Shown here in pieces: positions 1 to 64,000 of a stretch of DNA of 64,000 nt. The position numbers were made by a program, and so were the translations under genes. Source of the stretch: Embleya scabrispora (GTDB lineage Bacteria > Actinomycetota > Actinomycetes > Streptomycetales > Streptomycetaceae); assembly GCF_002024165.1 (NCBI RefSeq), contig NZ_MWQN01000001.1, positions 3,079,365 to 3,143,364 on the forward strand. Direction: 5' to 3'. Each line of letters opens with the position of its first letter. The stretch's first letter is position 1. The notes below the pieces were generated by a model. It saw nothing but the letters and a program-made list of their open reading frames with translations. It did not search any database and was not told where the DNA came from.

Positions 1-1085
1 CCGACCGGGGCCAGGCCGCGCGGCCCGAACCCGCTCGCTTTGGCCGCGTGCGCTTCCATGACGAGCGCACACCCGGCGGTTACCCGGGCCTCGGTGAGCG
101 CGATCGTCACTTTCCGCGCGTGCTCTTCGCTGTTCGGATCGCCGGCGTGGAGCTGGTAGATCGGGCCGATCACCAGGAGGTCGGGCATGACGTCCTCGAC
201 GCGCCGCATGAGCCAGGCCCGGCCGTCGGCGCGGGTGAGGTCGACACCCTCGGGTCGGCAGTGGATGTGCAACTGGCCGCGCTTCACGGGCTGGTGGATG
301 GCCGAGGCGGTGTTCATCAGGCCGCGGTACCGCCGACGGGACTGGGCCTCGGAGTTCTCGCAGTCCAACACGAGCACCCGCTTCGGGCCGAGCACGTTCG
401 GCTCCCGGCCGAACGGGAGGACACCGGCCGCCGCAGTGACGGCGAGCTGCCGCAGCAGCACCGACTTGCCGCCGCCCTCGCCCGCCGTCCAGATGACGCG
501 GTCGCCGCGCTCGAGATAGCCGGGCAGCACCCAGTCCGGCTCGTCGTCGGCGACCGACAGGAAATCGTGGATGTCCTGCGTCGGCGTGTCCTGGGCTGCC
601 CGGCCTCGGTCACGAACGGCGCGGGTCAGGGCGACCGCACGTTCGGCCAGGTCGTCCGATCGGCCCGCGGTGCCGTAGCCGTCCTGGGTGATCGCGATGC
701 CGGCCTGGACGATTGCCCGCCGCAGGGCCAGGGCCCGGGTGCGGCGGATGTACCAGTCGACCTCGGCGGCGGGCGGCGGCGCGGCGGTCAGGGTGTGGAT
801 GTACGGGGCGCCGCCGGCGCGGGTCAGGTCGCCGACGGCCTGGAGTTCGGCCACGACGGTGTGCGCGTTGATCGACTCGCCCTGGTCGGCGAGCCGTTGC
901 ATTGCGCGCAGGACGGTTTCGTGGGCGGCGCGGTACAGGTCGCTGGGCTGGACGGTGCGGAGTACGTCTCGGGCGGCCTGGCGGTAGATCAGGCAGCAGC
1001 CGAGTAGGGCCTGCTCGGCCTCGATGTCGTGCGGTTCCATCCGGTCGACGGACGTGATCTCGGGCTGGTAGTCCTCGGGGTCCAT
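1..1085 (-). CDS. DnaB-like replicative helicase of the integrated element (partial, runs off left edge)
   Basis: The gene continues beyond the left edge; 361 residues are visible. Residues about 17-120 resemble the DnaB N-terminal domain (EAEQALLGCCL at 22-32). Residues 185-350 resemble a RecA-fold/AAA_25 ATPase, with Walker A AGEGGGKS at 201-208, a Walker B-like strand LLVIGPIY at 303-310 and EAHAAK at 344-349. The ATG at 1085 overlaps the TGA of the upstream initiator gene (TGATG), so the two are probably translationally coupled. By analogy with phage O/P-type modules it would be the helicase loaded by that initiator at the element's origin. Function is inferred from domain order; the missing C-terminus prevents a firmer call. 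Confidence 0.8.
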   Translation of the reverse strand, partial: MDPEDYQPEITSVDRMEPHDIEAEQALLGCCLIYRQAARDVLRTVQPSDLYRAAHETVLRAMQRLADQGESINAHTVVAELQAVGDLTRAGGAPYIHTLTAAPPPAAEVDWYIRRTRALALRRAIVQAGIAITQDGYGTAGRSDDLAERAVALTRAVRDRGRAAQDTPTQDIHDFLSVADDEPDWVLPGYLERGDRVIWTAGEGGGKSVLLRQLAVTAAAGVLPFGREPNVLGPKRVLVLDCENSEAQSRRRYRGLMNTASAIHQPVKRGQLHIHCRPEGVDLTRADGRAWLMRRVEDVMPDLLVIGPIYQLHAGDPNSEEHARKVTIALTEARVTAGCALVMEAHAAKASGFGPRGLAPV

Positions 1086-2080
1086 CAGAACACTCCGTTG
1101 TCGGCATAGGTCTGGTGTGCGGGCTGGCGGGCCGCCGTGCGGGCGGCCTCGGCCGCGGCGCGGTCCCGCTGCTCGACGGCCTTGAGCCGGAGCTGGTCGT
1201 ACTTCTCGCGGAGCTTGGGCATCGACAGGACGTTGGCGCGCCAGAACGAATCGGCCTGGCACCAGTCGATGGCGGCGAGCACCTGGGCGACGGTGCGGCC
1301 GTCCTTGTCGAGGAGGAGTCGGGCTTCGGTGCGCCACCGGGCGGTGATCGTTGGCCGCCTGCTGCCGTTCTCGGCGATGCGGTCGGCCAGGTGTCGGCAG
1401 ATCTGTTCGACGTCGTCGCGGCTCTCCTGGGGGGCGGCCGTGGCCGCCTCCGACGAAGAGGATGGTTCTACTGGTGGTTCATTGATGGTTCGGGGGGCGT
1501 TACGCCCGTGACATTCGGGCGTAACGCCCGTGACGTGCGGGCGTTGCGCCCGTGACGGAGGCTGTTCGGGCGTAACGCCCGTGACCGTCACGGACTCTGC
1601 GCCCGTGACGGTCACGGGCGTTACGCCTGTGACGGTCATGCCGTCCGGGTTGGTTACGGGCGCAACGCCTGTGACGGTCACGGGCGTTACGCCCGTGACA
1701 CGATTTGCCCGTGACCGCCGCTGCCGCTCGGCAGCAGCAGCACGATCGCGCTCCCGCAGCGCAACCAGGTCGGCCCAGTCCGTTGCCGGCCGCCGCTGCG
1801 AGAGGTCGAGGTCGTACACGACACAGCCGTCCGCCGTAGTGCCGGTGGGCCTGATCAGCCCGGCCGACTCCAGCCGGCGCAGGGCACGCCGTACGGTCGT
1901 CGGGTCGTACCCGGTGCGGTACTGGATGCGGGTTCCCGACGGGCGGGCGCCCCGTCCGTCGCGATCGGCGTGCTCGGCCAGGACCGCGAGGACGAACCTC
2001 GCGGTCGCGTCCGGCTTGTGGGCGTCGGTCCACACCGTTGGTGCGTCGTCCATTGCCCAGGCCACCGCCTCGTAGCTCAC
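1085..2080 (-). CDS. winged-HTH replication initiator (lambda O-like) with internal repeat region
   Basis: 331 residues from a GTG start. Residues about 20-80 form a winged-helix domain (DPTTVRRALRRLESAGLIRP) of the kind seen in phage replication initiators. Residues 128-189 are a low-complexity VTGVTPVT repeat encoded by the DNA repeats at 1494-1715. Residues 220-305 form a second conserved block (WRANVLSMPKLREKYDQLR), typical of the C-terminal domain of phage replisome organisers. The gene lies directly before the DnaB-like helicase. Known logic: lambda-type O proteins bind iterons inside their own gene and recruit the helicase. The role here is inferred from that layout. Met10 (2053) is an alternative start. 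Confidence 0.75.
   Translation of the reverse strand: MSYEAVAWAMDDAPTVWTDAHKPDATARFVLAVLAEHADRDGRGARPSGTRIQYRTGYDPTTVRRALRRLESAGLIRPTGTTADGCVVYDLDLSQRRPATDWADLVALRERDRAAAAERQRRSRANRVTGVTPVTVTGVAPVTNPDGMTVTGVTPVTVTGAESVTVTGVTPEQPPSRAQRPHVTGVTPECHGRNAPRTINEPPVEPSSSSEAATAAPQESRDDVEQICRHLADRIAENGSRRPTITARWRTEARLLLDKDGRTVAQVLAAIDWCQADSFWRANVLSMPKLREKYDQLRLKAVEQRDRAAAEAARTAARQPAHQTYADNGVF
1494..1715. repeat. iteron-like array inside the initiator gene; candidate element replication origin
   Basis: Six full 19-bp copies of CGGGCGTWACGCCCGTGAC or close variants lie at 1516-1534, 1538-1556, 1567-1585, 1615-1633, 1657-1675 and 1681-1699. A seventh, slightly shortened copy ends at 1512, and degenerate half copies end at 1609 and 1715. 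Most copies have an internal GGGCGTWACGCCC palindrome, and the last extends to a perfect 23-bp palindrome at 1677-1699. Copies at 1615-1633 and 1657-1675 share the variant GCCTGTGAC. Position and spacing resemble initiator-binding iterons within an O-type gene; origin function is inference. Confidence 0.65.
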
Positions 2081-2119
2081 TCGGGGTCTCGCTCTCGTGC
2101 TGTCGGGACGGTGGGTTGG

Positions 2120-2156
2120 CCGGTGGCCGGCGGGTCGGGTCGCCGCCGGCCACCGG
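2120..2156 (-). terminator. hairpin after the UvrD-like gene
   Basis: A perfect 13-bp inverted repeat (CCGGTGGCCGGCG and its complement, 11-nt loop) lies four bases beyond the stop of the UvrD-like gene, in the 79-bp gap before the initiator gene. There is no T-run. It may terminate or attenuate transcription between the two gene groups. Confidence 0.5.
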
Positions 2157-2159
2157 GGT

Positions 2160-3794
2160 CTAGTCGGTGATGACGATCGAGCCGTCGTGCACCCAGTCGA
2201 GGGCGGCGCAGTCGAGCGCGTGGCGGGCCCGCGTGACGGAGACGTACGCCAGGCGGGCGTACTCGCGGCGAAGGACCCGCAGCCCGGTGGACGGGTCCGG
2301 CCGCGGCGGGGTGAAGTCGCCGTGCAGCACGACGCGCGACCACTCCCGGCCCTTCGCCTTGTGCGCCGTCGACACCACCAGGTCCGCGCGCTGCTCGGTC
2401 ACCAGCGCCTCGGCGGCGGCGATCATCGCCTCCGCGCCGAAGTCGTCGATGAGCTTGACCAGGACGCGCAGCGACCCGGCTTCCTCCGCCGCGTACTCCT
2501 GGAGCTGGGCCCAGTTCGTGAACCCCATGAGGTCGGGGTGATCGGTCGGCTTGCCGTCGAGCAGGTCGAGCGCCGCGTATGCCAGGCTCTTGATCGCTCC
2601 GCCGCCGCCGACCAGGGCGACCCGCCGACCGGCGGCCAGGGCCTCGATCACGACGCCGACGGCGCCCGCGTTCGTGCGGCACAGGATCGCGTCGGCCCGG
2701 TCGACCGGGCCCACGACCGAGGCGGTCGGCTCGTGTCCGACCAGCCGCAGGGGAGCCGAGATCAGGTTGAGCCACACGTTCGCCTGCTCGGCAACGGCGA
2801 CGCCGAAGCGGAACGACTGGCTCAGCGTCAGCGTGTCGCCGGGGAACTTCGCGAGGGCATCGTTCGCGCCGCGCCATGCGTAGATGGCCTGCGCGCTGTC
2901 GCCGACCGCGATGCGCTGCGCGTGGTCCTGGTCCAGCAGCACCGAGGTCAAGACGTCGTTCGTATCCTGCGCTTCGTCGAGCAGCACGACGTCCGCCGCC
3001 AGCCTGGGGCGGCCGAGCGCCCACGCCTTCATGTAGTGGTCGTGCTCCATCCGCAGCACGCCGTCCGGTTGCATCAGGTCGGCCCAGGCCGCGCGGGCAA
3101 CAGGCAGCCCGAGCCGGGCGATTGCCGTCCGGGTGTCCGGCCGGGTCAGGTTGTCCACGCGCGGGATGTGCGCGGCCGTGATCTCCGGATCGGCCGAGTA
3201 GCACCAGCGCTTGACCGTGTCGAGCGCGAACCGCATGACCTTCTTGCTCGTCATCGCCACGACGCGGGCATCGTCGGCCATCACGGCCTCGGTACTGCGG
3301 CCGTCCTCGCCGAGGTCGCGGGCCAGGATCTCGCGGACACCGAGCGCCTGGGCGGCGACGTGCGCGGTCTGGTACGGGATGCCCAGGCGGGCCTGGTGCC
3401 GGGGGTCGTACGCGAGCGAATGCCCGGTCTTGCAGGTCGCGTTCGACGGGAACGACTTCGCGGCGTCCACGGCAATCGGCTTGTTGTAGGCGATGTACAG
3501 CATGCGGGCGCGGCGGTCGGATCGGGCGACCTCCTTCAAGGTGGTTGACTTGCCGCAGCCAGCGCCGGCCTGCACGGTGAGGTCGATCCCGTCGCCGTAG
3601 GCGGCGATCACCTCGGCCTGCTCGGGCGTGGGGTCCATTCGGGCGGCCTCCCTGGCGGCGGCGGTTCGGGCGAGGCGGGCGACGGGCGAGTGGTCGCGGC
3701 AGCGGTAGCCGTCCATGTATGGCTGCGCGCCGGCACCACACGGCCCGGCTGGCGTGCCCCAGGTGCAGGTGCGGGCGGCGGTCGCGGTGCTCAT
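2160..3794 (-). CDS. UvrD/Rep-type superfamily 1 DNA helicase
   Basis: 544 residues. Visible SF1A motifs are Walker A AGAGCGKST at 77-85, DEAQD at 273-277, GDSAQAIYAWRGA at 298-310, QSFRF at 326-330, VSTAHKAKGREW at 474-485 and YVSVTRAR at 517-524. Residues 1-35 contain Cys10, Cys19 and Cys32 with a following His, possibly a small metal site. An ATP-driven DNA unwinding role in element replication or recombination is inferred from these motifs and the neighbours. The ATG at 3794 overlaps the stop of the upstream gene by four bases (ATGA), which decides this start over one 17 codons upstream. Confidence 0.85.
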   Translation of the reverse strand: MSTATAARTCTWGTPAGPCGAGAQPYMDGYRCRDHSPVARLARTAAAREAARMDPTPEQAEVIAAYGDGIDLTVQAGAGCGKSTTLKEVARSDRRARMLYIAYNKPIAVDAAKSFPSNATCKTGHSLAYDPRHQARLGIPYQTAHVAAQALGVREILARDLGEDGRSTEAVMADDARVVAMTSKKVMRFALDTVKRWCYSADPEITAAHIPRVDNLTRPDTRTAIARLGLPVARAAWADLMQPDGVLRMEHDHYMKAWALGRPRLAADVVLLDEAQDTNDVLTSVLLDQDHAQRIAVGDSAQAIYAWRGANDALAKFPGDTLTLSQSFRFGVAVAEQANVWLNLISAPLRLVGHEPTASVVGPVDRADAILCRTNAGAVGVVIEALAAGRRVALVGGGGAIKSLAYAALDLLDGKPTDHPDLMGFTNWAQLQEYAAEEAGSLRVLVKLIDDFGAEAMIAAAEALVTEQRADLVVSTAHKAKGREWSRVVLHGDFTPPRPDPSTGLRVLRREYARLAYVSVTRARHALDCAALDWVHDGSIVITD

Positions 3795-4222
3795 GCCGCC
3801 GCCCTGGAGTGCCAGCGGCAGGCCGAGCCGAGGCAGCCCTGGCATGCGGCCGGCCTGGCGCCGGTCGCGGTCCGGGCTCGCTGCACGGTGCGCGTGACCA
3901 CGCGCAGCAGCTCGGCGACCTGCTCGGCGGACAGGCCCTCGCGAACCGTCAGGACGTGCACGGCCGCGCGCCGTTCGGCGGGCGTCATGTCCGCCAGCGG
4001 GTCACCGGCGACGGCCCGGTCGACGGCCGCCTGGTCGACGTCGTCGGCCGGCCGCCGGGTCGGCCGCGGCCGCGGCCGGGTGGCCCGGACCCGCGCGCGG
4101 TAGGCGCGCATCCGCTCGTTGTGGCACGGCCGGCAGTAGTAGCCGCGCTGGTCGGGCCGGCTGCGGTCGCGGTGGAACGCGTCGAGCGGCAGCAGCTGGC
4201 GGCAGGTGGTGCACGTTCTCAT
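3791..4222 (-). CDS. zinc-finger plus HTH small protein of the element
   Basis: 143 residues. The N-terminus holds two Cys pairs (CTTC at 4-7, CRPC at 30-33) followed by a basic stretch, as in HNH-like or zinc-ribbon proteins. Residues about 78-120 (LTVREGLSAEQVAELLRVVTRTVQRAR) look like a sigma-70 region 4/HTH segment. The C-terminus has further cysteines (CQGCLGSAC). It has the composition of a small phage-type DNA-binding or endonuclease-like protein, but no catalytic HNH triad can be assigned. It is coupled by ATGA overlaps to both neighbours. Function unknown. Confidence 0.65.
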   Translation of the reverse strand: MRTCTTCRQLLPLDAFHRDRSRPDQRGYYCRPCHNERMRAYRARVRATRPRPRPTRRPADDVDQAAVDRAVAGDPLADMTPAERRAAVHVLTVREGLSAEQVAELLRVVTRTVQRARTATGARPAACQGCLGSACRWHSRAAA

Positions 4223-4503
4223 CGCGCCCCCGCATCCGCCGTGAGGGTGGCGTACAGCGCCTGACAGGCGTCGCAGTCGCACGTGCGGCGCCGGTCGGAC
4301 CGCTCGCCGGGCGGGGTGATCTCGGGGATCGGCCGACCGGTCGGCGTCCAGGTCGGCAGCAGTACCGGCGTGGGCTGCGGGTCGTAGCCCGAGCAGCGGC
4401 ACCCGCCGATGGGGTGGCAGCCGCGGCTGGGCTTGCCCTGCGAATCGGATTCGTGCTGGCCCGGGGTATGCCCGCAGGTGCAGCGGTGGATGATCAGGCT
4501 CAT
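4219..4503 (-). CDS. cysteine-rich hypothetical protein
   Basis: 94 residues. I do not recognise the family. It opens with MSLIIHRCTCGHTPGQH and has Cys/His clusters (CTCGH, a GCHPIGGCRC block, CDCDAC), suggesting a small zinc-binding protein. The start at 4503 is chosen because its ATG overlaps the upstream stop by four bases; the stop in turn overlaps the next gene's ATG. It is part of the tightly packed gene run of the element. Confidence 0.6.
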   Translation of the reverse strand: MSLIIHRCTCGHTPGQHESDSQGKPSRGCHPIGGCRCSGYDPQPTPVLLPTWTPTGRPIPEITPPGERSDRRRTCDCDACQALYATLTADAGAR

Positions 4504-4805
4504 CGGTGGTCGTCTCCCTCGGCAGGCCAGTACGGGATGGGGCGGTCGGGGAACACGTCGAGGACCAGACGGCAGGCCGGGCACAGTTCGCCGTCATACC
4601 GGCCCGGGTCGGGCGTCGGCGCGCACAACCAGCAGCGGTCGAACCGCGGGTCGACCGCGTGCAGCGGCAGCCGCACGGTCGGCGGGGTGATCGGCGGCGG
4701 AGCGGCGAGCGCCGACCCGGACAGCCAGCGCAGGATGACCTCGGCCAGCCAGCCTGCGGCCAGGCCGGCGACGACGGCGGCGAGAACGATCGGGATCAGG
4801 TCCAC
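4500..4805 (-). CDS. small membrane protein with zinc-ribbon-like tail
   Basis: 101 residues from a GTG at 4805, which is preceded by a good GGGAGG site about eight bases upstream. One hydrophobic segment is clear (IPIVLAAVVAGLAAGWLAEVI, residues about 4-24). The second half has CWLC and CPAC pairs. It overlaps the previous gene by 10 bp and the next by four. Family not recognised; probably a membrane-anchored metal-binding accessory protein of the element. Confidence 0.55.
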   Translation of the reverse strand: MDLIPIVLAAVVAGLAAGWLAEVILRWLSGSALAAPPPITPPTVRLPLHAVDPRFDRCWLCAPTPDPGRYDGELCPACRLVLDVFPDRPIPYWPAEGDDHR

Positions 4806-5008
4806 GGGTGTACCTCCCGGCAGGTCCAGCAGCGCCAGCCGCCGCGGGTGTGGGTGCCGAGCCGGCGGGTGCCCCGGCAGGTCGGGCACTGCTGGGTGGT
4901 CTCGGCGGGCGGGGCCGCGATCCGGTGCGCGCGGCCGTCGGCGGTGGTGGGGGCCGGGCAGGCCGGGACGATGCTGCCCCGACCCGCCACCACCACGGTC
5001 GCCGTCAC
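4796..5008 (-). CDS. small zinc-ribbon protein
   Basis: 70 residues. The GTG at 5008 overlaps the stop of the upstream ATPase gene (GTGA), which sets the start. The C-terminal half has CPTC and CWTC pairs 18 residues apart, with basic and glycine residues between, a typical zinc-ribbon arrangement. Such tiny proteins are common in actinobacterial phages and integrative elements; no specific role can be assigned. Confidence 0.5.
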   Translation of the reverse strand: MTATVVVAGRGSIVPACPAPTTADGRAHRIAAPPAETTQQCPTCRGTRRLGTHTRGGWRCWTCREVHPWT

Positions 5009-6558
5009 GCCGCCTGCGACGTCGCCGCCGCGTCCGCGTACCGGCCGAGCGTCGGTTCCCACGTGGGTTCGGGCTGCCCCTGGAGGGCGGACAGGGCCTC
5101 GATCACGGTCCCGGCCTCGGCCAGCGACAAGTCCTTCATGGTCGCCAGCGGATTGGCCGCCCGGCCGAGGATGCCGGTCACGATGGCCAGCCTGCGCGGC
5201 CGGTCACCCGCGATGCCGAGCGCGCCCAGGATCGTTGCGATCGCCGTGCACTGCGCGGGTGTTGCGCGCCGGGTGTCCTGCTGCGTGCCCCATTCGCCAG
5301 GCGGCGGCACCTGGCCGGCGGCGGGCGCCGACTCCTGCGCCGGCTGCGGCCGGGCGCCCGCGAGGTCGCCGAGCCGGCCGTCGATCATCCGGTGCAGCGG
5401 GATCGTGCCGCCGTCGCGGGTCTCCACGTCGCGTTCGAGCAGGCCCTGATCGGTGGCGGTCTGCCGGCACGCGGCCAACGACACGTGATCGTTCCACCCG
5501 ACCTTGATCGCGTCGAGCAGGATCGGCAACTGGTCGGCGGGCGGTGCCGGTGCGGCGGCGGCCTGCTCGGGCACGCGCTCCGGCGCCGCCTCGGTGTGCT
5601 GCTCGCGCTCCGGCTGCCGCACCGGGTCGGCCGACGGCGGTGGAGACGATGGCGCCTGTGCCGCCGCGCGAACCTGGTGCCCGCGCTCGACGATCACCGC
5701 GCCGAGCGTCGTCGGTACACCGGTCACCGGGTGCAGCACCGCCGACCCGACGAGCTGACGGCGGGTCACCTCGGCGTGCAGCTCGCGCAGCCCCTCCCAC
5801 GTGGCGTCGGCGGCCGCCGCCCGGTCCAGGTACGTTGCCGGGTCGACGACCTCGACGCCGTCGTTCAGCCAGTCGAGCATGGTCAGCGCCAACGATGTGT
5901 CCGGCCGGTTGATCACCGCTCCGTTCAGCGCCGGGCACCTGGTCTTGCCGACGACCAACGTGTTCTCCAGGTCCATGCTGGCGACCAGGTCGAACTCGTA
6001 TTCCAGGCCCTCGCGTTGCTCGGCCTTGGTCCCGACCTTCTTCGGCTCGGGCTTGCCGTTCTTGTTGGTGCCGATGACCCACTCGGACTTGACCCGCATC
6101 GTCACGATGACGTGCCCGGGGTAGGCCACCAGGGCATCGATCATGTCGCGCTCGTACGGCCGGGCTTCCTTCCAGCCGCCGAACCCGCCTCCGCTGCCCT
6201 TGCGTTGGCCGATGGCGTCGACGAGTTCGAGCATGCCGCCCTTGCCCATCCAGAAGTGGGAGAGCGAGTCGACGACGACGCATCCGTACCCGGCAGATCC
6301 GGCGGTTGCGAGTGCGCCGATCAGGTCGCGCGGGTCGTAGGTGGTCATCTGCAAGGTGTCGAAGTCGAAGCCGTCGCCGCTGCTGCCGCGGGCGTACTTG
6401 CTGGCGGAGCCGCGCTCGGTGTCGATGACCGCGACCCGGGGCGACAACGCGCCGGCCAGGGTCAGGGCCGTGAAGGTCTTGCCCGCGCCCGACGGGCCTT
6501 CCAGCGCGATGCGCGCCTTCGACTTCTCGCGGGTTGCGGGCGTGAACTCGAACGTCAT
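5005..6558 (-). CDS. RecA-fold AAA ATPase (AAA_24 / Sak4-like) of the element
   Basis: 517 residues. Walker A GPSGAGKT at 21-28 follows the opening MTFEFTPATREKSKARIALE, and a Walker B strand GCVVVDSLSHFW lies at 92-103. Residues 1-230 are the ATPase core. Residues 290-390 are low-complexity and rich in Ala, Pro and Gln, and the C-terminus (about 440-500) is helical. The core resembles phage nucleotide-binding proteins of the AAA_24 family, some of which are Sak4-like single-strand annealing or recombination ATPases. It is placed among replication genes, with GAGGAG upstream of the ATG and four-base overlaps at both ends. The recombination role is inference. Confidence 0.75.
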   Translation of the reverse strand: MTFEFTPATREKSKARIALEGPSGAGKTFTALTLAGALSPRVAVIDTERGSASKYARGSSGDGFDFDTLQMTTYDPRDLIGALATAGSAGYGCVVVDSLSHFWMGKGGMLELVDAIGQRKGSGGGFGGWKEARPYERDMIDALVAYPGHVIVTMRVKSEWVIGTNKNGKPEPKKVGTKAEQREGLEYEFDLVASMDLENTLVVGKTRCPALNGAVINRPDTSLALTMLDWLNDGVEVVDPATYLDRAAAADATWEGLRELHAEVTRRQLVGSAVLHPVTGVPTTLGAVIVERGHQVRAAAQAPSSPPPSADPVRQPEREQHTEAAPERVPEQAAAAPAPPADQLPILLDAIKVGWNDHVSLAACRQTATDQGLLERDVETRDGGTIPLHRMIDGRLGDLAGARPQPAQESAPAAGQVPPPGEWGTQQDTRRATPAQCTAIATILGALGIAGDRPRRLAIVTGILGRAANPLATMKDLSLAEAGTVIEALSALQGQPEPTWEPTLGRYADAAATSQAA

Positions 6559-6929
6559 CGGTTGCTCTCCTCGGCGTTGGCCTGGGTGCGGGTGGTGCGG
6601 ACGTGGTGTGCGGCCTGCTCGGCGTCGAGGAGCAGGCCGACGGTCGGGCACGGCCACGGCACGCGCCCGTAGGCGTACGAGCAGTGCCGGCAGAACAGGC
6701 GCCCGTCGGTGCCCTCGTCCCACTCGTGCAGCCCGACGACGGCGGCGACCTGTCCGGCGAGCCGGTCGTGCTCGGCCAGCACCTCGATGCGGGCGTTGTG
6801 GTGCTCGACGGCCTGAACAAACAGGCCGTGCTCGACGGCGTCGGTGAACTGACCGAAGACGTGGCGGCCGCGCTCGGTGAACGTCATGGCGCGGACCACC
6901 GCGAGGCGGCTGGCGGACATGGGTTTCAT
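6555..6929 (-). CDS. hypothetical element protein
   Basis: 124 residues, family not recognised. It starts at the ATG at 6929, which has GGGGAG six bases upstream and overlaps the preceding stop by four bases. Residues 25-75 are probably helical and histidine-rich. A CRHC pair near residue 80 and a further cysteine (VPWPC) may bind metal. It ends in an ATGA overlap with the ATPase gene. Confidence 0.55.
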   Translation of the reverse strand: MKPMSASRLAVVRAMTFTERGRHVFGQFTDAVEHGLFVQAVEHHNARIEVLAEHDRLAGQVAAVVGLHEWDEGTDGRLFCRHCSYAYGRVPWPCPTVGLLLDAEQAAHHVRTTRTQANAEESNR

Positions 6930-7228
6930 CCGGTACTCCCCGGGATGTGGGCGGTGGCGTGCCAGCGGTCGCCGTCGTGCCAGGCCAGGAGCCACACCGC
7001 CGGGTCGAGCCCGGCGGCCTGGTCCTCGGCGCGGGCGATCTCGACGGACTCGATCGCGTAGTGCCGTTCGGCGTGGGCGGGCGAGCCGTGCCGGGTCGGC
7101 CGCGCGATCGAGCCGGTGATCCAGCCGTCGGCGGCAACGTCGGCCCGGTGCACCAGACCCCAGGCGTAGGCGGTGCGGGGCGGGGCCGCCGCCCCCGTGG
7201 TGGGGGCGGCGGTGGTGGGCGCGGTCAC
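6926..7228 (-). CDS. hypothetical element protein
   Basis: 100 residues from a GTG at 7228 that overlaps the upstream stop (GTGA). A low-complexity Thr/Pro/Ala N-terminus is followed by a compact domain (residues 25-100) with several Trp and His residues. No known family is recognised. It is coupled to both neighbours. Confidence 0.5.
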   Translation of the reverse strand: MTAPTTAAPTTGAAAPPRTAYAWGLVHRADVAADGWITGSIARPTRHGSPAHAERHYAIESVEIARAEDQAAGLDPAVWLLAWHDGDRWHATAHIPGSTG

Positions 7229-7482
7229 CGGCGGGCCGGACGCAGGTCGGCGAGCGCCCGCCCGACGGCGGCGCACCAGGCCGAGCACCAGTCGCGCGGC
7301 GGCTCGGACGACGCGGGCACGTCGGTGCGGTGCCAGCCCTCAGCCAGCGCGGCGCCCTCGGCGAGCCGGCCGCAGCCGTCGACCGTGCACCGCTCCACCA
7401 CCGGCGCGCCGGCGGCCGGGCGGGACGCGCCGACCTTGCCCTTGTTCCATTCCTTCGGCGTGGTCTTCTTGCGGGCGGCCAT
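7225..7482 (-). CDS. small basic cysteine-containing protein
   Basis: 85 residues, beginning with a basic segment (MAARKKTTPKEWNKGK) and containing cysteines at CTVDGC and CSAWC. It could be a small nucleic-acid-binding or zinc-binding protein. It is bounded by TGATG and GTGA overlaps with its neighbours in the element's gene run. Function unknown. Confidence 0.5.
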   Translation of the reverse strand: MAARKKTTPKEWNKGKVGASRPAAGAPVVERCTVDGCGRLAEGAALAEGWHRTDVPASSEPPRDWCSAWCAAVGRALADLRPARR

Positions 7483-8489
7483 CAGTGGTCACCCGCCGTG
7501 TGCTGCTCGCCGATCGCGACGGCGGCGGCGACCGCCCACGCGCCGATCACGCGGTCGGCGGCGAGCAGCCCGGCCGCCAGGTCGAGGGCGACCCGCCGGC
7601 CGCACGTCCACTCGCCCGGTCCGTACAGGTAGGCGCCGGGCCCCGGGTCGTCGGTCGGGCTGATCTCGGTGTCGTCCAGTTCCTCGACCGCCCACGGGAC
7701 ATCGATCACCGTGCGCTCCCACCGGCCGGCGACGCCGACCTGGGCCCAGTCCGGGTGGGGCTGCGGCTCGTCGCCGGCCGGGTCGACCGGGTCCGGCACC
7801 ACCTCGGCCGTGTGGGCGTCCCACGCTGCGGTGCGCATCGAGCCCACGGGCGCGATGTGCCGGCCGGCATGTCCGGCAGGGAGTACACACGTGGTCTGGT
7901 CCGGGTCGTCGAGCGCGGCCGCGCACAGCAGCTGCTCGACGTGCGCCAGGTCGGCGGGCAGCTCACGCCGAGCGGGCAGCGCGGCGAGCAACGCGGCGGC
8001 GGCGGCCGGTTCGAGGATGATCTCCACCGGGCCGGCGTCGTCCCGAGTGATGATGGTGAGCGATCCCGGGCCGCGCTCGACGGCGACCGCCGCCGCGTGC
8101 GGGATGAGGATCCGACGCGTCGCGGTCTCCGCCGATGAGCCCGCCGACTGCACCCCGACACCGGTGATGGTGACCGGCGTCGGCCCGGCACCGGGCTCGA
8201 CCCGGCCGCTGCCGGACAGGTCGATCCGCGCCCGGTAGGTGATGCGCCCGTCGCAGCGGTGCGGTGTCGCCGTCACGGTGGCGTCGAGCGCAGCCGCCCA
8301 CGCCCCCAGGTCCGTCGCGACGTCGGTGTCCGGCCCGGCGGTGCGGGTGCCGACCACGTGCCCGCCCGGGTCAACGGTCCAGGTCAGCCGGGGCAGGGCG
8401 GGCCGGGAGATCAGCGCCAGCATGATGCCGGCGGCGCGCACCTGCGCCAGGTCGTCGGCGGGTTCGCGGTCCTCGATACTGTGATTCAC
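7482..8489 (-). CDS. hypothetical protein, first gene of the overlapping element operon
   Basis: 335 residues from a GTG at 8489, with AGGTGG about nine bases upstream. It is the first of a run of ten genes down to 2160 whose ends overlap by 1-10 bases. The middle (about 85-190) alternates beta strands with glycine turns, and a CVLPAGHAGRH motif near 220 resembles a short metal-binding site seen in phage proteins. The C-terminal 30 residues are hydrophobic and alanine-rich. Family not recognised. Confidence 0.5.
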   Translation of the reverse strand: MNHSIEDREPADDLAQVRAAGIMLALISRPALPRLTWTVDPGGHVVGTRTAGPDTDVATDLGAWAAALDATVTATPHRCDGRITYRARIDLSGSGRVEPGAGPTPVTITGVGVQSAGSSAETATRRILIPHAAAVAVERGPGSLTIITRDDAGPVEIILEPAAAAALLAALPARRELPADLAHVEQLLCAAALDDPDQTTCVLPAGHAGRHIAPVGSMRTAAWDAHTAEVVPDPVDPAGDEPQPHPDWAQVGVAGRWERTVIDVPWAVEELDDTEISPTDDPGPGAYLYGPGEWTCGRRVALDLAAGLLAADRVIGAWAVAAAVAIGEQHTAGDH

Positions 8490-8706
8490 GTTCGTACCAC
8501 CTGTCTGTGAGTGGTCAGTGGTGCGGGCACAGAGGCCGTGCCGTACGCCAGGACCGGGGGCAACCGGTCGCCGTCGGGGCGGCCTCACCCGCGCGAGGTT
8601 TCGAACCGGGGTGCGAAATGCGGGATACTCAGGTGTCCCGCTGTCTCCGCAGCCGGTGGGCCGGCCGTCCCAATCCGGGGCGGCCGTCGGCTGTTTCAAG
8701 CCGAAA
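8490..8706. other. 217-bp gap before the element operon
   Basis: Non-coding as far as I can see. It probably contains the promoter of the - strand operon that starts at 8489. The only structure noticed is a GC-rich partial inverted repeat around 8650-8690 (GGCCGTC repeated). No confident -10/-35 boxes can be assigned. Confidence 0.35.
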
Positions 8707-8943
8707 TCAGGCGGAGTCAAGGCCCGCCGACTGTTCGAGGTCGGTCCGCTCGGCGGACAGCAGGCTCGCGACGTAGTCGACCAGCGACGTGTACGGAATG
8801 AGCCGCCGGCCAGCGAGCATCGTGGAATCCAGGGCCTGTGACTTGATCAGGCCGTAGACGGCGGTCCGACCGATGCCGAGCAGTTCAGCGGCCTCTTCGA
8901 CCGGGTGCAACAGTCGGTTCGGGATGACTGTCTGCCGGTTCAT
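8707..8943 (-). CDS. AlpA/Xis-like excisionase-type HTH protein
   Basis: 78 residues. The body is a MerR/HTH_17-type helix-turn-helix (LLHPVEEAAELLGIGRTAVY, then LIKSQALDSTMLAGRRLIPY), the fold of excisionases and AlpA regulators. Small proteins of this type normally assist the integrase in excision or regulate element genes. Its ATG at 8943 overlaps the stop of the upstream HTH gene by four bases, so both are expected on one transcript, divergent from the repressor and integrase genes. Confidence 0.75.
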   Translation of the reverse strand: MNRQTVIPNRLLHPVEEAAELLGIGRTAVYGLIKSQALDSTMLAGRRLIPYTSLVDYVASLLSAERTDLEQSAGLDSA

Positions 8944-9164
8944 AGGGCGTCGCCGACCAGGTCGTCCAGGGTCAGGCCGTATGGCGCGCCGAGGCGGATC
9001 AGCGTCTTGAGCGACGGCACGGTGCGGCCGTTGAGCGTTCGACTGATGACGCCAGCGGATACGCCGGTGGTGCGGTGGATCGCCTGACCCGTGTGATCGC
9101 CCCGCGCGGCGGCAGCCGAGCGCAACCGGTCGGTTCGCACGCTGTAGCTGATCAGAGTCGGCAT
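8940..9164 (-). CDS. XRE-family HTH regulator (Cro-like position)
   Basis: 74 residues. The HTH is evident in HTGQAIHRTTGVSAGVISRT, followed by LNGRTVPSLKTLIRLGAPYG. The ATG at 9164 is preferred because GGGGGTG lies five bases upstream; Met at 9176 has no such site. It is divergent from the HTH gene at 9397 across an operator-like region, the arrangement of Cro against CI in phage switches. It probably regulates lysogeny or excision. Confidence 0.7.
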   Translation of the reverse strand: MPTLISYSVRTDRLRSAAAARGDHTGQAIHRTTGVSAGVISRTLNGRTVPSLKTLIRLGAPYGLTLDDLVGDAL

Positions 9165-9230
9165 GTTCACCCCCATATGTAGAGCGGCCACCAGGCTGTT
9201 TGCGGCCGTGCAACTACCGTAGACCTCATC

Positions 9231-9400
9231 TAGCTTGCACGCAAGCAACTACGGCGATCCGACATGGGGGTGCGTCGAGCGAACATTTGTGCGAATGTGG
9301 TTCTACGCTGCACGGTTGGCCGGGAACCTACTGCCCGGCAGATTGCATGCGTGCAATGTCGATTTAGCTTGCGCGCATGCGGGCTAGCCTGCATGCATGC
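9231..9400. promoter_or_regulatory. operator array between divergent HTH genes
   Basis: Three direct copies of a 16-bp site TAGCYTGCRYGCAWGC lie at 9231-9246, 9365-9380 and 9385-9400. A fourth, inverted version (core TTGCACGCATGC) lies within 9342-9357. Most have internal dyad symmetry (for example GCTTGC..GCAAGC). The site at 9385-9400 overlaps the ATG of the + strand regulator, which suggests autoregulation. The binding protein is not shown; either flanking HTH protein is plausible. Confidence 0.65.
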
Positions 9401-9870
9401 GGAGACACGACAGGGACGAAGCGCTAGTGGGCTTCGCTCGATGGGTATACGACCGAGCCGTTGAATGCGGCTACGACCTCGACAGTCCAAGGGGAGGCGG
9501 ACGGAGCCAGCTGGCGGCAGACGCGGGGATGTCGGCGAGTGCCGTGGGGCGTCTGCTCAAGGCTGAGACCATGCCCGACCTCGACAGCATGATTGGTCTC
9601 GCGCGGGCGCTCGATGTCGACGTGCGGGAAATCCTGATTCGGTCCGGAAAGCTAACGGAAGAAGATCTTCCGCTAAATCCCAGACACCCAACTGGCACAC
9701 GAGTATCGTCGGATGACCAAATTCTGACCCCCGAGGAGGCCGTCACCCGCGTAGGCGTAAAGGACGCGCGGGTGCGAGAAATGGCAGCTTGGATGCTCCG
9801 GAAACAGCTCAACGAGGAGTCCGTCCCAGGCGGCCAGGGCGACCTGCTGGGAGGCGACGCGGGAGGGTGA
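9397..9870 (+). CDS. XRE-family repressor of the element
   Basis: 157 residues. The helix-turn-helix spans about 34-75 (SQLAADAGMSASAVGRLLKA, then MPDLDSMIGLARALDVDV). The C-terminal half is helical with no S24 peptidase motif, so it does not look like a self-cleaving CI repressor. No ribosome-binding site precedes the ATG and an operator copy overlaps it, so it may be translated from a leaderless or very short leader; GTG at 9427 is an alternative start. Likely the maintenance repressor, transcribed toward the integrase. Confidence 0.7.
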   Translation: MRRHDRDEALVGFARWVYDRAVECGYDLDSPRGGGRSQLAADAGMSASAVGRLLKAETMPDLDSMIGLARALDVDVREILIRSGKLTEEDLPLNPRHPTGTRVSSDDQILTPEEAVTRVGVKDARVREMAAWMLRKQLNEESVPGGQGDLLGGDAGG

Positions 9871-9872
9871 TC

Positions 9873-10187
9873 GTGGGACGTATCGGGGTCGCTGCCGCAT
9901 TGGCGGTAGCGGTGGGTGGATTCGGGCTCGTGATCGCGGGCGCGACCAACAACCAGCACACGATCGGGAGTCTCGGCGTGCTGGTCGGCATCACTGGACT
10001 GACGTGGCTGGCGCTGACCGTGATTCGGGGATGGATCATCGAGCAGCGGGACCGCGAGTACCGAGCCTATTCGGCCGGCTGGAAGTCAAGGGCGGCAGAA
10101 GAATTCGCTGCCGAATATATTCCATCGGAAAGAAAGGGCGCAGTTAAGCCCAGTTCGCCGAATCAAGCAAGGGACACTCGCCAGTAG
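9873..10187 (+). CDS. small two-helix membrane protein
   Basis: 104 residues from a GTG at 9873, with GGGAGGG five bases upstream; a GTG at 9867 overlaps the repressor's stop and is the alternative. Two hydrophobic stretches (about 2-24 and 33-57) are followed by a charged cytosolic tail. It lies between repressor and integrase and is probably co-transcribed with them. Function unknown; small membrane proteins here often affect entry or immunity of related elements, but nothing in the sequence proves it. Confidence 0.5.
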   Translation: MGRIGVAAALAVAVGGFGLVIAGATNNQHTIGSLGVLVGITGLTWLALTVIRGWIIEQRDREYRAYSAGWKSRAAEEFAAEYIPSERKGAVKPSSPNQARDTRQ

Positions 10188-10233
10188 CAGGCCGTTGTTA
10201 CTGGAAAGATACCTACCTGGATCAGGGGGAGTA

Positions 10234-11544
10234 ATGGCGCGTCAGTCCGGCCGATCCTCGAATGGGAGATCGAGTATCTACCTCGGCGAGGACGGCCGGT
10301 GGCACGGCTGGGTGACGATGGGCGTCAAGGACGACGGCAGCCCAGACCGGAGGCACCGAACAGGTAAGACCGAGACCATCGTGACGGACAAGGTTCGCGC
10401 GCTAGAGAAGCAGCGCGACGCTGGCCAGGTGACCAAGACCGGCAAGCCGCTGACCGTCGAAGCGTGGATGATCCTGTGGCTCACGACGATCGCCCCACGC
10501 TCCGTCGAGCAGTCGACCCTCGACAGCACGTACCGCCCGAAGGTCATGAACTGGATTGTGCCGCGACTGGGGCGGCATCGGCTCGACCGACTACAACCCG
10601 AGCACTTGGACGCGTTCTATCTCTGGCTCCGCAACGAGCAGGGGTTGTCCAAGAACACCATCGTGCAGATCCACCGCATCCTCTCGCGTGCCCTCAAGAT
10701 GGCCGTGGTCCGCGGCAAGGTCGGCCGGAACGTAGCCACACTCGTTGAAGCCCCGTCGGGCGAAGAAGTCGAGATGGCGCCGCTTGCCCAAGAGGAGGCG
10801 CGGCGGGTGCTCCAGCTCGCCGATAGTCGCCGAAACGGCGCCCGGTGGTCCGTCGGCCTCGCCCTCGGCCTGCGGCAGTGCGAGACGCTTGGGATGCGGT
10901 GGGAGTACATCGACCTCGACGCGCGCAAGATGCACGTCTGGTGGCAGATCAAGCGCACCAGGTTCAGCCACGGGTGCACCGACCCGCGGACATGCGGTAC
11001 TCGCTACCACCGCGCTGGGTGCGCAGCCGACTGCGCGAAGCACACAAAGTGCCCGCCGGCCTGCCCGCCGGAGTGCGTGGCCCATGCTCGCGAATGTCCG
11101 GACCGCAAGGGTGGCGGCTGGCACTTCGCGCGACGTAAGGGCAAGGGCAAGCGCGGTGGCAACCTGACCTTGACCCTCCCGCCCGCGCTCGTACAGCGAC
11201 TACGAACGCATCGGGCTTCCCAGGCCCGCGAGCAGCTGGCCGCCGGTGACCGATGGACCGACATGGACTTGGTGTTCGCCGGCACCACCGGTCAGCCGAT
11301 CGAGCCCCATGCCGACTGGGTCGAATGGCGAGACCTGTTGATCGAGGCCGGCATCGATCACGTGCGCGTGCACGATGGCCGGCACACCGCGGCCACGCTA
11401 CTCGTCGAGCAAGGCGCGACCGCCGAGATCGTCCAGGAAGTACTCGGCCTCTCGTCGATCACGATTGCTCGCCGCTACATGCACATCTCGTCCACGCTCG
11501 CGGCCAAGGCAACGGATAGCGTCGGTACAGCCCTCTGGGGGTAA
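10234..11544 (+). CDS. int: tyrosine-type site-specific integrase
   Basis: 436 residues. An N-terminal DNA-binding part and SAM-like domain (about 70-170) precede a catalytic domain with Arg214 (GLRQ), the His380-x-x-Arg383-His384 box (HDGRH) and nucleophile Tyr415 (ARRYMHIS). Residues 248-288 are an unusual cysteine-rich insertion with eight Cys between the first Arg and the HxxR box. It integrates the element into the adjacent tRNA-Lys gene, whose 3' end lies 74 bp downstream. The ATG at 10234 follows AGGGGGAG closely and is preferred to the ATG at 10195. Confidence 0.93.
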   Translation: MARQSGRSSNGRSSIYLGEDGRWHGWVTMGVKDDGSPDRRHRTGKTETIVTDKVRALEKQRDAGQVTKTGKPLTVEAWMILWLTTIAPRSVEQSTLDSTYRPKVMNWIVPRLGRHRLDRLQPEHLDAFYLWLRNEQGLSKNTIVQIHRILSRALKMAVVRGKVGRNVATLVEAPSGEEVEMAPLAQEEARRVLQLADSRRNGARWSVGLALGLRQCETLGMRWEYIDLDARKMHVWWQIKRTRFSHGCTDPRTCGTRYHRAGCAADCAKHTKCPPACPPECVAHARECPDRKGGGWHFARRKGKGKRGGNLTLTLPPALVQRLRTHRASQAREQLAAGDRWTDMDLVFAGTTGQPIEPHADWVEWRDLLIEAGIDHVRVHDGRHTAATLLVEQGATAEIVQEVLGLSSITIARRYMHISSTLAAKATDSVGTALWG

Positions 11545-11567
11545 CTGCAACCATCTCTGCAACCAGA

Positions 11568-11612
11568 AACGACCAGGGCATCCCTAGATGATCAAGGGAT
11601 GCCCTGGTCGTT
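11568..11612. terminator. bidirectional terminator between integrase and tRNA-Lys
   Basis: A perfect 18-bp inverted repeat (arms 11568-11585 and 11595-11612, 9-nt loop) ends in AA on one side and TT on the other. It would stop integrase transcripts from the left and tRNA transcripts from the right. Confidence 0.8.
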
Positions 11613-11617
11613 GAGGG

Positions 11618-11665
11618 TGGGCCGTCAGGGGATCGAACCCTGAACCCGCGGATTAAAAGTCCGCT
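11618..11665. other. candidate attachment site (element end) in the 3' half of tRNA-Lys
   Basis: The integrase gene ends just outside the tRNA 3' terminus, the usual place for a tRNA att core covering the T-arm and part of the anticodon arm. The second copy needed to fix the core lies outside the window, so the exact extent is a guess. Confidence 0.45.
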
Positions 11666-11690
11666 GCTCTGCCAATTGAGCTAACGGCCC
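11618..11690 (-). tRNA. tRNA-Lys (anticodon TTT)
   Basis: 73-nt cloverleaf on the - strand with GGGCCGT/ACGGCCC acceptor pairing, anticodon loop CTTTTAA (TTT), T-arm GGTTCGATCC and discriminator A. No CCA is encoded. It is the target of the integrated element; its 3' end faces the integrase gene. Confidence 0.96.
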
Positions 11691-11849
11691 CGTCGGGCGT
11701 CCGGCGGTGATCCGCTTTTTGCCCACCGGCAGCGTACCGGTATCGGATCGAACATGCTGCGAGTATCCCCGGACACGCCGTGACCTGCGCGGATGTGGAC
11801 ACGGGCGTACGACGTAGACCACAACCGACACCATCCCGACAAAGCACCG

Positions 11850-12833
11850 CTAGGCCTTGCGGAGGCCCGCGACGGCGGTGACCTCTGCGGCTACGTCCGG
11901 CCACAGCGCGGCGGGTAGATCGTGGCCGACTCCGGGGTACGTCACCAGGCGTGCGCCGCGGATCGCCTCGGCGGTGGCATGTGCCGCGCGCACCTTGAGG
12001 ATCGGGTCCTGTTCGCCGTGCAGCACGAGGGTCGGGTGGCGTAGTTCCGACAGTTCGGCACCGTGCCACCGGGCGCCGATCTGGCGGCTCTGCGCCTTCT
12101 TGTCGCGCGGCCCGCTGTCGACTTCGGCTTCGACCCATGCCCGGGCGGCCTCCTCGTCGAAGGGGTAGCCCGGGGACGCGACTCCGCGCCACACCGCGAG
12201 TGAGGCCTCGATGTCGCCCTCGCGGCCTTCGGGGAACCTGGTGCGGGCCAGCTTCGCCAGAAGCCCGAAGCGCAGATAGCGCAGCACGCCGAGTCCGCTC
12301 ACGTCGCTGGGGAGCGCGGCCGACGACGTGACGCTGAGCACGCGGTCGGGGTGCCGCAGGCCGATCCGCTGGGCTATGAGCCCGCCCATCGAGTGCCCGA
12401 ATATGTGCGCTTGCTCCCAACCGAGTTCGTCCATCACGGCGACGGCGTCGTCGGTCATGTCCTCCGAGGTGTACGCCTCGCCGGGTTTGCCGAAGAGCGC
12501 CTTGAACGGGTTGCCGGTCTTCGTGTCCGGCATCCGGGTGGACTCGCCCGCGTCGCGCTGGTCGTAGCGGACGACGTCGAATCCGGCCTCCGCGAACGCG
12601 TCGACCAGGCCGTCGGGCCACCAGAAGCGGGCGGTGGCGAGGCCCATCACGAGGAGCAGTGGTGCTCCCGAAGAGCCTTCGAGGCGGTCGTACGCGATGG
12701 TGACGTCGCCGTTGCGGGCATATCGCGTCGGCGTCCAGGAGCAGGTCACCGGCTGCGTCGGCACGGCTTCTCCGGTCCCGTCGGCGTGTGCGGGCGTGCC
12801 CGCCCGGGCGGATCCTCCGGTCGTGGCGGTCAT
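11850..12833 (-). CDS. alpha/beta-hydrolase
   Basis: 327 residues with the alpha/beta-hydrolase fold: GHSMGG nucleophile elbow at 146-151 (Ser148), probable acid Asp276 (HGEQD) and His304 (GVGHD). A YDQRDAGES loop at 90-98 is typical of esterases and lipases of this family. The first 30 residues are low-complexity and not a clear signal peptide, so it is probably cytosolic. GAGGAG lies just before the ATG. It is divergent from a TetR gene with a palindromic operator between them, so it is likely induced by that regulator's ligand. Substrate unknown. Confidence 0.85.
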   Translation of the reverse strand: MTATTGGSARAGTPAHADGTGEAVPTQPVTCSWTPTRYARNGDVTIAYDRLEGSSGAPLLLVMGLATARFWWPDGLVDAFAEAGFDVVRYDQRDAGESTRMPDTKTGNPFKALFGKPGEAYTSEDMTDDAVAVMDELGWEQAHIFGHSMGGLIAQRIGLRHPDRVLSVTSSAALPSDVSGLGVLRYLRFGLLAKLARTRFPEGREGDIEASLAVWRGVASPGYPFDEEAARAWVEAEVDSGPRDKKAQSRQIGARWHGAELSELRHPTLVLHGEQDPILKVRAAHATAEAIRGARLVTYPGVGHDLPAALWPDVAAEVTAVAGLRKA

Positions 12834-12851
12834 GGCGCACTCCTCTCCGGC

Positions 12852-12874
12852 AACTGCGATCGTTGTTCGCAGTT
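12852..12874. promoter_or_regulatory. TetR operator candidate
   Basis: Inverted repeat AACTGCGA-N7-TCGCAGTT lies between the divergent hydrolase and TetR genes. A related half site, ATCGTTCGCAG, lies about 25 bp downstream near 12899-12909. Size and position fit a TetR-family operator controlling both genes. Confidence 0.6.
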
Positions 12875-12928
12875 ACCGGGCACTACTCTACTGCATACAT
12901 CGTTCGCAGAAAGAGGGAGGCGTGTGCC

Positions 12929-13612
12929 GTGGCCGCCGACAGCATCTGGCTCCGTCCGGAGCGAGCATCGCGGGGCCCGGCGCCCGGCTACGACCGCGAC
13001 GCCCTGGCGGCGGCGGGTGTCGCCCTCGCCGACGCCCGGGGCCTCGCCGCCGCCACCATGCGGGCCGTCGCGGACGCCCTGGGCGCGGGTCCGGCCTCGC
13101 TGTACCGGTACATCGCCACGCGCGAGGAGCTGGTGGAACTCATGGTCGACCGCGCCCACGCCGAGATCCGGTACCCGGAGCGCACCGGCACGTGGCTCGA
13201 CGACCTGCTCGCCCTGGCCCGGGAATCGCGCCGTGTCACCCTCGCCCATCCCTGGCTGCTCGACGCGACCGCGACCCGCACGCCGATGGGCCCGAGCACG
13301 GTCGCCTTCCTCGAACACGCCCTCGGCACTCTCGCCGACCTGGACGTTCCGACCCGCGACAAGCTGGAGGCCATCGCGGTGCTGAGCGCCGTGGTGTCGG
13401 CGCTCGCGCGCGCCGAGGTGGCCCAGTCCCTCGACGGCCGGACGATCCCCGAGTGGCAGCAGGCCCAGGCCGCCTACCTCGCCCACATCGCCGCCGAGGG
13501 CCGACACCCGCACCTGGCCGCCGCGTTCACCCACCAACCCCAGATCCCGGAATCGGTGGACGCCCTGTTCACCCGCATCGTGACCGGCGTCCTCACGGGC
13601 CTGCTGCGCTAG
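12929..13612 (+). CDS. TetR-family transcriptional regulator
   Basis: 227 residues from a GTG at 12929 with AGGGAGG eight bases upstream. The N-terminal HTH is clear (about 25-70: ALAAAGVALADARGLAAATM, then LGAGPASLYRYIATREELVE). The C-terminal part matches the TetR_C class whose members have the LDDL..HPWLL pattern. It probably represses itself and the divergent hydrolase. Ligand unknown. Confidence 0.88.
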   Translation: MAADSIWLRPERASRGPAPGYDRDALAAAGVALADARGLAAATMRAVADALGAGPASLYRYIATREELVELMVDRAHAEIRYPERTGTWLDDLLALARESRRVTLAHPWLLDATATRTPMGPSTVAFLEHALGTLADLDVPTRDKLEAIAVLSAVVSALARAEVAQSLDGRTIPEWQQAQAAYLAHIAAEGRHPHLAAAFTHQPQIPESVDALFTRIVTGVLTGLLR

Positions 13613-13730
13613 ATCGTGTCCGGGGGGTATTCGCGCCCCTCACCGTGGTCGGCGCCGTTCACCCTCTCGCCGGGTCACCGGCAATGGTCGAATGGTTATC
13701 GTCCGTGGTCGGCGGCACGATCAGGGGTCC

Positions 13731-14603
13731 CTACCCGTCGAGCAGGTCGCGCATGGTTGTGGCTGCCTGGGCGGCTGCGTCGGCACAACAGTTGTTGAAC
13801 AGCACGTGTACCCGGTCGACGGATTCGGCCAGCGTGCGCACCCGGGGCACCCACTCGGCCAGTTCCGCGCTCGTATACGTGTGGCGGAACCGTTCTTCCT
13901 TCGAGCCGCTTCCCCAGGCCGGGTTGCGGCCGTGGAAGCGAACCACCGCCGCCTCGGACGTGGTGGCCACGGCGACCGGCGGGATGGACGTGGGCAGCGA
14001 CTGCGCCGTGTCGACCGCCACCGCGGCGACATCGAGGCGTTCGAGGAGAGCCGTCGTCTTGGCGCGGTGTTCGTCCTGCCACCAGAGCGGATGCCGAAAC
14101 TCGACGGCGAGCGGCCATCCCCGGGCCCGCTCGACGCAGTCGTGGAGGAAGCGGGTGGCGGCCGGACCGGGCGCCAAGGACGGCGGGAACTGGAAGAGCA
14201 ACGTGCCGAGACGTCCGGCTTCGCGCAACGGCAGCAGCGCCCCGCTGAACCGTTGCCAGACCTCGTCCGACAAACGATCGTCGACAGCACCCGGGCGCAC
14301 CCGTGGCGGCAGCAGCGACCGCAGCTCCGCCGGCAACGAACCCGGTCTGGTGGGATGTCCGGTGAGCAGCGAGAACGCCTTGACGTCGAAGGTGAATCCC
14401 TCGGGCGTACGCTCCACCCACAGCAGACTGTTGCGGGTGCTGGGCAGGGCGTAGTAGGTCGCGTCCACCTCGACCACGGGGAACTGACGGGCGTAGTAAC
14501 GAAGTCGGTGTTCCGCGTCGTCCCGGCATTCGGCCGGATACCAACCGCTGGAGACCAGGGCGGAGTCGGTCCACGAACAAGTGCCCACCGATATACGGTC
14601 CAT
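13731..14603 (-). CDS. DUF72 family protein
   Basis: 290 residues. Family hallmarks are the opening ISVGTCSWTD, the block FPVVEVDATYYALPS, the segment FTFDVKAFSLLTGHP, FQFPPS and a late VHVLFNN. DUF72 proteins adopt a TIM-barrel fold and have no established reaction. The ATG at 14603 gives the conserved N-terminus at residue 3. It stands alone between the TetR and NlpC/P60 genes; no regulation is visible. Confidence 0.85.
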   Translation of the reverse strand: MDRISVGTCSWTDSALVSSGWYPAECRDDAEHRLRYYARQFPVVEVDATYYALPSTRNSLLWVERTPEGFTFDVKAFSLLTGHPTRPGSLPAELRSLLPPRVRPGAVDDRLSDEVWQRFSGALLPLREAGRLGTLLFQFPPSLAPGPAATRFLHDCVERARGWPLAVEFRHPLWWQDEHRAKTTALLERLDVAAVAVDTAQSLPTSIPPVAVATTSEAAVVRFHGRNPAWGSGSKEERFRHTYTSAELAEWVPRVRTLAESVDRVHVLFNNCCADAAAQAATTMRDLLDG

Positions 14604-14822
14604 GGTCCACACGCCTACCCCGGTTCCCGAAACCGACGGCACGGCACGGCAACCCGAGATACCGCGTGCTCCGAGGCACCGGCACCGGCAGCAACCCCGA
14701 CCCCGGCCCCGATCCGCTCGACGCGTCTCGCCGCCGACCACGATCGGTCCGGGAGGTACGTGTTCGCCCCACTCGGACCGATCGTCGTGCCACAAGCACG
14801 TGTTCGCCGGCGGTCGCCGGGC

Positions 14823-15917
14823 CTAGCCGGGTCGGACGGCCGCGTAGAACGACATCGAGTCCAACGGGGCCTCGGTCACGTTCTTGCCGGGGCGCGGGGC
14901 GTGGATGATCTTGCCGTTGCCGATGAAGATGCCCACGTGTGAGTTGTCCGGGAAGAAGAACACCAGGTCGCCCGGCTTGAGCGCGTCCTTGGAGATCCGC
15001 GGGCCGTCGTTGACCTGGGTCCACGTGGTGCGGCTGAGCGAGACGTTGGCGGCGCGCCACGATGCCTGGGTCAGGCCCGAGCAGTCGTACGAGTCGGGGC
15101 CCACACCTCGCGGCGCGTACGGCTTGCCGATCTGGGCCCGCGCGAACGCGATCGCGGCCGCCGCCCGGCCGGACACCGGGACGTCCTTGCCCGTCGTCGG
15201 CGGTTGGTCCGTCTTGCCGCGCGAGCTGCGGTCGGTCTCGGTGCGCGAACCCTCGTCGTTCTTGTGGTCGTTCGAGTCGAGGACTTCCTTCTGCTGCTGC
15301 GCGGTGAGCGTGTTCAGCAGGCGCTGTGCCTCGGCGAGCTTGTTCTGGATCTCGCCCTTGTGCCGGTTCAGCTCGGTGCGCAGCTTCTCCAGTTCCGCGA
15401 GCTGCGAGGAGGCCTCGGTGCGGTCCTGCTGGAGGGCTCGGGCCTGCGCCGCGATCTGCTTCAGCTTCGCGGCCTGCTGGCCGTCGAGCTGGGACATCAT
15501 CTGCGACTTCTGCAGGTAACCCTCGGGGTCGCCGCTGAGCGCGAGCGAGAGCGACGGCGGCAGACCACCGCTGCGGTACTGGTTGGCCGCCAGGACACCG
15601 ATCTGGTCGCGCAGCGTGTTGAGCGCGGCCTGTTCCTCGGTGATCCGGGCCTGTGTCTGGTTCGCGGTGCCCTGCTGCTTGGTGATCTGCTCGTCGACGC
15701 CGTTGGCGGCTTCGGTGGCCTTGATCGCATCGCTGTGCAGCTGGTTGACGCGGTCCTTGGTCTGCTGGAACGACTGCGCGGGGTCCGCGCTCGCGGTGCC
15801 GGCGAAGGTCATCACACCGGTCATCGTCGCGGCGGCCGTGACGACGGTCGCGGCGGTACGCACGGCGGTGCGGGGCTTGGGCTTGCGGTGCTGCCCTGAT
15901 CGACGCTGGGACGCCAC
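14823..15917 (-). CDS. secreted NlpC/P60 peptidoglycan endopeptidase (RipA-like)
   Basis: 364 residues from a GTG. A basic N-region and hydrophobic segment (about 18-44, ending ASA) form a signal peptide. Residues 48-215 are a long coiled coil (RipA/PcsB-like autoregulatory segment). Residues 245-364 are the NlpC/P60 domain with catalytic Cys279 (YDCSGL), His327 (NSHVGI) and His339. It cleaves stem peptides of peptidoglycan during growth or division. GAAGGAG lies about ten bases upstream of the start, directly after a c-di-AMP riboswitch that should control expression. Confidence 0.92.
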   Translation of the reverse strand: MASQRRSGQHRKPKPRTAVRTAATVVTAAATMTGVMTFAGTASADPAQSFQQTKDRVNQLHSDAIKATEAANGVDEQITKQQGTANQTQARITEEQAALNTLRDQIGVLAANQYRSGGLPPSLSLALSGDPEGYLQKSQMMSQLDGQQAAKLKQIAAQARALQQDRTEASSQLAELEKLRTELNRHKGEIQNKLAEAQRLLNTLTAQQQKEVLDSNDHKNDEGSRTETDRSSRGKTDQPPTTGKDVPVSGRAAAAIAFARAQIGKPYAPRGVGPDSYDCSGLTQASWRAANVSLSRTTWTQVNDGPRISKDALKPGDLVFFFPDNSHVGIFIGNGKIIHAPRPGKNVTEAPLDSMSFYAAVRPG

Positions 15918-15935
15918 TGGCGGCGGTCTCCTTCC

Positions 15936-16080
15936 TCGGCCGCCTACCGGGTTAGCTGACGGGTTCGGGCGGAAGAAGGCGCCCTACGGTGCCGAAGCAC
16001 CGATTCACCCCAAGGGACTGCGAGGGTCCCCGGTTCCGGCTTGCGTCGCGACGACCGTGGTTGCCCACCGTCACCGAAAC
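15936..16080 (-). ncRNA. ydaO-type cyclic-di-AMP riboswitch upstream of the NlpC/P60 gene
   Basis: Read on the - strand, the leader holds blocks I recognise from actinobacterial ydaO riboswitches: GCCGGAACCGGGGAC, GGGGTGAATCGGTG, CCGAACCCGTCAGCTAACCC and GGTAGGCG, followed by the ribosome-binding region. In Streptomyces this riboswitch precedes cell-wall hydrolase genes such as rpfA and NlpC/P60 genes, and c-di-AMP binding lowers expression. The 3' conserved block is at about 15940-15968; the 5' boundary is approximate. Confidence 0.82.
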
Positions 16081-16620
16081 CCGTCACCGAATTCGGCGGA
16101 GGCGATCGTGTCGACCGGGTGGCCGACCTCGAGCCGATCGCCTATCGCAGAACGATAGTCACAGGGGTGTCACGACCCCCACTCCGGGTCTCTGCATTGC
16201 CAAACCTTTACCAAGAGTTCCGTTTCACTCGTCGTCGTATCACAGTAAAAGCACTCGGAATCCCGAAAGTCGATCTTGGACCCATTTGGCAGCGATTGAT
16301 GGCAAGCATCCGGCGCTCGACCTCCACAAACGTGGCCGCGCCCGGGAAAATGGGCCGACCGCGGGGTTACCACCCGCGAGGCTCCGCTGTTTCGACCGGC
16401 TTGCCGGTACTTTTCGAACCGGACATTCGCCGGGACGCCGAACCGAGGCGAATACGCGTCGTCGAACAGGCGTGGGGGCAGACCCCCGAACCCGGTTTCG
16501 AAAATCGCCCCGCGGACGGTCGTCGGCCGCCGGGTCTCGACCTCCGAACGGTCACAACCCCGGCCGGCGACCGCCGCCGAACCGCCACCGGGATGAGCGC
16601 GACCGGCGCCGCGCCGACGA
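16081..16620. other. 540-bp gene-free stretch
   Basis: No convincing gene on either strand. The part near 16150-16290 is less GC-rich (for example TTTACCAAGAG and ATCACAGTAAAAGCA) and probably carries the promoter of the riboswitch-controlled NlpC/P60 transcript. Nothing else was seen. Confidence 0.5.
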
Positions 16621-17082
16621 CTACCCCGGCACCGACCGTCCCGCCGCCACCAGGTCGCCTTCCGCTCCCGTACGCGCGTCGTACTCCGCCCGCGCCTCGG
16701 CGATGCGTTCCTGATGTTCCTCGGTCCAGGTGACCAGCGAGCGGATCGTGGTGTGCAGCGTGGTCCCCATCGGGGTCAGCGCGTAGTCCACCCGAGGCGG
16801 CACGACCGGATAGACCGTGCGCCGGACCAGGCCGTCGCGTTCGAGCTGGCGCAGCGTCACGGTGAGCATGCGCTGGCTGATCCCGTCGATCTCCCGCCGC
16901 AGCTCGGTGAAGCGCAAGGTACGGCTCTCCAGGATCGCGATCACCAGAAGCGACCACTTGTCGGCGACCCGGTCGAGGATCTGCCGGACCTCGCACCCCT
17001 CGCGCACGTCCCATTGGAGGGCGTCGTAGTCCTCCTGGTTACCCGGGCAGGGGGTCGGTTCCTTCGAAGTGCCTTCTTCCAT
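16621..17082 (-). CDS. HxlR-family transcriptional regulator
   Basis: 153 residues. The wHTH matches HxlR (CEVRQILDRVADKWSLLVIA, then RFTELRREIDGISQRMLTVT and LERDGLVRRTVYPVVPPRVD). The conserved N-terminal Cys before the HTH, which can sense electrophiles or redox state in this family, is present (EGCEVR). It is divergent from an MFS exporter and probably represses it. A 12-bp palindrome covers its start codon, and a second inverted repeat lies at 17111-17129. Confidence 0.88.
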   Translation of the reverse strand: MEEGTSKEPTPCPGNQEDYDALQWDVREGCEVRQILDRVADKWSLLVIAILESRTLRFTELRREIDGISQRMLTVTLRQLERDGLVRRTVYPVVPPRVDYALTPMGTTLHTTIRSLVTWTEEHQERIAEARAEYDARTGAEGDLVAAGRSVPG

Positions 17083-17129
17083 GGAAGTCGATGCTGCCGA
17101 AGGATGGGGTCGGTTACAAGAGGGAACCG
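17076..17129. promoter_or_regulatory. candidate HxlR operators
   Basis: A perfect palindrome CTTCCATGGAAG (17076-17087) covers the regulator's ATG. An inverted repeat CGGTT-N9-AACCG lies at 17111-17129 in the divergent promoter region. Their position suggests autoregulation and control of the exporter. Confidence 0.45.
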
Positions 17130-17218
17130 GGTTCGTCCGAAGAACCAACCCCCCGGTGCCCCGACCTCACCGCGATCCCACCGCGATCCCACCCACCCGC
17201 CTCCCGAGGGGCTGCCGC

Positions 17219-18652
17219 ATGTCCACATCCACGTCCGCGCCCGGCAACGCCACCGAATCCGCCCCCGGCAACGCCCCCGCCGTCCGCATGAGCCCCCGCG
17301 CCTGGGGCATGCTGCTCGTCCTCTGCGGCGCGATCTTCCTCGAAGGCATCGACGTCGCGATGCTCAATGTCGCGCTGCCCACCATCCGCGAGGACCTGGG
17401 GATGTCCACCGGAGGCGTGAGCTGGGTGATGAGCGCGTACGTGCTGGCCTACGCCGGCTTCATGCTCCTCGGCGGCCGCACCGCCGATCTGCTCGGCCGG
17501 CGGCGGACGTTCCTCGTCTGGCTGACCGTCTTCCTGGTCTTCTCCGGCCTGGGCGGATTCGCCACCGAGGGCTGGATGCTGATCGTGGCCCGCTTCGTGA
17601 CCGGCGCCTCGGCGGCCTTCATGACGCCCGCCGGGCTGTCCATCATCACCACCGGTTTCCCGGAGGGGCCGCAGCGCAACCGGGCCCTGCTCTTCTACGC
17701 GGGCACCGCCGCGGGCGGCTTCTCGCTCGGCCTGGTGATCGGCGGACTGCTGACCGCGATCGACTGGCGGCTGGTGTTCTTCGTACCGGTCGCGCTCGCC
17801 GCGGTGATCCTGGCGGCGGCGTCGGCGCTGATCCCCCGGGACCGGCGGCCCGAGGCCGGCGGGGGCTTCGACCTCGTCGGCGCGATCAGCGTGACCGGCT
17901 CGATGTTGCTGCTGGTCTACGGCGTGGTCCGGCTCGAACACCCCGCCGACGGCCGGGGTTGGACGATCGCGGTCTTCGCGGGCGGGGTCGCCCTCCTGCT
18001 CGCCTTCGTGGCCGTCGAACGGCGCGCGGCGCATCCGCTGGTACGCCTCGGCATCCTGCGCTCGGGCGCGCTGATCCGGGCGAACCTGGGCGCGCTGTTG
18101 TTCGCGGGCTCGTTCTTCGGCTTCCAGTTCATCGCGGTCTTCTACCTGCAGGAGATCCGCGGCTGGTCGACCCTGGAGACCAGTTTCGCGCTGCTCGCGG
18201 TCGGGGCGGACGCGGTGCTCGCACCGACGCTGACACCGAGGCTGGTGGAGCGCTACGGGAACCTGCGGGTGATCCTCGGCGGGATGGTGACGGCCGCCGT
18301 GGCGTACGCGCTGTTCCTGTCGATCGACGGCGACACCTCCTACGTGGCGATGTTCCCGACGATGCTGCTGCTCGGACTGGCCTTCGCGTTGGCGTACGGC
18401 CCGCTCACCATCGCCGCGACCGACGGCATCGACGAGGACGAGCAGGGCCTGGCCGGCGGACTCCTGTACACCGCCTTCCAGTTCGGCGCGGCGCTGGGCC
18501 TGTCGACGGTCACCGCGGTCCTGGCCGGTGCGGGCGGCTCCGAGCTGGACGGCTTTCGAACCGCGCTGATCGTGCCGCTGGTGGGGGTGGTGCTGGGCGC
18601 CACGGTGACCGCGTTCGGACTGCGCGGGCGGCGGGCGAGGGCGGCGGCCTAG
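17219..18652 (+). CDS. MFS drug exporter (DHA2 type)
   Basis: 477 residues with about 14 hydrophobic segments. The first helix carries LEGIDVAMLNVALPTI, the DHA2 signature region, and motif A is GRTADLLGRRRTF. GAGGGG precedes the ATG by eight bases. It would export small toxic or antibiotic compounds by proton antiport. It is paired divergently with the HxlR regulator and followed by a strong terminator. Substrate unknown. Confidence 0.88.
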   Translation: MSTSTSAPGNATESAPGNAPAVRMSPRAWGMLLVLCGAIFLEGIDVAMLNVALPTIREDLGMSTGGVSWVMSAYVLAYAGFMLLGGRTADLLGRRRTFLVWLTVFLVFSGLGGFATEGWMLIVARFVTGASAAFMTPAGLSIITTGFPEGPQRNRALLFYAGTAAGGFSLGLVIGGLLTAIDWRLVFFVPVALAAVILAAASALIPRDRRPEAGGGFDLVGAISVTGSMLLLVYGVVRLEHPADGRGWTIAVFAGGVALLLAFVAVERRAAHPLVRLGILRSGALIRANLGALLFAGSFFGFQFIAVFYLQEIRGWSTLETSFALLAVGADAVLAPTLTPRLVERYGNLRVILGGMVTAAVAYALFLSIDGDTSYVAMFPTMLLLGLAFALAYGPLTIAATDGIDEDEQGLAGGLLYTAFQFGAALGLSTVTAVLAGAGGSELDGFRTALIVPLVGVVLGATVTAFGLRGRRARAAA

Positions 18653-18668
18653 CCGAGTCGCCATCACC

Positions 18669-18704
18669 GACGAAGCCGCTCGCCCATCGGCGAGCGGCTT
18701 CGTC
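18669..18704. terminator. bidirectional terminator between convergent MFS genes
   Basis: A perfect 16-bp inverted repeat (arm GACGAAGCCGCTCGCC, loop CATC) lies 17 bp past the stop of the + strand exporter and 25 bp past the stop of the - strand exporter. Confidence 0.8.
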
Positions 18705-18728
18705 GCGGTGTCCCGGTCGGATCGGGGT

Positions 18729-20414
18729 TCAGGCCCCGGCCGAGCCCGCCCCCGGACCGGTACCGGCGGCCACCGTCGCGGCGGATGCCTGCGCCGGCAC
18801 CCGGCCCGACGCGGTTCCCGGTCCCGACGCCCGAACCGCCGTACCCCCGTGCGGCTTCGCCCGCCGAACCCCGATCGTCAGCACGGTGATCACGGCGGCC
18901 GCGAACATGCCCACCCCCGCGATCGTCATGCAGACGTGCATCGCGTCCGCGAAGCTGTCGCCGATCGCGCCGAGCGCCTTACCCGTGGGCTCGGGAGCCA
19001 GGCCCAGATGGCCGGCCGCCGACAGGCCCTCGTCCGACACGGCCGCGCGTACGTGTTCGCGGTCGGCGTCGGCCAGTCCGGAGTCGGCCAGGTGACCCGG
19101 CAGGACCGCGGTGATCCGGCTGGTCAGTACCGCGCCCAGGACGGCCGGGCCGAGCGCGCCGCCGAGTTGGCGCAGCGTGTTGTTGCCCGCGCTCGCCATG
19201 CCGGCCAGGTGGTGCGGGACGCTGCTCACCGCGATCGAGGTGATCGGCGTCATGACGAAGGCGAAGCCGATGCCGATCACCATCAACGGGGCGATCAGCG
19301 CGGCGAATCCGGTGTCCGTGTCCAGCGTGTTCAGGGACAGCATGCCGACCCCGGTGAGCACCAGACCGCCGGTCAGCAGCAGCCCCGGGGCGATCCGCCC
19401 GACCAGCCGGCCGACGATCGGGCCGAACACCACGCCGAGACCGTTCACGAGCAGGAAGCGGTAGGCGATGTCGAGGGCGCTCAGGTGCTGGACGTTGCCG
19501 AAGAACAGGCTGAGCGAGAAGACGATCCCGACCAGGCCGAACATGGTCAGCATGATCACCACGCCGGCGCCGCTGAAGGCCCGCGAGGAGAACAGGTCCA
19601 GCGACAACATCGGTGCCGCCGAACGGCGCTCGACCCACACGAACGCCACCAGGCCCAGCACCGCGAGCGCGAACGCGGCCAGGACCGGACCGTGCGTCCA
19701 GCCGCTGGTGCCGCCCTCGATCACGCCGTAGATCAGGCCGGAGATCGCCACGATCGCGGTGAGCTGACCCGGGACGTCGATCGCCCGGCCGTGCGCCGAG
19801 CGCGAGTCCTCCAGGAGCACTACCGCGATGACCGCGCCGATCAGGCAGACCAGCACGGTCGGCGCGAAGATCCAGCGCCAGGAGGCGTGTTCCAGGATCG
19901 TCCCGCTCAGCAGCGGGCCCAGGGACATGCCCAGGCCCAGCGACGCGGCCCACGCGGATATCGCCTTGGCCCGGGTCCGGAAGTCGGGGTAGGCGTGGCT
20001 GATCAGCGCCAGGCTGGACGTGAGCAGGGCCGCGCCGCCCGCGCCGGAGAGGGCCTGGCCCACCCAGACCTGGGCCACGCTGTGTGCGGTCAGGTTGATG
20101 GCGGCGCCGACGGCGAGCAGGGCGAGGCCGGCCAGGAACGCCTTCTTGCGCCCGTACAGGTCGCCGATCAGGCCGAAGGTCAGGATCAGTGCCGCCATGG
20201 GCAGGATGAAGAAGTCGCTGATCCACTGGAGATCGCTCGTGGACGCGTCGAGCCCGCGCTGGATGGTCGGCAGGGACACCGCGACCCCGCCGATGGGCAC
20301 GTACGAGGCGAAGACCCCGAGACAGGCGAGCACCACGGTGAGCGCCGGCCGGGCCACGGCCCGGGTCGGCGGCGGGCTCGTTGCGGACGGGGTGGACTGC
20401 GAGGTCGTGGACAT
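18729..20414 (-). CDS. MFS drug exporter (EmrB/QacA-like, DHA2)
   Basis: 561 residues with 14 predicted membrane segments. An N-terminal VPIGGVAVSLPTIQRGL block and motif A (GLIGDLYGRKKAFLAG) place it in DHA2. The Ala/Gly/Pro-rich C-terminal tail (about 525-561) is disordered. The ATG at 20414 (MSTTSQST) is preceded by GGAAGG, which lies inside a 9-bp hairpin. It is divergent from a MarR regulator across a repeat-rich intergenic region, suggesting substrate-induced efflux. Confidence 0.87.
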   Translation of the reverse strand: MSTTSQSTPSATSPPPTRAVARPALTVVLACLGVFASYVPIGGVAVSLPTIQRGLDASTSDLQWISDFFILPMAALILTFGLIGDLYGRKKAFLAGLALLAVGAAINLTAHSVAQVWVGQALSGAGGAALLTSSLALISHAYPDFRTRAKAISAWAASLGLGMSLGPLLSGTILEHASWRWIFAPTVLVCLIGAVIAVVLLEDSRSAHGRAIDVPGQLTAIVAISGLIYGVIEGGTSGWTHGPVLAAFALAVLGLVAFVWVERRSAAPMLSLDLFSSRAFSGAGVVIMLTMFGLVGIVFSLSLFFGNVQHLSALDIAYRFLLVNGLGVVFGPIVGRLVGRIAPGLLLTGGLVLTGVGMLSLNTLDTDTGFAALIAPLMVIGIGFAFVMTPITSIAVSSVPHHLAGMASAGNNTLRQLGGALGPAVLGAVLTSRITAVLPGHLADSGLADADREHVRAAVSDEGLSAAGHLGLAPEPTGKALGAIGDSFADAMHVCMTIAGVGMFAAAVITVLTIGVRRAKPHGGTAVRASGPGTASGRVPAQASAATVAAGTGPGAGSAGA

Positions 20415-20420
20415 GGTGAG

Positions 20421-20447
20421 ACAGCCTTCCGAGTAATCGAAGGCTGT
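20421..20447. promoter_or_regulatory. hairpin or operator over the exporter's ribosome-binding site
   Basis: Inverted repeat ACAGCCTTC-N9-GAAGGCTGT. On the - strand transcript it contains the GGAAGG sequence upstream of the 20414 ATG, so it could act as a regulatory hairpin or as a protein operator. Confidence 0.5.
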
Positions 20448-20483
20448 CAAGTTATCAGAAGACTGAGAACTTATATGCATACT

Positions 20484-20559
20484 TAAAACATGCATACCCT
20501 CTGCGAACATGCGCGTCGTCTGGGAACATGCACCTCACCTGCGAACGTGTACGTCGACG
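20484..20559. repeat. four 19-bp phased direct repeats in the MarR/MFS intergenic region
   Basis: Units begin at 20484, 20503, 20522 and 20541, exactly 19 bp apart. The shared core is GAACATGC or close variants (AAACATGC, GAACATGC, GAACATGC, GAACGTGT), with weaker agreement to the unit end. A fifth weak core CGAACGTGC lies at 20576. They lie between the divergent MarR and exporter genes, so they are likely operator sites. Confidence 0.6.
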
Positions 20560-20652
20560 TGGCCCTGCCCGGGGACGAACGTGCCCTACGGTGACCGGTG
20601 AGGCACCCACGGGGTGCGGACCCCGGCCGTACGAAGAAGGGAAAGACGTGTG

Positions 20653-21159
20653 ATGCCCGCCCACCGGGAAGTCGCCGCCGCCGCGTGGAGCGAGCAGCTG
20701 CCCCATCTGCTCTGGCGCGCCCAGCAGTCGGTACAGCGACTGCTCAACGAACGCCTGGAAGGCATCGGCGTCTCGATCAACCAACTGGGCCTGGCCGGAC
20801 GGCTCGACGAGAACGGCGCGTTGTCCGCCGCCGACCTCGCCCGCGCGCACCACATCACCCCCCAGAGCGTGACCACCGCGATGCTGGCGCTGGAACGTGT
20901 CGGCTGGATCGTCCGCCGCCCCCACCCGGTACACAAGCGGGTGGTCCTCTTGGAGCTGACCGAACTCGGCAGCGCGGGCGTCGCCGAGGGCCGCCGCGTG
21001 GTCAAGGACGTCGACGGCATGATCAGCCGGACGATCGGCCCCGAGGCGGCCGAGGTGTTCGCGGAGAACCTGCGGATGCTCAGCGCGATCATCGACGGCC
21101 CGGACGTCCCCGCGGGCCGGATGTGGCCGGAACCGCCGCACCGAGGAGGGGCCGGGTGA
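20653..21159 (+). CDS. MarR-family transcriptional regulator
   Basis: 168 residues. The winged helix is visible (about 45-110: LGLAGRLDENGALSAADLAR, then HHITPQSVTTAMLALERVGW and IVRRPHPVHKRVVLLELTEL). MarR proteins repress efflux and self-regulate, releasing DNA on binding phenolic or other ligands. It is divergent from the DHA2 exporter, with repeats between. The ATG at 20653 follows GAAGGG; a GTG one codon upstream is equally possible. Confidence 0.87.
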   Translation: MPAHREVAAAAWSEQLPHLLWRAQQSVQRLLNERLEGIGVSINQLGLAGRLDENGALSAADLARAHHITPQSVTTAMLALERVGWIVRRPHPVHKRVVLLELTELGSAGVAEGRRVVKDVDGMISRTIGPEAAEVFAENLRMLSAIIDGPDVPAGRMWPEPPHRGGAG

Positions 21160-21202
21160 CGCAGGGCCGCCACGTACCACCGCGGCTCACCCGGGGACCC
21201 GC

Positions 21203-22606
21203 CTAGCGTGTCCTCGACTCCTTCGTCGGCGTTTCCTCCGACCCGGTCTCCCCTGCCCCCGTCTCCTCCGCCTCGGGCTCGGGCTCGCGGAATGCGGGGG
21301 CCAGACGGGCGTCGGTGACCACTCGCAGGTACGGCGGGATCGTCGCGGCGGCGGCCACGGCGAAGGCCAGGAACGCCGCCCGGACGCCGAACCCCTGGGC
21401 GAGCACGCCGATCAGGCCCGCGCCGACGGGGATCGCGCCCCATCCGAGCAGACGGGCGGCCCCGCTGTAGCGGCCCATCATGTGCTCGGGGACCAGGTTC
21501 TGCGCGATCAACCGGGCGTTGACCGACCACAGCGTGCCGCCCAACCCGCCGACGAACGCCGCGCCGGCGATCGCCCACATCCCGGTGGTCACCGCCGGCA
21601 CCGCCATCATCACGACCGTCGCGATCAGGTCGGCCAGCATCACCCGCCGGTGGCCCAGCAGCCGGTTCAGCCAACCCACGAGCACCGCCCCGAGCAGCCC
21701 GCCGACGCCGAGCGCGCTCAGTACGACCCCGTACTCCCGGGCGGACATGTGCATCGTGTCGTGCGCGACCAGCGGCATCAGCGCCAGCCACGCGCCCCAA
21801 CTCGCGAACAGCACGGTGAGGATCAGCGTCATCGTGCGCAGGAGGCGATGCCCCCAGAGATAACGCAGCCCCTCGGCGATCTGCGCATTGACCGTGGCGG
21901 GCGCATCGGCCGCATCGGCCGCATCCGGCCCGCCGGACCCACCCTCGCCCTCACCCTCCACCCCCGCCCGCCCAACCGCCCGAAACCGCCCGGTGAGCAG
22001 CAGCAGCAACAGACTCGCGGCAAGGTACGCCACCCACGTCGCCCCCAACGCCAGCCCGGTGCCCGCCGCCAGCAGCAATCCGCCGACGAACGGTCCGGCG
22101 AACTCGTTCGCGGCCGTCTCCGCCCCGGTGATCAGTGCGTTGGCCCGCTCCCGATCGGCCCTCGGGACGATCACCGGGACCAACGCCGCGGTCGAGGTGA
22201 GCGCGATCACCTCGGCCACGCCGAGCACGAGCCCGCCGAGCCCCAGCACGACGATGCCGGCCTCGCCGGCCGGCACGATCGCGAGCAACCCCCCGATCGC
22301 AAGCAGCCGCAACCCGCCGGCCAGCCACAACAATCCGCGCCGGTCGACCCGATCCACCAGCACGCCCACGTGCAACGCGACCAGCAACCACGGCAGCGAC
22401 AGGGCCAGCGACACCAGCGTGACCAGCGCCGGCGAATCGGTGGCTCGGGCGGCCAGTACCGGCAACACGATCTTGGTGATGCCGTCGGCCAGGTTGGTGA
22501 CCACGGTGAAGGCCAACAGGACGGCGGTGTTTCGCGCCCGAGGACCGCCCTCGCGTGGTGCGGCGGATTCGACGACCCGCTCGGTCCGCACATCCCGCAA
22601 GGCCAT
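21203..22606 (-). CDS. MFS transporter (EntS-like, MFS_3)
   Basis: 467 residues with about 12 hydrophobic segments. The block DGITKIVLPVLAARATDSPA with LVDRVDRRGLLW (motif A) and a large central loop rich in Gly, Ala and Glu fit the MFS_3/enterobactin-exporter-like group. The C-terminal 35 residues are acidic and disordered. It is divergent from a CGNR zinc-finger regulator, with shared half sites between them. Substrate unknown; export is likely. Confidence 0.82.
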   Translation of the reverse strand: MALRDVRTERVVESAAPREGGPRARNTAVLLAFTVVTNLADGITKIVLPVLAARATDSPALVTLVSLALSLPWLLVALHVGVLVDRVDRRGLLWLAGGLRLLAIGGLLAIVPAGEAGIVVLGLGGLVLGVAEVIALTSTAALVPVIVPRADRERANALITGAETAANEFAGPFVGGLLLAAGTGLALGATWVAYLAASLLLLLLTGRFRAVGRAGVEGEGEGGSGGPDAADAADAPATVNAQIAEGLRYLWGHRLLRTMTLILTVLFASWGAWLALMPLVAHDTMHMSAREYGVVLSALGVGGLLGAVLVGWLNRLLGHRRVMLADLIATVVMMAVPAVTTGMWAIAGAAFVGGLGGTLWSVNARLIAQNLVPEHMMGRYSGAARLLGWGAIPVGAGLIGVLAQGFGVRAAFLAFAVAAAATIPPYLRVVTDARLAPAFREPEPEAEETGAGETGSEETPTKESRTR

Positions 22607-22630
22607 CGCCCACCCCTAACCACCAAAGCC

Positions 22631-22713
22631 GTTTACTGGTTGACCCGACTCCCGTGGATCCTGGCACCGATCCGCACGGAGCGTCAACCGGTAAAAGCGT
22701 TAGCCGGTTAGTC
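22631..22713. promoter_or_regulatory. repeated operator half sites between MFS and CGNR genes
   Basis: Three related sites: GTTTACTGGTTGAC at 22631-22644, its inverted relative GTCAACCGGTAAAAGC at 22683-22698, and GTTAGCCGGTTAGTC at 22699-22713, all built on ACYGGTT/AACCGGT. They lie in the divergent promoter region and probably bind the CGNR protein. Confidence 0.5.
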
Positions 22714-22762
22714 GCAGTAGAGTGGGACCCGGCGGCCGAATCGACCCAAGACGGAGGCGCCG

Positions 22763-23311
22763 ATGCCCGAGGCACCCGCCACGGCCCTGCTCGTCCAGGC
22801 GTTCGTGAACACGATCGACGTCGAACTCGGCACCGACGACGTGGACACACCCGTCCGCCTCGGCGCATGGCTGGCCGATCAGGGGCTGCTCGATCCCGAC
22901 GTCCCGATCGGCCCCGCCGAGTACGCCGCCGCGCTCGCACTGCGGGCCGGACTGCGCGAACGGCTGGGCGTACCGGTCGGGGATCCGCCCGACCCGGACC
23001 TGCTCCGACGCGCCGACGAGGTGACCCGCGCCCTGCCCCTGGTCGTCGAACTGGGCCACGACGAACACCCCGCCGCCCTCGTACCGAGCCCTGAACTTCC
23101 GCCCTTCCAGCGGGCGTTGGCCGAGCTGACCATCGCCTGGAACACCCTGGTCGGCAGCGGCGAGGCGACCCGCCTCAAACGCTGCCTGGAGCACGGCTGC
23201 CGCTGGGTCTTCTGGGACGTCTCGAAAAACCGCAGCCGCCGCTGGTGCTCGATGCGCGTATGCGGAAACCGCACCAAGGCCCGCCGCTACGCGGCCCGAC
23301 ACGCCGAATAG
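22763..23311 (+). CDS. CGNR zinc-finger (ABATE-domain) regulator
   Basis: 182 residues. The N-terminal ABATE-like domain starts at FVNTIDVELGTDD, and the C-terminal CGNR zinc finger has Cys141, Cys146, Cys162 and Cys167 (CGNR at 167-170), followed by a basic helix TKARRYAARH. The family is thought to bind DNA and sense a ligand with the N-terminal domain. It is divergent from an MFS gene and followed by a terminator hairpin. Length is normal for the family. Confidence 0.9.
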   Translation: MPEAPATALLVQAFVNTIDVELGTDDVDTPVRLGAWLADQGLLDPDVPIGPAEYAAALALRAGLRERLGVPVGDPPDPDLLRRADEVTRALPLVVELGHDEHPAALVPSPELPPFQRALAELTIAWNTLVGSGEATRLKRCLEHGCRWVFWDVSKNRSRRWCSMRVCGNRTKARRYAARHAE

Positions 23312-23333
23312 AACAACCCGCGACACCGAACAC

Positions 23334-23368
23334 AGCGGCGGCGGGACCCATCGGGCCCCGCCGCCGCT
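23334..23368. terminator. bidirectional terminator
   Basis: A 12-bp inverted repeat (AGCGGCGGCGGG and complement) around an 11-nt loop, between the convergent CGNR and DHA2 genes. Confidence 0.65.
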
Positions 23369-23396
23369 CGCCACCCACCCGAAGCCTCAGACCGAG

Positions 23397-23438
23397 GACC
23401 TCACACCAACGACCTCATACCAACGACCTCACGCCGGC
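23397..23438. repeat. three 14-bp tandem repeats
   Basis: GACCTCACACCAAC, GACCTCATACCAAC and a third degenerate unit GACCTCACGCC lie head to tail, running into the last codons of the exporter gene that ends at 23429. Probably slippage-derived; no function is suggested. Confidence 0.6.
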
Positions 23439-24934
23439 ACCTCCACCCTGCCCACCGACACCCCCGCCTCCGCCGGCTCCGCCGCCGCGCCCACCGCAAC
23501 CGAGCCCGCTCGCCGCCCCGGCAGCAACTGCACCAGCGCCGCGACCACCGCGCAGAAGGCCGTCAGCAGCCAGAGCCCGTTCACGAACGCGTCCCCGAAG
23601 GTGCCCGTCGTCGGCGCGTCGCCCAGCGTGTCGTAGAAGACGATGCCCACCAGCGCCACCCCCAGCGCCCCGCCCACCTGCTGCGCCGTGGACAGCAGGC
23701 CTGCCGCCGAACCGGCGTGCCGGGCCCCGATGCCGGCCAGCACCGTCGCCGCCATCGGGCCCATCACCAGCCCCATCCCGAACCCGGTCAGCGCGAGCCC
23801 CGGGATCAGCCACAACGTCTCGTGCGTGTTCGACACCGTCTCCACAAGCACCACCTGCCCCGCGCCCTGCACCAGCGCACCGAGGGCCAGCACCTGCCGA
23901 CCCAGGCCGGCGGCGATCCGCCCCGAGACCGCCGAGGACAGGAAGTACCCGACCCCGAGCGCGATGAACAGCAGCCCCGAGTCCAGCGCCGACATCCCGT
24001 GACCCAGTTGCAGGTACAGCGCCAGGATCAGGAAGAACGCCGCGTTCACCAGGCCGTACACCAGCGCCGTCGTGATGCCCACCGAGAACGGCCGCTCCCG
24101 GAACAGCGCCGGATCCACCAGCGGCGCGCCACCGTTGCCGGCGAGCCGGCGCTGGTACAGCGTGAACGCGCCGAGCAGCAGCGGGGCGACGCCGAGCGAC
24201 AGCCACGTCCACAGCGGCCAGCCCTGCTCCCGGCCCTGGACCAGCGGCAACACCACGGCGACCAGGCCGAGCGTGACCAGTACGGTGCCGACCGGGTCGA
24301 GCCGGGTGCCACCCTCGCCGCGCGTCTCCGGAATCACCCTCGGGACCAGCACCAGCGCGACCAGCCCGACCGGGACGTTGATCCAGTAGATGCTGCGCCA
24401 GTCGAGCCCGAGCACATCGGCCTGGATCAGCGCGCCCCCGATCAACTGGCCGAACACCCCCGCGAAGCCCATCGCCAGCCCGTACGCGGTGAACGCCTTG
24501 ACCCGCTGCTCGCCGACGTAGAGCACATTGACGATGCCGAGCACCTGCGGCATCAGCAGCGCCGCCGCCGCACCCTGGACCACCCGGGCCGCGATCAGCA
24601 TCTCCGCGTTCCCGGCCAACCCGCAGCCCGCCGACGCGACGGTGAACAGCGCCAAACCGATCGCGAACATCCGCCGTCTGCCGTAGATGTCCCCCAATCG
24701 ACCGGCGGTGATCAGCCCGGCGGCGACCGCGAGGCCGAAGCCCGCGACCACCCACTGGGTCGCGGCCGGCGTGGCATGCAGGTCCTCCTGCGTGGCCGGG
24801 ATCGCGACGTTGACGATGAAGAAGTCCAGCGTGGTGATGAAGATCCCGGCGAGCAGGACCAGCAGCGCGCCCCACGACTGCCGGGGCGTCGAAGTCGCGG
24901 CGTCGGGAGCGATGGCCGTCGTGGTGGCGGACAT
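23429..24934 (-). CDS. MFS drug exporter (EmrB/QacA family, DHA2)
   Basis: 501 residues with 14 membrane segments. The first helix carries LDFFIVNVAIPATQEDL (DHA2 signature) and motif A is GRLGDIYGRRRMF. The motif C-like region is AMGFAGVFGQLIGGAL. It probably exports cationic drugs or antibiotics. The NTF2-like gene lies 153 bp upstream in the same direction, so the two may form an operon controlled by the divergent LuxR/LAL regulator. Confidence 0.9.
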   Translation of the reverse strand: MSATTTAIAPDAATSTPRQSWGALLVLLAGIFITTLDFFIVNVAIPATQEDLHATPAATQWVVAGFGLAVAAGLITAGRLGDIYGRRRMFAIGLALFTVASAGCGLAGNAEMLIAARVVQGAAAALLMPQVLGIVNVLYVGEQRVKAFTAYGLAMGFAGVFGQLIGGALIQADVLGLDWRSIYWINVPVGLVALVLVPRVIPETRGEGGTRLDPVGTVLVTLGLVAVVLPLVQGREQGWPLWTWLSLGVAPLLLGAFTLYQRRLAGNGGAPLVDPALFRERPFSVGITTALVYGLVNAAFFLILALYLQLGHGMSALDSGLLFIALGVGYFLSSAVSGRIAAGLGRQVLALGALVQGAGQVVLVETVSNTHETLWLIPGLALTGFGMGLVMGPMAATVLAGIGARHAGSAAGLLSTAQQVGGALGVALVGIVFYDTLGDAPTTGTFGDAFVNGLWLLTAFCAVVAALVQLLPGRRAGSVAVGAAAEPAEAGVSVGRVEVPA

Positions 24935-25087
24935 GGTGATTCCTTCCCAGGGGAGAGCGCCCGGCCGGCCCGAACGGACCGACCCGGATGGCGTCGGGAA
25001 CGCGAAAAAACGTGAAGAAGAAGGAAGAGCAGACGAAACCCGCGGGGCCGAGCTACCGTCGCCCGGCCCCGAGTCCGGCGCGGCGAA

Positions 25088-25465
25088 TCACAACCCCGCC
25101 GGCACCTTGTCCAGGAAGCCGTTGACCCGCCCGATCCGGCCGTCCTCGGCGATCTGGATCACGTCGAAGCCGACCACGATGGCCTCCGCGCCCGCCGGGC
25201 CGAGGTTCCACGTGAAACGCGCCAGGTCGTGGTGTCCGTCGACGGCGCCGCCCAGGGTGAAGACCAGGCCCGGGAACTGGCTCTGGACCGCGCCGAGCGT
25301 GGCGTCGATCGCGTCGTGTCCGAAGGCCGCCACCAGCGGGTCGACGTACCCGGCGTCCTCGGTGTACAGCCCCTCGACCAGCTTGCGCCGGGCGGCCGGG
25401 TCGCTCTCGTTCCACACGGCGATGTAGCGCTCGGCCAGGGCGGTGTAGTCGATGTTCGTGGTCAT
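25088..25465 (-). CDS. SnoaL/NTF2-like protein
   Basis: 125 residues with the NTF2-like cone fold pattern: an N-terminal helix ALAERYIAVWNESDP, YTEDAGYVDPLVAAFGHDAI, then strands FTWNLGPAGAEAIVVGFDVI and IGRVNGFLD. Proteins of this fold act as small isomerases, cyclases or ligand-binding proteins. It is the first gene before the DHA2 exporter on the same strand and divergent from the large LuxR regulator. Substrate unknown. Confidence 0.8.
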   Translation of the reverse strand: MTTNIDYTALAERYIAVWNESDPAARRKLVEGLYTEDAGYVDPLVAAFGHDAIDATLGAVQSQFPGLVFTLGGAVDGHHDLARFTWNLGPAGAEAIVVGFDVIQIAEDGRIGRVNGFLDKVPAGL

Positions 25466-25513
25466 GGCGACCGTCCTTCGTGGGGTGTTCCGGGCTTCCG
25501 GCGGTTCCGGCGA

Positions 25514-25540
25514 GCTCCGTTGCCCATGAACCTACGGAGC
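25514..25540. promoter_or_regulatory. inverted repeat in the LuxR/NTF2 divergent region
   Basis: GCTCCGT-N13-ACGGAGC, about 50 bp upstream of the NTF2-like start and 135 bp from the LuxR start. Candidate operator for the LAL regulator. Confidence 0.35.
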
Positions 25541-25674
25541 CCCGAACCGACGGGAATCGGTCGCGCATAGGTACTTTGGCGCGCAGGAGTCGGTAGGTCC
25601 GTACCGGTATCGACACCACACACCCGGACGGACGGGCCGGCCACGGAGCGGGCGGACATGGGGGGCGCATCGGC

Positions 25675-28410
25675 ATGCTGTACGGACGAGACGCCGAGCT
25701 GGGCACGATCAAGGAGTTGCTCGCGGCGGCCGAGGAGGGCCGCAGCGGCGTGCTCGTGCTCCGCGGCGAGCCCGGGATCGGCAAGACCGCCCTCCTCGAT
25801 CGGGTGGTCGCCGACACCGACCTGCGGGTGATCCGCGGCACCGGCGTCGAATACGAGGCCGAACTCCCCTACGCCGGGCTCAGCCTGCTGCTCCGCCCCG
25901 CGCTCGGCGGCCTCGACCGGCTCCCCGACCCCCAGCGCCAGGCCCTCGAAGCCGCCTTCGGCCTGGCGGTCGGCGAGCGCTCGGAGCCGATGTTCGTCGG
26001 CCTCGCGGTGTTGTCCCTGCTCTCCGAGTACGCCGGCGACGGACCGCTCCTGTGCGTCGTCGACGACGCGCAATGGCTGGACCGCGCCTCCGCCGACGCG
26101 CTGGTGTTCGCCGCCCGGCGGCTGTACGCGGAGGGCGTCGCGCTGATCCTCGCCGCGCGCGACGACCGCGACGCCTTCCCGGTCCCCGGCCTGCCCGAAC
26201 TGCACCTGTCCCCGCTGCCACCCGAGCAGGCCGGCGCGCTCCTGGACGCGCACACGGAGGATCTGAATCCCGCCGCCCGCCACCGGGTGCTCGCCGAGGC
26301 CCGGGGCAACCCGCTCGCGCTGCTCGAACTGCCCGTGTCACTGGCCGGCGAACGGGCCGGGGACACCCTGCGGCCGGGGGCGCTGCCGCTGACCAGCCGG
26401 CTGCAGATCGCCTTCCACGGCCGGGTCACCCGGCTCGACGAGCGCACCGGGATGTTGCTGCTGCTCGCCGCGTGCGACGACTCCGGCGACCTGGGCGTAC
26501 TGCTGCGCGCGGGCGCCGCGTTCGGCGCGGGCGCGGCCGATCTGGCCGGCGCCGAGGAGGCGTCGCTGATCGTCGTCGACGACGACCGGCTGCGCTTTCG
26601 GCATCCGCTGATCCGCGCCGCCGTACAGCAGCGCGCGCCGATCGACCGGCGCCTGGCCGCGCACCGCGCGCTGGCCGCCGCGTTCGACGCACCCGACCAC
26701 GCGGACCGGCGCGCGTGGCATCTGGCCGCCGCCGCGACCGGCGTGGACGAGGCGGCGGCCACCGCCCTGGAGAGCACCGGCGAGCGGGCCCGCGAGCGCA
26801 GCGGCCACCTCGCCGCCGCGCTCGCCTACGAGCGGGCCGCCCGACTGACCGAGGACGTCGAGGCGCGCACCCGGCGGCTGACCCTGGCCGCCGAGGCCGC
26901 CGCCGAGGCGGGCGAATCGGACCGGGCCCGCACGTTCGCCGAACGGGCCCTGACCGGCGCCGCGGACGACGCCGTGCGGGCCCGACTGCTGCACGTCCAC
27001 GCGCTGGCCGACTTCTGGCAGGGGGCGTTCCCCAGCGCACACGAGCTGCTGCGCCGGGGCGCCGCCCTCGCCGCCGGGTCCGACCCCGAGCGCGCGGCCC
27101 GGATGTTGCTCCAGTCCGTGCACACCGCGTGGTACCTGGGCGAGGGACAACTGCGGGAGAGCATCGACGAGTTGGCCGCACTGACCCTGCCCCCGACCGC
27201 CCCGGTGACGCCGGTCGCCGCGTTCGTGACCGCCGCCTTCCCGGCCGACGAGCACACCACCGAGCGCCCGGTGCTCGGCGACCTGGTCCGAGTCGCCCAC
27301 GACTTCGGCGGCGACGAACAGGGCGCCCTCCTGCTCGCCTGCGGCGTCGGACTCACCCTGGGGCAGGACGTCGACGCACACGACCTCGCGACGGTGCTCG
27401 CCGCCGACAGCCGGCGACACGGCGGCATCGGTCGGCTGCCGACGATCCTGTTCTTCCGGGCCGAGACGGAGATCTTCGAGAGTCGGCACACCGACGCGCT
27501 GGCCACCGCGACCGAGGCCCTGCGGATCGCGCAGGACACCGGACAGCGGCAGTGGATCAGCCAGTTCGAAAGCGTGCTGGCCTACCTCGCGGGCGTCGCC
27601 GGCGACGAGGAGGCGGCACACCGGCACGCCGACGCGGCGCTGACCGGCGGCGTCGGCAGCGCGATGGCCGCCGGCGCACCCTGGTCGGCTTGGGCACTGG
27701 GCCTGCTCGACCTGGGCCTGGGCCGCCCCGACGCGGCGCTCAACCGGCTGGAGCAGCTCACCCGCGAACCGATGCGCCATCACATCTGCGCGACCCGCTC
27801 CGTCCCCGACCTCGTCGAGGCCGCGGTGCGCGCCGGCGACCCCGACCGGGCCCGCGAGCCGCTGGACCGCTTCGAGCGATGGGCGCACCGGGCCGGCCGG
27901 CCGTGGGCCGACGCCCTGGTACTGCGCTGCCGCGCGCTGCTCGCCGGCGACGACGCGGCGGAGCAGTCCTGGCTCGCCGCGCTGGCCAGGCACGAGGGCG
28001 AGCGCCGGCCGCTGGAGCGGGCCCGGACCGCGCTGCTGTACGGGGAGTGGTTGCGCCGCATGCGCCGCAAGACCGAAGCACGCGACCGCCTGCGTACCGC
28101 CCTGGCCGAGTTCGACCGGCTCGACGCCCGCTCCTGGGCCGATCGGGCCCGGACCGAACTGGGCGCGATCGGCGGCAGTGCCGCCCCGCGCGGCCCCCAA
28201 CCCGCCGGCGTCCTGGCCCTGCTCACCCCGCAGGAGCTACAGATCACCCGCCTCGCCGCCCAGGGCCTGTCCAACCGCGACATCGCCGCCCAGCTGTTCC
28301 TGAGCCCGCGCACGGTCGGACACCACCTGTACAAGGCCTATCCCAAGCTCGGCATCGTCTCCCGCACCGAGCTGACCGCGATCCCGGAGCTGACCACCAC
28401 GACCGGCTGA
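25675..28410 (+). CDS. LAL-type LuxR-family regulator (AAA ATPase + TPR-like + HTH)
   Basis: 911 residues. The N-terminal ATPase has Walker A GEPGIGKT at 31-38 and Walker B LLCVVDDAQWLD at 125-136. The long middle is alpha-helical, TPR-like and alanine-rich. The C-terminal LuxR HTH (about 848-905) reads LTPQELQITRLAAQGLSNRD, then IAAQLFLSPRTVGHHLYKAY. Large ATP-binding LuxR (LAL) proteins are usually activators of catabolic or antibiotic clusters. It is divergent from the NTF2-like/DHA2 exporter pair, its likely target. Length is typical. Confidence 0.92.
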   Translation: MLYGRDAELGTIKELLAAAEEGRSGVLVLRGEPGIGKTALLDRVVADTDLRVIRGTGVEYEAELPYAGLSLLLRPALGGLDRLPDPQRQALEAAFGLAVGERSEPMFVGLAVLSLLSEYAGDGPLLCVVDDAQWLDRASADALVFAARRLYAEGVALILAARDDRDAFPVPGLPELHLSPLPPEQAGALLDAHTEDLNPAARHRVLAEARGNPLALLELPVSLAGERAGDTLRPGALPLTSRLQIAFHGRVTRLDERTGMLLLLAACDDSGDLGVLLRAGAAFGAGAADLAGAEEASLIVVDDDRLRFRHPLIRAAVQQRAPIDRRLAAHRALAAAFDAPDHADRRAWHLAAAATGVDEAAATALESTGERARERSGHLAAALAYERAARLTEDVEARTRRLTLAAEAAAEAGESDRARTFAERALTGAADDAVRARLLHVHALADFWQGAFPSAHELLRRGAALAAGSDPERAARMLLQSVHTAWYLGEGQLRESIDELAALTLPPTAPVTPVAAFVTAAFPADEHTTERPVLGDLVRVAHDFGGDEQGALLLACGVGLTLGQDVDAHDLATVLAADSRRHGGIGRLPTILFFRAETEIFESRHTDALATATEALRIAQDTGQRQWISQFESVLAYLAGVAGDEEAAHRHADAALTGGVGSAMAAGAPWSAWALGLLDLGLGRPDAALNRLEQLTREPMRHHICATRSVPDLVEAAVRAGDPDRAREPLDRFERWAHRAGRPWADALVLRCRALLAGDDAAEQSWLAALARHEGERRPLERARTALLYGEWLRRMRRKTEARDRLRTALAEFDRLDARSWADRARTELGAIGGSAAPRGPQPAGVLALLTPQELQITRLAAQGLSNRDIAAQLFLSPRTVGHHLYKAYPKLGIVSRTELTAIPELTTTTG

Positions 28411-28423
28411 ACCGGCCGGGGCC

Positions 28424-29203
28424 TCAACTCCCCGCCCGCATCCGACCCGACCATCCCGCGGCCACCTCGCGCAGCGCCGGATGCTCGGCCCCGCCGGCGG
28501 CGCCGATGTGCTCGTACACCCCGCGCAGCACCTCCGCGCCGCCGGCCGCCCACAACTCCTCGGCGGCCCGGGTCAACCGGAAGTGGAACCACGCGAAGTT
28601 GACCGCGCCGTGCTCGAACGAGCGCTCCATGTCCGCGAGTTCACGCAGCGGGGCGGCCTCGACCGGCAGGTCGTCCACGGTCGAGGTGAAGGCCCGCAGG
28701 ACCGGCAGCAGATCCGGCTCGACCTCGTGCGCGTAGCCCACCATGGCCAGATTCGCGTGCAGCTCGGCGATCCACATCCCGGGATACGCCGGCCAGACCT
28801 GGTCCTGGAACAGGTGGGTCAACTCGTGCACCGCCACCAGGTCGAAGTACGGCCGCAGCGCGAGGGGTTCCCCGTACACCTCGCGCAGCCGCCCGACCGT
28901 GCCGGCGCCCAGGTGCGGCCGCAGGCCCGCGTACAGCTCCGCCCCGAACCAGCCGTCGTCGGCGGCCACCCGCAGGTGGTCCCCGCTCCCCTGCGGCGTG
29001 CCGTACAGCGGCACCGTCGCCACCGCGTCCCAGTCGTCCGCGTCCGCCACCGACAGCCGCACCCGCGCCGCGAACCCGAGTCGGTCGGCCAACCACGCCG
29101 CGGCCCGGTCGACCCGCCCGGCGACGAACGCGGTCCGCCGCTCCGCCCCCGGGCTGTGCCGGACCGTACTCGCGAAGCCGTCGAGTGTCGCCATCGTTGC
29201 CAC
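28424..29203 (-). CDS. zincin-like protein with HELTH motif
   Basis: 259 residues from a GTG at 29203, placed five bases after GGAGG (CGGAGGTATGC), which decides it over ATG at 29194. HELTH at 126-130 with Glu147 (AELHANL) further on resembles the gluzincin active site HExxH...E. No signal peptide is seen, so it may be cytosolic. The family is not recognised beyond a basic-secretory-protease/DUF-like zincin pattern. It stands convergent to the LuxR gene. Peptidase activity is inferred only from the motif. Confidence 0.65.
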   Translation of the reverse strand: MATMATLDGFASTVRHSPGAERRTAFVAGRVDRAAAWLADRLGFAARVRLSVADADDWDAVATVPLYGTPQGSGDHLRVAADDGWFGAELYAGLRPHLGAGTVGRLREVYGEPLALRPYFDLVAVHELTHLFQDQVWPAYPGMWIAELHANLAMVGYAHEVEPDLLPVLRAFTSTVDDLPVEAAPLRELADMERSFEHGAVNFAWFHFRLTRAAEELWAAGGAEVLRGVYEHIGAAGGAEHPALREVAAGWSGRMRAGS

Positions 29204-29324
29204 GCATACCTCCGGAGGGGATCGGCGGCCACCATAGGCACAGCCGATCCGCTCCCGCGCGGATTTGCCGACCCGCGACGGTCCTGCCCGGTCGTCGACG
29301 ACGCGATCGAGCCGCCGGCCCGGG

Positions 29325-29903
29325 TCAGGGAGTCCAGCGCGGGTCCCGCCCCGAGGCGGCCAGTGCCCGCTCGAACGCGGTCGCGTCCGCGAAGCCCGGC
29401 ACCTCCTCGGCGAAACCGGCGTACTCGCGGTACATCTGCGCGTAGTTCGCCACCACGGCCTCGATCCCCTCGCCCAGCTCGGTCGATGCCCGGTAGTCCT
29501 GCCCCGTCGCCCGGGCCACGTCCCAGCCGTGCAGGACCAGCTCCGCGAGCAACATCGCGGCGATCTCCGGCGCGGGCATCGTGCCGCCCCCGCCGAAGGC
29601 GATCTCGCCCTCCCACACCGCCGGATCGGCCCAGGCCGCCACGCCTCGCCCCAGCTGCGCGGCATACGCGTCGGCCCAGTCCGGCTCGGCGACGAAATCG
29701 CGCGCGATCAGGTCCTCGGACAACTCCCGGCGCAGCGCCCGGTGCTCCAGGCCGTGCGAGGTGAACACCACCCAGTGGTTGATCAGCGCGCGCAGGTCGT
29801 AGTCGGTACACGGCGTCGGTCCGGCGGCGGGCGCGGGGGCGACACCGTGGGCGATCCGGTCGGCTTCGGCGGCTGCTTCGACGAACAGGTGGTGAATATT
29901 CAT
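29325..29903 (-). CDS. TIGR03086-type (mycothiol-dependent isomerase-like, DinB-fold) protein
   Basis: 192 residues. The pattern TPCTDYDLRALINHWVVFTS, with LLAELVLHGWDVARATGQDY later, matches the actinobacterial TIGR03086/maleylpyruvate-isomerase N-terminal family, in which His residues bind metal for mycothiol chemistry. This member is small and lacks a C-terminal SCP domain. The ATG at 29903 opens with MNIHHLF. It is divergent from an AraC gene 90 bp away that may regulate it. Physiological substrate unknown. Confidence 0.8.
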   Translation of the reverse strand: MNIHHLFVEAAAEADRIAHGVAPAPAAGPTPCTDYDLRALINHWVVFTSHGLEHRALRRELSEDLIARDFVAEPDWADAYAAQLGRGVAAWADPAVWEGEIAFGGGGTMPAPEIAAMLLAELVLHGWDVARATGQDYRASTELGEGIEAVVANYAQMYREYAGFAEEVPGFADATAFERALAASGRDPRWTP

Positions 29904-29993
29904 GGAAACGACGCTATGGCGCGCTTCCGCGACCGGTCTTGAACAAACGCGACAGCCCGAGCCGATGTCACCGGCGCCGGCTACCGTGGCCGG

Positions 29994-30788
29994 ATGAGGC
30001 TTCCCTATCGCCCTCGCGGGGTGCTGCGCGCCGGCGCCGCGACCTGCCACCGGGTGAGCCTCTACGAGCCGGCCGCCGACCTGGCGCCGTTCGTCGAGCA
30101 CCACTGGATCGTGCACTGGGATCTGGGCGGGCGGGCGCCCTTCCGGCAGAAGGTGCTCTCGCACCCCAACGTGCACGTGGTCTTCGAGCAGCCGTTCCCG
30201 GCCGTCTACGGCGTGGTCCGCGACGTCTTCGAGCGTGAGCTGAGCGGGGTCGGCCACGTGTTCGGGATCAAGTTCCGCGCGGGCGGTTTCCGGCCGGTCC
30301 TGGGCGCTCCGGTGGCCACGCTGACCGATCGGGTGGTGCCCGCGGTCGATCTGTTCGGCCCGGCGGTCGTGGCCGCCGGTGAGCGAGTGCTGGGCGCCGC
30401 CGCCGAGCCGGAGCGGGTCGCCCTCGCCGAGGCCTGGCTGCGGGCCGCGTTGCCGGCGGCCGACCCCGATCCCGCGGTGGCCGAGACCGCCGCGATCGTC
30501 GCGCGGATCACCACCACACCGAACCTGTTCCGGGTCGACGACCTGGCCGAGGAGGTCGGCGTCCCGGTCCGCCGCCTACAGCGACTGTTCGCCGAATACG
30601 TCGGGGTCGGTCCCAAGTGGGTGCTCCGCCGGGCCCGGCTCCAGGAGGTCGCCGAGCGGGCCGAACACGGCGCCGGCATCGACTGGGCGGCACTCGCGGC
30701 CGACCTGGGCTACGCCGACCAGGCGCACCTGACCCGCGATTTCACCGCCGCCGTGGGCACCGCGCCCGGCCGCTACGCCCGCGCCTGA
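29994..30788 (+). CDS. AraC-family transcriptional regulator
   Basis: 264 residues. The N-terminal domain (about 20-120: YEPAADLAPFVEHHWIVHWD, then GHVFGIKFRAGGFRPVLG) is the DUF6597-type sensor. The C-terminal AraC HTH (about 175-262) includes LFRVDDLAEEVGVPVRRLQR, then FAEYVGVGPKWVLRRARLQE and ADLGYADQAHLTRDFTAAVG. It is divergent from the TIGR03086 gene. Ligand unknown. Confidence 0.9.
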   Translation: MRLPYRPRGVLRAGAATCHRVSLYEPAADLAPFVEHHWIVHWDLGGRAPFRQKVLSHPNVHVVFEQPFPAVYGVVRDVFERELSGVGHVFGIKFRAGGFRPVLGAPVATLTDRVVPAVDLFGPAVVAAGERVLGAAAEPERVALAEAWLRAALPAADPDPAVAETAAIVARITTTPNLFRVDDLAEEVGVPVRRLQRLFAEYVGVGPKWVLRRARLQEVAERAEHGAGIDWAALAADLGYADQAHLTRDFTAAVGTAPGRYARA

Positions 30789-30844
30789 GCGCCCCGCCCC
30801 CAGTCGTGAGCGAAGCCGCGCGCCGGAAATGCAATGCTTGACGG

Positions 30845-32083
30845 GTGTCCTCCACGCTCGTCGAAACCCAATTCCATGCCGTCCTGAGCGCGTCCGACGA
30901 CGCCCTGGCGGACGCGATCGACCTCGGCGCCTCCCTGCTCGCGGCCTCCGCCGCCGACTGGCCCGACGTCTCGCGCGCGGTGCTCGTGCTGTACGAGCGC
31001 ACCGCCGACGGCTGCCGGCGCCGCGGCTGGGAACCCGCCGACGTGGTCCGCGCGGTCACCCGCGACCTGGGCGAGCGACACGGCCCGATCGCCGCCGACC
31101 TGGTCGCCGCGCAGGCCCGGAGCTACGCGGGCACCGGCCGCCGGTGGAGCGCCCAGGTGCGCGAGTTGAACGCGACGACCCCGTGGTGGAGCACCGACGA
31201 CGCCTACCTCACCGAACTGGGCGCCCGCGAGGGCCTGGACCGTTTCGGCACCGCCGCGCGCGTGCTCGAACTGCTCCGCTCGATCGCCCGGCTGCCCGCC
31301 ATCGAACCGCTCACCGCCGCGACCTTCCGAGAACCCGCGCAGACCCGCCCGGCCACCGGGGAGGAGCGACAACTCGGCCGCGTACGCGCCCTGTTGGCGA
31401 AAGCCGAGTCGACCGAATACCCGGAGGAGGCCGAGGCGCTCACCGCCAAGGCCCAGGAGTTGATGACCCGGCACCGGATCGACGAGGCGCTGCTCGGCGT
31501 CGGCGCGGACGCGGCGCACACCCCCGGCGCCTGCCGGATCGGTGTGGACAACCCGTACGAGGGCGCCAAGGCGCTGCTGCTCGACGCGGTCGCCGACGCC
31601 AACGGCTGCCAGGCGATCTGGTCGAGTTCGCTGGGCTTCTCCACCGTGGTCGGCTTCGATTCCGACCTGGACGCGGTCGAGTTGCTGTACACCTCGCTCC
31701 TGGTCCAGGCCACCGCCGCGATGAACCGGGCCGGCTCGCACCTGCACGACTCCGGCCGCGCGCGACGCACCAAGACCTTCCGCCAGTCCTTCCTGATCGC
31801 CTACGCCGACCGGATCCGCGAGCGGCTGACCGCCGCCGAGGAGGAGGCCGTCGCGGACGCGAACGCGGCCTCCGACAACCGACTGCTGCCGGCGCTGGCC
31901 GCCCGTGAGGTCGCGGTCAAGGAGAGCACGGAGCGCATGTTCCCCACCCGCACCACACACCGCCTGCGCGGCCGGGACGCCGACGGTTGGCGCCACGGCA
32001 AGGCCGCCGCCGACCGGGCCGACCTCGGCACCCGCGACCGCCTGGAACGCGGCGACCGCGCGGGCGAGCCGAGCCGAGGCTAG
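30845..32083 (+). CDS. DUF2786 domain protein
   Basis: 412 residues from a GTG. The DUF2786 segment is visible around 175-215 (RVRALLAKAESTEYPEEAEA, LTAKAQELMTRHRIDEALL). An N-terminal helical domain and a C-terminal region containing FRQSFLIAYADRIRERL and a highly charged tail surround it. DUF2786 proteins have no established function, though some are linked to phage-related contexts. It runs convergent to an HxlR gene 25 bp away. Confidence 0.82.
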   Translation: MSSTLVETQFHAVLSASDDALADAIDLGASLLAASAADWPDVSRAVLVLYERTADGCRRRGWEPADVVRAVTRDLGERHGPIAADLVAAQARSYAGTGRRWSAQVRELNATTPWWSTDDAYLTELGAREGLDRFGTAARVLELLRSIARLPAIEPLTAATFREPAQTRPATGEERQLGRVRALLAKAESTEYPEEAEALTAKAQELMTRHRIDEALLGVGADAAHTPGACRIGVDNPYEGAKALLLDAVADANGCQAIWSSSLGFSTVVGFDSDLDAVELLYTSLLVQATAAMNRAGSHLHDSGRARRTKTFRQSFLIAYADRIRERLTAAEEEAVADANAASDNRLLPALAAREVAVKESTERMFPTRTTHRLRGRDADGWRHGKAAADRADLGTRDRLERGDRAGEPSRG

Positions 32084-32107
32084 GACGCGGCGAGCGGGCG
32101 GGCGCCG

Positions 32108-32644
32108 CTACCAGGGCGCGCGCTGCGCCGGCACCGTCGACGGGCGGGCCCCGCACCGCCCCTCGGCCACCGCCCGATGCGCCTGACGCGGCGTCATACC
32201 CGGTCCGGTCAACGGCTCGACGTCCTCCAGGTGGAGCGGGTCGCCGCATACCGAACAGACCACCTCGGCCTGCGCCTCGTGCCCTCCCGAGCCGCCGTGC
32301 CGATAGACCACGGGCGGCCCGTCCTCGTCCGCCAGCCAGGTGTCGCCCCACCGGCCGATCGCCACGAGCACGGGAAAGAAGTCGCGCCCCTTGGCGGTCA
32401 GCACGTACTCGTGCCGGGGCCGCCGTTCCTCATAGGGCACCCGGTCGAGCAGACCCTCCTCGACGAGCAGATTCAGCCGCTGGGCGAGCACGTTGCGGCC
32501 GATGCCCAGATTCTCCTGAAGATCCTCGAACCGCCGGACCCCGTAGGACGCCTCGCGCAACACGAGGGGCGTCCATCCGTCGCCGAACAACTCGAGGACA
32601 CGGGCGATGGAGCACGGCCAGGTTCCGAACGAGGTCCGCTTCAT
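32108..32644 (-). CDS. HxlR-family transcriptional regulator with C-terminal Cys motif
   Basis: 178 residues. The HxlR wHTH is clear (CSIARVLELFGDGWTPLVLR, RRFEDLQENLGIGRNVLAQR, LVEEGLLDRVPYEERRPRHE). The conserved N-terminal cysteine (WPCSIA) is present. A C-terminal extension carries CSVCGDPL, a possible zinc knuckle. No obvious divergent partner exists: upstream is the DEAD-box gene's terminator. Target unknown. Confidence 0.87.
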   Translation of the reverse strand: MKRTSFGTWPCSIARVLELFGDGWTPLVLREASYGVRRFEDLQENLGIGRNVLAQRLNLLVEEGLLDRVPYEERRPRHEYVLTAKGRDFFPVLVAIGRWGDTWLADEDGPPVVYRHGGSGGHEAQAEVVCSVCGDPLHLEDVEPLTGPGMTPRQAHRAVAEGRCGARPSTVPAQRAPW

Positions 32645-32658
32645 GCCGCCACATTACT

Positions 32659-32699
32659 GAGCGGGGCGGGATCGATACGCAATCGATCCCGCCCCGCTC
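32659..32699 (-). terminator. terminator after the DEAD-box helicase gene
   Basis: A perfect 18-bp inverted repeat (GAGCGGGGCGGGATCGAT and complement) with a 5-nt loop. It lies 44 bp beyond the DEAD-box stop and 15 bp upstream of the HxlR ATG. Confidence 0.75.
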
Positions 32700-32742
32700 C
32701 ATGACGCGACTACAGCACGGTTACCGTGTGATTACACTCCGC

Positions 32743-35085
32743 TTACACGTCACGCTTCCAACGCGGCTTGCGGTCGCCCGCACCACCGGCCGGACGGTCG
32801 TAGTGCCCGTCCCGACGCGGCGCGCGATCGTGCGAACGCTCGCCCGGGCCCGAGCCGTACGACGGACGGTCGCCGTAGGACGGCCGGTCGCTGCCATAGG
32901 TCGGCCGGTCGCCACGCGGGGCGCGGTCGCTGCCGTACGCGGGCCGGTCGGTGCGCGGCGCCCGGTCGCCGTACGACGGACGGTCGCCGCGGTAGCCACC
33001 CTCGCGCCGGTCGCCACCGCCGTAGGACGGACGCTCACCGGTACGCGGCGCGCGGTCCCCGTACGAGGGACGGTCACCACGCGGGGCGCGGTCGCCGTAG
33101 GACGGACGGTCACCACCTCGCGCGGAACGGTCGCCGCCGTACGACGGACGGTCGTTGTACGCGGGCCGGTCGCCACGGGGGCCCCGGTCACTCTGCGGAC
33201 GGTCGCCGCGGTAGCCGCCCTCACGCCGGTCGCCGCCGCCGTAGGAGGGACGGTCACCGGTACGCGGGCCCCGGTCGCCATAGGACGGACGGTCGCCACG
33301 CGGCGCACTCCCACGACGGTCGCCGCCGCGGTCGCCGTACGACGGACGGTCGCCGCGGTCACCGCGGTAGCCACCCTCGCGCCGGTCCCCACGGTCCCCA
33401 CGGTCGCCCCGGTCCCCGCGGTCGCGGTCCGGGCGCTCGTAGCGCTCGGTGCGCATCGGGACGTCGCCGTTCTTGGCCGCCTCGGCCAGCTCGGCCGCCT
33501 TGCGGCGCAGCTCGGCGGCCTCGGCCTTGAGCTCGACGATGCGAAGCGCGAGCCGCTCCGCCTCGGCCTCGGCCTCGACCGCGGCGTCCGCCACGGACTG
33601 CGCCTTGACCTCGGACAGCGTGCGCGCGCCGGTCAGCTTGCGCATCTCCGGGTCGTTGGAGCCCTGCACCCGAAGGCGGGTCGGCTCGACGCCGGCGTCC
33701 TCCATCAGGCGGTCCACCGTGCGGCGCTGGTGCGGCAGCGCGAGGGTGACCACCGCACCGGCCTCGCCGGCGCGCGCGGTACGACCCGCGCGGTGCAGGT
33801 AGTCCTTCGAGTCGGCGGCCGGGTCCACGTGCAGGACCAGGTCGATGCCGTCGACGTGGATGCCGCGGGCGGCGACGTCGGTGGCGACCAGGACCGGCGT
33901 GCGGCCCTCCTTGTACTCGGCCAGGGTGCGGGTACGCGCGCCCTGGGTCATGCCGCCGTGCAGCGCCTCGGCGCGGACACCGGCCTCGCGCAGCTGCTGC
34001 GCGACGCGGTCGGCGCCGAACTTGGTCCGCACGAAGATCATCGTGCGCCCGCGACGGGCCGCGATGGCCGCCGTGACGTACGTCTTGTCCTTCGGCTGCA
34101 CCACGAGCACGTGGTGCGACATGGTGGTGACCGAGGACGCGTGCGGGTCCACCGAGTGGGTGACCGGGTTGACCAGGTACTTGCGGACGATCGCGTCCAC
34201 GCCCTTGTCCAGCGTGGCGGAGAACAACATCCGCTGACCGCCGGCCGGGATCAGGTCGAGCAGCGCGGTCACCTCGGGCAGGAAGCCCATGTCCGCCATC
34301 TGGTCGGCCTCGTCGAGGATGGTGATCTCGACGTTGTCCAGCACGGCCGAACCGCGGTCGACCAGGTCCTGGAGCCGACCCGGGGTGGCCACCAGGATCT
34401 CGACGCCGCGTTCGAGCGCGAAGATCTGCTTCGGCATCGACATGCCGCCGGTGACGGTCTTCATCCGCAGGTCGAGGATGCGACCGTACGGCTCGAGCGC
34501 GTCGTGCACCTGCATCGCGAGCTCACGCGTCGGGGTGAGGATCAGCGCGAGGGGGCGCCGGGCGCGGGCCTTGCGGCCGGAGAGCCGGGTGAGCATCGGC
34601 AGGCCGAAGCCCAGCGTCTTGCCGGAGCCGGTACGACCGCGGCCGAGGATGTCCTTGCCGGCCATCGCGTCCGGCAGCGTCGCGGCCTGGATCGGGAACG
34701 GGTGGGTCACGCCGCGGCGCGCGAGCGCCTCCACGACGTCCTTGTGCAGACCGAACTCGGCGAAGCTGGGGCCGGTCGGCTCGGGCTTCTCATCGGCCTC
34801 GGTCTCGGCCTCGTCCGAAGCCTCGATCCGCTCGTCGGCCTCTTCGTCGTTCTCGACGCCCGCCTCGGCGTCGGTGTCGGTGTCGGTGTCCTCGTCGGCG
34901 TCCGCCGCGGACACGGTGTCGTCGTCGTTCGCGACGACCTCGTCGGCAATCTCGATGGCGATCTCGGTGATCTCCGAAGCGACCTCGGTCACCTCGGCTG
35001 CCTGCGCATCCGCCACACCCTCCTGCACCTCGGCACCTTCGGTACCGGGCATGGGCGTAGCAGTGTCATTGGCATAGGGGGGCAT
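32743..35085 (-). CDS. DEAD-box RNA helicase with long repetitive basic tail
   Basis: 780 residues. An acidic low-complexity N-terminus (1-105) precedes the core: Q-motif region from Phe108, GRTGSGKT 150-157, PTRELA, TPGRL, DEAD 258-261, SAT 289-291 and HRAGRTARAG. A helical segment follows (about 505-545), then some 230 residues built of repeated GDRPSYGD/RREGGYRGDR units, disordered and RNA-binding in type. It unwinds RNA, probably in ribosome assembly or cold adaptation, as RhlE/DeaD-like enzymes do. GGAAGG lies seven bases before the ATG. Monocistronic with its own terminator. Confidence 0.93.
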   Translation of the reverse strand: MPPYANDTATPMPGTEGAEVQEGVADAQAAEVTEVASEITEIAIEIADEVVANDDDTVSAADADEDTDTDTDAEAGVENDEEADERIEASDEAETEADEKPEPTGPSFAEFGLHKDVVEALARRGVTHPFPIQAATLPDAMAGKDILGRGRTGSGKTLGFGLPMLTRLSGRKARARRPLALILTPTRELAMQVHDALEPYGRILDLRMKTVTGGMSMPKQIFALERGVEILVATPGRLQDLVDRGSAVLDNVEITILDEADQMADMGFLPEVTALLDLIPAGGQRMLFSATLDKGVDAIVRKYLVNPVTHSVDPHASSVTTMSHHVLVVQPKDKTYVTAAIAARRGRTMIFVRTKFGADRVAQQLREAGVRAEALHGGMTQGARTRTLAEYKEGRTPVLVATDVAARGIHVDGIDLVLHVDPAADSKDYLHRAGRTARAGEAGAVVTLALPHQRRTVDRLMEDAGVEPTRLRVQGSNDPEMRKLTGARTLSEVKAQSVADAAVEAEAEAERLALRIVELKAEAAELRRKAAELAEAAKNGDVPMRTERYERPDRDRGDRGDRGDRGDRREGGYRGDRGDRPSYGDRGGDRRGSAPRGDRPSYGDRGPRTGDRPSYGGGDRREGGYRGDRPQSDRGPRGDRPAYNDRPSYGGDRSARGGDRPSYGDRAPRGDRPSYGDRAPRTGERPSYGGGDRREGGYRGDRPSYGDRAPRTDRPAYGSDRAPRGDRPTYGSDRPSYGDRPSYGSGPGERSHDRAPRRDGHYDRPAGGAGDRKPRWKRDV

Positions 35086-35260
35086 GCAAAACCTTCCGGA
35101 TGCGGCCCGTCTCGAAGGTCCGCAGCCGAAATGTGGTCGCACGAGAAAGCGACACTTCTGCGGAGCACCAGAACGAGCCTACGAGGCGCCGCGACTCGTG
35201 GCAGCGCCTGGATATGGGCAAAGCGATTCACCAGCGTACCCGATCACTGCGCGTTTACGC

Positions 35261-36757
35261 CTATCGGGTGCGTTCGTACTCCACCCTCAGACGTGCGTCC
35301 TCGTGCACCACGAGCAGCCTCGGGCGCTGCCACGACCAGTGCTCGGGGAGCAGGAACAGCGTCCCCGGGGCACGCCGCAACAAGCGCAGTCCGGTGTAGC
35401 GGTAACGATAGGAAGCACCGATTTCTTCCTCGACCGCGATCCCGTCCTCGGACCGCATCCGCAGATCCTGCACCGAGTAGAGCACCACCCCGGTGCGCCG
35501 CGGCAGTTGGTGTGCGACGACCCGGCCGTCGTCGCGCCCCGACACCTTCGCGTACGACCCCGACGCCCAGAACAGGCACAGCACCACGACCGCGGCGGTG
35601 AGCAGCGCCGGCAGCGACCACGGCCGCCCGCCCGTGGCGGAACCGCGCCGGTGCGCACCGATCCGACGCGAGAGCAGCACCCCGTACGCGCAGATCGACA
35701 GTCCGACCGCGAGCGCCCCGGGCAGCAGCAACGGCTCCCAGCGCGGATCCCGCACCGGCCACCGGTGTGCGGCGAGCAGGACCGCGACCGGCACCACGAA
35801 CCACGCACCGCGCAGCGTACGAACGCACCATCCGGCGATCCGCCGATGCCGGCGCAGCCACGCCAGCAGCCGGGGGTGCGCCATCCGCGCGGCGAGCAGC
35901 CCGCCGGTGACCACGAGCAGCGGCCGATACAGGGTGCACAGACCGTCCGCCAGATAATCCCGGGCCGGCGTGCCCAGCACGCTTTCGTCGAACCCGAGGT
36001 AGTCGGACCGGGCCTCGGCGCGGGTCCAGCCGAAGTGGTACAGCAGGCCCGCGAGGATCAGCGCGGGCACCACGAAGAAGGTCGCGAACTCCCAACCGGC
36101 GCCGGTCGATCGCTCCTCGGGCAGCCCGCGCGCGACCTCGGCGCGGGCGGTCTCGGCGACCCGGCGGCCCCGGTGCGCGGACCGGTGCCGCCGCGCGGCC
36201 CGCCGCTCCGTCGCCACGGCCTCGTGTTCGACGCGGGGCGCGCTCGGGATCACGTCGGGTTCGCCGAACCACTCGGCGAGCATCGACACCGGCTCGCCGC
36301 GGGAGACCTCCGAAACCTCCGCCACCTCCGCCACTTCGGCCGTGAGGTTGCCGCCGGTGCGGAAGAGGGCGAAGTCCCCCGCCGGGTCGCCGATTCGACC
36401 CGGGTGCGGGATCCGGAGGACCGCATGCCCGACGGTCCCCGCATCCCGCGCCCCCGGTTCGGCCGCCGGGTCCGACCCGAAGTCCTCGACGTCGCCGGAG
36501 CCGGCGGCGAGCCGGTCGCGCGGCGGCTCCGGACTCCCCCACGCCTCGCCGGCGACCGGTTCGTACGGCTGTGCGCTCGGCACCGGACGCCGGGCGTCGC
36601 GAGCACGCGGCACGGCCGGCTGCCCCGCGTGCTCCGGCTCCGCCCGGGGCGTCCCGGGGTCGCGCGCGGCATCGGCCGACCGCCGATCGGGCTCGCCCAC
36701 GCGGGTCGACGATCCGGTTCCGGGAAACTCGGGCTCGTCGTCGGCGAAGTCCGTCAT
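35261..36757 (-). CDS. multi-pass membrane protein of unknown function
   Basis: 498 residues. The first ~225 are hydrophilic, Pro/Arg/Glu-rich and disordered, including a short AEVAEVAEVSEVS repeat at about 140. Membrane segments follow near 227-243 (FATFFVVPALILAGLLY), 283-300, 323-340, 350-370 and 390-407, and a C-terminal soluble part (about 415-498) ends VVHEDARLRVEYERTR. I do not recognise the family; similar long-tailed membrane proteins are common in Streptomyces. Upstream is the crcB pair, divergent. Confidence 0.65.
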   Translation of the reverse strand: MTDFADDEPEFPGTGSSTRVGEPDRRSADAARDPGTPRAEPEHAGQPAVPRARDARRPVPSAQPYEPVAGEAWGSPEPPRDRLAAGSGDVEDFGSDPAAEPGARDAGTVGHAVLRIPHPGRIGDPAGDFALFRTGGNLTAEVAEVAEVSEVSRGEPVSMLAEWFGEPDVIPSAPRVEHEAVATERRAARRHRSAHRGRRVAETARAEVARGLPEERSTGAGWEFATFFVVPALILAGLLYHFGWTRAEARSDYLGFDESVLGTPARDYLADGLCTLYRPLLVVTGGLLAARMAHPRLLAWLRRHRRIAGWCVRTLRGAWFVVPVAVLLAAHRWPVRDPRWEPLLLPGALAVGLSICAYGVLLSRRIGAHRRGSATGGRPWSLPALLTAAVVVLCLFWASGSYAKVSGRDDGRVVAHQLPRRTGVVLYSVQDLRMRSEDGIAVEEEIGASYRYRYTGLRLLRRAPGTLFLLPEHWSWQRPRLLVVHEDARLRVEYERTR

Positions 36758-36917
36758 CGGCCCGATGCCCCCTGGGTGGTCACCGGTTCAGCATGGCCAG
36801 GGAGCAACTCCCGCTCCAATTTCGAGACACCGCCCGTCACCCGTTCGGCGGCGGCGCGTGATGGCGCGCCGGGAGCGTGCACGATCCCGGGCGGCAACCG
36901 GGCCCGGGAGTACTAGC

Positions 36918-37309
36918 GTGGCCCGGGTGCCCCCGTTCCGACTCCTCGCCGTGATCTCGCTCGGCGGCGCCATCGGCGCGTCGGCCCGCTGGGGATCGCG
37001 GAGGCGATGCCGCACGCGGGGACCGCCTTCCCCTGGGCGACGCTGATCACCAACGTGCTCGGCTGCCTGCTGATGGGCGTCCTGATGGGCGTGACCCCGC
37101 CCGACCCGCTGCTGCGCCCGTTCCTGGGCACGGGGGTCCTGGGCGGCTTCACCACGTTCTCCACGTTCGCGGTCGAGACCCGCACCCTGCTCGCGGGCCA
37201 CGCGTGGCTCACCGCCTGGCTCTACGCGGCCGGCAGCGTGCTCCTCGGCGCGACCGCGGTCCACCTCGGCCTGGCCGCCGTGCGCCGCTCGCGCGGAGCG
37301 GCCGGATGA
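36918..37309 (+). pseudogene. crcB: fluoride channel subunit CrcB/FluC, first copy, with apparent one-base frameshift
   Basis: From the GTG at 36918 (GGGAG seven bases upstream) the protein begins normally (LLAVISLGGAIGASARWG) but then leaves frame. From 36995 another frame continues the family sequence (IAEAMPHAGTAFPWATLITN, then FLGTGVLGGFTTFSTFAVET). Adding one G to the GGGG run at 36991-36994 restores a 130-residue CrcB with normal length and motifs. Either the gene is broken, uses slippage, or the base is a sequencing error. It overlaps the second crcB gene (ATGA), typical of heterodimeric Fluc pairs. Confidence 0.8.
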
Positions 37310-37656
37310 TCCCGCTGATGGTGGTCCTCGGCGCCCTGGTCGGCGCGCCCGCCCGCTACCTGACCGACCGATACGTCTCCACGCGGTGGAAGTCGGCCTT
37401 CCCGTGGGGCGTGCTCACGGTGAACGTGGTCGGCTCGCTGATCCTGGGCATCGTCACCGGCCTCGCCCCCGGGGAGCGGGTGGCCACCCTCGTCGGCACC
37501 GGCTTCTGCGGCACGCTCACCACATTCAGCACGTTCGCCTACGCGACGGTGGAACTGCACACCCTGGGCCAACGCCTGCTCGCCGCCCTGTACGTACTCT
37601 TCAGCGTCACCCTCGGCCTGACCGCCGCCGCCCTCGGCTACGCCCTGGCCCGCTGA
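37306..37656 (+). CDS. crcB: fluoride channel subunit CrcB/FluC, second copy
   Basis: 116 residues with four hydrophobic helices. It shows family motifs GALVGAPARYLTDRYV, FPWGVLTVNVVGSLILGIV and the conserved GFCGTLTTFSTF. It exports fluoride passively as a dimer. Its ATG overlaps the stop of the first crcB by four bases, so both would be co-translated. If the first copy is truly broken, heteromeric channel formation would fail unless this subunit works alone. Confidence 0.92.
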   Translation: MIPLMVVLGALVGAPARYLTDRYVSTRWKSAFPWGVLTVNVVGSLILGIVTGLAPGERVATLVGTGFCGTLTTFSTFAYATVELHTLGQRLLAALYVLFSVTLGLTAAALGYALAR

Positions 37657-37662
37657 CCCGCC

Positions 37663-38013
37663 TCAGCCGTACCCGTGCTCATGCAACCAGGCGTCCCCGA
37701 TCCCGAAGTGATGCGCCACCTCGTGCACGACGGTCACCTCGACCTCCTCGACGACGTGTTCGTACGTCTCGCAGATCCGCAGGATCGGGTTGCGGTAGAC
37801 GGTGATCCGGTCCGGCAACACCCCGGCGTACCAGTCCCCGCGCTCGGTCAGCGGGATGCCCTCGTACAGACCGAGCAGGTTGGTCCCGTGCTCCCCGGCG
37901 GGGTCGGGTTCGTCCTCGACGAAGATCGCCACGTTGTCCATGAGCTTGGTCAACTCGGGCGGGATCCGGTCCAGGGCCTCGGCCACCAGTTCCTCGAACT
38001 CCTCGCGCGACAT
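37663..38013 (-). CDS. small metallopeptidase-family protein (zincin-like, HEVAHHFG)
   Basis: 116 residues. HEVAHHFG at 97-104 gives the HExxHxxG zinc motif, preceded by LPDRITVYRNPILRICE. This matches the actinobacterial 'metallopeptidase family' of minigluzincin/possible-zincin size. GAGGGG precedes the ATG at 38013. It is cytosolic with no signal peptide. Convergent with crcB. Activity is known for few homologues, so the function is inferred from the motif. Confidence 0.85.
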   Translation of the reverse strand: MSREEFEELVAEALDRIPPELTKLMDNVAIFVEDEPDPAGEHGTNLLGLYEGIPLTERGDWYAGVLPDRITVYRNPILRICETYEHVVEEVEVTVVHEVAHHFGIGDAWLHEHGYG

Positions 38014-38149
38014 CTCCAACACCCCCTCATTCTGCGGCCTCCGCCCCCGCCCCGCGGGGCCCCGGTTATCCGCTTTGCAAGCGCCGGCGAAAACCCCGTA
38101 TAGTTCGGGACGTCCCCGACGGCAACAAGACGCCGGACACGGCCAACAA

Positions 38150-38222
38150 GCCCCCATCGTCTAGTGGCCTAGGACGTCGCCCTTTCAAGGCGGTAGCACG
38201 GGTTCGAATCCCGTTGGGGGCA
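38150..38222 (+). tRNA. tRNA-Glu (anticodon TTC)
   Basis: 73-nt cloverleaf: GCCCCCA/TGGGGGC acceptor stem, anticodon stem CGCCC/GGCGG-type with loop reading TTC, T-arm GGTTCGAATCC, discriminator A; no encoded CCA. First of a three-tRNA cluster. Confidence 0.96.
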
Positions 38223-38327
38223 CGCACCAACCCCCTCGGGGGCCGCAACAAGCCGGACAGCCAGTACGGTAGGGTTCAACACGAAACACCGCGAGGGAAA
38301 CCCGGGAAGCCGGGAAGAGATCGCAGA

Positions 38328-38402
38328 GGTCCTGTGGAGCAGTTTGGAGTGCTCGTCACCCTGTCAAGGTGAAGGCCGCGGGTTCAAATCCCGTCAGGAC
38401 CG
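38328..38402 (+). tRNA. tRNA-Asp (anticodon GTC)
   Basis: 75-nt cloverleaf: GGTCCTG/CAGGACC acceptor stem, loop TGTCAA in stem CACC/GGTG (anticodon GTC), T-arm GGTTCAAATCC, discriminator G, no CCA. Lies 105 bp after tRNA-Glu. Confidence 0.96.
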
Positions 38403-38446
38403 CAAGATGGAAGATCGGGGCGCCGAAAGGCGCCCTGATCCATCGA

Positions 38447-38523
38447 GGCCAGGTAGCTCAGTTGGTACGAGCGTCCGACTGAAAATCGGAAGGTCGGCGG
38501 TTCGACCCCGCCCCTGGCCACCA
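38447..38523 (+). tRNA. tRNA-Phe (anticodon GAA)
   Basis: 74-nt cloverleaf plus encoded CCA: GGCCAGG/CCTGGCC acceptor stem, anticodon stem CCGAC with loop reading GAA, T-arm GGTTCGACCC, discriminator A at 38520. Followed by an intrinsic terminator. Confidence 0.96.
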
Positions 38524-38547
38524 GGCGTACCGGCCGAACCGGCCTGC

Positions 38548-38587
38548 AAGCCCCGAAGCCGTTCACATACGGCAACGGGGCTTTTTT
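38548..38587 (+). terminator. intrinsic terminator of the tRNA cluster
   Basis: Stem GCCCCG...CGGGGC with an inner GCCGT/ACGGC stem, followed directly by TTTTTT. Lies 25 bp after tRNA-Phe. Confidence 0.88.
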
Positions 38588-38654
38588 GTCGTGCTCGTGC
38601 ACCGCCGCAGGCGCTCGGGGTCCGCCCGGCAGCGCCCTCCTATGATCCTGGGCC

Positions 38655-39548
38655 ATGGACTGGTTGGCGCGCGCCGCGACGCTGAGGCAGTGGACGAGCA
38701 AGGGCGTCCGTGCTCCGCACAAACCCCTGCTGCTGCTCTACGCCCTCGCCCGACACCAGCAGGACGCGGACCGGGAGTTGGCGTACACCGCCGTCGAGGA
38801 CGACCTCAAGCGACTGCTCGCCGAGTACGGGCCGCGCGGACGCACATCGCCCGCGTACCCGTTCCACCACCTGGTGAGCGACGGGGTGTGGGAGGTCCGC
38901 ACGAAAGGCGGCCACGGCAGCCCCGGCACCAACGTGGGTGACTTACGAGCGTCCGGCGCCGCCGGGCGCCTCGCCGCGGACCTGCGCTCGTCGCTGCGGA
39001 GCGACCCCGCCCTGCTGGGCCGGATGGCGCGTACCGTGCTCGACCTGCACTTCCCGCCCTCGCTCCACCGGGAGTTGTGCGATGCCGTCGGGCTGGAGAT
39101 CGAGGACGCCGAGACCCGGCCGCTGATTCCGGGGCAGCGGCGCCGCAGCCCGGCGCTGCGCGAACTGGTACTGACCGCCTACGAATACCAGTGCGCGTTC
39201 TGCGGCTACGACGGCCGCATCGGCGCCATGCCCGTCGGACTCGAGGCCGCCCACGTGCGCTGGTGGGCCCTCGGCGGCCCGGACGAGGTGGCCAACGCCG
39301 TGTGCCTGTGTTCGCTGCATCACAAACTCTTCGACAAGGGCGTCCTCGGGGTGAGCGACGAGCACCGCGTGATGGTCGCGCAACGCTTCGTCGGACACAG
39401 CGCCGCCGCCCGCGATCACGTCCTCGCCCTGACCGGGCGCCCCCTGCTCGGCCCCCAACCCGGGGCCTCGCCGATCGCCCCCGATCACCGGTCGTGGCAC
39501 ACGGACCAGGTCTTCCAGGGACCGGCCCGTCCCGCCGCCGCGGCCTGA
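38655..39548 (+). CDS. HNH endonuclease with sulfur-binding-domain-like N-terminus (candidate phosphorothioation-dependent restriction enzyme)
   Basis: 297 residues. The N-terminus carries APHKPLLLLYALARHQ at 20-35 and YPFHHLVSDGVWEV at 68-81, hallmarks of the sulfur-binding domain of ScoMcrA/SprMcrA-type enzymes. The C-terminal HNH has Cys180-x-x-Cys183 (CAFC), His200 (EAAHV), Asn214, and His222-His223 (SLHHKLFDKG). Known SBD-HNH enzymes of this size cut phosphorothioate-modified DNA as type IV restriction. It begins 67 bp after the tRNA terminator, a place where acquired genes often sit. Modification specificity cannot be read from the sequence. Confidence 0.78.
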   Translation: MDWLARAATLRQWTSKGVRAPHKPLLLLYALARHQQDADRELAYTAVEDDLKRLLAEYGPRGRTSPAYPFHHLVSDGVWEVRTKGGHGSPGTNVGDLRASGAAGRLAADLRSSLRSDPALLGRMARTVLDLHFPPSLHRELCDAVGLEIEDAETRPLIPGQRRRSPALRELVLTAYEYQCAFCGYDGRIGAMPVGLEAAHVRWWALGGPDEVANAVCLCSLHHKLFDKGVLGVSDEHRVMVAQRFVGHSAAARDHVLALTGRPLLGPQPGASPIAPDHRSWHTDQVFQGPARPAAAA

Positions 39549-39674
39549 GCGGCGCGACCACGATCGCGCCGGCCCCCTCCTTCGCCGGCCGGGGGCCGGC
39601 CCACCTGGGTGCAGTGTGCGGTTCGGCTTCGTGTCCCTCGGGTTCGCGGCGGCGGCGGTCGGAATACTGCGGGC

Positions 39675-40406
39675 ATGAGTGCCGCTGACGGGTTCGATCG
39701 GGCGTTGCCCGCGCATGCTCCGCACGACGAGGGCATGGGGGCGCGGTTGAACTGGTTGCGAGCGGCGGTGCTCGGGGCCAATGACGGGATCGTCTCCACC
39801 GCCGGTCTCGTGGTGGGGGTGGCCGGGGCCACCGACGAGCGCGCGCAGTTGCTCACCGCGGGGCTGGCCGGGCTGCTCGCCGGATCGTTGTCGATGGCCG
39901 CCGGCGAGTACGTCTCGGTGAGCACCCAGCGCGACGCGGAGCGGGCCGCGCTGGTCCAGGAGCGCCGCGAGCTGAGCGACGAACCCGAGGCCGAGCTCGA
40001 CGAGTTGACCGGGCTCTACGAGAAGCAGGGGCTCACCCGACCGGTGGCGCGCGAGGTGGCCGAGCAGCTCACCGCGCACGACGCGCTCGCCGCGCACGCC
40101 CAGGTCGAGCTGAAGATCGATCCGGACGAGCTGACCAACCCGTGGCACGCGGCCGGCGCCAGCTTCCTCGCCTTCACCGTCGGCGCCCTGTTGCCGCTGC
40201 TCGCGATGGTGTTGCCGCCCGCCTCGATCCGGCTGCCGATCACGGTGGCCGCCGTGCTCGGCGCGCTGGTCCTGTGCGGCTGGAGCGGCGCCCGCCTCGG
40301 CGGCGCCCCGCCGACCCGCGGGATCGTCCGCACCACCGCCGGCGGGGCCCTGGCGATGGCGGTCACCTACGCCGTGGGCACCCTGCTCGGCGCCAACGGA
40401 GTCTGA
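39675..40406 (+). CDS. VIT1/CCC1-family transporter
   Basis: 243 residues. The family opening RLNWLRAAVLGANDGIVSTAGLVVGVAGA is present with the SMAAGEYVSVSTQRDAE motif. A cytoplasmic acidic metal-binding segment lies at about 85-160, and further membrane helices lie near 160-185, 190-210 and 220-240. VIT family proteins move Fe2+ or Mn2+. The start at 39675 gives MSAADGF. No operon partners are visible. Confidence 0.9.
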   Translation: MSAADGFDRALPAHAPHDEGMGARLNWLRAAVLGANDGIVSTAGLVVGVAGATDERAQLLTAGLAGLLAGSLSMAAGEYVSVSTQRDAERAALVQERRELSDEPEAELDELTGLYEKQGLTRPVAREVAEQLTAHDALAAHAQVELKIDPDELTNPWHAAGASFLAFTVGALLPLLAMVLPPASIRLPITVAAVLGALVLCGWSGARLGGAPPTRGIVRTTAGGALAMAVTYAVGTLLGANGV

Positions 40407-40492
40407 CCGGGATCCCGGCACCGGACACCCGACGACTGATTCGCCACAAAAAGCTGCGGATTGGTGCCGAAAAATATGTTTAAAGTGGAGAC

Positions 40493-40822
40493 ATGAGCCA
40501 ACTCTTCGACGCCGAGCCGCCCTCCTGCCCCCTCGCGGGGGTCGTGGACGCGTACCTGCCCCGGCTCGCGGAGTTCGCCTTCGAGCCGGGGCTGGTCGCC
40601 GCGGTGGACCAGCACGCAGCGGCGGTGCGCACCTCGCTGGCCGCCGACGGCGCGGGGTTGATCCCGCGCCAACTGCGCCGCGAGGACCTCGCCGACTATG
40701 TGCTGGGGTTCACCGACGTACTGGCCGAAACCGACTGGCGCGAGCCGGTCGGCTACGACTTCGCCGCGTTGCGCCTGACCGCCGTGTGCTGGCTGGTCCG
40801 CGAACACGATCTTTTGGGTTGA
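40493..40822 (+). CDS. small DUF6401-like actinobacterial protein
   Basis: 109 residues, mainly helical and acidic, ending [18 protein letters not shown]. It resembles the short DUF6401 proteins of actinomycetes, but I hold this only moderately. GTGGAG lies six bases before the ATG, and upstream is an A/T-rich stretch (AAAAATATGTTTAAAG) likely to be its promoter. Function unknown. Confidence 0.6.
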
Positions 40823-40825
40823 GCG

Positions 40826-41599
40826 TCACCGGCGTTCCTCGCGCGTCTGCGCGGGCTGCCCGGCGATCGCGTCACCGCGGCCCCGCTGGTACGCGTTGAC
40901 GCTGGCCCGCGCGTTGGCGGTCTCGCGCTCGGCCACATCCAGCCAGCGGTCCCAGCGCTGCCGCATCGGCTGGACCAGGCCGCCGCCGACGCCGACGATC
41001 ATGATGCCCGCGATGGTGGCGAGCACCGCGGTCAGTACCGGACCGGTGATCGCCCCGGCGATGCCGGCCTGGCCGAGCGCGGCGATCACGCCGAGCGCCA
41101 CGATGAAGGCCCAGGCGATGGTGCCCATCGTCTTGCCGTACGAGACCGCGCCGAGCGCCGAGCGCACGATGTCGCGCACCGCACCGGCGATGGCCATCGC
41201 GACGACCACGATCACCAGCGCCACGATGCCGCGCGGGATCCACAGCACGATGGCCCGGAGCATGTCGCTGATCGGGTTCGGTCCGAACACCCCGAAGCCC
41301 AACTGCAGCGTCATCAGCAGGATCGCGTAGTAGACGACCTTGGCGATGATCCCGGTGGCGTCGTATTTGGAACCCTCCAGGGTCTTGGCGACCCCGCCGC
41401 GTTCGGCCACCTTCTCGAAGCCGACCTTGCGCAGCACCCGGTCGAGGACTCGCGCGATCACCTTCGCGACGATCCAGCCGATCACCAGGATCACGAGGAA
41501 CGCGATCAGCTTCGGCACGAACGTCGCGAAGGAGGACCACGCGTCCGTGAACCCCTTGCTGAAGTCGACCGACAGCGCAAGATCCTGAGTCTGTGTCAT
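40826..41599 (-). CDS. mechanosensitive-channel-like membrane protein (conserved TM-helix repeats)
   Basis: 257 residues. Repeated membrane segments begin with FVPKLIAFLVILVIGWIVAKVIARVLDRVL, followed by the GVAKTLEGSKYDATGIIAKV block and PRGIVALVIVVVAMAIAGAV. These match the conserved TM-helix repeat domain (PF05552-like) of small-conductance mechanosensitive channel relatives. It lacks the long beta domain of MscS, so channel function is uncertain. GAGGG precedes the ATG at 41599. The C-terminus is charged and ends in a basic tail. Confidence 0.8.
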   Translation of the reverse strand: MTQTQDLALSVDFSKGFTDAWSSFATFVPKLIAFLVILVIGWIVAKVIARVLDRVLRKVGFEKVAERGGVAKTLEGSKYDATGIIAKVVYYAILLMTLQLGFGVFGPNPISDMLRAIVLWIPRGIVALVIVVVAMAIAGAVRDIVRSALGAVSYGKTMGTIAWAFIVALGVIAALGQAGIAGAITGPVLTAVLATIAGIMIVGVGGGLVQPMRQRWDRWLDVAERETANARASVNAYQRGRGDAIAGQPAQTREERR

Positions 41600-42455
41600 G
41601 GCGTCCCTCTTCACTGAGGTCACTGAGGTTTTCGCGCGTCACAGTGGTCACGCGCGTCCCTCAAGTGGTAACACCGGGTACTCGAACCCGCACGCGGAGC
41701 ATCGCCCACCTACGCCACAGTGATGACCGCGCCGGATCCGGGCCGGCCGATATCGCTCGCACACAGTCACGAAAGCCGGCGCCGTGGCGGAATCCGGATC
41801 TTCCTCTTACGCCCCTGATGATCACTCAGCGTGTTCGACTGCCGATTTCGGTCCCGTCCCGTCGAATCCGTCCCGATCGGCGCACCCCCCGCGCCGGCGG
41901 AGTCCGATCCGGACCGTCTCCCTCCACCCCGCGAAGTCCGGCTCTGCCGGTGCAGCGCCATGCCCGGCACTCACGGCGTCGAGCCAGGCCCGGCGGCCCC
42001 GACGCCCGCCCCACAGCCCCGGCCCGAGGCACCCGCGGCGGAGCCCGCCACGACCCGGCGGACGGCTCGGATGGATGCCTCGCCGCCGTACCGACGTGGT
42101 CCCGGTCGGCAGAGGTTCGAACCATTGGCATCAGGCGCCGAAGCACGCTCCGAAAGGGCCCGTGTGACCAAGGTCACTGTTTCGACCGTCGATCGTCTCC
42201 ATCGACGGCCGGAAATCAACCGTGCATTCTATGTGATATTTTACTGGACATCGTCATGATCAACTGGTGAAGGCGTCGCCTCGGACGGCCCTCGGCACCT
42301 CGCCCGACCCGGCTCCGACCTCGGCAAAGGCAGCGCGCCGACCCCGCGGCCCCAACTGCGTCGAAGCCGCGGCCCGCCCGGGCGCACACCGAGCGCACAC
42401 GGCGGACGGCAGGCACCGACGGACCCCCGGCAGGCGCGCGTACGGGCGCACAAAA
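41600..42455. other. 856-bp gene-poor stretch
   Basis: No convincing gene on either strand; open frames here look compositional and lack homology. Seen in it: a short direct repeat (CACTGAGGT twice, near 41613-41630), an imperfect GTCAC repeat near 41640, a palindrome GTGACCAAGGTCAC at 42164-42177 that fits GTG-N6-GNCAC, and an A/T-rich patch at 42215-42260. Confidence 0.5.
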
Positions 42456-42495
42456 GAGTGCTGCACCGGACCCGGCGGGATCCGGTGCAGCACTC
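42456..42495 (-). terminator. intrinsic terminator of bldC
   Basis: A perfect 15-bp inverted repeat (GAGTGCTGCACCGGA and complement, 10-nt loop), followed on the - strand by TTTTG. Lies 26 bp beyond the bldC stop. Confidence 0.85.
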
Positions 42496-42521
42496 AGGGG
42501 AAAAGCTTTTCGACGCAGCCC

Positions 42522-42728
42522 TCAGGCTTCGCTGCGCTGCTGCGGAATGCCCGCGAGCAGGGCGCGGACCTCCACCTCGCGGTAGCGACGGTGTCCGCCG
42601 AGCGTGCGGATCGACGTGAGCTTGCCGGCCTTGGCCCAGCGCGTCACCGTCTTGGGGTCGACGCGGAACATGCTGGCAACCTCGGCCGGCGTCAGCAGCG
42701 GCTCGGCATCAGGCGTACGAGCGGTCAT
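42522..42728 (-). CDS. bldC: developmental regulator BldC (MerR-like DNA-binding protein)
   Basis: 68 residues, nearly identical to BldC of Streptomyces as I remember it (MTARTPDAEPLLTPAEVAS, then FRVDPKTVTRWAKAGKLTSI, GGHRRYREVEVRALLAGIP). It is a lone MerR-type winged HTH that binds direct repeats cooperatively and holds back entry into development. It is monocistronic, with a strong terminator and a long untranslated region upstream. One of the surest assignments in the window. Confidence 0.98.
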   Translation of the reverse strand: MTARTPDAEPLLTPAEVASMFRVDPKTVTRWAKAGKLTSIRTLGGHRRYREVEVRALLAGIPQQRSEA

Positions 42729-43262
42729 GAGCGGCCTCCTCGGGAGAACCGAACCAACACGGTTCTTTCTTCAAATTCTGCACCTTGACCCACGATGTCC
42801 TAAATAGTTCACGAGGGCCAAGTCGGTTATAGGACGAACGGCTTGTCCTTCACAGTACAAGTACACCATCCGCCGCACCCGGTTGGTCAAACCGCCGGAA
42901 TTGGCATCCCAGGGTTCAAGCCACGCGATCCCGAAGGACCAGGCATAGCGGACAGTCACATGACTGTGACGATGAGTCACACGGGCCCGGCCGTCCCCTC
43001 GCGTCCACCCCGCCCCACCAGCAACGAAGTATCCCCGATGACCCGACCCGGCCAGACCGACTACATCTGGTTTGTCCTTTTCATCATATACGAACCATTC
43101 GCTGGCGTATGCACCTTGTTGTGAGTCGATCTCCGACAACCTGGAGAGCTGGGAGTCCCACAACTCGAACCAGCAGGTTGAGAGGCTTTCAGATCGCGGG
43201 GTGACTGAACACGAAAGAGTGACGACGGTCACGCCGAAACTTCATGAAATGCGGACGCTTGC
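42729..43262. other. 534-bp bldC upstream region
   Basis: No credible gene. It is less GC-rich than its surroundings and holds several GTCAC/GTGAC dyads: 42955-42970 (GTCACA-TGAC-TGTGAC), 42966-42980 (GTGAC-N5-GTCAC) and 43219-43232 (GTGACGACGGTCAC, which fits GTG-N6-GNCAC). Long regulatory leaders are usual for bld genes; which factors bind here cannot be read. Confidence 0.5.
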
Positions 43263-44141
43263 TCAGCTCGCGTGCTCCAGGGCGCGTACCGATTGCCAAC
43301 GCTCCGTAATCCTGCGGTAGGCCGCCGATGCTCGCGCTCCGTCACCGGATCCCAGTGCGGCGATGCCCTCCGCGACGTCCGCGACGGAGGTGTCGGCGGT
43401 CGGATCGGGGGCGACCAGCCGCACCAGCCCGCCGTAGTCCAGCTCGACCATCGCGCGCGGGTGGAACTCCTCCAACCACCGGCCGACGCTCTCCAGGCCG
43501 GTGATCAGCGCACCGTCCTCGACCGTCTCGCGCAGCACCTTCAGCGCCCGGGCGATCCGGCGCCTGGCCTGGACCATGGGGGTCCGGTAGTACAGCTCCC
43601 CGGGCCCGGCCGAGCCGCCCTCGGCCGCGGGCACCACGACCCGCTCCTCCGGCGCGAACAGCACGAACCAGCGCACCGGGACATGCCAGGTGCTGCTGTG
43701 GATGTGCGGATGCACGTCGGGGTGCGCCGACTTCCACCGCTCGTGCTCCAGGTGCGCCTGGTCGATGACCAGCCGGGGCCAGAACACGTCCAGGACGGTC
43801 GCCGGGTACTCCCGGCGCAGCTCGGCCAGCGCCGTCCAGCAGCGCAGCCGGGTCTGCCGGGGGCAGACGACCGTGACGCCGTCCAGGACCTGCACGTAGG
43901 CGTCCTCGCTCTCGTGCGGCGGCGCGATCACCGGAGGGGTGGCCAGAAGGTTCTCCAGGCCGCTGCGGTGCTCCTGCGCGGTGAGACCGGCGGGCGAGGG
44001 CGGTTCGGCCGCCGCGGAGGCGCCGGACGGCCGCGTGGCGGCGTACGCGGCCCACCGGCCGCGCTCCGGCTCGGGAAACGCCGCCAGCGGCTCGTACACC
44101 CGCAGATACGCCGCGTAGGGGGCAACCACCGAAGTCCGCAC
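43263..44141 (-). CDS. conserved hypothetical protein between bldC and vdh
   Basis: 292 residues from a GTG at 44141 ([20 protein letters not shown]). No catalytic motif or membrane segment is evident. There is a [18 protein letters not shown] strand block near 155 and a helical C-terminus. A gene occupies this place in S. coelicolor as I recall, which supports it being a conserved streptomycete protein. Divergent from vdh. Function unknown. Confidence 0.75.
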
Positions 44142-44222
44142 GAACGCATCTTGGCACGTCGCCGATGTCCCGAGGTGGAGAAGGTCCAACCCGGTGATCC
44201 GCTCGGGTTCTAGGCTTGAACC

Positions 44223-44242
44223 GCCGCGCAGATCCGCGCGGC
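44223..44242. promoter_or_regulatory. inverted repeat in the vdh leader
   Basis: GCCGCGC-N6-GCGCGGC, 41 bp upstream of the vdh GTG, in the divergent region with the hypothetical gene. It could be a leader hairpin or operator. Confidence 0.35.
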
Positions 44243-44283
44243 GCAGTGTCATCACGTCACCACGAACCCATGGAGTCACCACA

Positions 44284-45396
44284 GTGACCGACAGCATGGA
44301 CGGCCCGCACGACACGACGTCGGGCCTGGTGTTCGGCAGGTCGACCGGCCACGAACAGGTCGTCTTCTGCCAGGACCGCGCGAGCGGACTGCGCGCGATC
44401 ATCGCGATCCACTCCAGTGCCCTGGGGCCCGCGCTCGGCGGGACCAGGTTCCACCCCTACGACACCGAGGAGGAGGCCGTCGCGGACGTCCTCAACCTCT
44501 CCCGCGGCATGACCTACAAGAACGCCCTCGCCGGCCTCGACCACGGCGGCGGCAAGGCGGTGATCATCGGCGACCCGGCTCGGGACAAGTCCGAGGTCCT
44601 GCTGCGCGCCTACGGCCGCTTCGTCCAGTCCCTGGGCGGTCGCTACATCACCGCCTGCGACGTGGGCACCTACGTCGACGACATGGACGTGGTCGCCAAG
44701 GAGTGCGACTTCGTCACCGGCCGCTCCCCCGAGAACGGCGGCGCGGGCGACTCGTCCGTGCTGACCGCGTACGGGGTCTTCCAGGGCATGCTCGCCTCCG
44801 CCGAACACCGCTGGGGCGCCCCTACGCTGCGCGGACGCCGAGTGGGCGTCGCGGGCGTCGGGAAGGTGGGCCGGCACCTGGTCGGGCATCTGGTCGCCGA
44901 CGGCGCCTCGGTGGTGGTCACCGACGTCGACGAGCGGGCGGTGGCCCGGGTGCGGCACGAGCACCCCGAGGTGGACTTCGTGCCCGACACCGACGCCCTG
45001 ATCCGCATACCGGACCTGGACGTCTACGCCCCGTGTGCGCTCGGCGGCGCGCTGAACGACGACACCGTGCCGGTGCTGACCGCGGCCGTGGTCTGCGGCG
45101 CGGCCAACAATCAGCTGGCCCATCCGGGGATCGAGAAGGCGTTGGCCGAGCGAGACGTGCTCTACGCGCCGGACTACCTGGTCAACTCCGGCGGGGTGAT
45201 CCAGGTGGCCGACGAGCGGCGCGGATTCGACTTCGAACGGGCCAAGCGCAAGGCATCCGGGATCCGCACCACCACCGCGCGGATCTTCGCCCTGGCCGAC
45301 GAGGAGGGCGTGCCACCGGCCGTCGCGGCCGACCGATTGGCCGAGCAACGGATGGCGGATGTGGGCCGGCTGCGTGACATCTACCTCCAAAGCTGA
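44284..45396 (+). CDS. vdh: valine/leucine dehydrogenase
   Basis: 370 residues from a GTG with GGAG eight bases upstream. Active-site region [10 protein letters not shown], then [19 protein letters not shown] (Lys79 and Lys91), and a Rossmann motif GVAGVGKVG near 190. The enzyme deaminates branched-chain amino acids to 2-oxo acids with NAD+, feeding catabolism and acyl-CoA starter units for polyketides. Its place between bldC and purM, and the VTD start, match Streptomyces Vdh. Confidence 0.95.
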
Positions 45397-45635
45397 CCGA
45401 CAGGGTATCGTCAGACCCGGCAAAGGACCCCAGATCAGGCCCCTGACCAGCTGTAACGGCACAGCCCGGTCGGGGTCCGAGCCCCGCTGTCACCCATGCG
45501 ACGTACCGTCCGGCAGCGGAAGCAGGTACCGTTAATCCCCTACGGGCCGGTTCTCAAGTGCCATCGAACCGTCTCTGACTATGAACGCGTGTCAAGACCC
45601 GGGGCCGTGAGCCCCGTCGTTGAGGGGGTCGAGCC

Positions 45636-45887
45636 ATGGGGCGCGGCCGGGCCAAGGCCAAGCAGACAAAGGTCGCCCGCCAGCTGAAGTACAACAGCGG
45701 CGGTACGGATCTGAGCCGTCTGGCTGAAGAGCTGGGCGCGTCGTCGCCAACCGACTTGCCGATCGGCAAGCCCGAGGTTGACGACGACACGAGTGAAGAC
45801 GAGTTCGACGACCCCTACGCGGGGTATTCGGCTCGCTACAACGATGACGAGGACGAGGAAGACGACGGCCGATCGCGCCATCGTTGA
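45636..45887 (+). CDS. DUF3073 family protein
   Basis: 83 residues: a basic start MGRGRAKAKQTKVARQLKY, a middle LSRLAEELG and a very acidic tail (DEDEEDD). This is the DUF3073 protein found beside purM in streptomycetes. Charge segregation suggests a nucleic-acid or ribosome partner, but no function is known. Convergent to purM. Confidence 0.92.
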   Translation: MGRGRAKAKQTKVARQLKYNSGGTDLSRLAEELGASSPTDLPIGKPEVDDDTSEDEFDDPYAGYSARYNDDEDEEDDGRSRHR

Positions 45888-46006
45888 CCCCGCACCCCTC
45901 GTCGTCGGGCACGGGACGAAACACCCTCTTCAGCCGGGGTGCCCGTGCACAGTGACACCGCCCGGTCCGGGACCGAGTAGGACGACTACTCGACCCCGGG
46001 CCGTTT

Positions 46007-46069
46007 GGCGTGTTCGCGAACACGCCCGCGGCCGAGCCGCCGTCCCGTCGCGGGACGACGGCGGGCGCC
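46007..46069. terminator. palindrome and hairpin between DUF3073 and purM
   Basis: A perfect 20-bp palindrome GGCGTGTTCGCGAACACGCC (46007-46026) is followed by a GC-rich imperfect stem (about 46034-46069, CCGCCGTCCCG and complement with a bulge). A smaller CGAGTAG/CTACTCG stem lies at about 45974-45992. The genes are convergent, so these probably end both transcripts. Confidence 0.5.
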
Positions 46070-46082
46070 GCGGGTGCCTTCG

Positions 46083-47156
46083 TCATGCCCGGTGATCGCC
46101 GCTCAGTACGGCCCGGCCGGAACCGGTGACCACGTCGCCGAGGATCCAGGCCGGCACGCCGCGCTCGGCGAGCACCGCGAGGGCCGCGTCGGCCGCGTCG
46201 GCGGCGACCACCGCGACCATGCCCACGCCCATGTTCAGCGTCTTCTCCAGTTCGGACCGGGGCACCTCGCCCAGCGCGCCGACCAGGCCGAAGATCGGCG
46301 CCGGGGTCCAGGTCGAGCGGTTCAGGCGGGCGTCCAGGTGGGCCGGGAGCACCCGCGCCAGGTTGGCCTCCAGGCCGCCGCCGGTGACGTGCGAGTAGGC
46401 GTGCACGTCGGTGCGCCGGGCCAGGTCCAGGCAGTCGAGCGAGTAGATCCGGGTCGGTTCGAGCAGTTCCTCGCCGAGTGTGCGACCCAGCTCCGGGACG
46501 TCGCGGTCGAGGTTCCAGCCGGCGACGGCGAAGAACACGTGCCGGGCCAGCGAGTAGCCGTTGGAGTGCAGGCCGGAGGCGGCCATCGCGATCACCACAT
46601 CGCCCTCGCGCACCCGCTCCGCGCCGAGCAGGGCGTCGGCCTCCACCACGCCGGTGCCGGCGCCCGCGACGTCGTACTCGTTCGGGTCGAGCAGGCCGGG
46701 GTGCTCGGCCGTCTCGCCGCCGACCAGCGCGCAGCCGGCCAGTACGCAGCCCTCGGCGATGCCCTTGACGATCGCCGCGACCCGCTCGGGGAAGACCTTG
46801 CCGGTGGCGATGTAGTCGGTCATGAACAGCGGTTCGGCGCCGCACACGACCAGGTCGTCGACGACCATGCCGACCAGGTCGTGGCCGATCGTGTCGTGCT
46901 TGTCCATCGCCTGCGCGATGGCGACCTTGGTGCCCACGCCGTCGGTCGCGGTGGCCAGCAGGGGGCGCTCGTACCGCTTGAGCGCGGAGACGTCGAACAG
47001 GCCGGCGAAGCCGCCCAGGCCGCCGACGACCTCGGGCCGGGTGGCCTTGCCGACCCATTGCTTCATCAGCTCGACGGCGCGGTCACCGGCCTCGATGTCG
47101 ACGCCGGCCGCGGCGTAGCTCGCGGTGCGGGGGGTGGGGGTGGACTGGTCGCTCAC
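46083..47156 (-). CDS. purM: phosphoribosylformylglycinamidine cyclo-ligase
   Basis: 357 residues. Signature blocks: SYAAAGVDIEAGDRAVELMK, LLATATDGVGTKVAIAQAMD, HDLVGMVVDDLVVCGAEPLF and GSGLHS-type MAASGLHSNGYSLAR. It converts FGAM to AIR with ATP, the fifth purine step. It lies 111 bp downstream of purF on the same strand, so the two form an operon. Confidence 0.97.
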   Translation of the reverse strand: MSDQSTPTPRTASYAAAGVDIEAGDRAVELMKQWVGKATRPEVVGGLGGFAGLFDVSALKRYERPLLATATDGVGTKVAIAQAMDKHDTIGHDLVGMVVDDLVVCGAEPLFMTDYIATGKVFPERVAAIVKGIAEGCVLAGCALVGGETAEHPGLLDPNEYDVAGAGTGVVEADALLGAERVREGDVVIAMAASGLHSNGYSLARHVFFAVAGWNLDRDVPELGRTLGEELLEPTRIYSLDCLDLARRTDVHAYSHVTGGGLEANLARVLPAHLDARLNRSTWTPAPIFGLVGALGEVPRSELEKTLNMGVGMVAVVAADAADAALAVLAERGVPAWILGDVVTGSGRAVLSGDHRA

Positions 47157-47267
47157 GGCGGCGGCCCTTTCGGGTCGGGGTGGATCCTTGCGGAACGCCC
47201 GTCGCGCCCCCGGGAAGGGGGCACGACGCGGCGCACCGAAAACGGAAACTCGCTGGACTGCGGCGGA

Positions 47268-48824
47268 TCAGGGACGACGGAGCGCGTCCTCCGCGCCGCC
47301 ACCGCCGAGGAGGGCCTGCACGCCGTCCACGTCGGTGCGGACGGACTGCTCGATGCCTTCGAGCAGGTGCTTGCCCAACCGCTCGGGGTCGGGCAGCTCG
47401 ATCGGGTATTCCCCGTCGAAGCAGGCCCGGCACAGCCGGTCCTTGGGAATGGTGGTCGCCTCGACCATCGCGTCGAGCGAGATGTAGGCGAGCGAGTCGG
47501 CGCCGAGCGACTTGGCGATCTCGTCCACCGAGAGACCGTTGGCGATCAGTTCGGCCCGGGTGGCGAAGTCGATGCCGAAGAAGCACGGCCACTTCACCGG
47601 CGGCGAGGAGATCCGCACGTGCACCTCGGCCGCGCCGGCCTCGCGCAGCATGCGCACCAGCGCGCGCTGGGTGTTGCCGCGCACGATCGAGTCGTCGACG
47701 ACGACCAGGCGCTTGCCCTGGATGACCTCGCGCAGCGGGTTCAGCTTGAGCCGGATGCCCAGCTGCCGGATGGTCTGGCTGGGCTGGATGAAGGTCCGGC
47801 CCACGTAGGAGTTCTTGACCAGGCCGTTCCCGTACGGGATGCCGGACTGTTCGGCGTAGCCGATCGCGGCGGGGGTGCCCGATTCCGGGGTCGGCATGAC
47901 CAGGTCGGCGTCGACCGGGTACTCCTGGGCCAGCCGGCGGCCCATCTCGACCCGGGACGCGTAGACGCCGCGGCCCGCGATGGTCGTGTCGGGGCGGGCC
48001 AGGTAGACGTATTCGAAGACGCAGCCCTTGGGCTTGGCCTCGGCGAAGCGCCGGGTGCGCAGGCCGTGCTCGTCGACCGCGATCAGCTCGCCCGGTTCGA
48101 TCTCGCGGATGAACGAGGCGCCGACGATGTCGAGGGCGGCGGTCTCGCTCGCCACCACCCAACCGCGCTCCAGGCGGCCGAGCACGAGGGGCCGGATGCC
48201 CTGGGGGTCGCGCGCGGCGTAGAGCGTGGTCTCGTCCATGAAGACCAGCGAGAAGGCGCCCTTGACCTCGGGCAACACCTGCATCGCGGTCTGTTCCAGG
48301 GACAGGTCGGGACTGCCGGCCAGGAGCGAGGTGAGCAGATCGGTGTCGCTGCTGGCCTCGATCCGGCCCTGGTAGGGGTAGTTGAGCTCGCCGCGATCGG
48401 GGCCCTGCTCGGCGACCAGACGGGACAGCTCACCCGTGTTGGTGAGGTTTCCGTTGTGGCCGAGCGCGATGCTGCCGGTCGCGGTGGCCCGGAAGGTCGG
48501 CTGGGCGTTCTCCCAGACGGACGATCCGGTGGTCGAGTAGCGGGCATGGCCTACGGCCATGTGCCCGCGGAGCGAGCCCAGAGTGGTTTCGTCGAAGACC
48601 TGGGAGACCAGGCCCATGTCCTTGAAGACCAGGATCTGGGATCCGTTGCTCACAGCTATGCCGGCGGATTCCGTCCCGCGGTGCTGCAAAGCGTAGAGAC
48701 CGAAATAGGTGAGTTTTGCGACCTCTTCGCCGGGGGCCCAGACGCCGAAGACGCCGCAGGCGTCCTGCGGGCCCTTCTCGCCGGGGAAGAGATCGTGGTT
48801 GAGTCGTCCGTCGCCACGTGGCAC
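47268..48824 (-). CDS. purF: amidophosphoribosyltransferase
   Basis: 518 residues. The N-terminal propeptide ends before Cys23 (QDACGVFGVW), the nucleophile of the glutaminase half. The C-terminal half has the PRPP loop VVVDDSIVRGNT. It makes phosphoribosylamine, the committed step of purine synthesis. C-terminal cysteines (DRLCRACFDGEYP) fit the Fe-S-type enzyme. First gene of the purF-purM operon. Confidence 0.97.
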   Translation of the reverse strand: MPRGDGRLNHDLFPGEKGPQDACGVFGVWAPGEEVAKLTYFGLYALQHRGTESAGIAVSNGSQILVFKDMGLVSQVFDETTLGSLRGHMAVGHARYSTTGSSVWENAQPTFRATATGSIALGHNGNLTNTGELSRLVAEQGPDRGELNYPYQGRIEASSDTDLLTSLLAGSPDLSLEQTAMQVLPEVKGAFSLVFMDETTLYAARDPQGIRPLVLGRLERGWVVASETAALDIVGASFIREIEPGELIAVDEHGLRTRRFAEAKPKGCVFEYVYLARPDTTIAGRGVYASRVEMGRRLAQEYPVDADLVMPTPESGTPAAIGYAEQSGIPYGNGLVKNSYVGRTFIQPSQTIRQLGIRLKLNPLREVIQGKRLVVVDDSIVRGNTQRALVRMLREAGAAEVHVRISSPPVKWPCFFGIDFATRAELIANGLSVDEIAKSLGADSLAYISLDAMVEATTIPKDRLCRACFDGEYPIELPDPERLGKHLLEGIEQSVRTDVDGVQALLGGGGAEDALRRP

Positions 48825-48861
48825 GTGATCGAGTCTACGACAGGGCCGGATGGGTCGCGGT

Positions 48862-49650
48862 TCACCCCATCAGTGGCAGGTATCCGGACAAGTCACTACG
48901 TTCGCCACTGGCCAGGACCCGACCGTCGTCGACGGCGTCCGCCCAGGTCAGACGGCCGGTGGCGAGGCGGAGCCAGGTCCTTGGGTCGGTCTCGACCACG
49001 TTGGGCGGAACGCCCCGAGTGTGCCGGGGTCCTGTGACGCACTGCACTACGGCGAACGGCGGGACGCGGACCTCGACCGCGTGTCCGGGGGCGCGGACGG
49101 CGAGCGCGTCGGCCAGCGCGCGGACCACCGTGCCGAGCGCGTGCCGGTCGTGCGGGAAGGGCTCGCCGGTGGCCCGCTCCAGGTCGTCGCTGTGCACGAC
49201 GCCCTCGACGAGGCGGGTGACGAGCATGTCGGGCAGGCGCATCGGGCCGATCCGGGTGATCGTCGTGCGGGTGTCCGGGACCCCGTCCAGGGCGGCGATC
49301 GCGGCGTCGACGCAGTCGGCGGGGGTGCGGCCGGCCTCGGCCATGTCGTCGGCGATGGCGGAGATGACCGAGGCGTAGGCGGAGGTGCCGTTCGCCCACT
49401 GCTCGACGGTGATCGGCGGGCCGGTCGGGACGGGTTCGGCGAGCCAGCGCGGGACCGCCTCGACGCTCGCGGCCAGGTGGCCGACCAGGTTGGCGGTGGA
49501 CCAGCCGGTCAGCCCGGAGGGGGCGGCCAGTTGCTCCGGGGTCAGCCGCGCCGTGACCTCGGCCATCGCGCGCCACTCGGCGATCAGCGCGGTGCGCACC
49601 TTGGCCGGATCGACCTTGCGGGGGCGGGGGGCGGCGGGGCGGTTCGTCAT
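48862..49650 (-). CDS. maleylpyruvate-isomerase-like protein with SCP-like C-terminus
   Basis: 262 residues. The N-terminal DinB/mycothiol-dependent fold shows LTGWSTANLVGHLAASVEAV and RLVEGVVHSDDLERATG. The C-terminal third (AVRAPGHAVEVRVPPFAVVQ, then TWLRLATGRLTWADAV) is a sterol-carrier-like domain. Homologues follow purF in streptomycetes. The function is unknown; metal-binding His residues suggest mycothiol-linked chemistry. Confidence 0.85.
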   Translation of the reverse strand: MTNRPAAPRPRKVDPAKVRTALIAEWRAMAEVTARLTPEQLAAPSGLTGWSTANLVGHLAASVEAVPRWLAEPVPTGPPITVEQWANGTSAYASVISAIADDMAEAGRTPADCVDAAIAALDGVPDTRTTITRIGPMRLPDMLVTRLVEGVVHSDDLERATGEPFPHDRHALGTVVRALADALAVRAPGHAVEVRVPPFAVVQCVTGPRHTRGVPPNVVETDPRTWLRLATGRLTWADAVDDGRVLASGERSDLSGYLPLMG

Positions 49651-49797
49651 GGGTGCAGCTTAGAGGGCGGCCCGCGGATGGGGTGGACGGTTTTCGGCTG
49701 CGGTCGGCGGGATTTCGGCCGAGAGTAGGCGATTCGTTTCTGCACGGATTCGGCCCGCGCTCGCCCGCCGCGGCCGGCGTGCCGCGACGCTGGGGGC

Positions 49798-50154
49798 ATG
49801 AGCAATTACGGGGATCCCGGCCGGGTCGAGGCGATCGCGGCCGAGTTGGCCGGGGCGGCGGAGCGGGTGCGGCCCGTCTCGACGGCGGTCGACTGGAGCG
49901 GCGGGGCGGCGGAGGCGTTCGCGGCTCGGGCGCAGGTCTGGCGGCGGGAGTGCGCGGCGACGGAGCCGGCGGTGCTGGCCGTGGTCGAGGCGCTGCGGGC
50001 GCACGCGGCGGCGATACGGGCCGCGCTGGGCCGGATCGCGGCGAACGAGCGGGCGGCTCGGGAGGCGGCGGGGCCGACGGGGTCGGATGCGGTGGAGCGT
50101 TTTCCGGCGTCGGGCAGTGCGGCGTGGTTGGACGAGCGGTGGGCGGCGCGGTGA
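49798..50154 (+). CDS. WXG100-like small helical protein
   Basis: 118 residues, two long amphipathic helices with a WSGGAAEAFAARAQVWRREC turn. The W-S-G at 33-35 fits the WXG100/ESX-like fold. It is followed by a GTGA-overlapping NlpC/P60 gene. Proteins like this accompany type VII secretion substrates, but no secretion machinery gene is in the window. Composition suggests a real helical protein; the role is unproven. Confidence 0.7.
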   Translation: MSNYGDPGRVEAIAAELAGAAERVRPVSTAVDWSGGAAEAFAARAQVWRRECAATEPAVLAVVEALRAHAAAIRAALGRIAANERAAREAAGPTGSDAVERFPASGSAAWLDERWAAR

Positions 50155-50993
50155 TCGCCGGGTTCGCCGCCGCGCCGGGCGGTCTGGTCGCGCTCGCGGG
50201 TCGGTTGCGGGCGGTGGCCCGGGAGGTGTGGGCGTTGCGCGAGCGGGTGGCGGCGGTCGATGTCGCGGCGAGCCGCCCACTGGCGCCGGAGACCTTCGAG
50301 GTGCTGCGGAGCAGGCTTCGGGAGGCGGTGGAGACGCTGGATCGGGCCGAGCGCGGCGGGGTGGATCTGGCCGATCGGCTGGTCGACAACGCCCGGTCCT
50401 ACGCGGAGGCGGACCAAGCCGCGGCCAGCCGACTGCTCGACCTGGCGCCGGCGGGCGGGCGGCCCGCGGGGCTCGGGCCGGCCGACGGGTGGATCCGCGC
50501 GGGCGAGCCGTCGTTCGCGCCGCCGGAGGTGTACGACGGGCCGTTCGCGGTCCGGCCGATCGGTCGCGGGGCGGGCGTCGTGCGGGTCGCGGCGCCGGGG
50601 CCGGACGGCGAGGAGATCGTGGCCCGGGCGAAGCGGTGGGCCGACCTGGGGTTGGGCTACAGCATGAGCGGCTTCCACGACGGCTACCGCACGGACTGCT
50701 CGGGGCTGGTCTCGATGGCGTGGGGGCTGCCGCCGCCCGGGCTGACCACGGTGACCCTGCCCGAGGTGTCGCACCCGATCGGCAAGGACGATCTGCGCCC
50801 CGGCGACATCCTGCTCAACACCGCCCCGGGCGCGGCCGGCCACACGCTGGTCTTCGCGGGCTGGGCGGACGCGGCGCACACCCGGTACCACGCGTACGAG
50901 GAGAGTTCCGGGAAGGGCGCGCACCACGGCACGATCCCCTATCCGTACTGGCCCGGGCACGGCACGTTCCGGCCGTACCGGCTCGGGGCGTAG
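50151..50993 (+). CDS. NlpC/P60-like hydrolase with WXG-like N-terminal helices
   Basis: 280 residues from a GTG overlapping the upstream stop. The N-terminal ~100 residues are helical (LRAVAREVWALRERVAAVDV, then FEVLRSRLREAVETLDRAER), resembling a helical targeting domain. The C-terminal NlpC/P60 fold has Cys183 (TDCSGLVSMAW), His231 (GHTLVFAGW) and a later His/Glu. No signal peptide is visible, so export, if any, would need a specialised route. It ends before a strong terminator. Possibly a wall hydrolase or toxin-like effector; inferred only. Confidence 0.72.
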   Translation: MIAGFAAAPGGLVALAGRLRAVAREVWALRERVAAVDVAASRPLAPETFEVLRSRLREAVETLDRAERGGVDLADRLVDNARSYAEADQAAASRLLDLAPAGGRPAGLGPADGWIRAGEPSFAPPEVYDGPFAVRPIGRGAGVVRVAAPGPDGEEIVARAKRWADLGLGYSMSGFHDGYRTDCSGLVSMAWGLPPPGLTTVTLPEVSHPIGKDDLRPGDILLNTAPGAAGHTLVFAGWADAAHTRYHAYEESSGKGAHHGTIPYPYWPGHGTFRPYRLGA

Positions 50994-51056
50994 GGATGGC
51001 GGGGCCCGCCGCAGGCACCGGCGGCGCACCGGGACGGCGGCGCCGGGAGACGACGA

Positions 51057-51093
51057 TGCCCGTGAGGGGTGCACGGGGCACCCCTCACGGGCA
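51057..51093. terminator. bidirectional terminator before purL
   Basis: A perfect 16-bp inverted repeat (TGCCCGTGAGGGGTGC and complement) with a 5-nt loop, between the convergent NlpC/P60-like and purL genes. Confidence 0.82.
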
Positions 51094-51116
51094 CGGGGAA
51101 GTCACCGCTCGGCCGC

Positions 51117-53366
51117 TCAGCCGAACAGGGCCTTCAGGGTCTGCTCGTGGGCGGTGCGCAGTTCGTCCAGCGCCACCGTGAAGTGGCCCTGGAAGTCGAG
51201 CGTGTCGCCGTCGACCACACCGATCCGGGCGCACGGCAGGCCGCGCACCTTGCACATGTCGGTGAAGCGCATCTCCTCGCTCCTGGGCACCGCGACGATC
51301 GCCCGGCCCGCCGACTCGCTGAACAGCGCGACGGTCGGGTCGAGGTCCTCGGCCAGCACCACACGCGCGCCGTGGCCGCCGGTCAGGCACGCCTCGACCA
51401 GAGCCTGGGCCAGACCGCCGTCGGCGAGGTCGTGCGCGGCGTCGATCATGCCGTCGCGCGAGCCCGCGATCAGGATCTCGGCGAGCAGCCGCTCGCGCTC
51501 CAGGTCCACCCTCGGCGGCAGGCCGCCGAGGTGGTCGTGGGCCACCTGCGCCCACGCCGAGCCGGACAGCTCCTCGTGCGTGTCGCCCAGGAGCAGGATG
51601 ATCTGCCCCTCCTCGGCGAAGCCGACCGGCGTGCGCCGCTCGACGTCGTCGATCACGCCGAGCACGCCGACCACCGGGGTCGGGTGGATCGCCGTCTCGC
51701 CGGTCTGGTTGTAGAACGACACGTTGCCGCCGGTCACCGGCGTGCCGAGGATTTGGCACGCGTCGGCCAGACCGCGCGTGGTCTCGGCGAACTGCCACAT
51801 CACCGCCGGGTCCTCGGGCGAGCCGAAGTTCAGGCAGTCGGTGACGGCCAGCGGCCTGGCACCGGTGGTGGCCACGTTGCGATACGCCTCGGCCAGCGCG
51901 AGCTGGGCGCCGGTGTACGGGTCGAGCTTGCAGAAGCGGCCGTTGCCGTCGGTGGCGAGCGCCACGCCCAGGCCGGTCTCCTCGTCGATGCGGACCATGC
52001 CGGAGTCCTCCGGCTGGGCCAGCACGGTGTTGCCGAGCACGTAGCGGTCGTACTGGTCGGTGACCCACGACTTGTCCGCCAGGTTCGGCGAGGCGACCAG
52101 GTCGAGCAGGGTCGCCTTCAGCTCGTCGGCCGTGCCCGGTCGGGGCAGCCGCTCGGCCGCGTCGGCCTGGAGGGTGTCCTGCCACTGCGGGCGCGCATAC
52201 GGCCGCTCGTAGACGGGCCCCTCGTGCGCGACCGTGCGCGGCGGCACGTCGACGATCTGCTCGCCGTGCCAGAAGATCTCCAGCCGGTCGCCCTCGGTGA
52301 CCTCGCCGACGACGGTGGCGATGACGTCCCACTTGTCGCAGATCTCCATGAAGCGGGCCACGTGGGCCGGCTCCACGACGGCGCACATCCGCTCCTGCGA
52401 CTCGCTCATCAGGATCTCTTCGGGCGAGAGCGTGTGGTCGCGCAGCGGGACGGTGTCCAACTCGACCCGCATGCCGCCGGATCCGGCCGAGGCCAGCTCC
52501 GAGGTGGCACAGGACAGGCCCGCGCCGCCGAGGTCCTGGATGCCCGCGACCAGGTGCTCGCGGAACAGCTCCAGGGTGCACTCGATCAGCAGCTTCTCCT
52601 GGAACGGGTCGCCGACCTGGACGGCCGGGCGCTTGGCCGGGCCGTCGGCGTCGAAGGTCTCCGAGGCCAGGACCGATACCCCGCCGATCCCGTCGCCGCC
52701 GGTGCGGGCGCCGTAGAGGATCACCAGGTTGCCCGCGCCGGACGCCTGCGCGAGGTGGATGTCCTCGTGCTTCATCACGCCCACGCACAGCGCGTTGACC
52801 AGCGGGTTTCCCTGGTAGCACGGGTCGAAGACGATCTCGCCGCCGATGTTGGGCAGGCCCAGGCAGTTGCCGTAGCCGCCGATGCCCGCGACCACGCCGG
52901 GCAACACGCGCCGGGTGTCGGGGTGTTCGGCCGCGCCGAAGCGCAGCGGGTCCATCACCGCGACCGGGCGGGCGCCCATCGCCAGGATGTCGCGCACGAT
53001 GCCGCCGATGCCGGTCGCGGCGCCCTGGTAGGGCTCCACGTAGGACGGGTGGTTGTGCGACTCGACCTTGAAGGTCACCGCATAGCCCTGGCCGACGTCG
53101 ACGACGCCGGCGTTCTCCCCGATGCCCACGAGCATCGCGTCGTTCTCGGGCATCTTGTCGCCGAACTGGCGCAGGTGCACCTTGCTCGACTTGTACGAGC
53201 AGTGCTCGGACCACATCACCGAGTACATGGCCAACTCGGAGGAGGTCGGCCGGCGGCCCAGGATCTCCCGGATGCGGGTGTACTCGTCCGGCTTGAGGCC
53301 GAGTTCGGCGAAGGGCTGCTCGACGTCGGGGTGTTCGAGCGCGTTCTTGACGGTGTCCAGGCTCAT
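51117..53366 (-). CDS. purL: phosphoribosylformylglycinamidine synthase subunit PurL (small type)
   Basis: 749 residues, the small PurL that needs PurQ and PurS. Visible motifs include [15 protein letters not shown] near the start, ATP-site blocks [10 protein letters not shown]-type ([20 protein letters not shown]) and GGVAAYGN-type [16 protein letters not shown]. It makes FGAM from FGAR using ammonia from PurQ. Its ATG overlaps the purQ stop (TGATG), so purS-purQ-purL is one operon. Confidence 0.97.
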
Positions 53367-54043
53367 CAGGCGTTCACCAGGCGCTTCAGGATCGAGGTGA
53401 AGAAGGGGAGGCCCTCGGTCGTGGGACCGGTCAGCGGCTCCACCGCGTGCTCGGGGTGCGGCATCAGACCGACCACGTTCCCGGCCGCGTTGCTGATGCC
53501 GGCGATGTCGCGACGCGATCCGTTCGGGTTGAGGTCCAGGTAGCGGGCGATCACCCGGCCCTCGGCCTCCAGCATGTCCAAGGTGCGCTCGTCGGCGACG
53601 AAACCGCCTTCACCGTTCTTGAGCGGAACGGTGATCTCCTGTCCGGGTGCGAAGTCCGACGTCCATGCGGTGGACGTGTTCTCGATCCGCAGCTTTTGGT
53701 CCCGACAGATGAAGTGGAGGTGGTCGTTGCGGGTGAGCGCGCCCGGCAGCAGGTGCGATTCGCAAAGAATTTGGAAACCGTTGCAGATGCCCAATACCGG
53801 AAGACCGGCCTGCGCCTGCTCGATCACCGATTCCATGACCGGCGAGAAGCGCGAGATGGCTCCGCAACGCAGGTAGTCGCCGTACGAGAATCCGCCGGGC
53901 AGGACGACCGCGTCGACCTGCTGGAGGTTCTTGTCCTTGTGCCACAGGGCGACCGGCTCGGCACCGGCGATGCGCACCGCGCGCCGGGCGTCGTGGTCGT
54001 CGAGCGAACCGGGGAAGGTGACGACGCCGACGCGGATCGTCAC
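53366..54043 (-). CDS. purQ: phosphoribosylformylglycinamidine synthase subunit PurQ (glutaminase)
   Basis: 225 residues, class I glutamine amidotransferase. The active-site region [15 protein letters not shown] carries the catalytic Cys, and the His/Glu pair lies in [10 protein letters not shown]. It supplies ammonia to PurL. The ATG overlaps the purS stop by four bases, and its own stop overlaps purL. Confidence 0.96.
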
Positions 54044-54297
54044 TTCTCCCCCTCCGCCTCGACGCGGACGGTGAAGTCCTCGATCACGGTGTTGGCGAGG
54101 AAGGACTCGGCGGCTTCGCGGATGCGGGCGAGGGCGGCCTCGTCGACCGGTCCCTCCAGCTCCAGCTCGAAACGCTTGCCCTGGCGGACGTCGGTGATTC
54201 CGTCGAAACCCAGCCGCGGCAGCGCGCGCTGCACGGCCTGCCCCTGGGGATCGAGGATTTCCGGCTTGAGCATGACGTCGACGACGACGCGTGCCAC
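54040..54297 (-). CDS. purS: phosphoribosylformylglycinamidine synthase subunit PurS
   Basis: 85 residues from a GTG at 54297, with GGGAG seven bases upstream: [20 protein letters not shown], then [16 protein letters not shown]. PurS bridges PurL and PurQ. Its upstream region is divergent toward the Lsr2-like gene and contains a DnaA-box cluster. Confidence 0.95.
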
Positions 54298-54798
54298 AGG
54301 CACTCCCACTGTGATGGTTCGGGCCGGTCGTCCGTATCGCGGGATACGGGGGGTCGGACCCTGCTGCTGGATCGGGTCGGTCGACGCCGGCACCCGATGG
54401 ATCGGCGGTATCAGGGTACCGGCCGCCTCCGGGCGACCCGTCCCGGCGCCGAGTTATCCACAGCTTCGGGGTTGTCCACAGGGGGTTCGGCCGGATCCGG
54501 ATGTCAATAAATCGCCTTCAAACGGGCAATGCGCCCCGCCCTGGCTCATCCGACGGCCGACTCGGCGTCGCGTTGTCCACAGGCTGTGGATCAAACCGGC
54601 CGACGCTCGGGACACGCCCGCCCTCGCGCGGCGAGAGGAATATCTCGCGTATCGTGAAAACGAATCGCCGACCGGTAAATTAGCGCTTACCGAACCGAAG
54701 AACAGCGGACCACACCGCAACGGTTCGCGTTTAGCGCTTAGACTCGGCAATGAAGTTTTGTTTTTCGCCTCGGTGCTATCACCCGAGAGGACACCGCC
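54298..54798. other. 501-bp region between purS and the Lsr2-like gene
   Basis: No gene. Contents: four DnaA-box-like 9-mers (54454-54593), two copies of TTAGCGCTTA at 54680-54689 and 54731-54740 (51 bp apart), and an unusually A/T-rich section from about 54630 to 54790 that probably holds the Lsr2-like gene's promoter. Confidence 0.7.
54454..54593. promoter_or_regulatory. cluster of four DnaA-box-like sites
   Basis: TTATCCACA at 54454-54462, TTGTCCACA at 54472-54480, TTGTCCACA at 54573-54581, and TGATCCACA (on the - strand) at 54585-54593. TTGTCCACA is the preferred streptomycete DnaA box. No dnaA or dnaN lies nearby, so this is not the usual oriC; it may be a DnaA-titration or regulation site. 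Confidence 0.6.
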
Positions 54799-55125
54799 AT
54801 GGCCCAGCGTGTAGTCGTCAGCCTGCACGACGACATCGACGGAAGCGAGGCCACGGAAACCATCCGTTTCGGCCTCGACGGCAAGTCGTATGAAATCGAC
54901 CTTTCGGAAGAGCACGTTCAGCAGATGCGGGATGCGCTGGCTCCTTATCTCGCGGTCGCGCGACGCACCGCGCGCACCGGAAAGCCCTTCCGCCAGACGA
55001 CCGTCGCCTCCGACCCCGCGGCGGTACGGGCCTGGGCCCGCGCGCGCGGTATGGACGTACCCGCGCGCGGGCGCATCCCGGCCCGGGTCTACGCGGAGTT
55101 CGAGGCCGCCAACACCGCGAACTGA
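54799..55125 (+). CDS. lsrL: Lsr2-family nucleoid-associated protein
   Basis: 108 residues. The N-terminal dimerisation part (MAQRVVVSLHDDIDGSEATE, then IRFGLDGKSYEIDLS) and the C-terminal helix-turn-helix around VRAWARARGMDVPARGRIPA with the AT-hook-like RGRIPA are typical of Lsr2, a silencer of AT-rich foreign DNA. Streptomycetes have two paralogues; the one next to purS is the second (LsrL) as I recall. GAGAGGA precedes the ATG by about six bases. Confidence 0.93.
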   Translation: MAQRVVVSLHDDIDGSEATETIRFGLDGKSYEIDLSEEHVQQMRDALAPYLAVARRTARTGKPFRQTTVASDPAAVRAWARARGMDVPARGRIPARVYAEFEAANTAN

Positions 55126-55338
55126 GCGCGCCTCCGCACCGGCAACCCACACCACACGTGTCCGGCCCGGCCACCTCTCGGCCCCCGTCCCCGCCTGCGG
55201 CCGAGCGGGGCCGGGGCCGCTCCGAAAGAACTTTCCCCGGCAAAACCGGACATCCGTGATGATCCGACTCCGCAGCGTACTGGGCACCCTCGACGGTCCT
55301 ATAGAGTTCTCTTGCACCCGGGAAACCGGGGAACACAC

Positions 55339-55410
55339 GCAGGCGTAGCTCAGTGGTAGAGCGCCCCCTTTCCAAGGGGGAGACGCAGTGTTCAATTCCT
55401 GTCGCCTGCT
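55339..55410 (+). tRNA. tRNA-Gly (anticodon TCC)
   Basis: 72-nt cloverleaf: GCAGGCG/CGCCTGC acceptor stem, anticodon stem CCCCC/GGGGG with loop TTTCCAA (TCC), T-arm GTTCAATTC, discriminator T, no CCA. Confidence 0.94.
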
Positions 55411-55501
55411 CTGCTCGACCCCTCGAACCGAGGTCGGTGGCAACCACCTCCGCGGATCGGGTAGGGTTGGGGACACAACGCGGGGCAGTGCCCCGAGTCG
55501 T

Positions 55502-55577
55502 GCGGACGTGGCTCAGTTGGTAGAGCATCACCTTGCCAAGGTGAGGGTCGCGAGTTCGAATCTCGTCGTCCGCTCCA
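55502..55577 (+). tRNA. tRNA-Gly (anticodon GCC)
   Basis: 73-nt cloverleaf plus encoded CCA: GCGGACG/CGTCCGC acceptor stem, anticodon stem TCACC/GGTGA with loop TTGCCAA (GCC), T-arm AGTTCGAATC, discriminator T. Confidence 0.96.
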
Positions 55578-55581
55578 CGAG

Positions 55582-55611
55582 AAGGCCGGATCACTTATGT
55601 GATCCGGCCTT
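55582..55611. terminator. intrinsic terminator after the tRNA-Gly pair
   Basis: A perfect 13-bp stem AAGGCCGGATCAC with loop TTAT; the AA side and TT side make it usable from both directions. Four bp after the encoded CCA. Confidence 0.82.
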
Positions 55612-55757
55612 TCTGTCGTATGCGCCGGGTCCGGGCCCACGGGATGCGTGTGGGCTCAATGCGGGCTCGATGCCGCCCCGGATACCGCCCCGACCGTCCC
55701 GGCCGTCCCGACGGATGTCGGGACGGCCGGAAATCGGCGTCCGTCGAGCTCGATCGA

Positions 55758-56660
55758 TCAGGCCCAGCGGCGGCCGGTCAGTCGCTCGTACACCTCGACG
55801 TACTTCTCGTGCGTGCGCGCGACGACCTCCTCGGGCATGTCCGGCGGCGGGGTGTCCGCCACCCGGTCCCAGCCCGACTCGGGCGAGGTGAGCCAGTCGC
55901 GCACGTACTGCTTGTCGAAGGACGGCTGGGCGTGCCCCGGTGCCCAGCGGTCGGCGGGCCAGTAGCGGGACGAGTCGGGGGTCAGCACCTCGTCGGCGAG
56001 CACCAGGCCGCCCGCCGGGTCGAGGCCGAACTCGAACTTGGTGTCGGCCAGGACGAGCCCGTGCTCGCGCGCGATGTCCCGGGCCCGGCCGTAGACGGAG
56101 AGCGTGGCCCGGCGCAGTGCGTCGGCCAGTTCCGCGCCGTGCCGCTCGGCGACATACGCGAAGGAGACGTTCTCGTCGTGCTCGCCGACCTCGGCCTTGG
56201 TGGCCGGGGTGAAGATCGGCTCGGGCAACTCGGAGCCCTCGGTCAGGCCCTCGGGCAGCGCGACGCCGCATACCGAGCCCGAGGCGCGGTACTCCACCGT
56301 GCCGGACCCGGCCAGGTAGCCGCGCGCCACGCACTCGACCGGCACCATGTCCAGCCGGCGGCACACCAGGGTGCGGCCGGCCCAGTCGGCGGGGGCGCCG
56401 GCGGGGACCTCGGTGGACAGCACGTGGTTCGGATACAGGTCCGCCAGCAGGTCGAACCACCACAGCGACAGGCTCGTGAGGATCCGGCCCTTGTCCGGGA
56501 TCCCGGGCTCCAGGACCCAGTCGTAGGCGGAGATCCGGTCGCTGGCCACCATCACGAGGTTGTCGTCGGCGTCGGTGTACAGATCGCGCACCTTGCCGGT
56601 GTGGATGTGGGTCAGGCCGGGAACCTCGACCGGCTCGGGCTTGGTGACGAATCCGCTCAC
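55758..56660 (-). CDS. purC: SAICAR synthetase
   Basis: 300 residues from the GTG at 56660 (VSGFVTKPEPVEVPGLTHIH), the conserved streptomycete start. Motifs: HTGKVRDLYTDADDNLVMVA, SDRISAYDWVLEPGIPDKG, VPVECVARGYLAGSG, TKFEFGLDPAGGLVLADEVL and DSSRYW. It condenses CAIR with aspartate. The gene stands alone between the tRNA pair and the M48-like gene, 73 bp away on the same strand. Confidence 0.97.
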   Translation of the reverse strand: MSGFVTKPEPVEVPGLTHIHTGKVRDLYTDADDNLVMVASDRISAYDWVLEPGIPDKGRILTSLSLWWFDLLADLYPNHVLSTEVPAGAPADWAGRTLVCRRLDMVPVECVARGYLAGSGTVEYRASGSVCGVALPEGLTEGSELPEPIFTPATKAEVGEHDENVSFAYVAERHGAELADALRRATLSVYGRARDIAREHGLVLADTKFEFGLDPAGGLVLADEVLTPDSSRYWPADRWAPGHAQPSFDKQYVRDWLTSPESGWDRVADTPPPDMPEEVVARTHEKYVEVYERLTGRRWA

Positions 56661-56733
56661 GGAACCAGCGCTTTCTCGGGGTGTGGTGGGGCAGGGGAAG
56701 TCTTTCACGGGCCCCACCGCGGACCCGAGGGCG

Positions 56734-58119
56734 TCAGGCCGCCGACCCGTCGGGGTGGACCGGCTCGCGGGTGGCGATGCCGATCCGGGCCAGCCAGGCG
56801 CGCAGCGGGGCGTCGTTGCGCTCGTCGACGGCACGGGTGATCAGCGTCGCCAGGTCGACCGCGCGGCCGGAGCCGTCGACCAGGACCGGGCCGTCCAGCC
56901 AGTCCACCGCCGGGTGCATCCGGCCGGTGTCCAGGGCCGCGCACGCCACCACCGCGAACAGGTGGTCGGCGGCCTTGCGGTGGTCCTCGTCCGGATCCCG
57001 GCGCAGCACGGCGAGGGCGTCGTCGACGGGGGCCGCGAACGCCGCCGCGCGGGCCCGCCACACCGGCTCGATGACCGCGTCGGGGTAGTCGGCCCACGAG
57101 ACCGGGTGCGGGGTGGGTCCGTCGGCGAAGATGCCCGCCGCGAGCCGGGAGATCTCGCCGTCCATGGCGGCCGGATCGGCGAGCAGGTCGCCGGCGGCCC
57201 GCTCGGCCAGGCGGGCGCCGAACGCGTCGGCGAGCTTGTCCCGCCGGGACAACTCGGTCAGCGCCGAGACCACGCCCGCCATCAGCGCGTCCGGGCGTCG
57301 GCCGATGGCCCAGGCGGGCGCGGCGAGCCGGGTCAGCAGGCGGTCCCAGCCGGCGTAGGCCAGGCCGACCTGTTCGTGAGCGGTGGCGCGCAGTTCGGGC
57401 TCCAGCGGAATGGCCAGGGCCGCCGCGCCGACCGCGATCTCCCGCTCCATCAGTTCGGCGTGGCCCTGGCACAGGCCGAGCAGTTGGCGGGCGAAGGAAC
57501 GGGAGAGCCGGCGGGCCGGACGCAGCGGGGCCGGGCCGAGCGGGCGCCGTACGTCGGCGACCGCGTCGAGGCGGCGGACCCAGCGACGGGCACCGGCGAC
57601 CACCGGTTCGGCGGACGCCTCGGTGCCCGCCACGACGGGGGCGAGCAGGGCCCGCAACTCGCCCACCCGCAACCACCACAGGAACGGCGCGCCGACCACC
57701 AGGACGGTGCGCCGGGGCCGGCGGGGGTCGGGTTCCAGCCAGCTGTCGCATTCCGGGCACAACCGGATGCCGTCGGGCACCGGCACGTCCAGGCGCTCGG
57801 CCAGTTCGCGCACCATCGTGTGCAGTTCCGGCGCGTCGTCCGGGGCCAGCGCGACCGCCGGGACACCGGTGCGGCGCACCAGCGCCAGATCGAGCGCGAC
57901 CCAGCCGAGCAGGGCCACGATCGCCACCGCCAGGGCGGCGAGCAGCGTGCCCGGGGCGCTCTCGCCGAAGCTGCGCGAGGCCCAGTACAGCAGCAGGCCG
58001 GCGGCCGTCAGCGCGGCCAGGACGGCACCGTTGCGCACCCACAGCACGGCGCGCGCCCGCGCGCGTGCCTCGGCCAGCGCCAGTGGTTCGGCCGACTCGC
58101 CCACACGCATCGCCCCCAT
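56734..58119 (-). CDS. membrane protein resembling a degenerate M48/HtpX peptidase
   Basis: 461 residues. Two membrane helices (about 33-50 and 59-80) are followed by a cytosolic domain that follows M48 order: LHTMVRELAERLDVPVPDGI, then VLVVGAPFLWWLRVGELRAL, but where M48 enzymes have HExxH this has LLAPVVAGTE. The zinc site is therefore missing, and catalytic activity is unlikely. Met58110 is an alternative start. It is found in this position in related genomes as far as I recall. Role unknown. Confidence 0.72.
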   Translation of the reverse strand: MGAMRVGESAEPLALAEARARARAVLWVRNGAVLAALTAAGLLLYWASRSFGESAPGTLLAALAVAIVALLGWVALDLALVRRTGVPAVALAPDDAPELHTMVRELAERLDVPVPDGIRLCPECDSWLEPDPRRPRRTVLVVGAPFLWWLRVGELRALLAPVVAGTEASAEPVVAGARRWVRRLDAVADVRRPLGPAPLRPARRLSRSFARQLLGLCQGHAELMEREIAVGAAALAIPLEPELRATAHEQVGLAYAGWDRLLTRLAAPAWAIGRRPDALMAGVVSALTELSRRDKLADAFGARLAERAAGDLLADPAAMDGEISRLAAGIFADGPTPHPVSWADYPDAVIEPVWRARAAAFAAPVDDALAVLRRDPDEDHRKAADHLFAVVACAALDTGRMHPAVDWLDGPVLVDGSGRAVDLATLITRAVDERNDAPLRAWLARIGIATREPVHPDGSAA

Positions 58120-58302
58120 CCGATCCTGGATCCGGGGATCACTCGTCCGGGTCGTCGGTCACGACCCGCGGTGCTCGCACGATAATGCGACGAGTTCCGG
58201 TGTTCAGCCGCTTCGGGCCGAACACCATCCCTGCGAGTGAGATCCGGGGCCGGACGGCTGTGTTGGTTTGAGCCGACCGGTAAGGGGGCCGAACGGCCGA
58301 AT

Positions 58303-59583
58303 TCAGCCCTGGGGCGGGTAGCCGGCGACCGAGATCTCGCCCCGGCTCGCCTTGGCGGCGATGTCGGTGCGGTGGTGCGAGCCGGGCAGGCCGATCAGGG
58401 CCACCCCCTCGTACGCGTGGTGCCGGGCCTGCTCCAGCGTCGCCCCGGTGCCGGTGATCGAGAGCACCCGGCCGCCGGAGGACAGCACCTCGCCGCCCTC
58501 GCCGCGGCGGGTGCCGCCGTGCAGGACGTAGGTGTGCGGGAGCTTGGCGACCTCGGCCAGGCCCTTGATCGGGTCGCCCGTGCGCGGGGTGGCGGGATAG
58601 TTCTCGGCGGCCACCACCACGGTCACCGCCGCGCCCTCGTGCCAGCGCAGCGGCTCCAACTCGCCCAGGCGCCCGGTCGCGGCGGCGTGCAGCACGCCGG
58701 CCAGCGGGGTGGCCAGGCTCGCCAGCACGACCTGGGTCTCGGGATCGCCGAAGCGGCAGTTGTACTCGATCACGCGCGGGCCGCGCGAGGTGAGCGCCAG
58801 GCCGATGAACAACACGCCGGAGAACGGGGTGCCGCGGCGGCGCATCTCGTCCACGGTGGGCTGGGCGACGGTGCGCACCAGGTCTTCGGTCAGGCCCTGG
58901 GGGGCCCACGGGAGCGGGGTGTAGGCGCCCATGCCCCCGGTGTTGGGGCCCGCGTCCTCGTCGCCGACCCGCTTGAAGTCCTGGGCGGGCTGGAGGGCCA
59001 CCACGTCGTCGCCGTCGCAGAGCACGAACAGCGAGACCTCGGGGCCGTCCAGGAACTCCTCGATCACCACCCGGTCGCAGGACGCGGCGTGCGCGCGGGC
59101 GACGTCGAGGTCGTCGGTGACCACGACGCCCTTGCCGGCGGCGAGGCCGTCGTCCTTGACCACGTAGGGCGGCCCGAACGCGTCGAGGGCGCGTTCGGCC
59201 TCCTCGGCGGTGGTGCACACGTAGCTGCGGGCGGTGGGCACGCCGGCGGCGGCCATCACCTCCTTGGCGAACGCCTTGGAGCCTTCCAGCCGCGCGGCGG
59301 TGCCGGACGGGCCGAAGCAGTCGATGCCCCGCGCGCGCACGGCGTCGGCGACCCCGGCGACCAGCGGGGCCTCGGGGCCGACCACGACGAGGTCGACACC
59401 GAGGCGCTGGGCGAGGTCGGCGACGTCCCCGGCGTTGAGGGCGTCGACCTGGCGCAGTTCGGCCACCTGGGCGATGCCCGCGTTGCCGGGCGCGCAGTAG
59501 ACGGCGGACACCGCGGAGTCGAGGGAGAGCGAGCGGCACAGGGCGTGCTCACGGGCACCGCTGCCAATCACGAGGACCTTCAC
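58303..59583 (-). CDS. purD: phosphoribosylamine-glycine ligase (GAR synthetase)
   Basis: 426 residues. ATP-grasp enzyme: [70 protein letters not shown] and [15 protein letters not shown]. It makes GAR, the second purine step. Divergence or operon partners are not clear: the M48-like gene is 183 bp downstream, and the hypothetical gene 44 bp upstream is on the same strand. Confidence 0.97.
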
Positions 59584-59626
59584 ACGGGCAGCCTAGTGGC
59601 ACGCCCGGCGGCGGATGCCCCCGCGC

Positions 59627-60229
59627 TCAGGCGAAGACGACCATCGCGCCCAGGGTCACGCTCTCCTGGGCGGCGGCGTACAGGGTCGCCCAGACGAAAC
59701 GTTCACGGGCGAACGGGGCGCCGTCGTAGGTCGGCGTCGGCCTGGGCGGGTCGAGCAGGTCCACGCCGATGTACGGGGCCAGGTCCTCCAGCTCGCGCAG
59801 CATGCCCAGGCTGGAGCCGAGCGGCCCGCCTTCCTGGGGAAGCGGGTCGTCCATCAGCGGTTGCGGGAAGTCGATCGGCAGGTAGGCGCCGGCGTGGTCG
59901 TAGTGCCACACCAGGTGGGAGAACTGGGCGGCGGCCTCGAAGGTCTCCAGGAGGCGGTCGTAGTCCTCGCCCAGCCGCTCCACCGGGGTGACCGGGAACC
60001 CCGTGCGGTGCAGCAGGTAGGCGCGGCGCAGGTAGTGCAGCGACTCGTGGTCGAACGCGCCCGCGAGCCGCACCTCGGCGGTGCCCGGCTGCCAGGTGCG
60101 CACCGGCACGGCGGGCAGGCCCTGGCCCACCAACGCGGCGTCGTAGGCGGCCAGTTCGTCGCGGAACGGATTCTCCGGGTTGTGACACAGCGCGTCCACC
60201 AGCGGAACGAGCCAGACGTCGCAATCCAC
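59627..60229 (-). CDS. conserved hypothetical protein upstream of purD
   Basis: 200 residues from a GTG (MDCDVWLVPLVDALCHNPEN). It is rich in Tyr, His and Leu, with a possible helical bundle (SLHYLRRAYLLHRTGF, LETFEAAAQFSHLVWHYDHA). No catalytic motif is recognised. It ends 44 bp before purD on the same strand, so it may be co-transcribed with it. Function unknown. Confidence 0.72.
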   Translation of the reverse strand: MDCDVWLVPLVDALCHNPENPFRDELAAYDAALVGQGLPAVPVRTWQPGTAEVRLAGAFDHESLHYLRRAYLLHRTGFPVTPVERLGEDYDRLLETFEAAAQFSHLVWHYDHAGAYLPIDFPQPLMDDPLPQEGGPLGSSLGMLRELEDLAPYIGVDLLDPPRPTPTYDGAPFARERFVWATLYAAAQESVTLGAMVVFA

Positions 60230-60318
60230 GGTGCAGCTCCCGGTCCTGTCGATCCCACGCGGCGGTTACCGGCGCCACCGTACCGCCACCGCGCCGGGCG
60301 GCATCCCACGGGCAAGCG

Positions 60319-61041
60319 TCAGTGCGCGTCCGCGAGTTCGCGGGCGAGCCGGCGACCGGCCGAGGTGTAGTCGCGCATCAGGGCCATCGATCCCTCCGCG
60401 TCCCGCGCGGCGACGCGGTCGGCGAGTTCGCGATAGCGGCCCCAGCCCGACGCGGTCGGCGGGGCGTCGCGCAGGTAGGGGACGATGTACATCCAGGCCT
60501 GGACCCGAAAGACCGCGAGCACGTCGGCGAGTCGGCGATTGCCGCTCCAGCGACCCAGTTCGCCGAAGAACCTCCGGTCGAGCAGCGCGACCTCGGACAC
60601 GTCGCCGTTCCAGTGCGCGCCGTCGAGTCGGGCACCGAGCGCGCGCAGCACCGGCATCGCCTCGTCCGGCGCGGTCCGGGCGATCCGGCCGATCAGCGGC
60701 ACGCCGAGCAGTCGGCGCGACTCGACGATCTCGGCGAAGTCGGTCCAGGTGAACCGGCAGACCTGGAAGCCGCGATGGTGGCCGCCGAGCAGCAGGCCCT
60801 GCGCGGCCAGTTGGATCAGCGCCTCGCGCACGGGGGTCGCCGACACCCCGAAACGTTGCGCGGTCTCGTTGACGGTGAGCGAGGTACCGGCCGGCAGCCG
60901 GCCCGTCACCAGGTCGTCGCTCAACACCTCGGCGATCTCCTGGCGCAGGCTGATCCGCCGCAACGGAGCCTGCGCACCGCCGGGATCGGCCGGGCCGGGA
61001 AGCAGGCCGCCGTCTAAAACACTGCCCTGTGCCGACTGCAC
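60319..61041 (-). CDS. GntR-family (FadR-like) transcriptional regulator
   Basis: 240 residues from a GTG. The GntR wHTH is clear (SLRQEIAEVLSDDLVTGRLP, then TSLTVNETAQRFGVSATPVR and EALIQLAAQGLLLG). The C-terminal FCD-like helical domain covers about 105-230 with LLDRRFFGELG. It may regulate the adjacent aminotransferase, which lies upstream on the same strand behind its own terminator. Ligand unknown. Confidence 0.9.
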   Translation of the reverse strand: MQSAQGSVLDGGLLPGPADPGGAQAPLRRISLRQEIAEVLSDDLVTGRLPAGTSLTVNETAQRFGVSATPVREALIQLAAQGLLLGGHHRGFQVCRFTWTDFAEIVESRRLLGVPLIGRIARTAPDEAMPVLRALGARLDGAHWNGDVSEVALLDRRFFGELGRWSGNRRLADVLAVFRVQAWMYIVPYLRDAPPTASGWGRYRELADRVAARDAEGSMALMRDYTSAGRRLARELADAH

Positions 61042-61234
61042 GCGGTCTCTTCTCGCCGGCCGTCGGCACCGTCGCGCCGACGGGCACCCGTCCGATCAAG
61101 TCGATCGCGTCGATCATATGAACCGATATCCGATTTGGGGAGCAACGTGCCCATCCGATTTCACCCGGGACGCCGGGCGTCGGCGCCCGAGGGGGTGATC
61201 GGGCGCCGAACGCCGGGGGCGGAAACGCGAAAAA

Positions 61235-61268
61235 GCCGTACCCGCGCCGAAGTCGGCGCGGGTACGGC
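61235..61268 (-). terminator. intrinsic terminator of the aminotransferase gene
   Basis: A perfect 15-bp stem GCCGTACCCGCGCCG with loop AAGT, followed on the - strand by TTTTT. Lies 34 bp past the aminotransferase stop. Confidence 0.88.
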
Positions 61269-61302
61269 CTGGTTCACGAAGGGTTGCACGCGGTGCGAAG
61301 GG

Positions 61303-62655
61303 CTACGCGCAGAATGCGTCGGCGACGGTCAGCGCCTCGTCCAGGATGGCCAGGCCCTCCTTGACCTCGCCCTCGGTGCTCGTGCACGGCGGCACCACGT
61401 GGGTGCGGTTCATGTTGACGAACGGCCACAGGCCGCGCGCCTTGCACGCCGCGGTGAACTCGTTCATCGGCTGCGCGGCGGGGCCGGCGGCGTTGTAGGC
61501 GACCAGCGGCTCGCGGGTCTCCTTGTTCTTGACCAGTTCGATCGCCCAGAACACGCCGAGGCCGCGCACCTCGCCGACACTCGCGTGCCGTGCCGCCATC
61601 GCGCGCAGTTCGGGGCCGATCACGCTCTCCCCGAGCCACTTGGCGTTCTCGACGATCTTCTCGTCGCGCATCGCGGTGATCGTCGCGACGGCGGCGGCGC
61701 AGGCCAGCGGGTGACCGGAGTAGGTCAGGCCGCCCGGGTAGGGACGCTCACGGAAGGTCTCGAAGATCCGGTCCGAGATGATCACGCCGCCGAGCGGGAC
61801 GTAGCCGGAGTTGACGCCCTTGGCGAAGGTGATCAGGTCCGGGGTGATGTCCCAGTTGTCCACCGCGAACCACGCGCCGGTGCGGCCGAACCCGGCCATC
61901 ACCTCGTCGGCGATGAAGATGATCCCGTACTTGTCGCACAGCGCCCGCACACCCGCGAGGTAGCCGGGCGGCGGCACCAGGATGCCGGCGGTGCCGACCA
62001 CGGTCTCCAGCACGATCGCGGCGATCGTCTGGGCGCCCTCGAACACGATGGTGTTCTCCAGGTGCGCCAGCGCTCGCTCGCACTCCTGCGCCTCGCCGTC
62101 GGCGTGGAAGGCGGAGCGGTAGGCGTACGGGCCCCAGAAGTGCACGATGCCGGACACGCCGGTCTCGTTCGGCCAGCGGCGCGGGTCGCCGGTCAGCGCG
62201 ATCGCGTTGGCGGTGGCGCCGTGGTACGAGCGGTAGGTGGAGAGCACCTTGTGCCGGCCGGTGTGCAGCCGCGCCATCCGGATCGCGTTCTCGTTCGCCT
62301 CGGCGCCGCCGTTGGTGAAGAAGACCCGGTTCAGGTCGCCGGGCGCGAGCTCGGTGATCAGCCGCGCGGCCTCGCTGCGGGCGTCGTTGGCGAAGGCCGG
62401 CTGGACCATGCACAGCTTGTCGGCCTGGGCCTTGATCGCCGCGACGACCTTGGGGTGCTGGTGTCCGATGTTGGTGTTGACCAGCTGGGACGCGAAGTCC
62501 AGGTATCGGTTGCCGTCGTAGTCCCAGAAGTAGGATCCCTCGGCGCCCGCGACCGCCAGCGGGCTGATGAGCCCCTGTGCGGACCAGGAGTGGAAGACGT
62601 GGGCGCGGTCGGCGTCGTAAACGGCCTTCCCGGCCGCCGGGTCCAGAGTGCTCAT
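61303..62655 (-). CDS. class III pyridoxal-phosphate aminotransferase
   Basis: 450 residues. Motifs: FFTNGGAEANENAIRMARLH, the YHGAT block, FIADEVMAGFGRTGAWFAVD and the PLP lysine in LITFAKGVNSGYVPLGGVII. This is the aspartate-aminotransferase-family (omega-transaminase-like) group with pyruvate or 2-oxo acceptors. Substrate not readable. The ATG at 62655 is the conserved N-terminus (MSTLDPAAGKAVY). The GntR gene downstream may control it. Confidence 0.9.
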   Translation of the reverse strand: MSTLDPAAGKAVYDADRAHVFHSWSAQGLISPLAVAGAEGSYFWDYDGNRYLDFASQLVNTNIGHQHPKVVAAIKAQADKLCMVQPAFANDARSEAARLITELAPGDLNRVFFTNGGAEANENAIRMARLHTGRHKVLSTYRSYHGATANAIALTGDPRRWPNETGVSGIVHFWGPYAYRSAFHADGEAQECERALAHLENTIVFEGAQTIAAIVLETVVGTAGILVPPPGYLAGVRALCDKYGIIFIADEVMAGFGRTGAWFAVDNWDITPDLITFAKGVNSGYVPLGGVIISDRIFETFRERPYPGGLTYSGHPLACAAAVATITAMRDEKIVENAKWLGESVIGPELRAMAARHASVGEVRGLGVFWAIELVKNKETREPLVAYNAAGPAAQPMNEFTAACKARGLWPFVNMNRTHVVPPCTSTEGEVKEGLAILDEALTVADAFCA

Positions 62656-62712
62656 GCGGCCACCATAAGGGCGGGCAAACGCCGTCCGAAGCGGCAGATT
62701 GTCAACGATCAC

Positions 62713-62745
62713 GGGGTCCTGCCGACAGTGTGTCGGCAGGACCCC
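62713..62745 (-). terminator. terminator after purA
   Basis: A perfect 15-bp inverted repeat (GGGGTCCTGCCGACA and complement) with a 3-nt loop, 22 bp beyond the purA stop. Confidence 0.8.
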
Positions 62746-62766
62746 GCGTGGCCTCGATCCGGTGCG

Positions 62767-64000
62767 CTACTTGCCGCGCAGCAGGCTGTTGATCTCGATG
62801 GTCTGCGTACGGCCGGGGCCGACGCCGATCGCCGAGATCGGGGCGCCGGACATCTCCTCCAGGGCCCGCACGTACGCCTGCGCGTTCTTGGGCAGGTCCG
62901 CGAAGGTGCGTGCGCCGGTGATGTCCTCGGTCCAGCCGGGAAGCTTCTCGTAGATCGGCTTCGCGTGGTGGAAGTCGGTCTGCGACATCGGCAGTTCGTC
63001 GTGCCGCACACCGTCGATGTCGTACGCGACGCAGACCGGGATCTCCTCCCAGCCGGTGAGCACGTCCAGCTTGGTCAGGAAGAAGTCGGTGAGCCCGTTG
63101 ACCCGCGTGGCATAGCGCGCGATGACCGCGTCGAACCAGCCGCAGCGCCGGTCGCGCCCGGTGGTCACGCCGCGCTCGTGGCCGATCCGGCGCAGCGCCT
63201 CGCCGTCCTCGTCGAAGAGTTCGGTCGGGAAGGGGCCGGCACCCACGCGCGTGGTGTACGCCTTGAGGATGCCGATCACTCCGGTGATCTTGGTCGGGCC
63301 GATGCCCGATCCGGCGCACGCGCCGCCCGCCGTGGGGTTGGACGAGGTGACGAACGGATAGGTGCCGTGGTCCACGTCCAACAGCGTGCCCTGACCGCCC
63401 TCCAGCAGGACGACCTTGCCCTGGTCCAGGGCCTGGTTCAGGACCAGCGTGGTGTCGGCGACGTAGGGCCGCAGCTGCTCGGCGTAGCCGAGGTATTCCT
63501 CGACGATCTCCTCGACCTTGAGCTCGCGGCGGTTGTACATCTTGACCAGCATCTGGTTCTTGTCCGACAGCGCGCTCTCGACCTTTTGGGTCAGGATGCC
63601 GGCGTCGAACAGGTCCTGGACGCGGATCCCGACCCGGTTGATCTTGTCGGCGTAGGACGGGCCGATGCCGCGTCCGGTGGTGCCGATCTTGCGCTTGCCG
63701 AGGAACCGTTCCGTCACCTTGTCCAAAGTGCGGTGGTACGGCGTGATCAGGTGCGCATTGCCCGAGATGAGCAACTTGGAGGTGTCGATGCCGCGTTCGA
63801 CCAGGGTGCTGATCTCGTGCAGCAGCACCCCGGGGTCGACCACGACCCCGTTGCCGATGACGGGCGTGCACTCGGGCGTGAGGATGCCGGAGGGCAGCAG
63901 GTGGAGGGCGTACTTCTGATCGCCGATGACAACGGTATGGCCGGCATTGTTGCCGCCCTGGTACCGAACCACGTAGTCGACGGATCCGCCGAGCAGGTCG
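62767..64000 (-). CDS. purA: adenylosuccinate synthetase (partial, N-terminus off the right edge)
   Basis: 411 residues visible. Motifs: [18 protein letters not shown] near the cut end, [52 protein letters not shown] and [12 protein letters not shown]. It converts IMP plus aspartate to adenylosuccinate with GTP, the first step to AMP. The GTP-binding N-terminal loop lies beyond the window. Followed by a strong terminator. Confidence 0.97.

Follow-up and report, generated by a model that had tools for sequence, protein, structure and literature searches.

A putative phage replication origin inside its own initiator gene in Embleya scabrispora: dyad repeats that follow the winged-helix domain

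The stretch of DNA analysed here (the window, 64,000 nucleotides of the Embleya scabrispora contig NZ_MWQN01000001.1) begins inside an integrated element, the right end of which lies at a tRNA-Lys gene (11616-11690). The 45-bp repeat at this tRNA end recurs in an identical copy further left (Table 1), and the element thus spans 37,033 bp (about 37 kb), as measured between the two att repeats. Gene prediction and profile searches identify terminase, portal, head protease, tape measure and endolysin genes in it, along with repressor/regulator genes and an integrase. Judged by this gene content, the element is a temperate tailed phage integrated in the tRNA-Lys gene. A preliminary description had called it an actinobacterial tRNA-integrated element; the integration site and the att repeats agree with this, and the virion genes and integrase correct it to a temperate phage. 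Identity as an actinobacterial integrative conjugative element (AICE), a type of conjugative element without virion genes, is rejected on the presence of the five virion-related and lysis genes named above. The initiator encoded on the IMG/VR contig UViG_2857776322_000002 (34,912 bp) is identical to that of the window, and this contig probably represents the same prophage.

A UvrD-like helicase gene (PHROG 1967; 2160-3845, minus strand) lies just upstream of the initiator gene. Further along, an AAA_24 protein gene (5005-6567, minus strand) has a strong match to PHROG 1366, for which no function is stated, and a weak match to a Sak4-like annealing protein. Dense short tandem repeats with periods of 9-39 are found outside the prophage, at 32854-33425.

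Table 1. Positions of the initiator, its repeats and associated prophage features (window coordinates unless a locus is named).
Feature	Position	Strand	Remarks
DnaB-like helicase gene	1..1085	-	DnaB N-terminal domain and AAA_25; continues beyond the left edge of the window
O-like replication initiator gene	1085..2080	-	331 aa; N-terminal winged helix, repeat-bearing linker, C-terminal lambda-O-like domain
C-terminal domain, presumed helicase-recruiting	1088..1435	-	common to initiators with other N-domains and other repeats
Candidate unwinding element	1453..1492	-	40 bp; adjoins the last copy of the array, on the C-domain side
Iteron array	1490..1715	-	eight 23-bp dyads and one half copy, inside the initiator gene
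Dyad copies 1-4	1490-1512, 1512-1534, 1534-1556, 1563-1585		core and one outer arm kept
Dyad copies 5-8	1587-1609, 1611-1633, 1653-1675, 1677-1699		both outer arms present
Half copy	1707-1715		GCCCGTGAC
Winged-helix DNA-binding domain (predicted)	1754..2080	-	residues 1-109; travels with the repeats
Tyrosine integrase of the prophage	10195..11544	+	Pfam PF00589, PHROG 1
Right att core	11615..11659	none	45 bp; overlaps the 3' end of tRNA-Lys
Left copy of att	L002:14627-14671		identical, 45 bp; about 37 kb leftward

The N-terminal domain of the initiator carries a match to Pfam HTH_36 (residues 26-76) and is predicted by AlphaFold2 to form a winged helix (pLDDT 94.4). A Foldseek search with this model gave weak matches to solved winged-helix regulators, one of them with E ≤0.001. 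Among PHROG families, the best match is 22834 (residues 216-309), which has no stated function, and the second best is 391, "replication initiation O-like" (residues 1-323, E 4.3e-35). The C-domain profile hits lambda O over residues 212-275 (E 1.4e-15 in a search space of 38,880), and on this profile evidence the two domains are homologous. The corresponding N-domain profile gave no match to lambda O, and homology to lambda O is thus shown for the C-domain only. AlphaFold2 models the C-domain as all-helical (pLDDT 88.6); compared with solved structures, the model gave no Foldseek match with E below 4, and the profile gave no match to their sequences up to E 1.

The full form of the repeat is GTCACGGGCGTTACGCCCGTGAC, a 23-bp dyad with an odd centre (11-1-11) that is self-complementary at 22 of its 23 positions, as many as a sequence of odd length allows. 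According to the preliminary description, seven 19-bp copies and two half copies of a palindromic repeat lay in the middle of a winged-HTH initiator gene, directly followed by a DnaB-like helicase gene. The placement within the gene is correct, and so is the existence of palindromic repeats: at up to three mismatches on both strands, the 19-bp unit has ten matches against 0.98 expected, a number reached by none of 100 shuffles, and seven 21-nt copies at 1492-1699 are 81-100% identical to the reference copy. The unit and the count have to be revised, to 23 bp and to eight copies plus one half. Both outer arms are kept in the copy at 1653-1675 with a single mismatch. In the whole 37,033-bp element, GTCAC-N13-GTGAC occurs at four places when one mismatch is allowed and the exact inner core GGGCG-N3-CGCCC at five, every one of them in the array. 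All three reading frames are used: six of the eight copies lie in frame 0, and the other two frames have one copy apiece; the copies at 1490-1512 and 1534-1556 encode the unrelated peptides CHGRNAP and SRAQRPH. Several dyad-symmetric iterons in mid-gene are also what is seen in initiators of the lambda O and P22 gp18 type.

The helicase gene directly downstream was likewise described correctly, as it encodes a DnaB_N domain and AAA_25 and matches PHROG 19 (DnaB-like helicase). Within the window, the gene has no DnaB_C among its listed matches, and it possibly encodes an unusual phage replicative helicase.

Relatives were gathered separately for the N- and C-terminal parts of the initiator, from the best 80 loci of each of three scans; one of these, a pattern scan, gave at least 600 matches. 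Among phage records, 327 match the initiator, none of them over at least 80% of its length, and in the best 60 of the 327 the match lies in one of the two parts, N-terminal or C-terminal. After near-duplicates and short genes were dropped, the C-domain sample fell from 187 listed genes to 138, which include the window gene and lambda O. The N-domain sample went from 110 listed genes to 76, with 38 at 90 bits or more (rounded); 37 of these 38 were shuffle-tested, and 32 genes at 120 bits or more form a strict set. L021, L022 and L231 were removed from the strict set by hand, because they have only about 40-48% identity to the domain of the window or to the alignment query rows; all three lack the motif described below. 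A homologue of the window's helicase is found in 32 of the 138 loci with the C-domain and in 5 of 35 with the N-module, with a median of 2.4 kb of DNA available downstream. Of those 32, 28 could be placed on the strand of the initiator, and half of these (14/28) start within about 45 bp of its end.

Whether repeats of this kind exceed what the protein sequence imposes was assessed with synonymous-codon shuffles that keep the protein fixed (500 per gene), using a 6-mer and a dyad statistic. For the window gene, no shuffle reached either value (0/500). Among the C-domain initiators, 65/138 were reached by at most 5 of 500 shuffles in either test, as compared with 4/138 control ORFs, which were taken from the same loci, one per locus by codon-position GC, and some of which may be non-genes. 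The strict dyad test (0/500, at least two copies) was passed by 29/138 initiators and 0/138 controls. In 73 of the 138, an in-gene repeat is non-significant by these tests, and not every initiator with this C-domain need carry an in-gene origin. The tests also miss real cases, since lambda O passes the dyad test (0/500) and fails the 6-mer test (130/500). Taken singly, 23 of the 37 N-module genes pass and 14 do not. As the relatives are not independent of each other, the significance of these counts is overstated.

Codon usage points in the same direction. In 81 VT....VT peptides chosen by peptide alone, the first valine is encoded by GTC in 79 and the last by GTG in 78, while elsewhere in the same genes GTC accounts for 292 and GTG for 161 of 510 valines. 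With GTC first and GTG last, the symmetry of the dyad is written in synonymous codons, and this pattern is required by a DNA dyad and not by a peptide. Comparison among relatives shows that the repeat is constrained as DNA, with its symmetry kept. This upholds the earlier proposal that a constraint on DNA produces the VTGVTPVT protein repeat, an assessment with which the unrelated peptides of the other-frame copies also agree. Relatives that keep the protein repeat without the DNA repeat, named beforehand as contrary evidence, were not seen among the 81 peptides.

The preliminary description had further predicted that the repeats would differ in step with the DNA-binding domain of the initiator, and this is what we find. 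Two genes were counted as sharing a repeat when the top repeat (6-mer) of one is present in at least four copies in the other. Sharing climbs from 2% to 85% of pairs as N-domain identity increases: it is seen in 138/5675 pairs with no N-domain hit, 17/533 below 40% identity, 17/141 at 40-50%, 18/49 at 50-60%, 9/14 at 60-70% and 23/27 at 70% or more. When the N-domains have no hit or less than 40% identity, sharing across bins of C-domain identity ranges from 0/37 to 41/762 (5.4%, the maximum). There are counter-examples, the pairs L005/L007 and L157/L161, in which N-domain identity is at least 64% and the top 6-mer is not common to both, and pooling by broad N-domain cluster is uninformative for some clusters, one of 13 genes having a single significant member; the identity bins give a clearer picture. 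By this comparison, the repeat follows the winged-helix domain rather than the C-domain. Because the repeats are located between the two domains, linkage alone fails to explain why they follow the N-terminal one.

Within the strict set, the association becomes one with a particular motif. Among the matches listed, exact GTCAC-N13-GTGAC sites number two or more in 30 of the 32 genes and three or more in 25, whereas none of the 137 other initiators has two. Without the exclusions by hand, two or more exact sites are present in 30 of the 38 genes at 90 bits or more and in 0/38 below 90 bits. The spacing of the arms is fixed, with 87 sites at 13 and one site in total at all other spacings from 0 to 30. 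The two strict-set genes outside this count, L016 and L222, carry the symmetric variant GTAAC-N13-GTTAC, in which both arms have changed together. Apart from the window gene, none of the strict-set genes (31) matched the C-domain queries, and three that were profiled have other C-terminal families or none. Conversely, the C-module occurs with other N-domains and other dyads, for example GGTCG-N5-CGACC (L005), GTCCC-N7-GGGAC (L012) and GTAAC-N3-GTTAC (L044). These swaps suggest that the initiator protein and its origin are exchanged as a single unit.

Further dyads were seen in L029 (CGGAA-N6), L255 (GCAGT-N2) and L158 (GGTGC-N8), the N-domains of which have 41-47% identity to the nearest N-domain query; the specificity for a dyad may thus change somewhere around 45-55% N-domain identity. 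By eye, the Streptomyces phages Alderaan and Ididsumtinwong and pMLP1 have apparent CAGTGAG...CTCACTG dyads; singly these are non-significant, at 28, 48 and 32 of 500 shuffles for the 6-mer and 13, 38 and 150 of 500 for the dyad statistic, respectively.

No other 40 bp of the gene are richer in AT than the candidate unwinding element, though the enrichment is mild: 52.5% AT, where the gene as a whole has about 71% GC. In relatives, the AT-richest 40 bp start near the array end (within -20 to +120 of it) in 28/31 N-module genes, where 15% are expected, and in 26/47 significant C-module genes, where 14% are expected; here too the genes are related and not independent.

What else could the array be? 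Dyads are typical of operators, and the winged-helix protein might bind them to repress its own gene, without a role in replication; the fold search likens the predicted winged helix to transcription regulators of the CodY, Fur and MarR types (one match with E ≤0.001). However, the full dyads lie in mid-gene and nowhere else in the element at up to one mismatch, PHROG 391 spans residues 1-323 with a replication initiation annotation, and the C-domain is lambda-O-like, which makes this reading unlikely. Repeat arrays also mark centromere-like sites, so that a partition or packaging site has to be considered in place of an origin. Against this, no ParA/ParB-type gene was noticed by eye among the predicted genes, and the repeats change along with the DNA-binding domain of the initiator itself; we regard such a site as very improbable.

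A VTGVTPVT linker kept for protein reasons, with the DNA repeat a by-product of recent duplication, would account for the 84 of 97 sites (at up to one mismatch, in 32 relatives) that lie in one frame. It would account neither for the other-frame copies, which encode unrelated peptides, nor for the opposite valine codons at the two ends of each dyad unit; synonymous shuffles fail to reproduce the repeat, and other N-domains have other DNA repeats. There is hardly any probability left for this explanation. On the points counted against each, we reject the operator-only, partition-site and protein-repeat-only readings.

We therefore favour, with a probability of about 0.88, the interpretation of the array as the replication origin of the temperate phage, located inside the gene of its own initiator. 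It would most likely be a well-supported additional case of a known design, the in-gene origin of the lambda/P22 type. The N-terminal winged helix would bind each 23-bp dyad, probably as a dimer; by analogy with lambda, the bound copies would then assemble into a compact complex and promote opening of the AT-richer stretch beside the array; and the lambda-O-like C-domain would recruit the DnaB-like helicase of the next gene, either directly or via a host loader.

With somewhat less assurance, we lean towards a broader proposal, that in actinobacterial temperate phages the DNA-binding domain and its dyad array form an exchangeable cassette that has been recombined onto different helicase-recruiting C-domains. 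If true, there would be many mutually incompatible origin specificities, and since synonymous codons spell out the dyads, these specificities could be read directly from sequence. The comparison of relatives provides a means, based on sequence alone, of finding such origins and assigning each to its initiator, and it supplies natural domain swaps in which to follow the joint evolution of initiator and origin specificity. The in-gene origin design would also extend from enterobacterial phages to Actinomycetota.

In open-licence full-text literature, which covers few subscription papers, neither this array nor a survey of iterons in actinobacterial phages was found, and PMC7157519 alone was found to place a likely origin within an actinophage initiator gene or next to it, in passages that report no repeats. 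Those passages concern extrachromosomal mycobacteriophages of the RepA type, and their authors suggest an origin just upstream of repA or inside it. RepA resembles the initiator described here in its N-terminal predicted HTH; it differs in that repA serves prophage maintenance and that these passages report no repeated motifs in the region that the authors examined (PMC7157519). The excerpts of PMC7145576 contain no close parallel. The Streptomyces phage TurkishDelight offers a nearer relative: its gp71 (NC_073473) has a winged helix with 62.7% identity and three exact GTCAC-N13-GTGAC dyads, but its C-terminal part has no match to the C-domain of the window initiator.

The preliminary description had likened the locus to the lambda O/P layout. 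The in-gene iterons and the O-like C-domain agree with this comparison. In the lambda record NC_001416, O has four annotated iterons, which prove to lie in three reading frames, and extracts of PMC7466680 describe mid-O iterons with a 19-bp imperfect inverted repeat and an AT-rich tract; the present initiator gene similarly has dyad iterons in its middle in three frames and a homologous C-domain, with eight copies as compared with four, and the stretch beside its array is mildly AT-richer. The N-domain here has no profile relation detectable with that of O, and whereas lambda O is followed directly by P, as in a strict O/P module, the next gene here is DnaB-like and not a P-type loader. According to parts of PMC8022706, lambda, P22 and L carry in-gene repeats that differ from one another, and P22 has a DnaB-type gene 12, as does L by homology. 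Compared by this description, the 18-12 region of P22 and L is like the present locus in having its own repeats in the initiator coding region, repeats that differ among relatives, and a DnaB-type helicase gene (PMC8022706). The present locus differs in belonging to an actinobacterial prophage, in its 23-bp GC-rich dyad and in the AAA_25 ATPase part of its helicase. Because the next gene is DnaB-like, P22 18/12 fits the layout better than lambda O/P.
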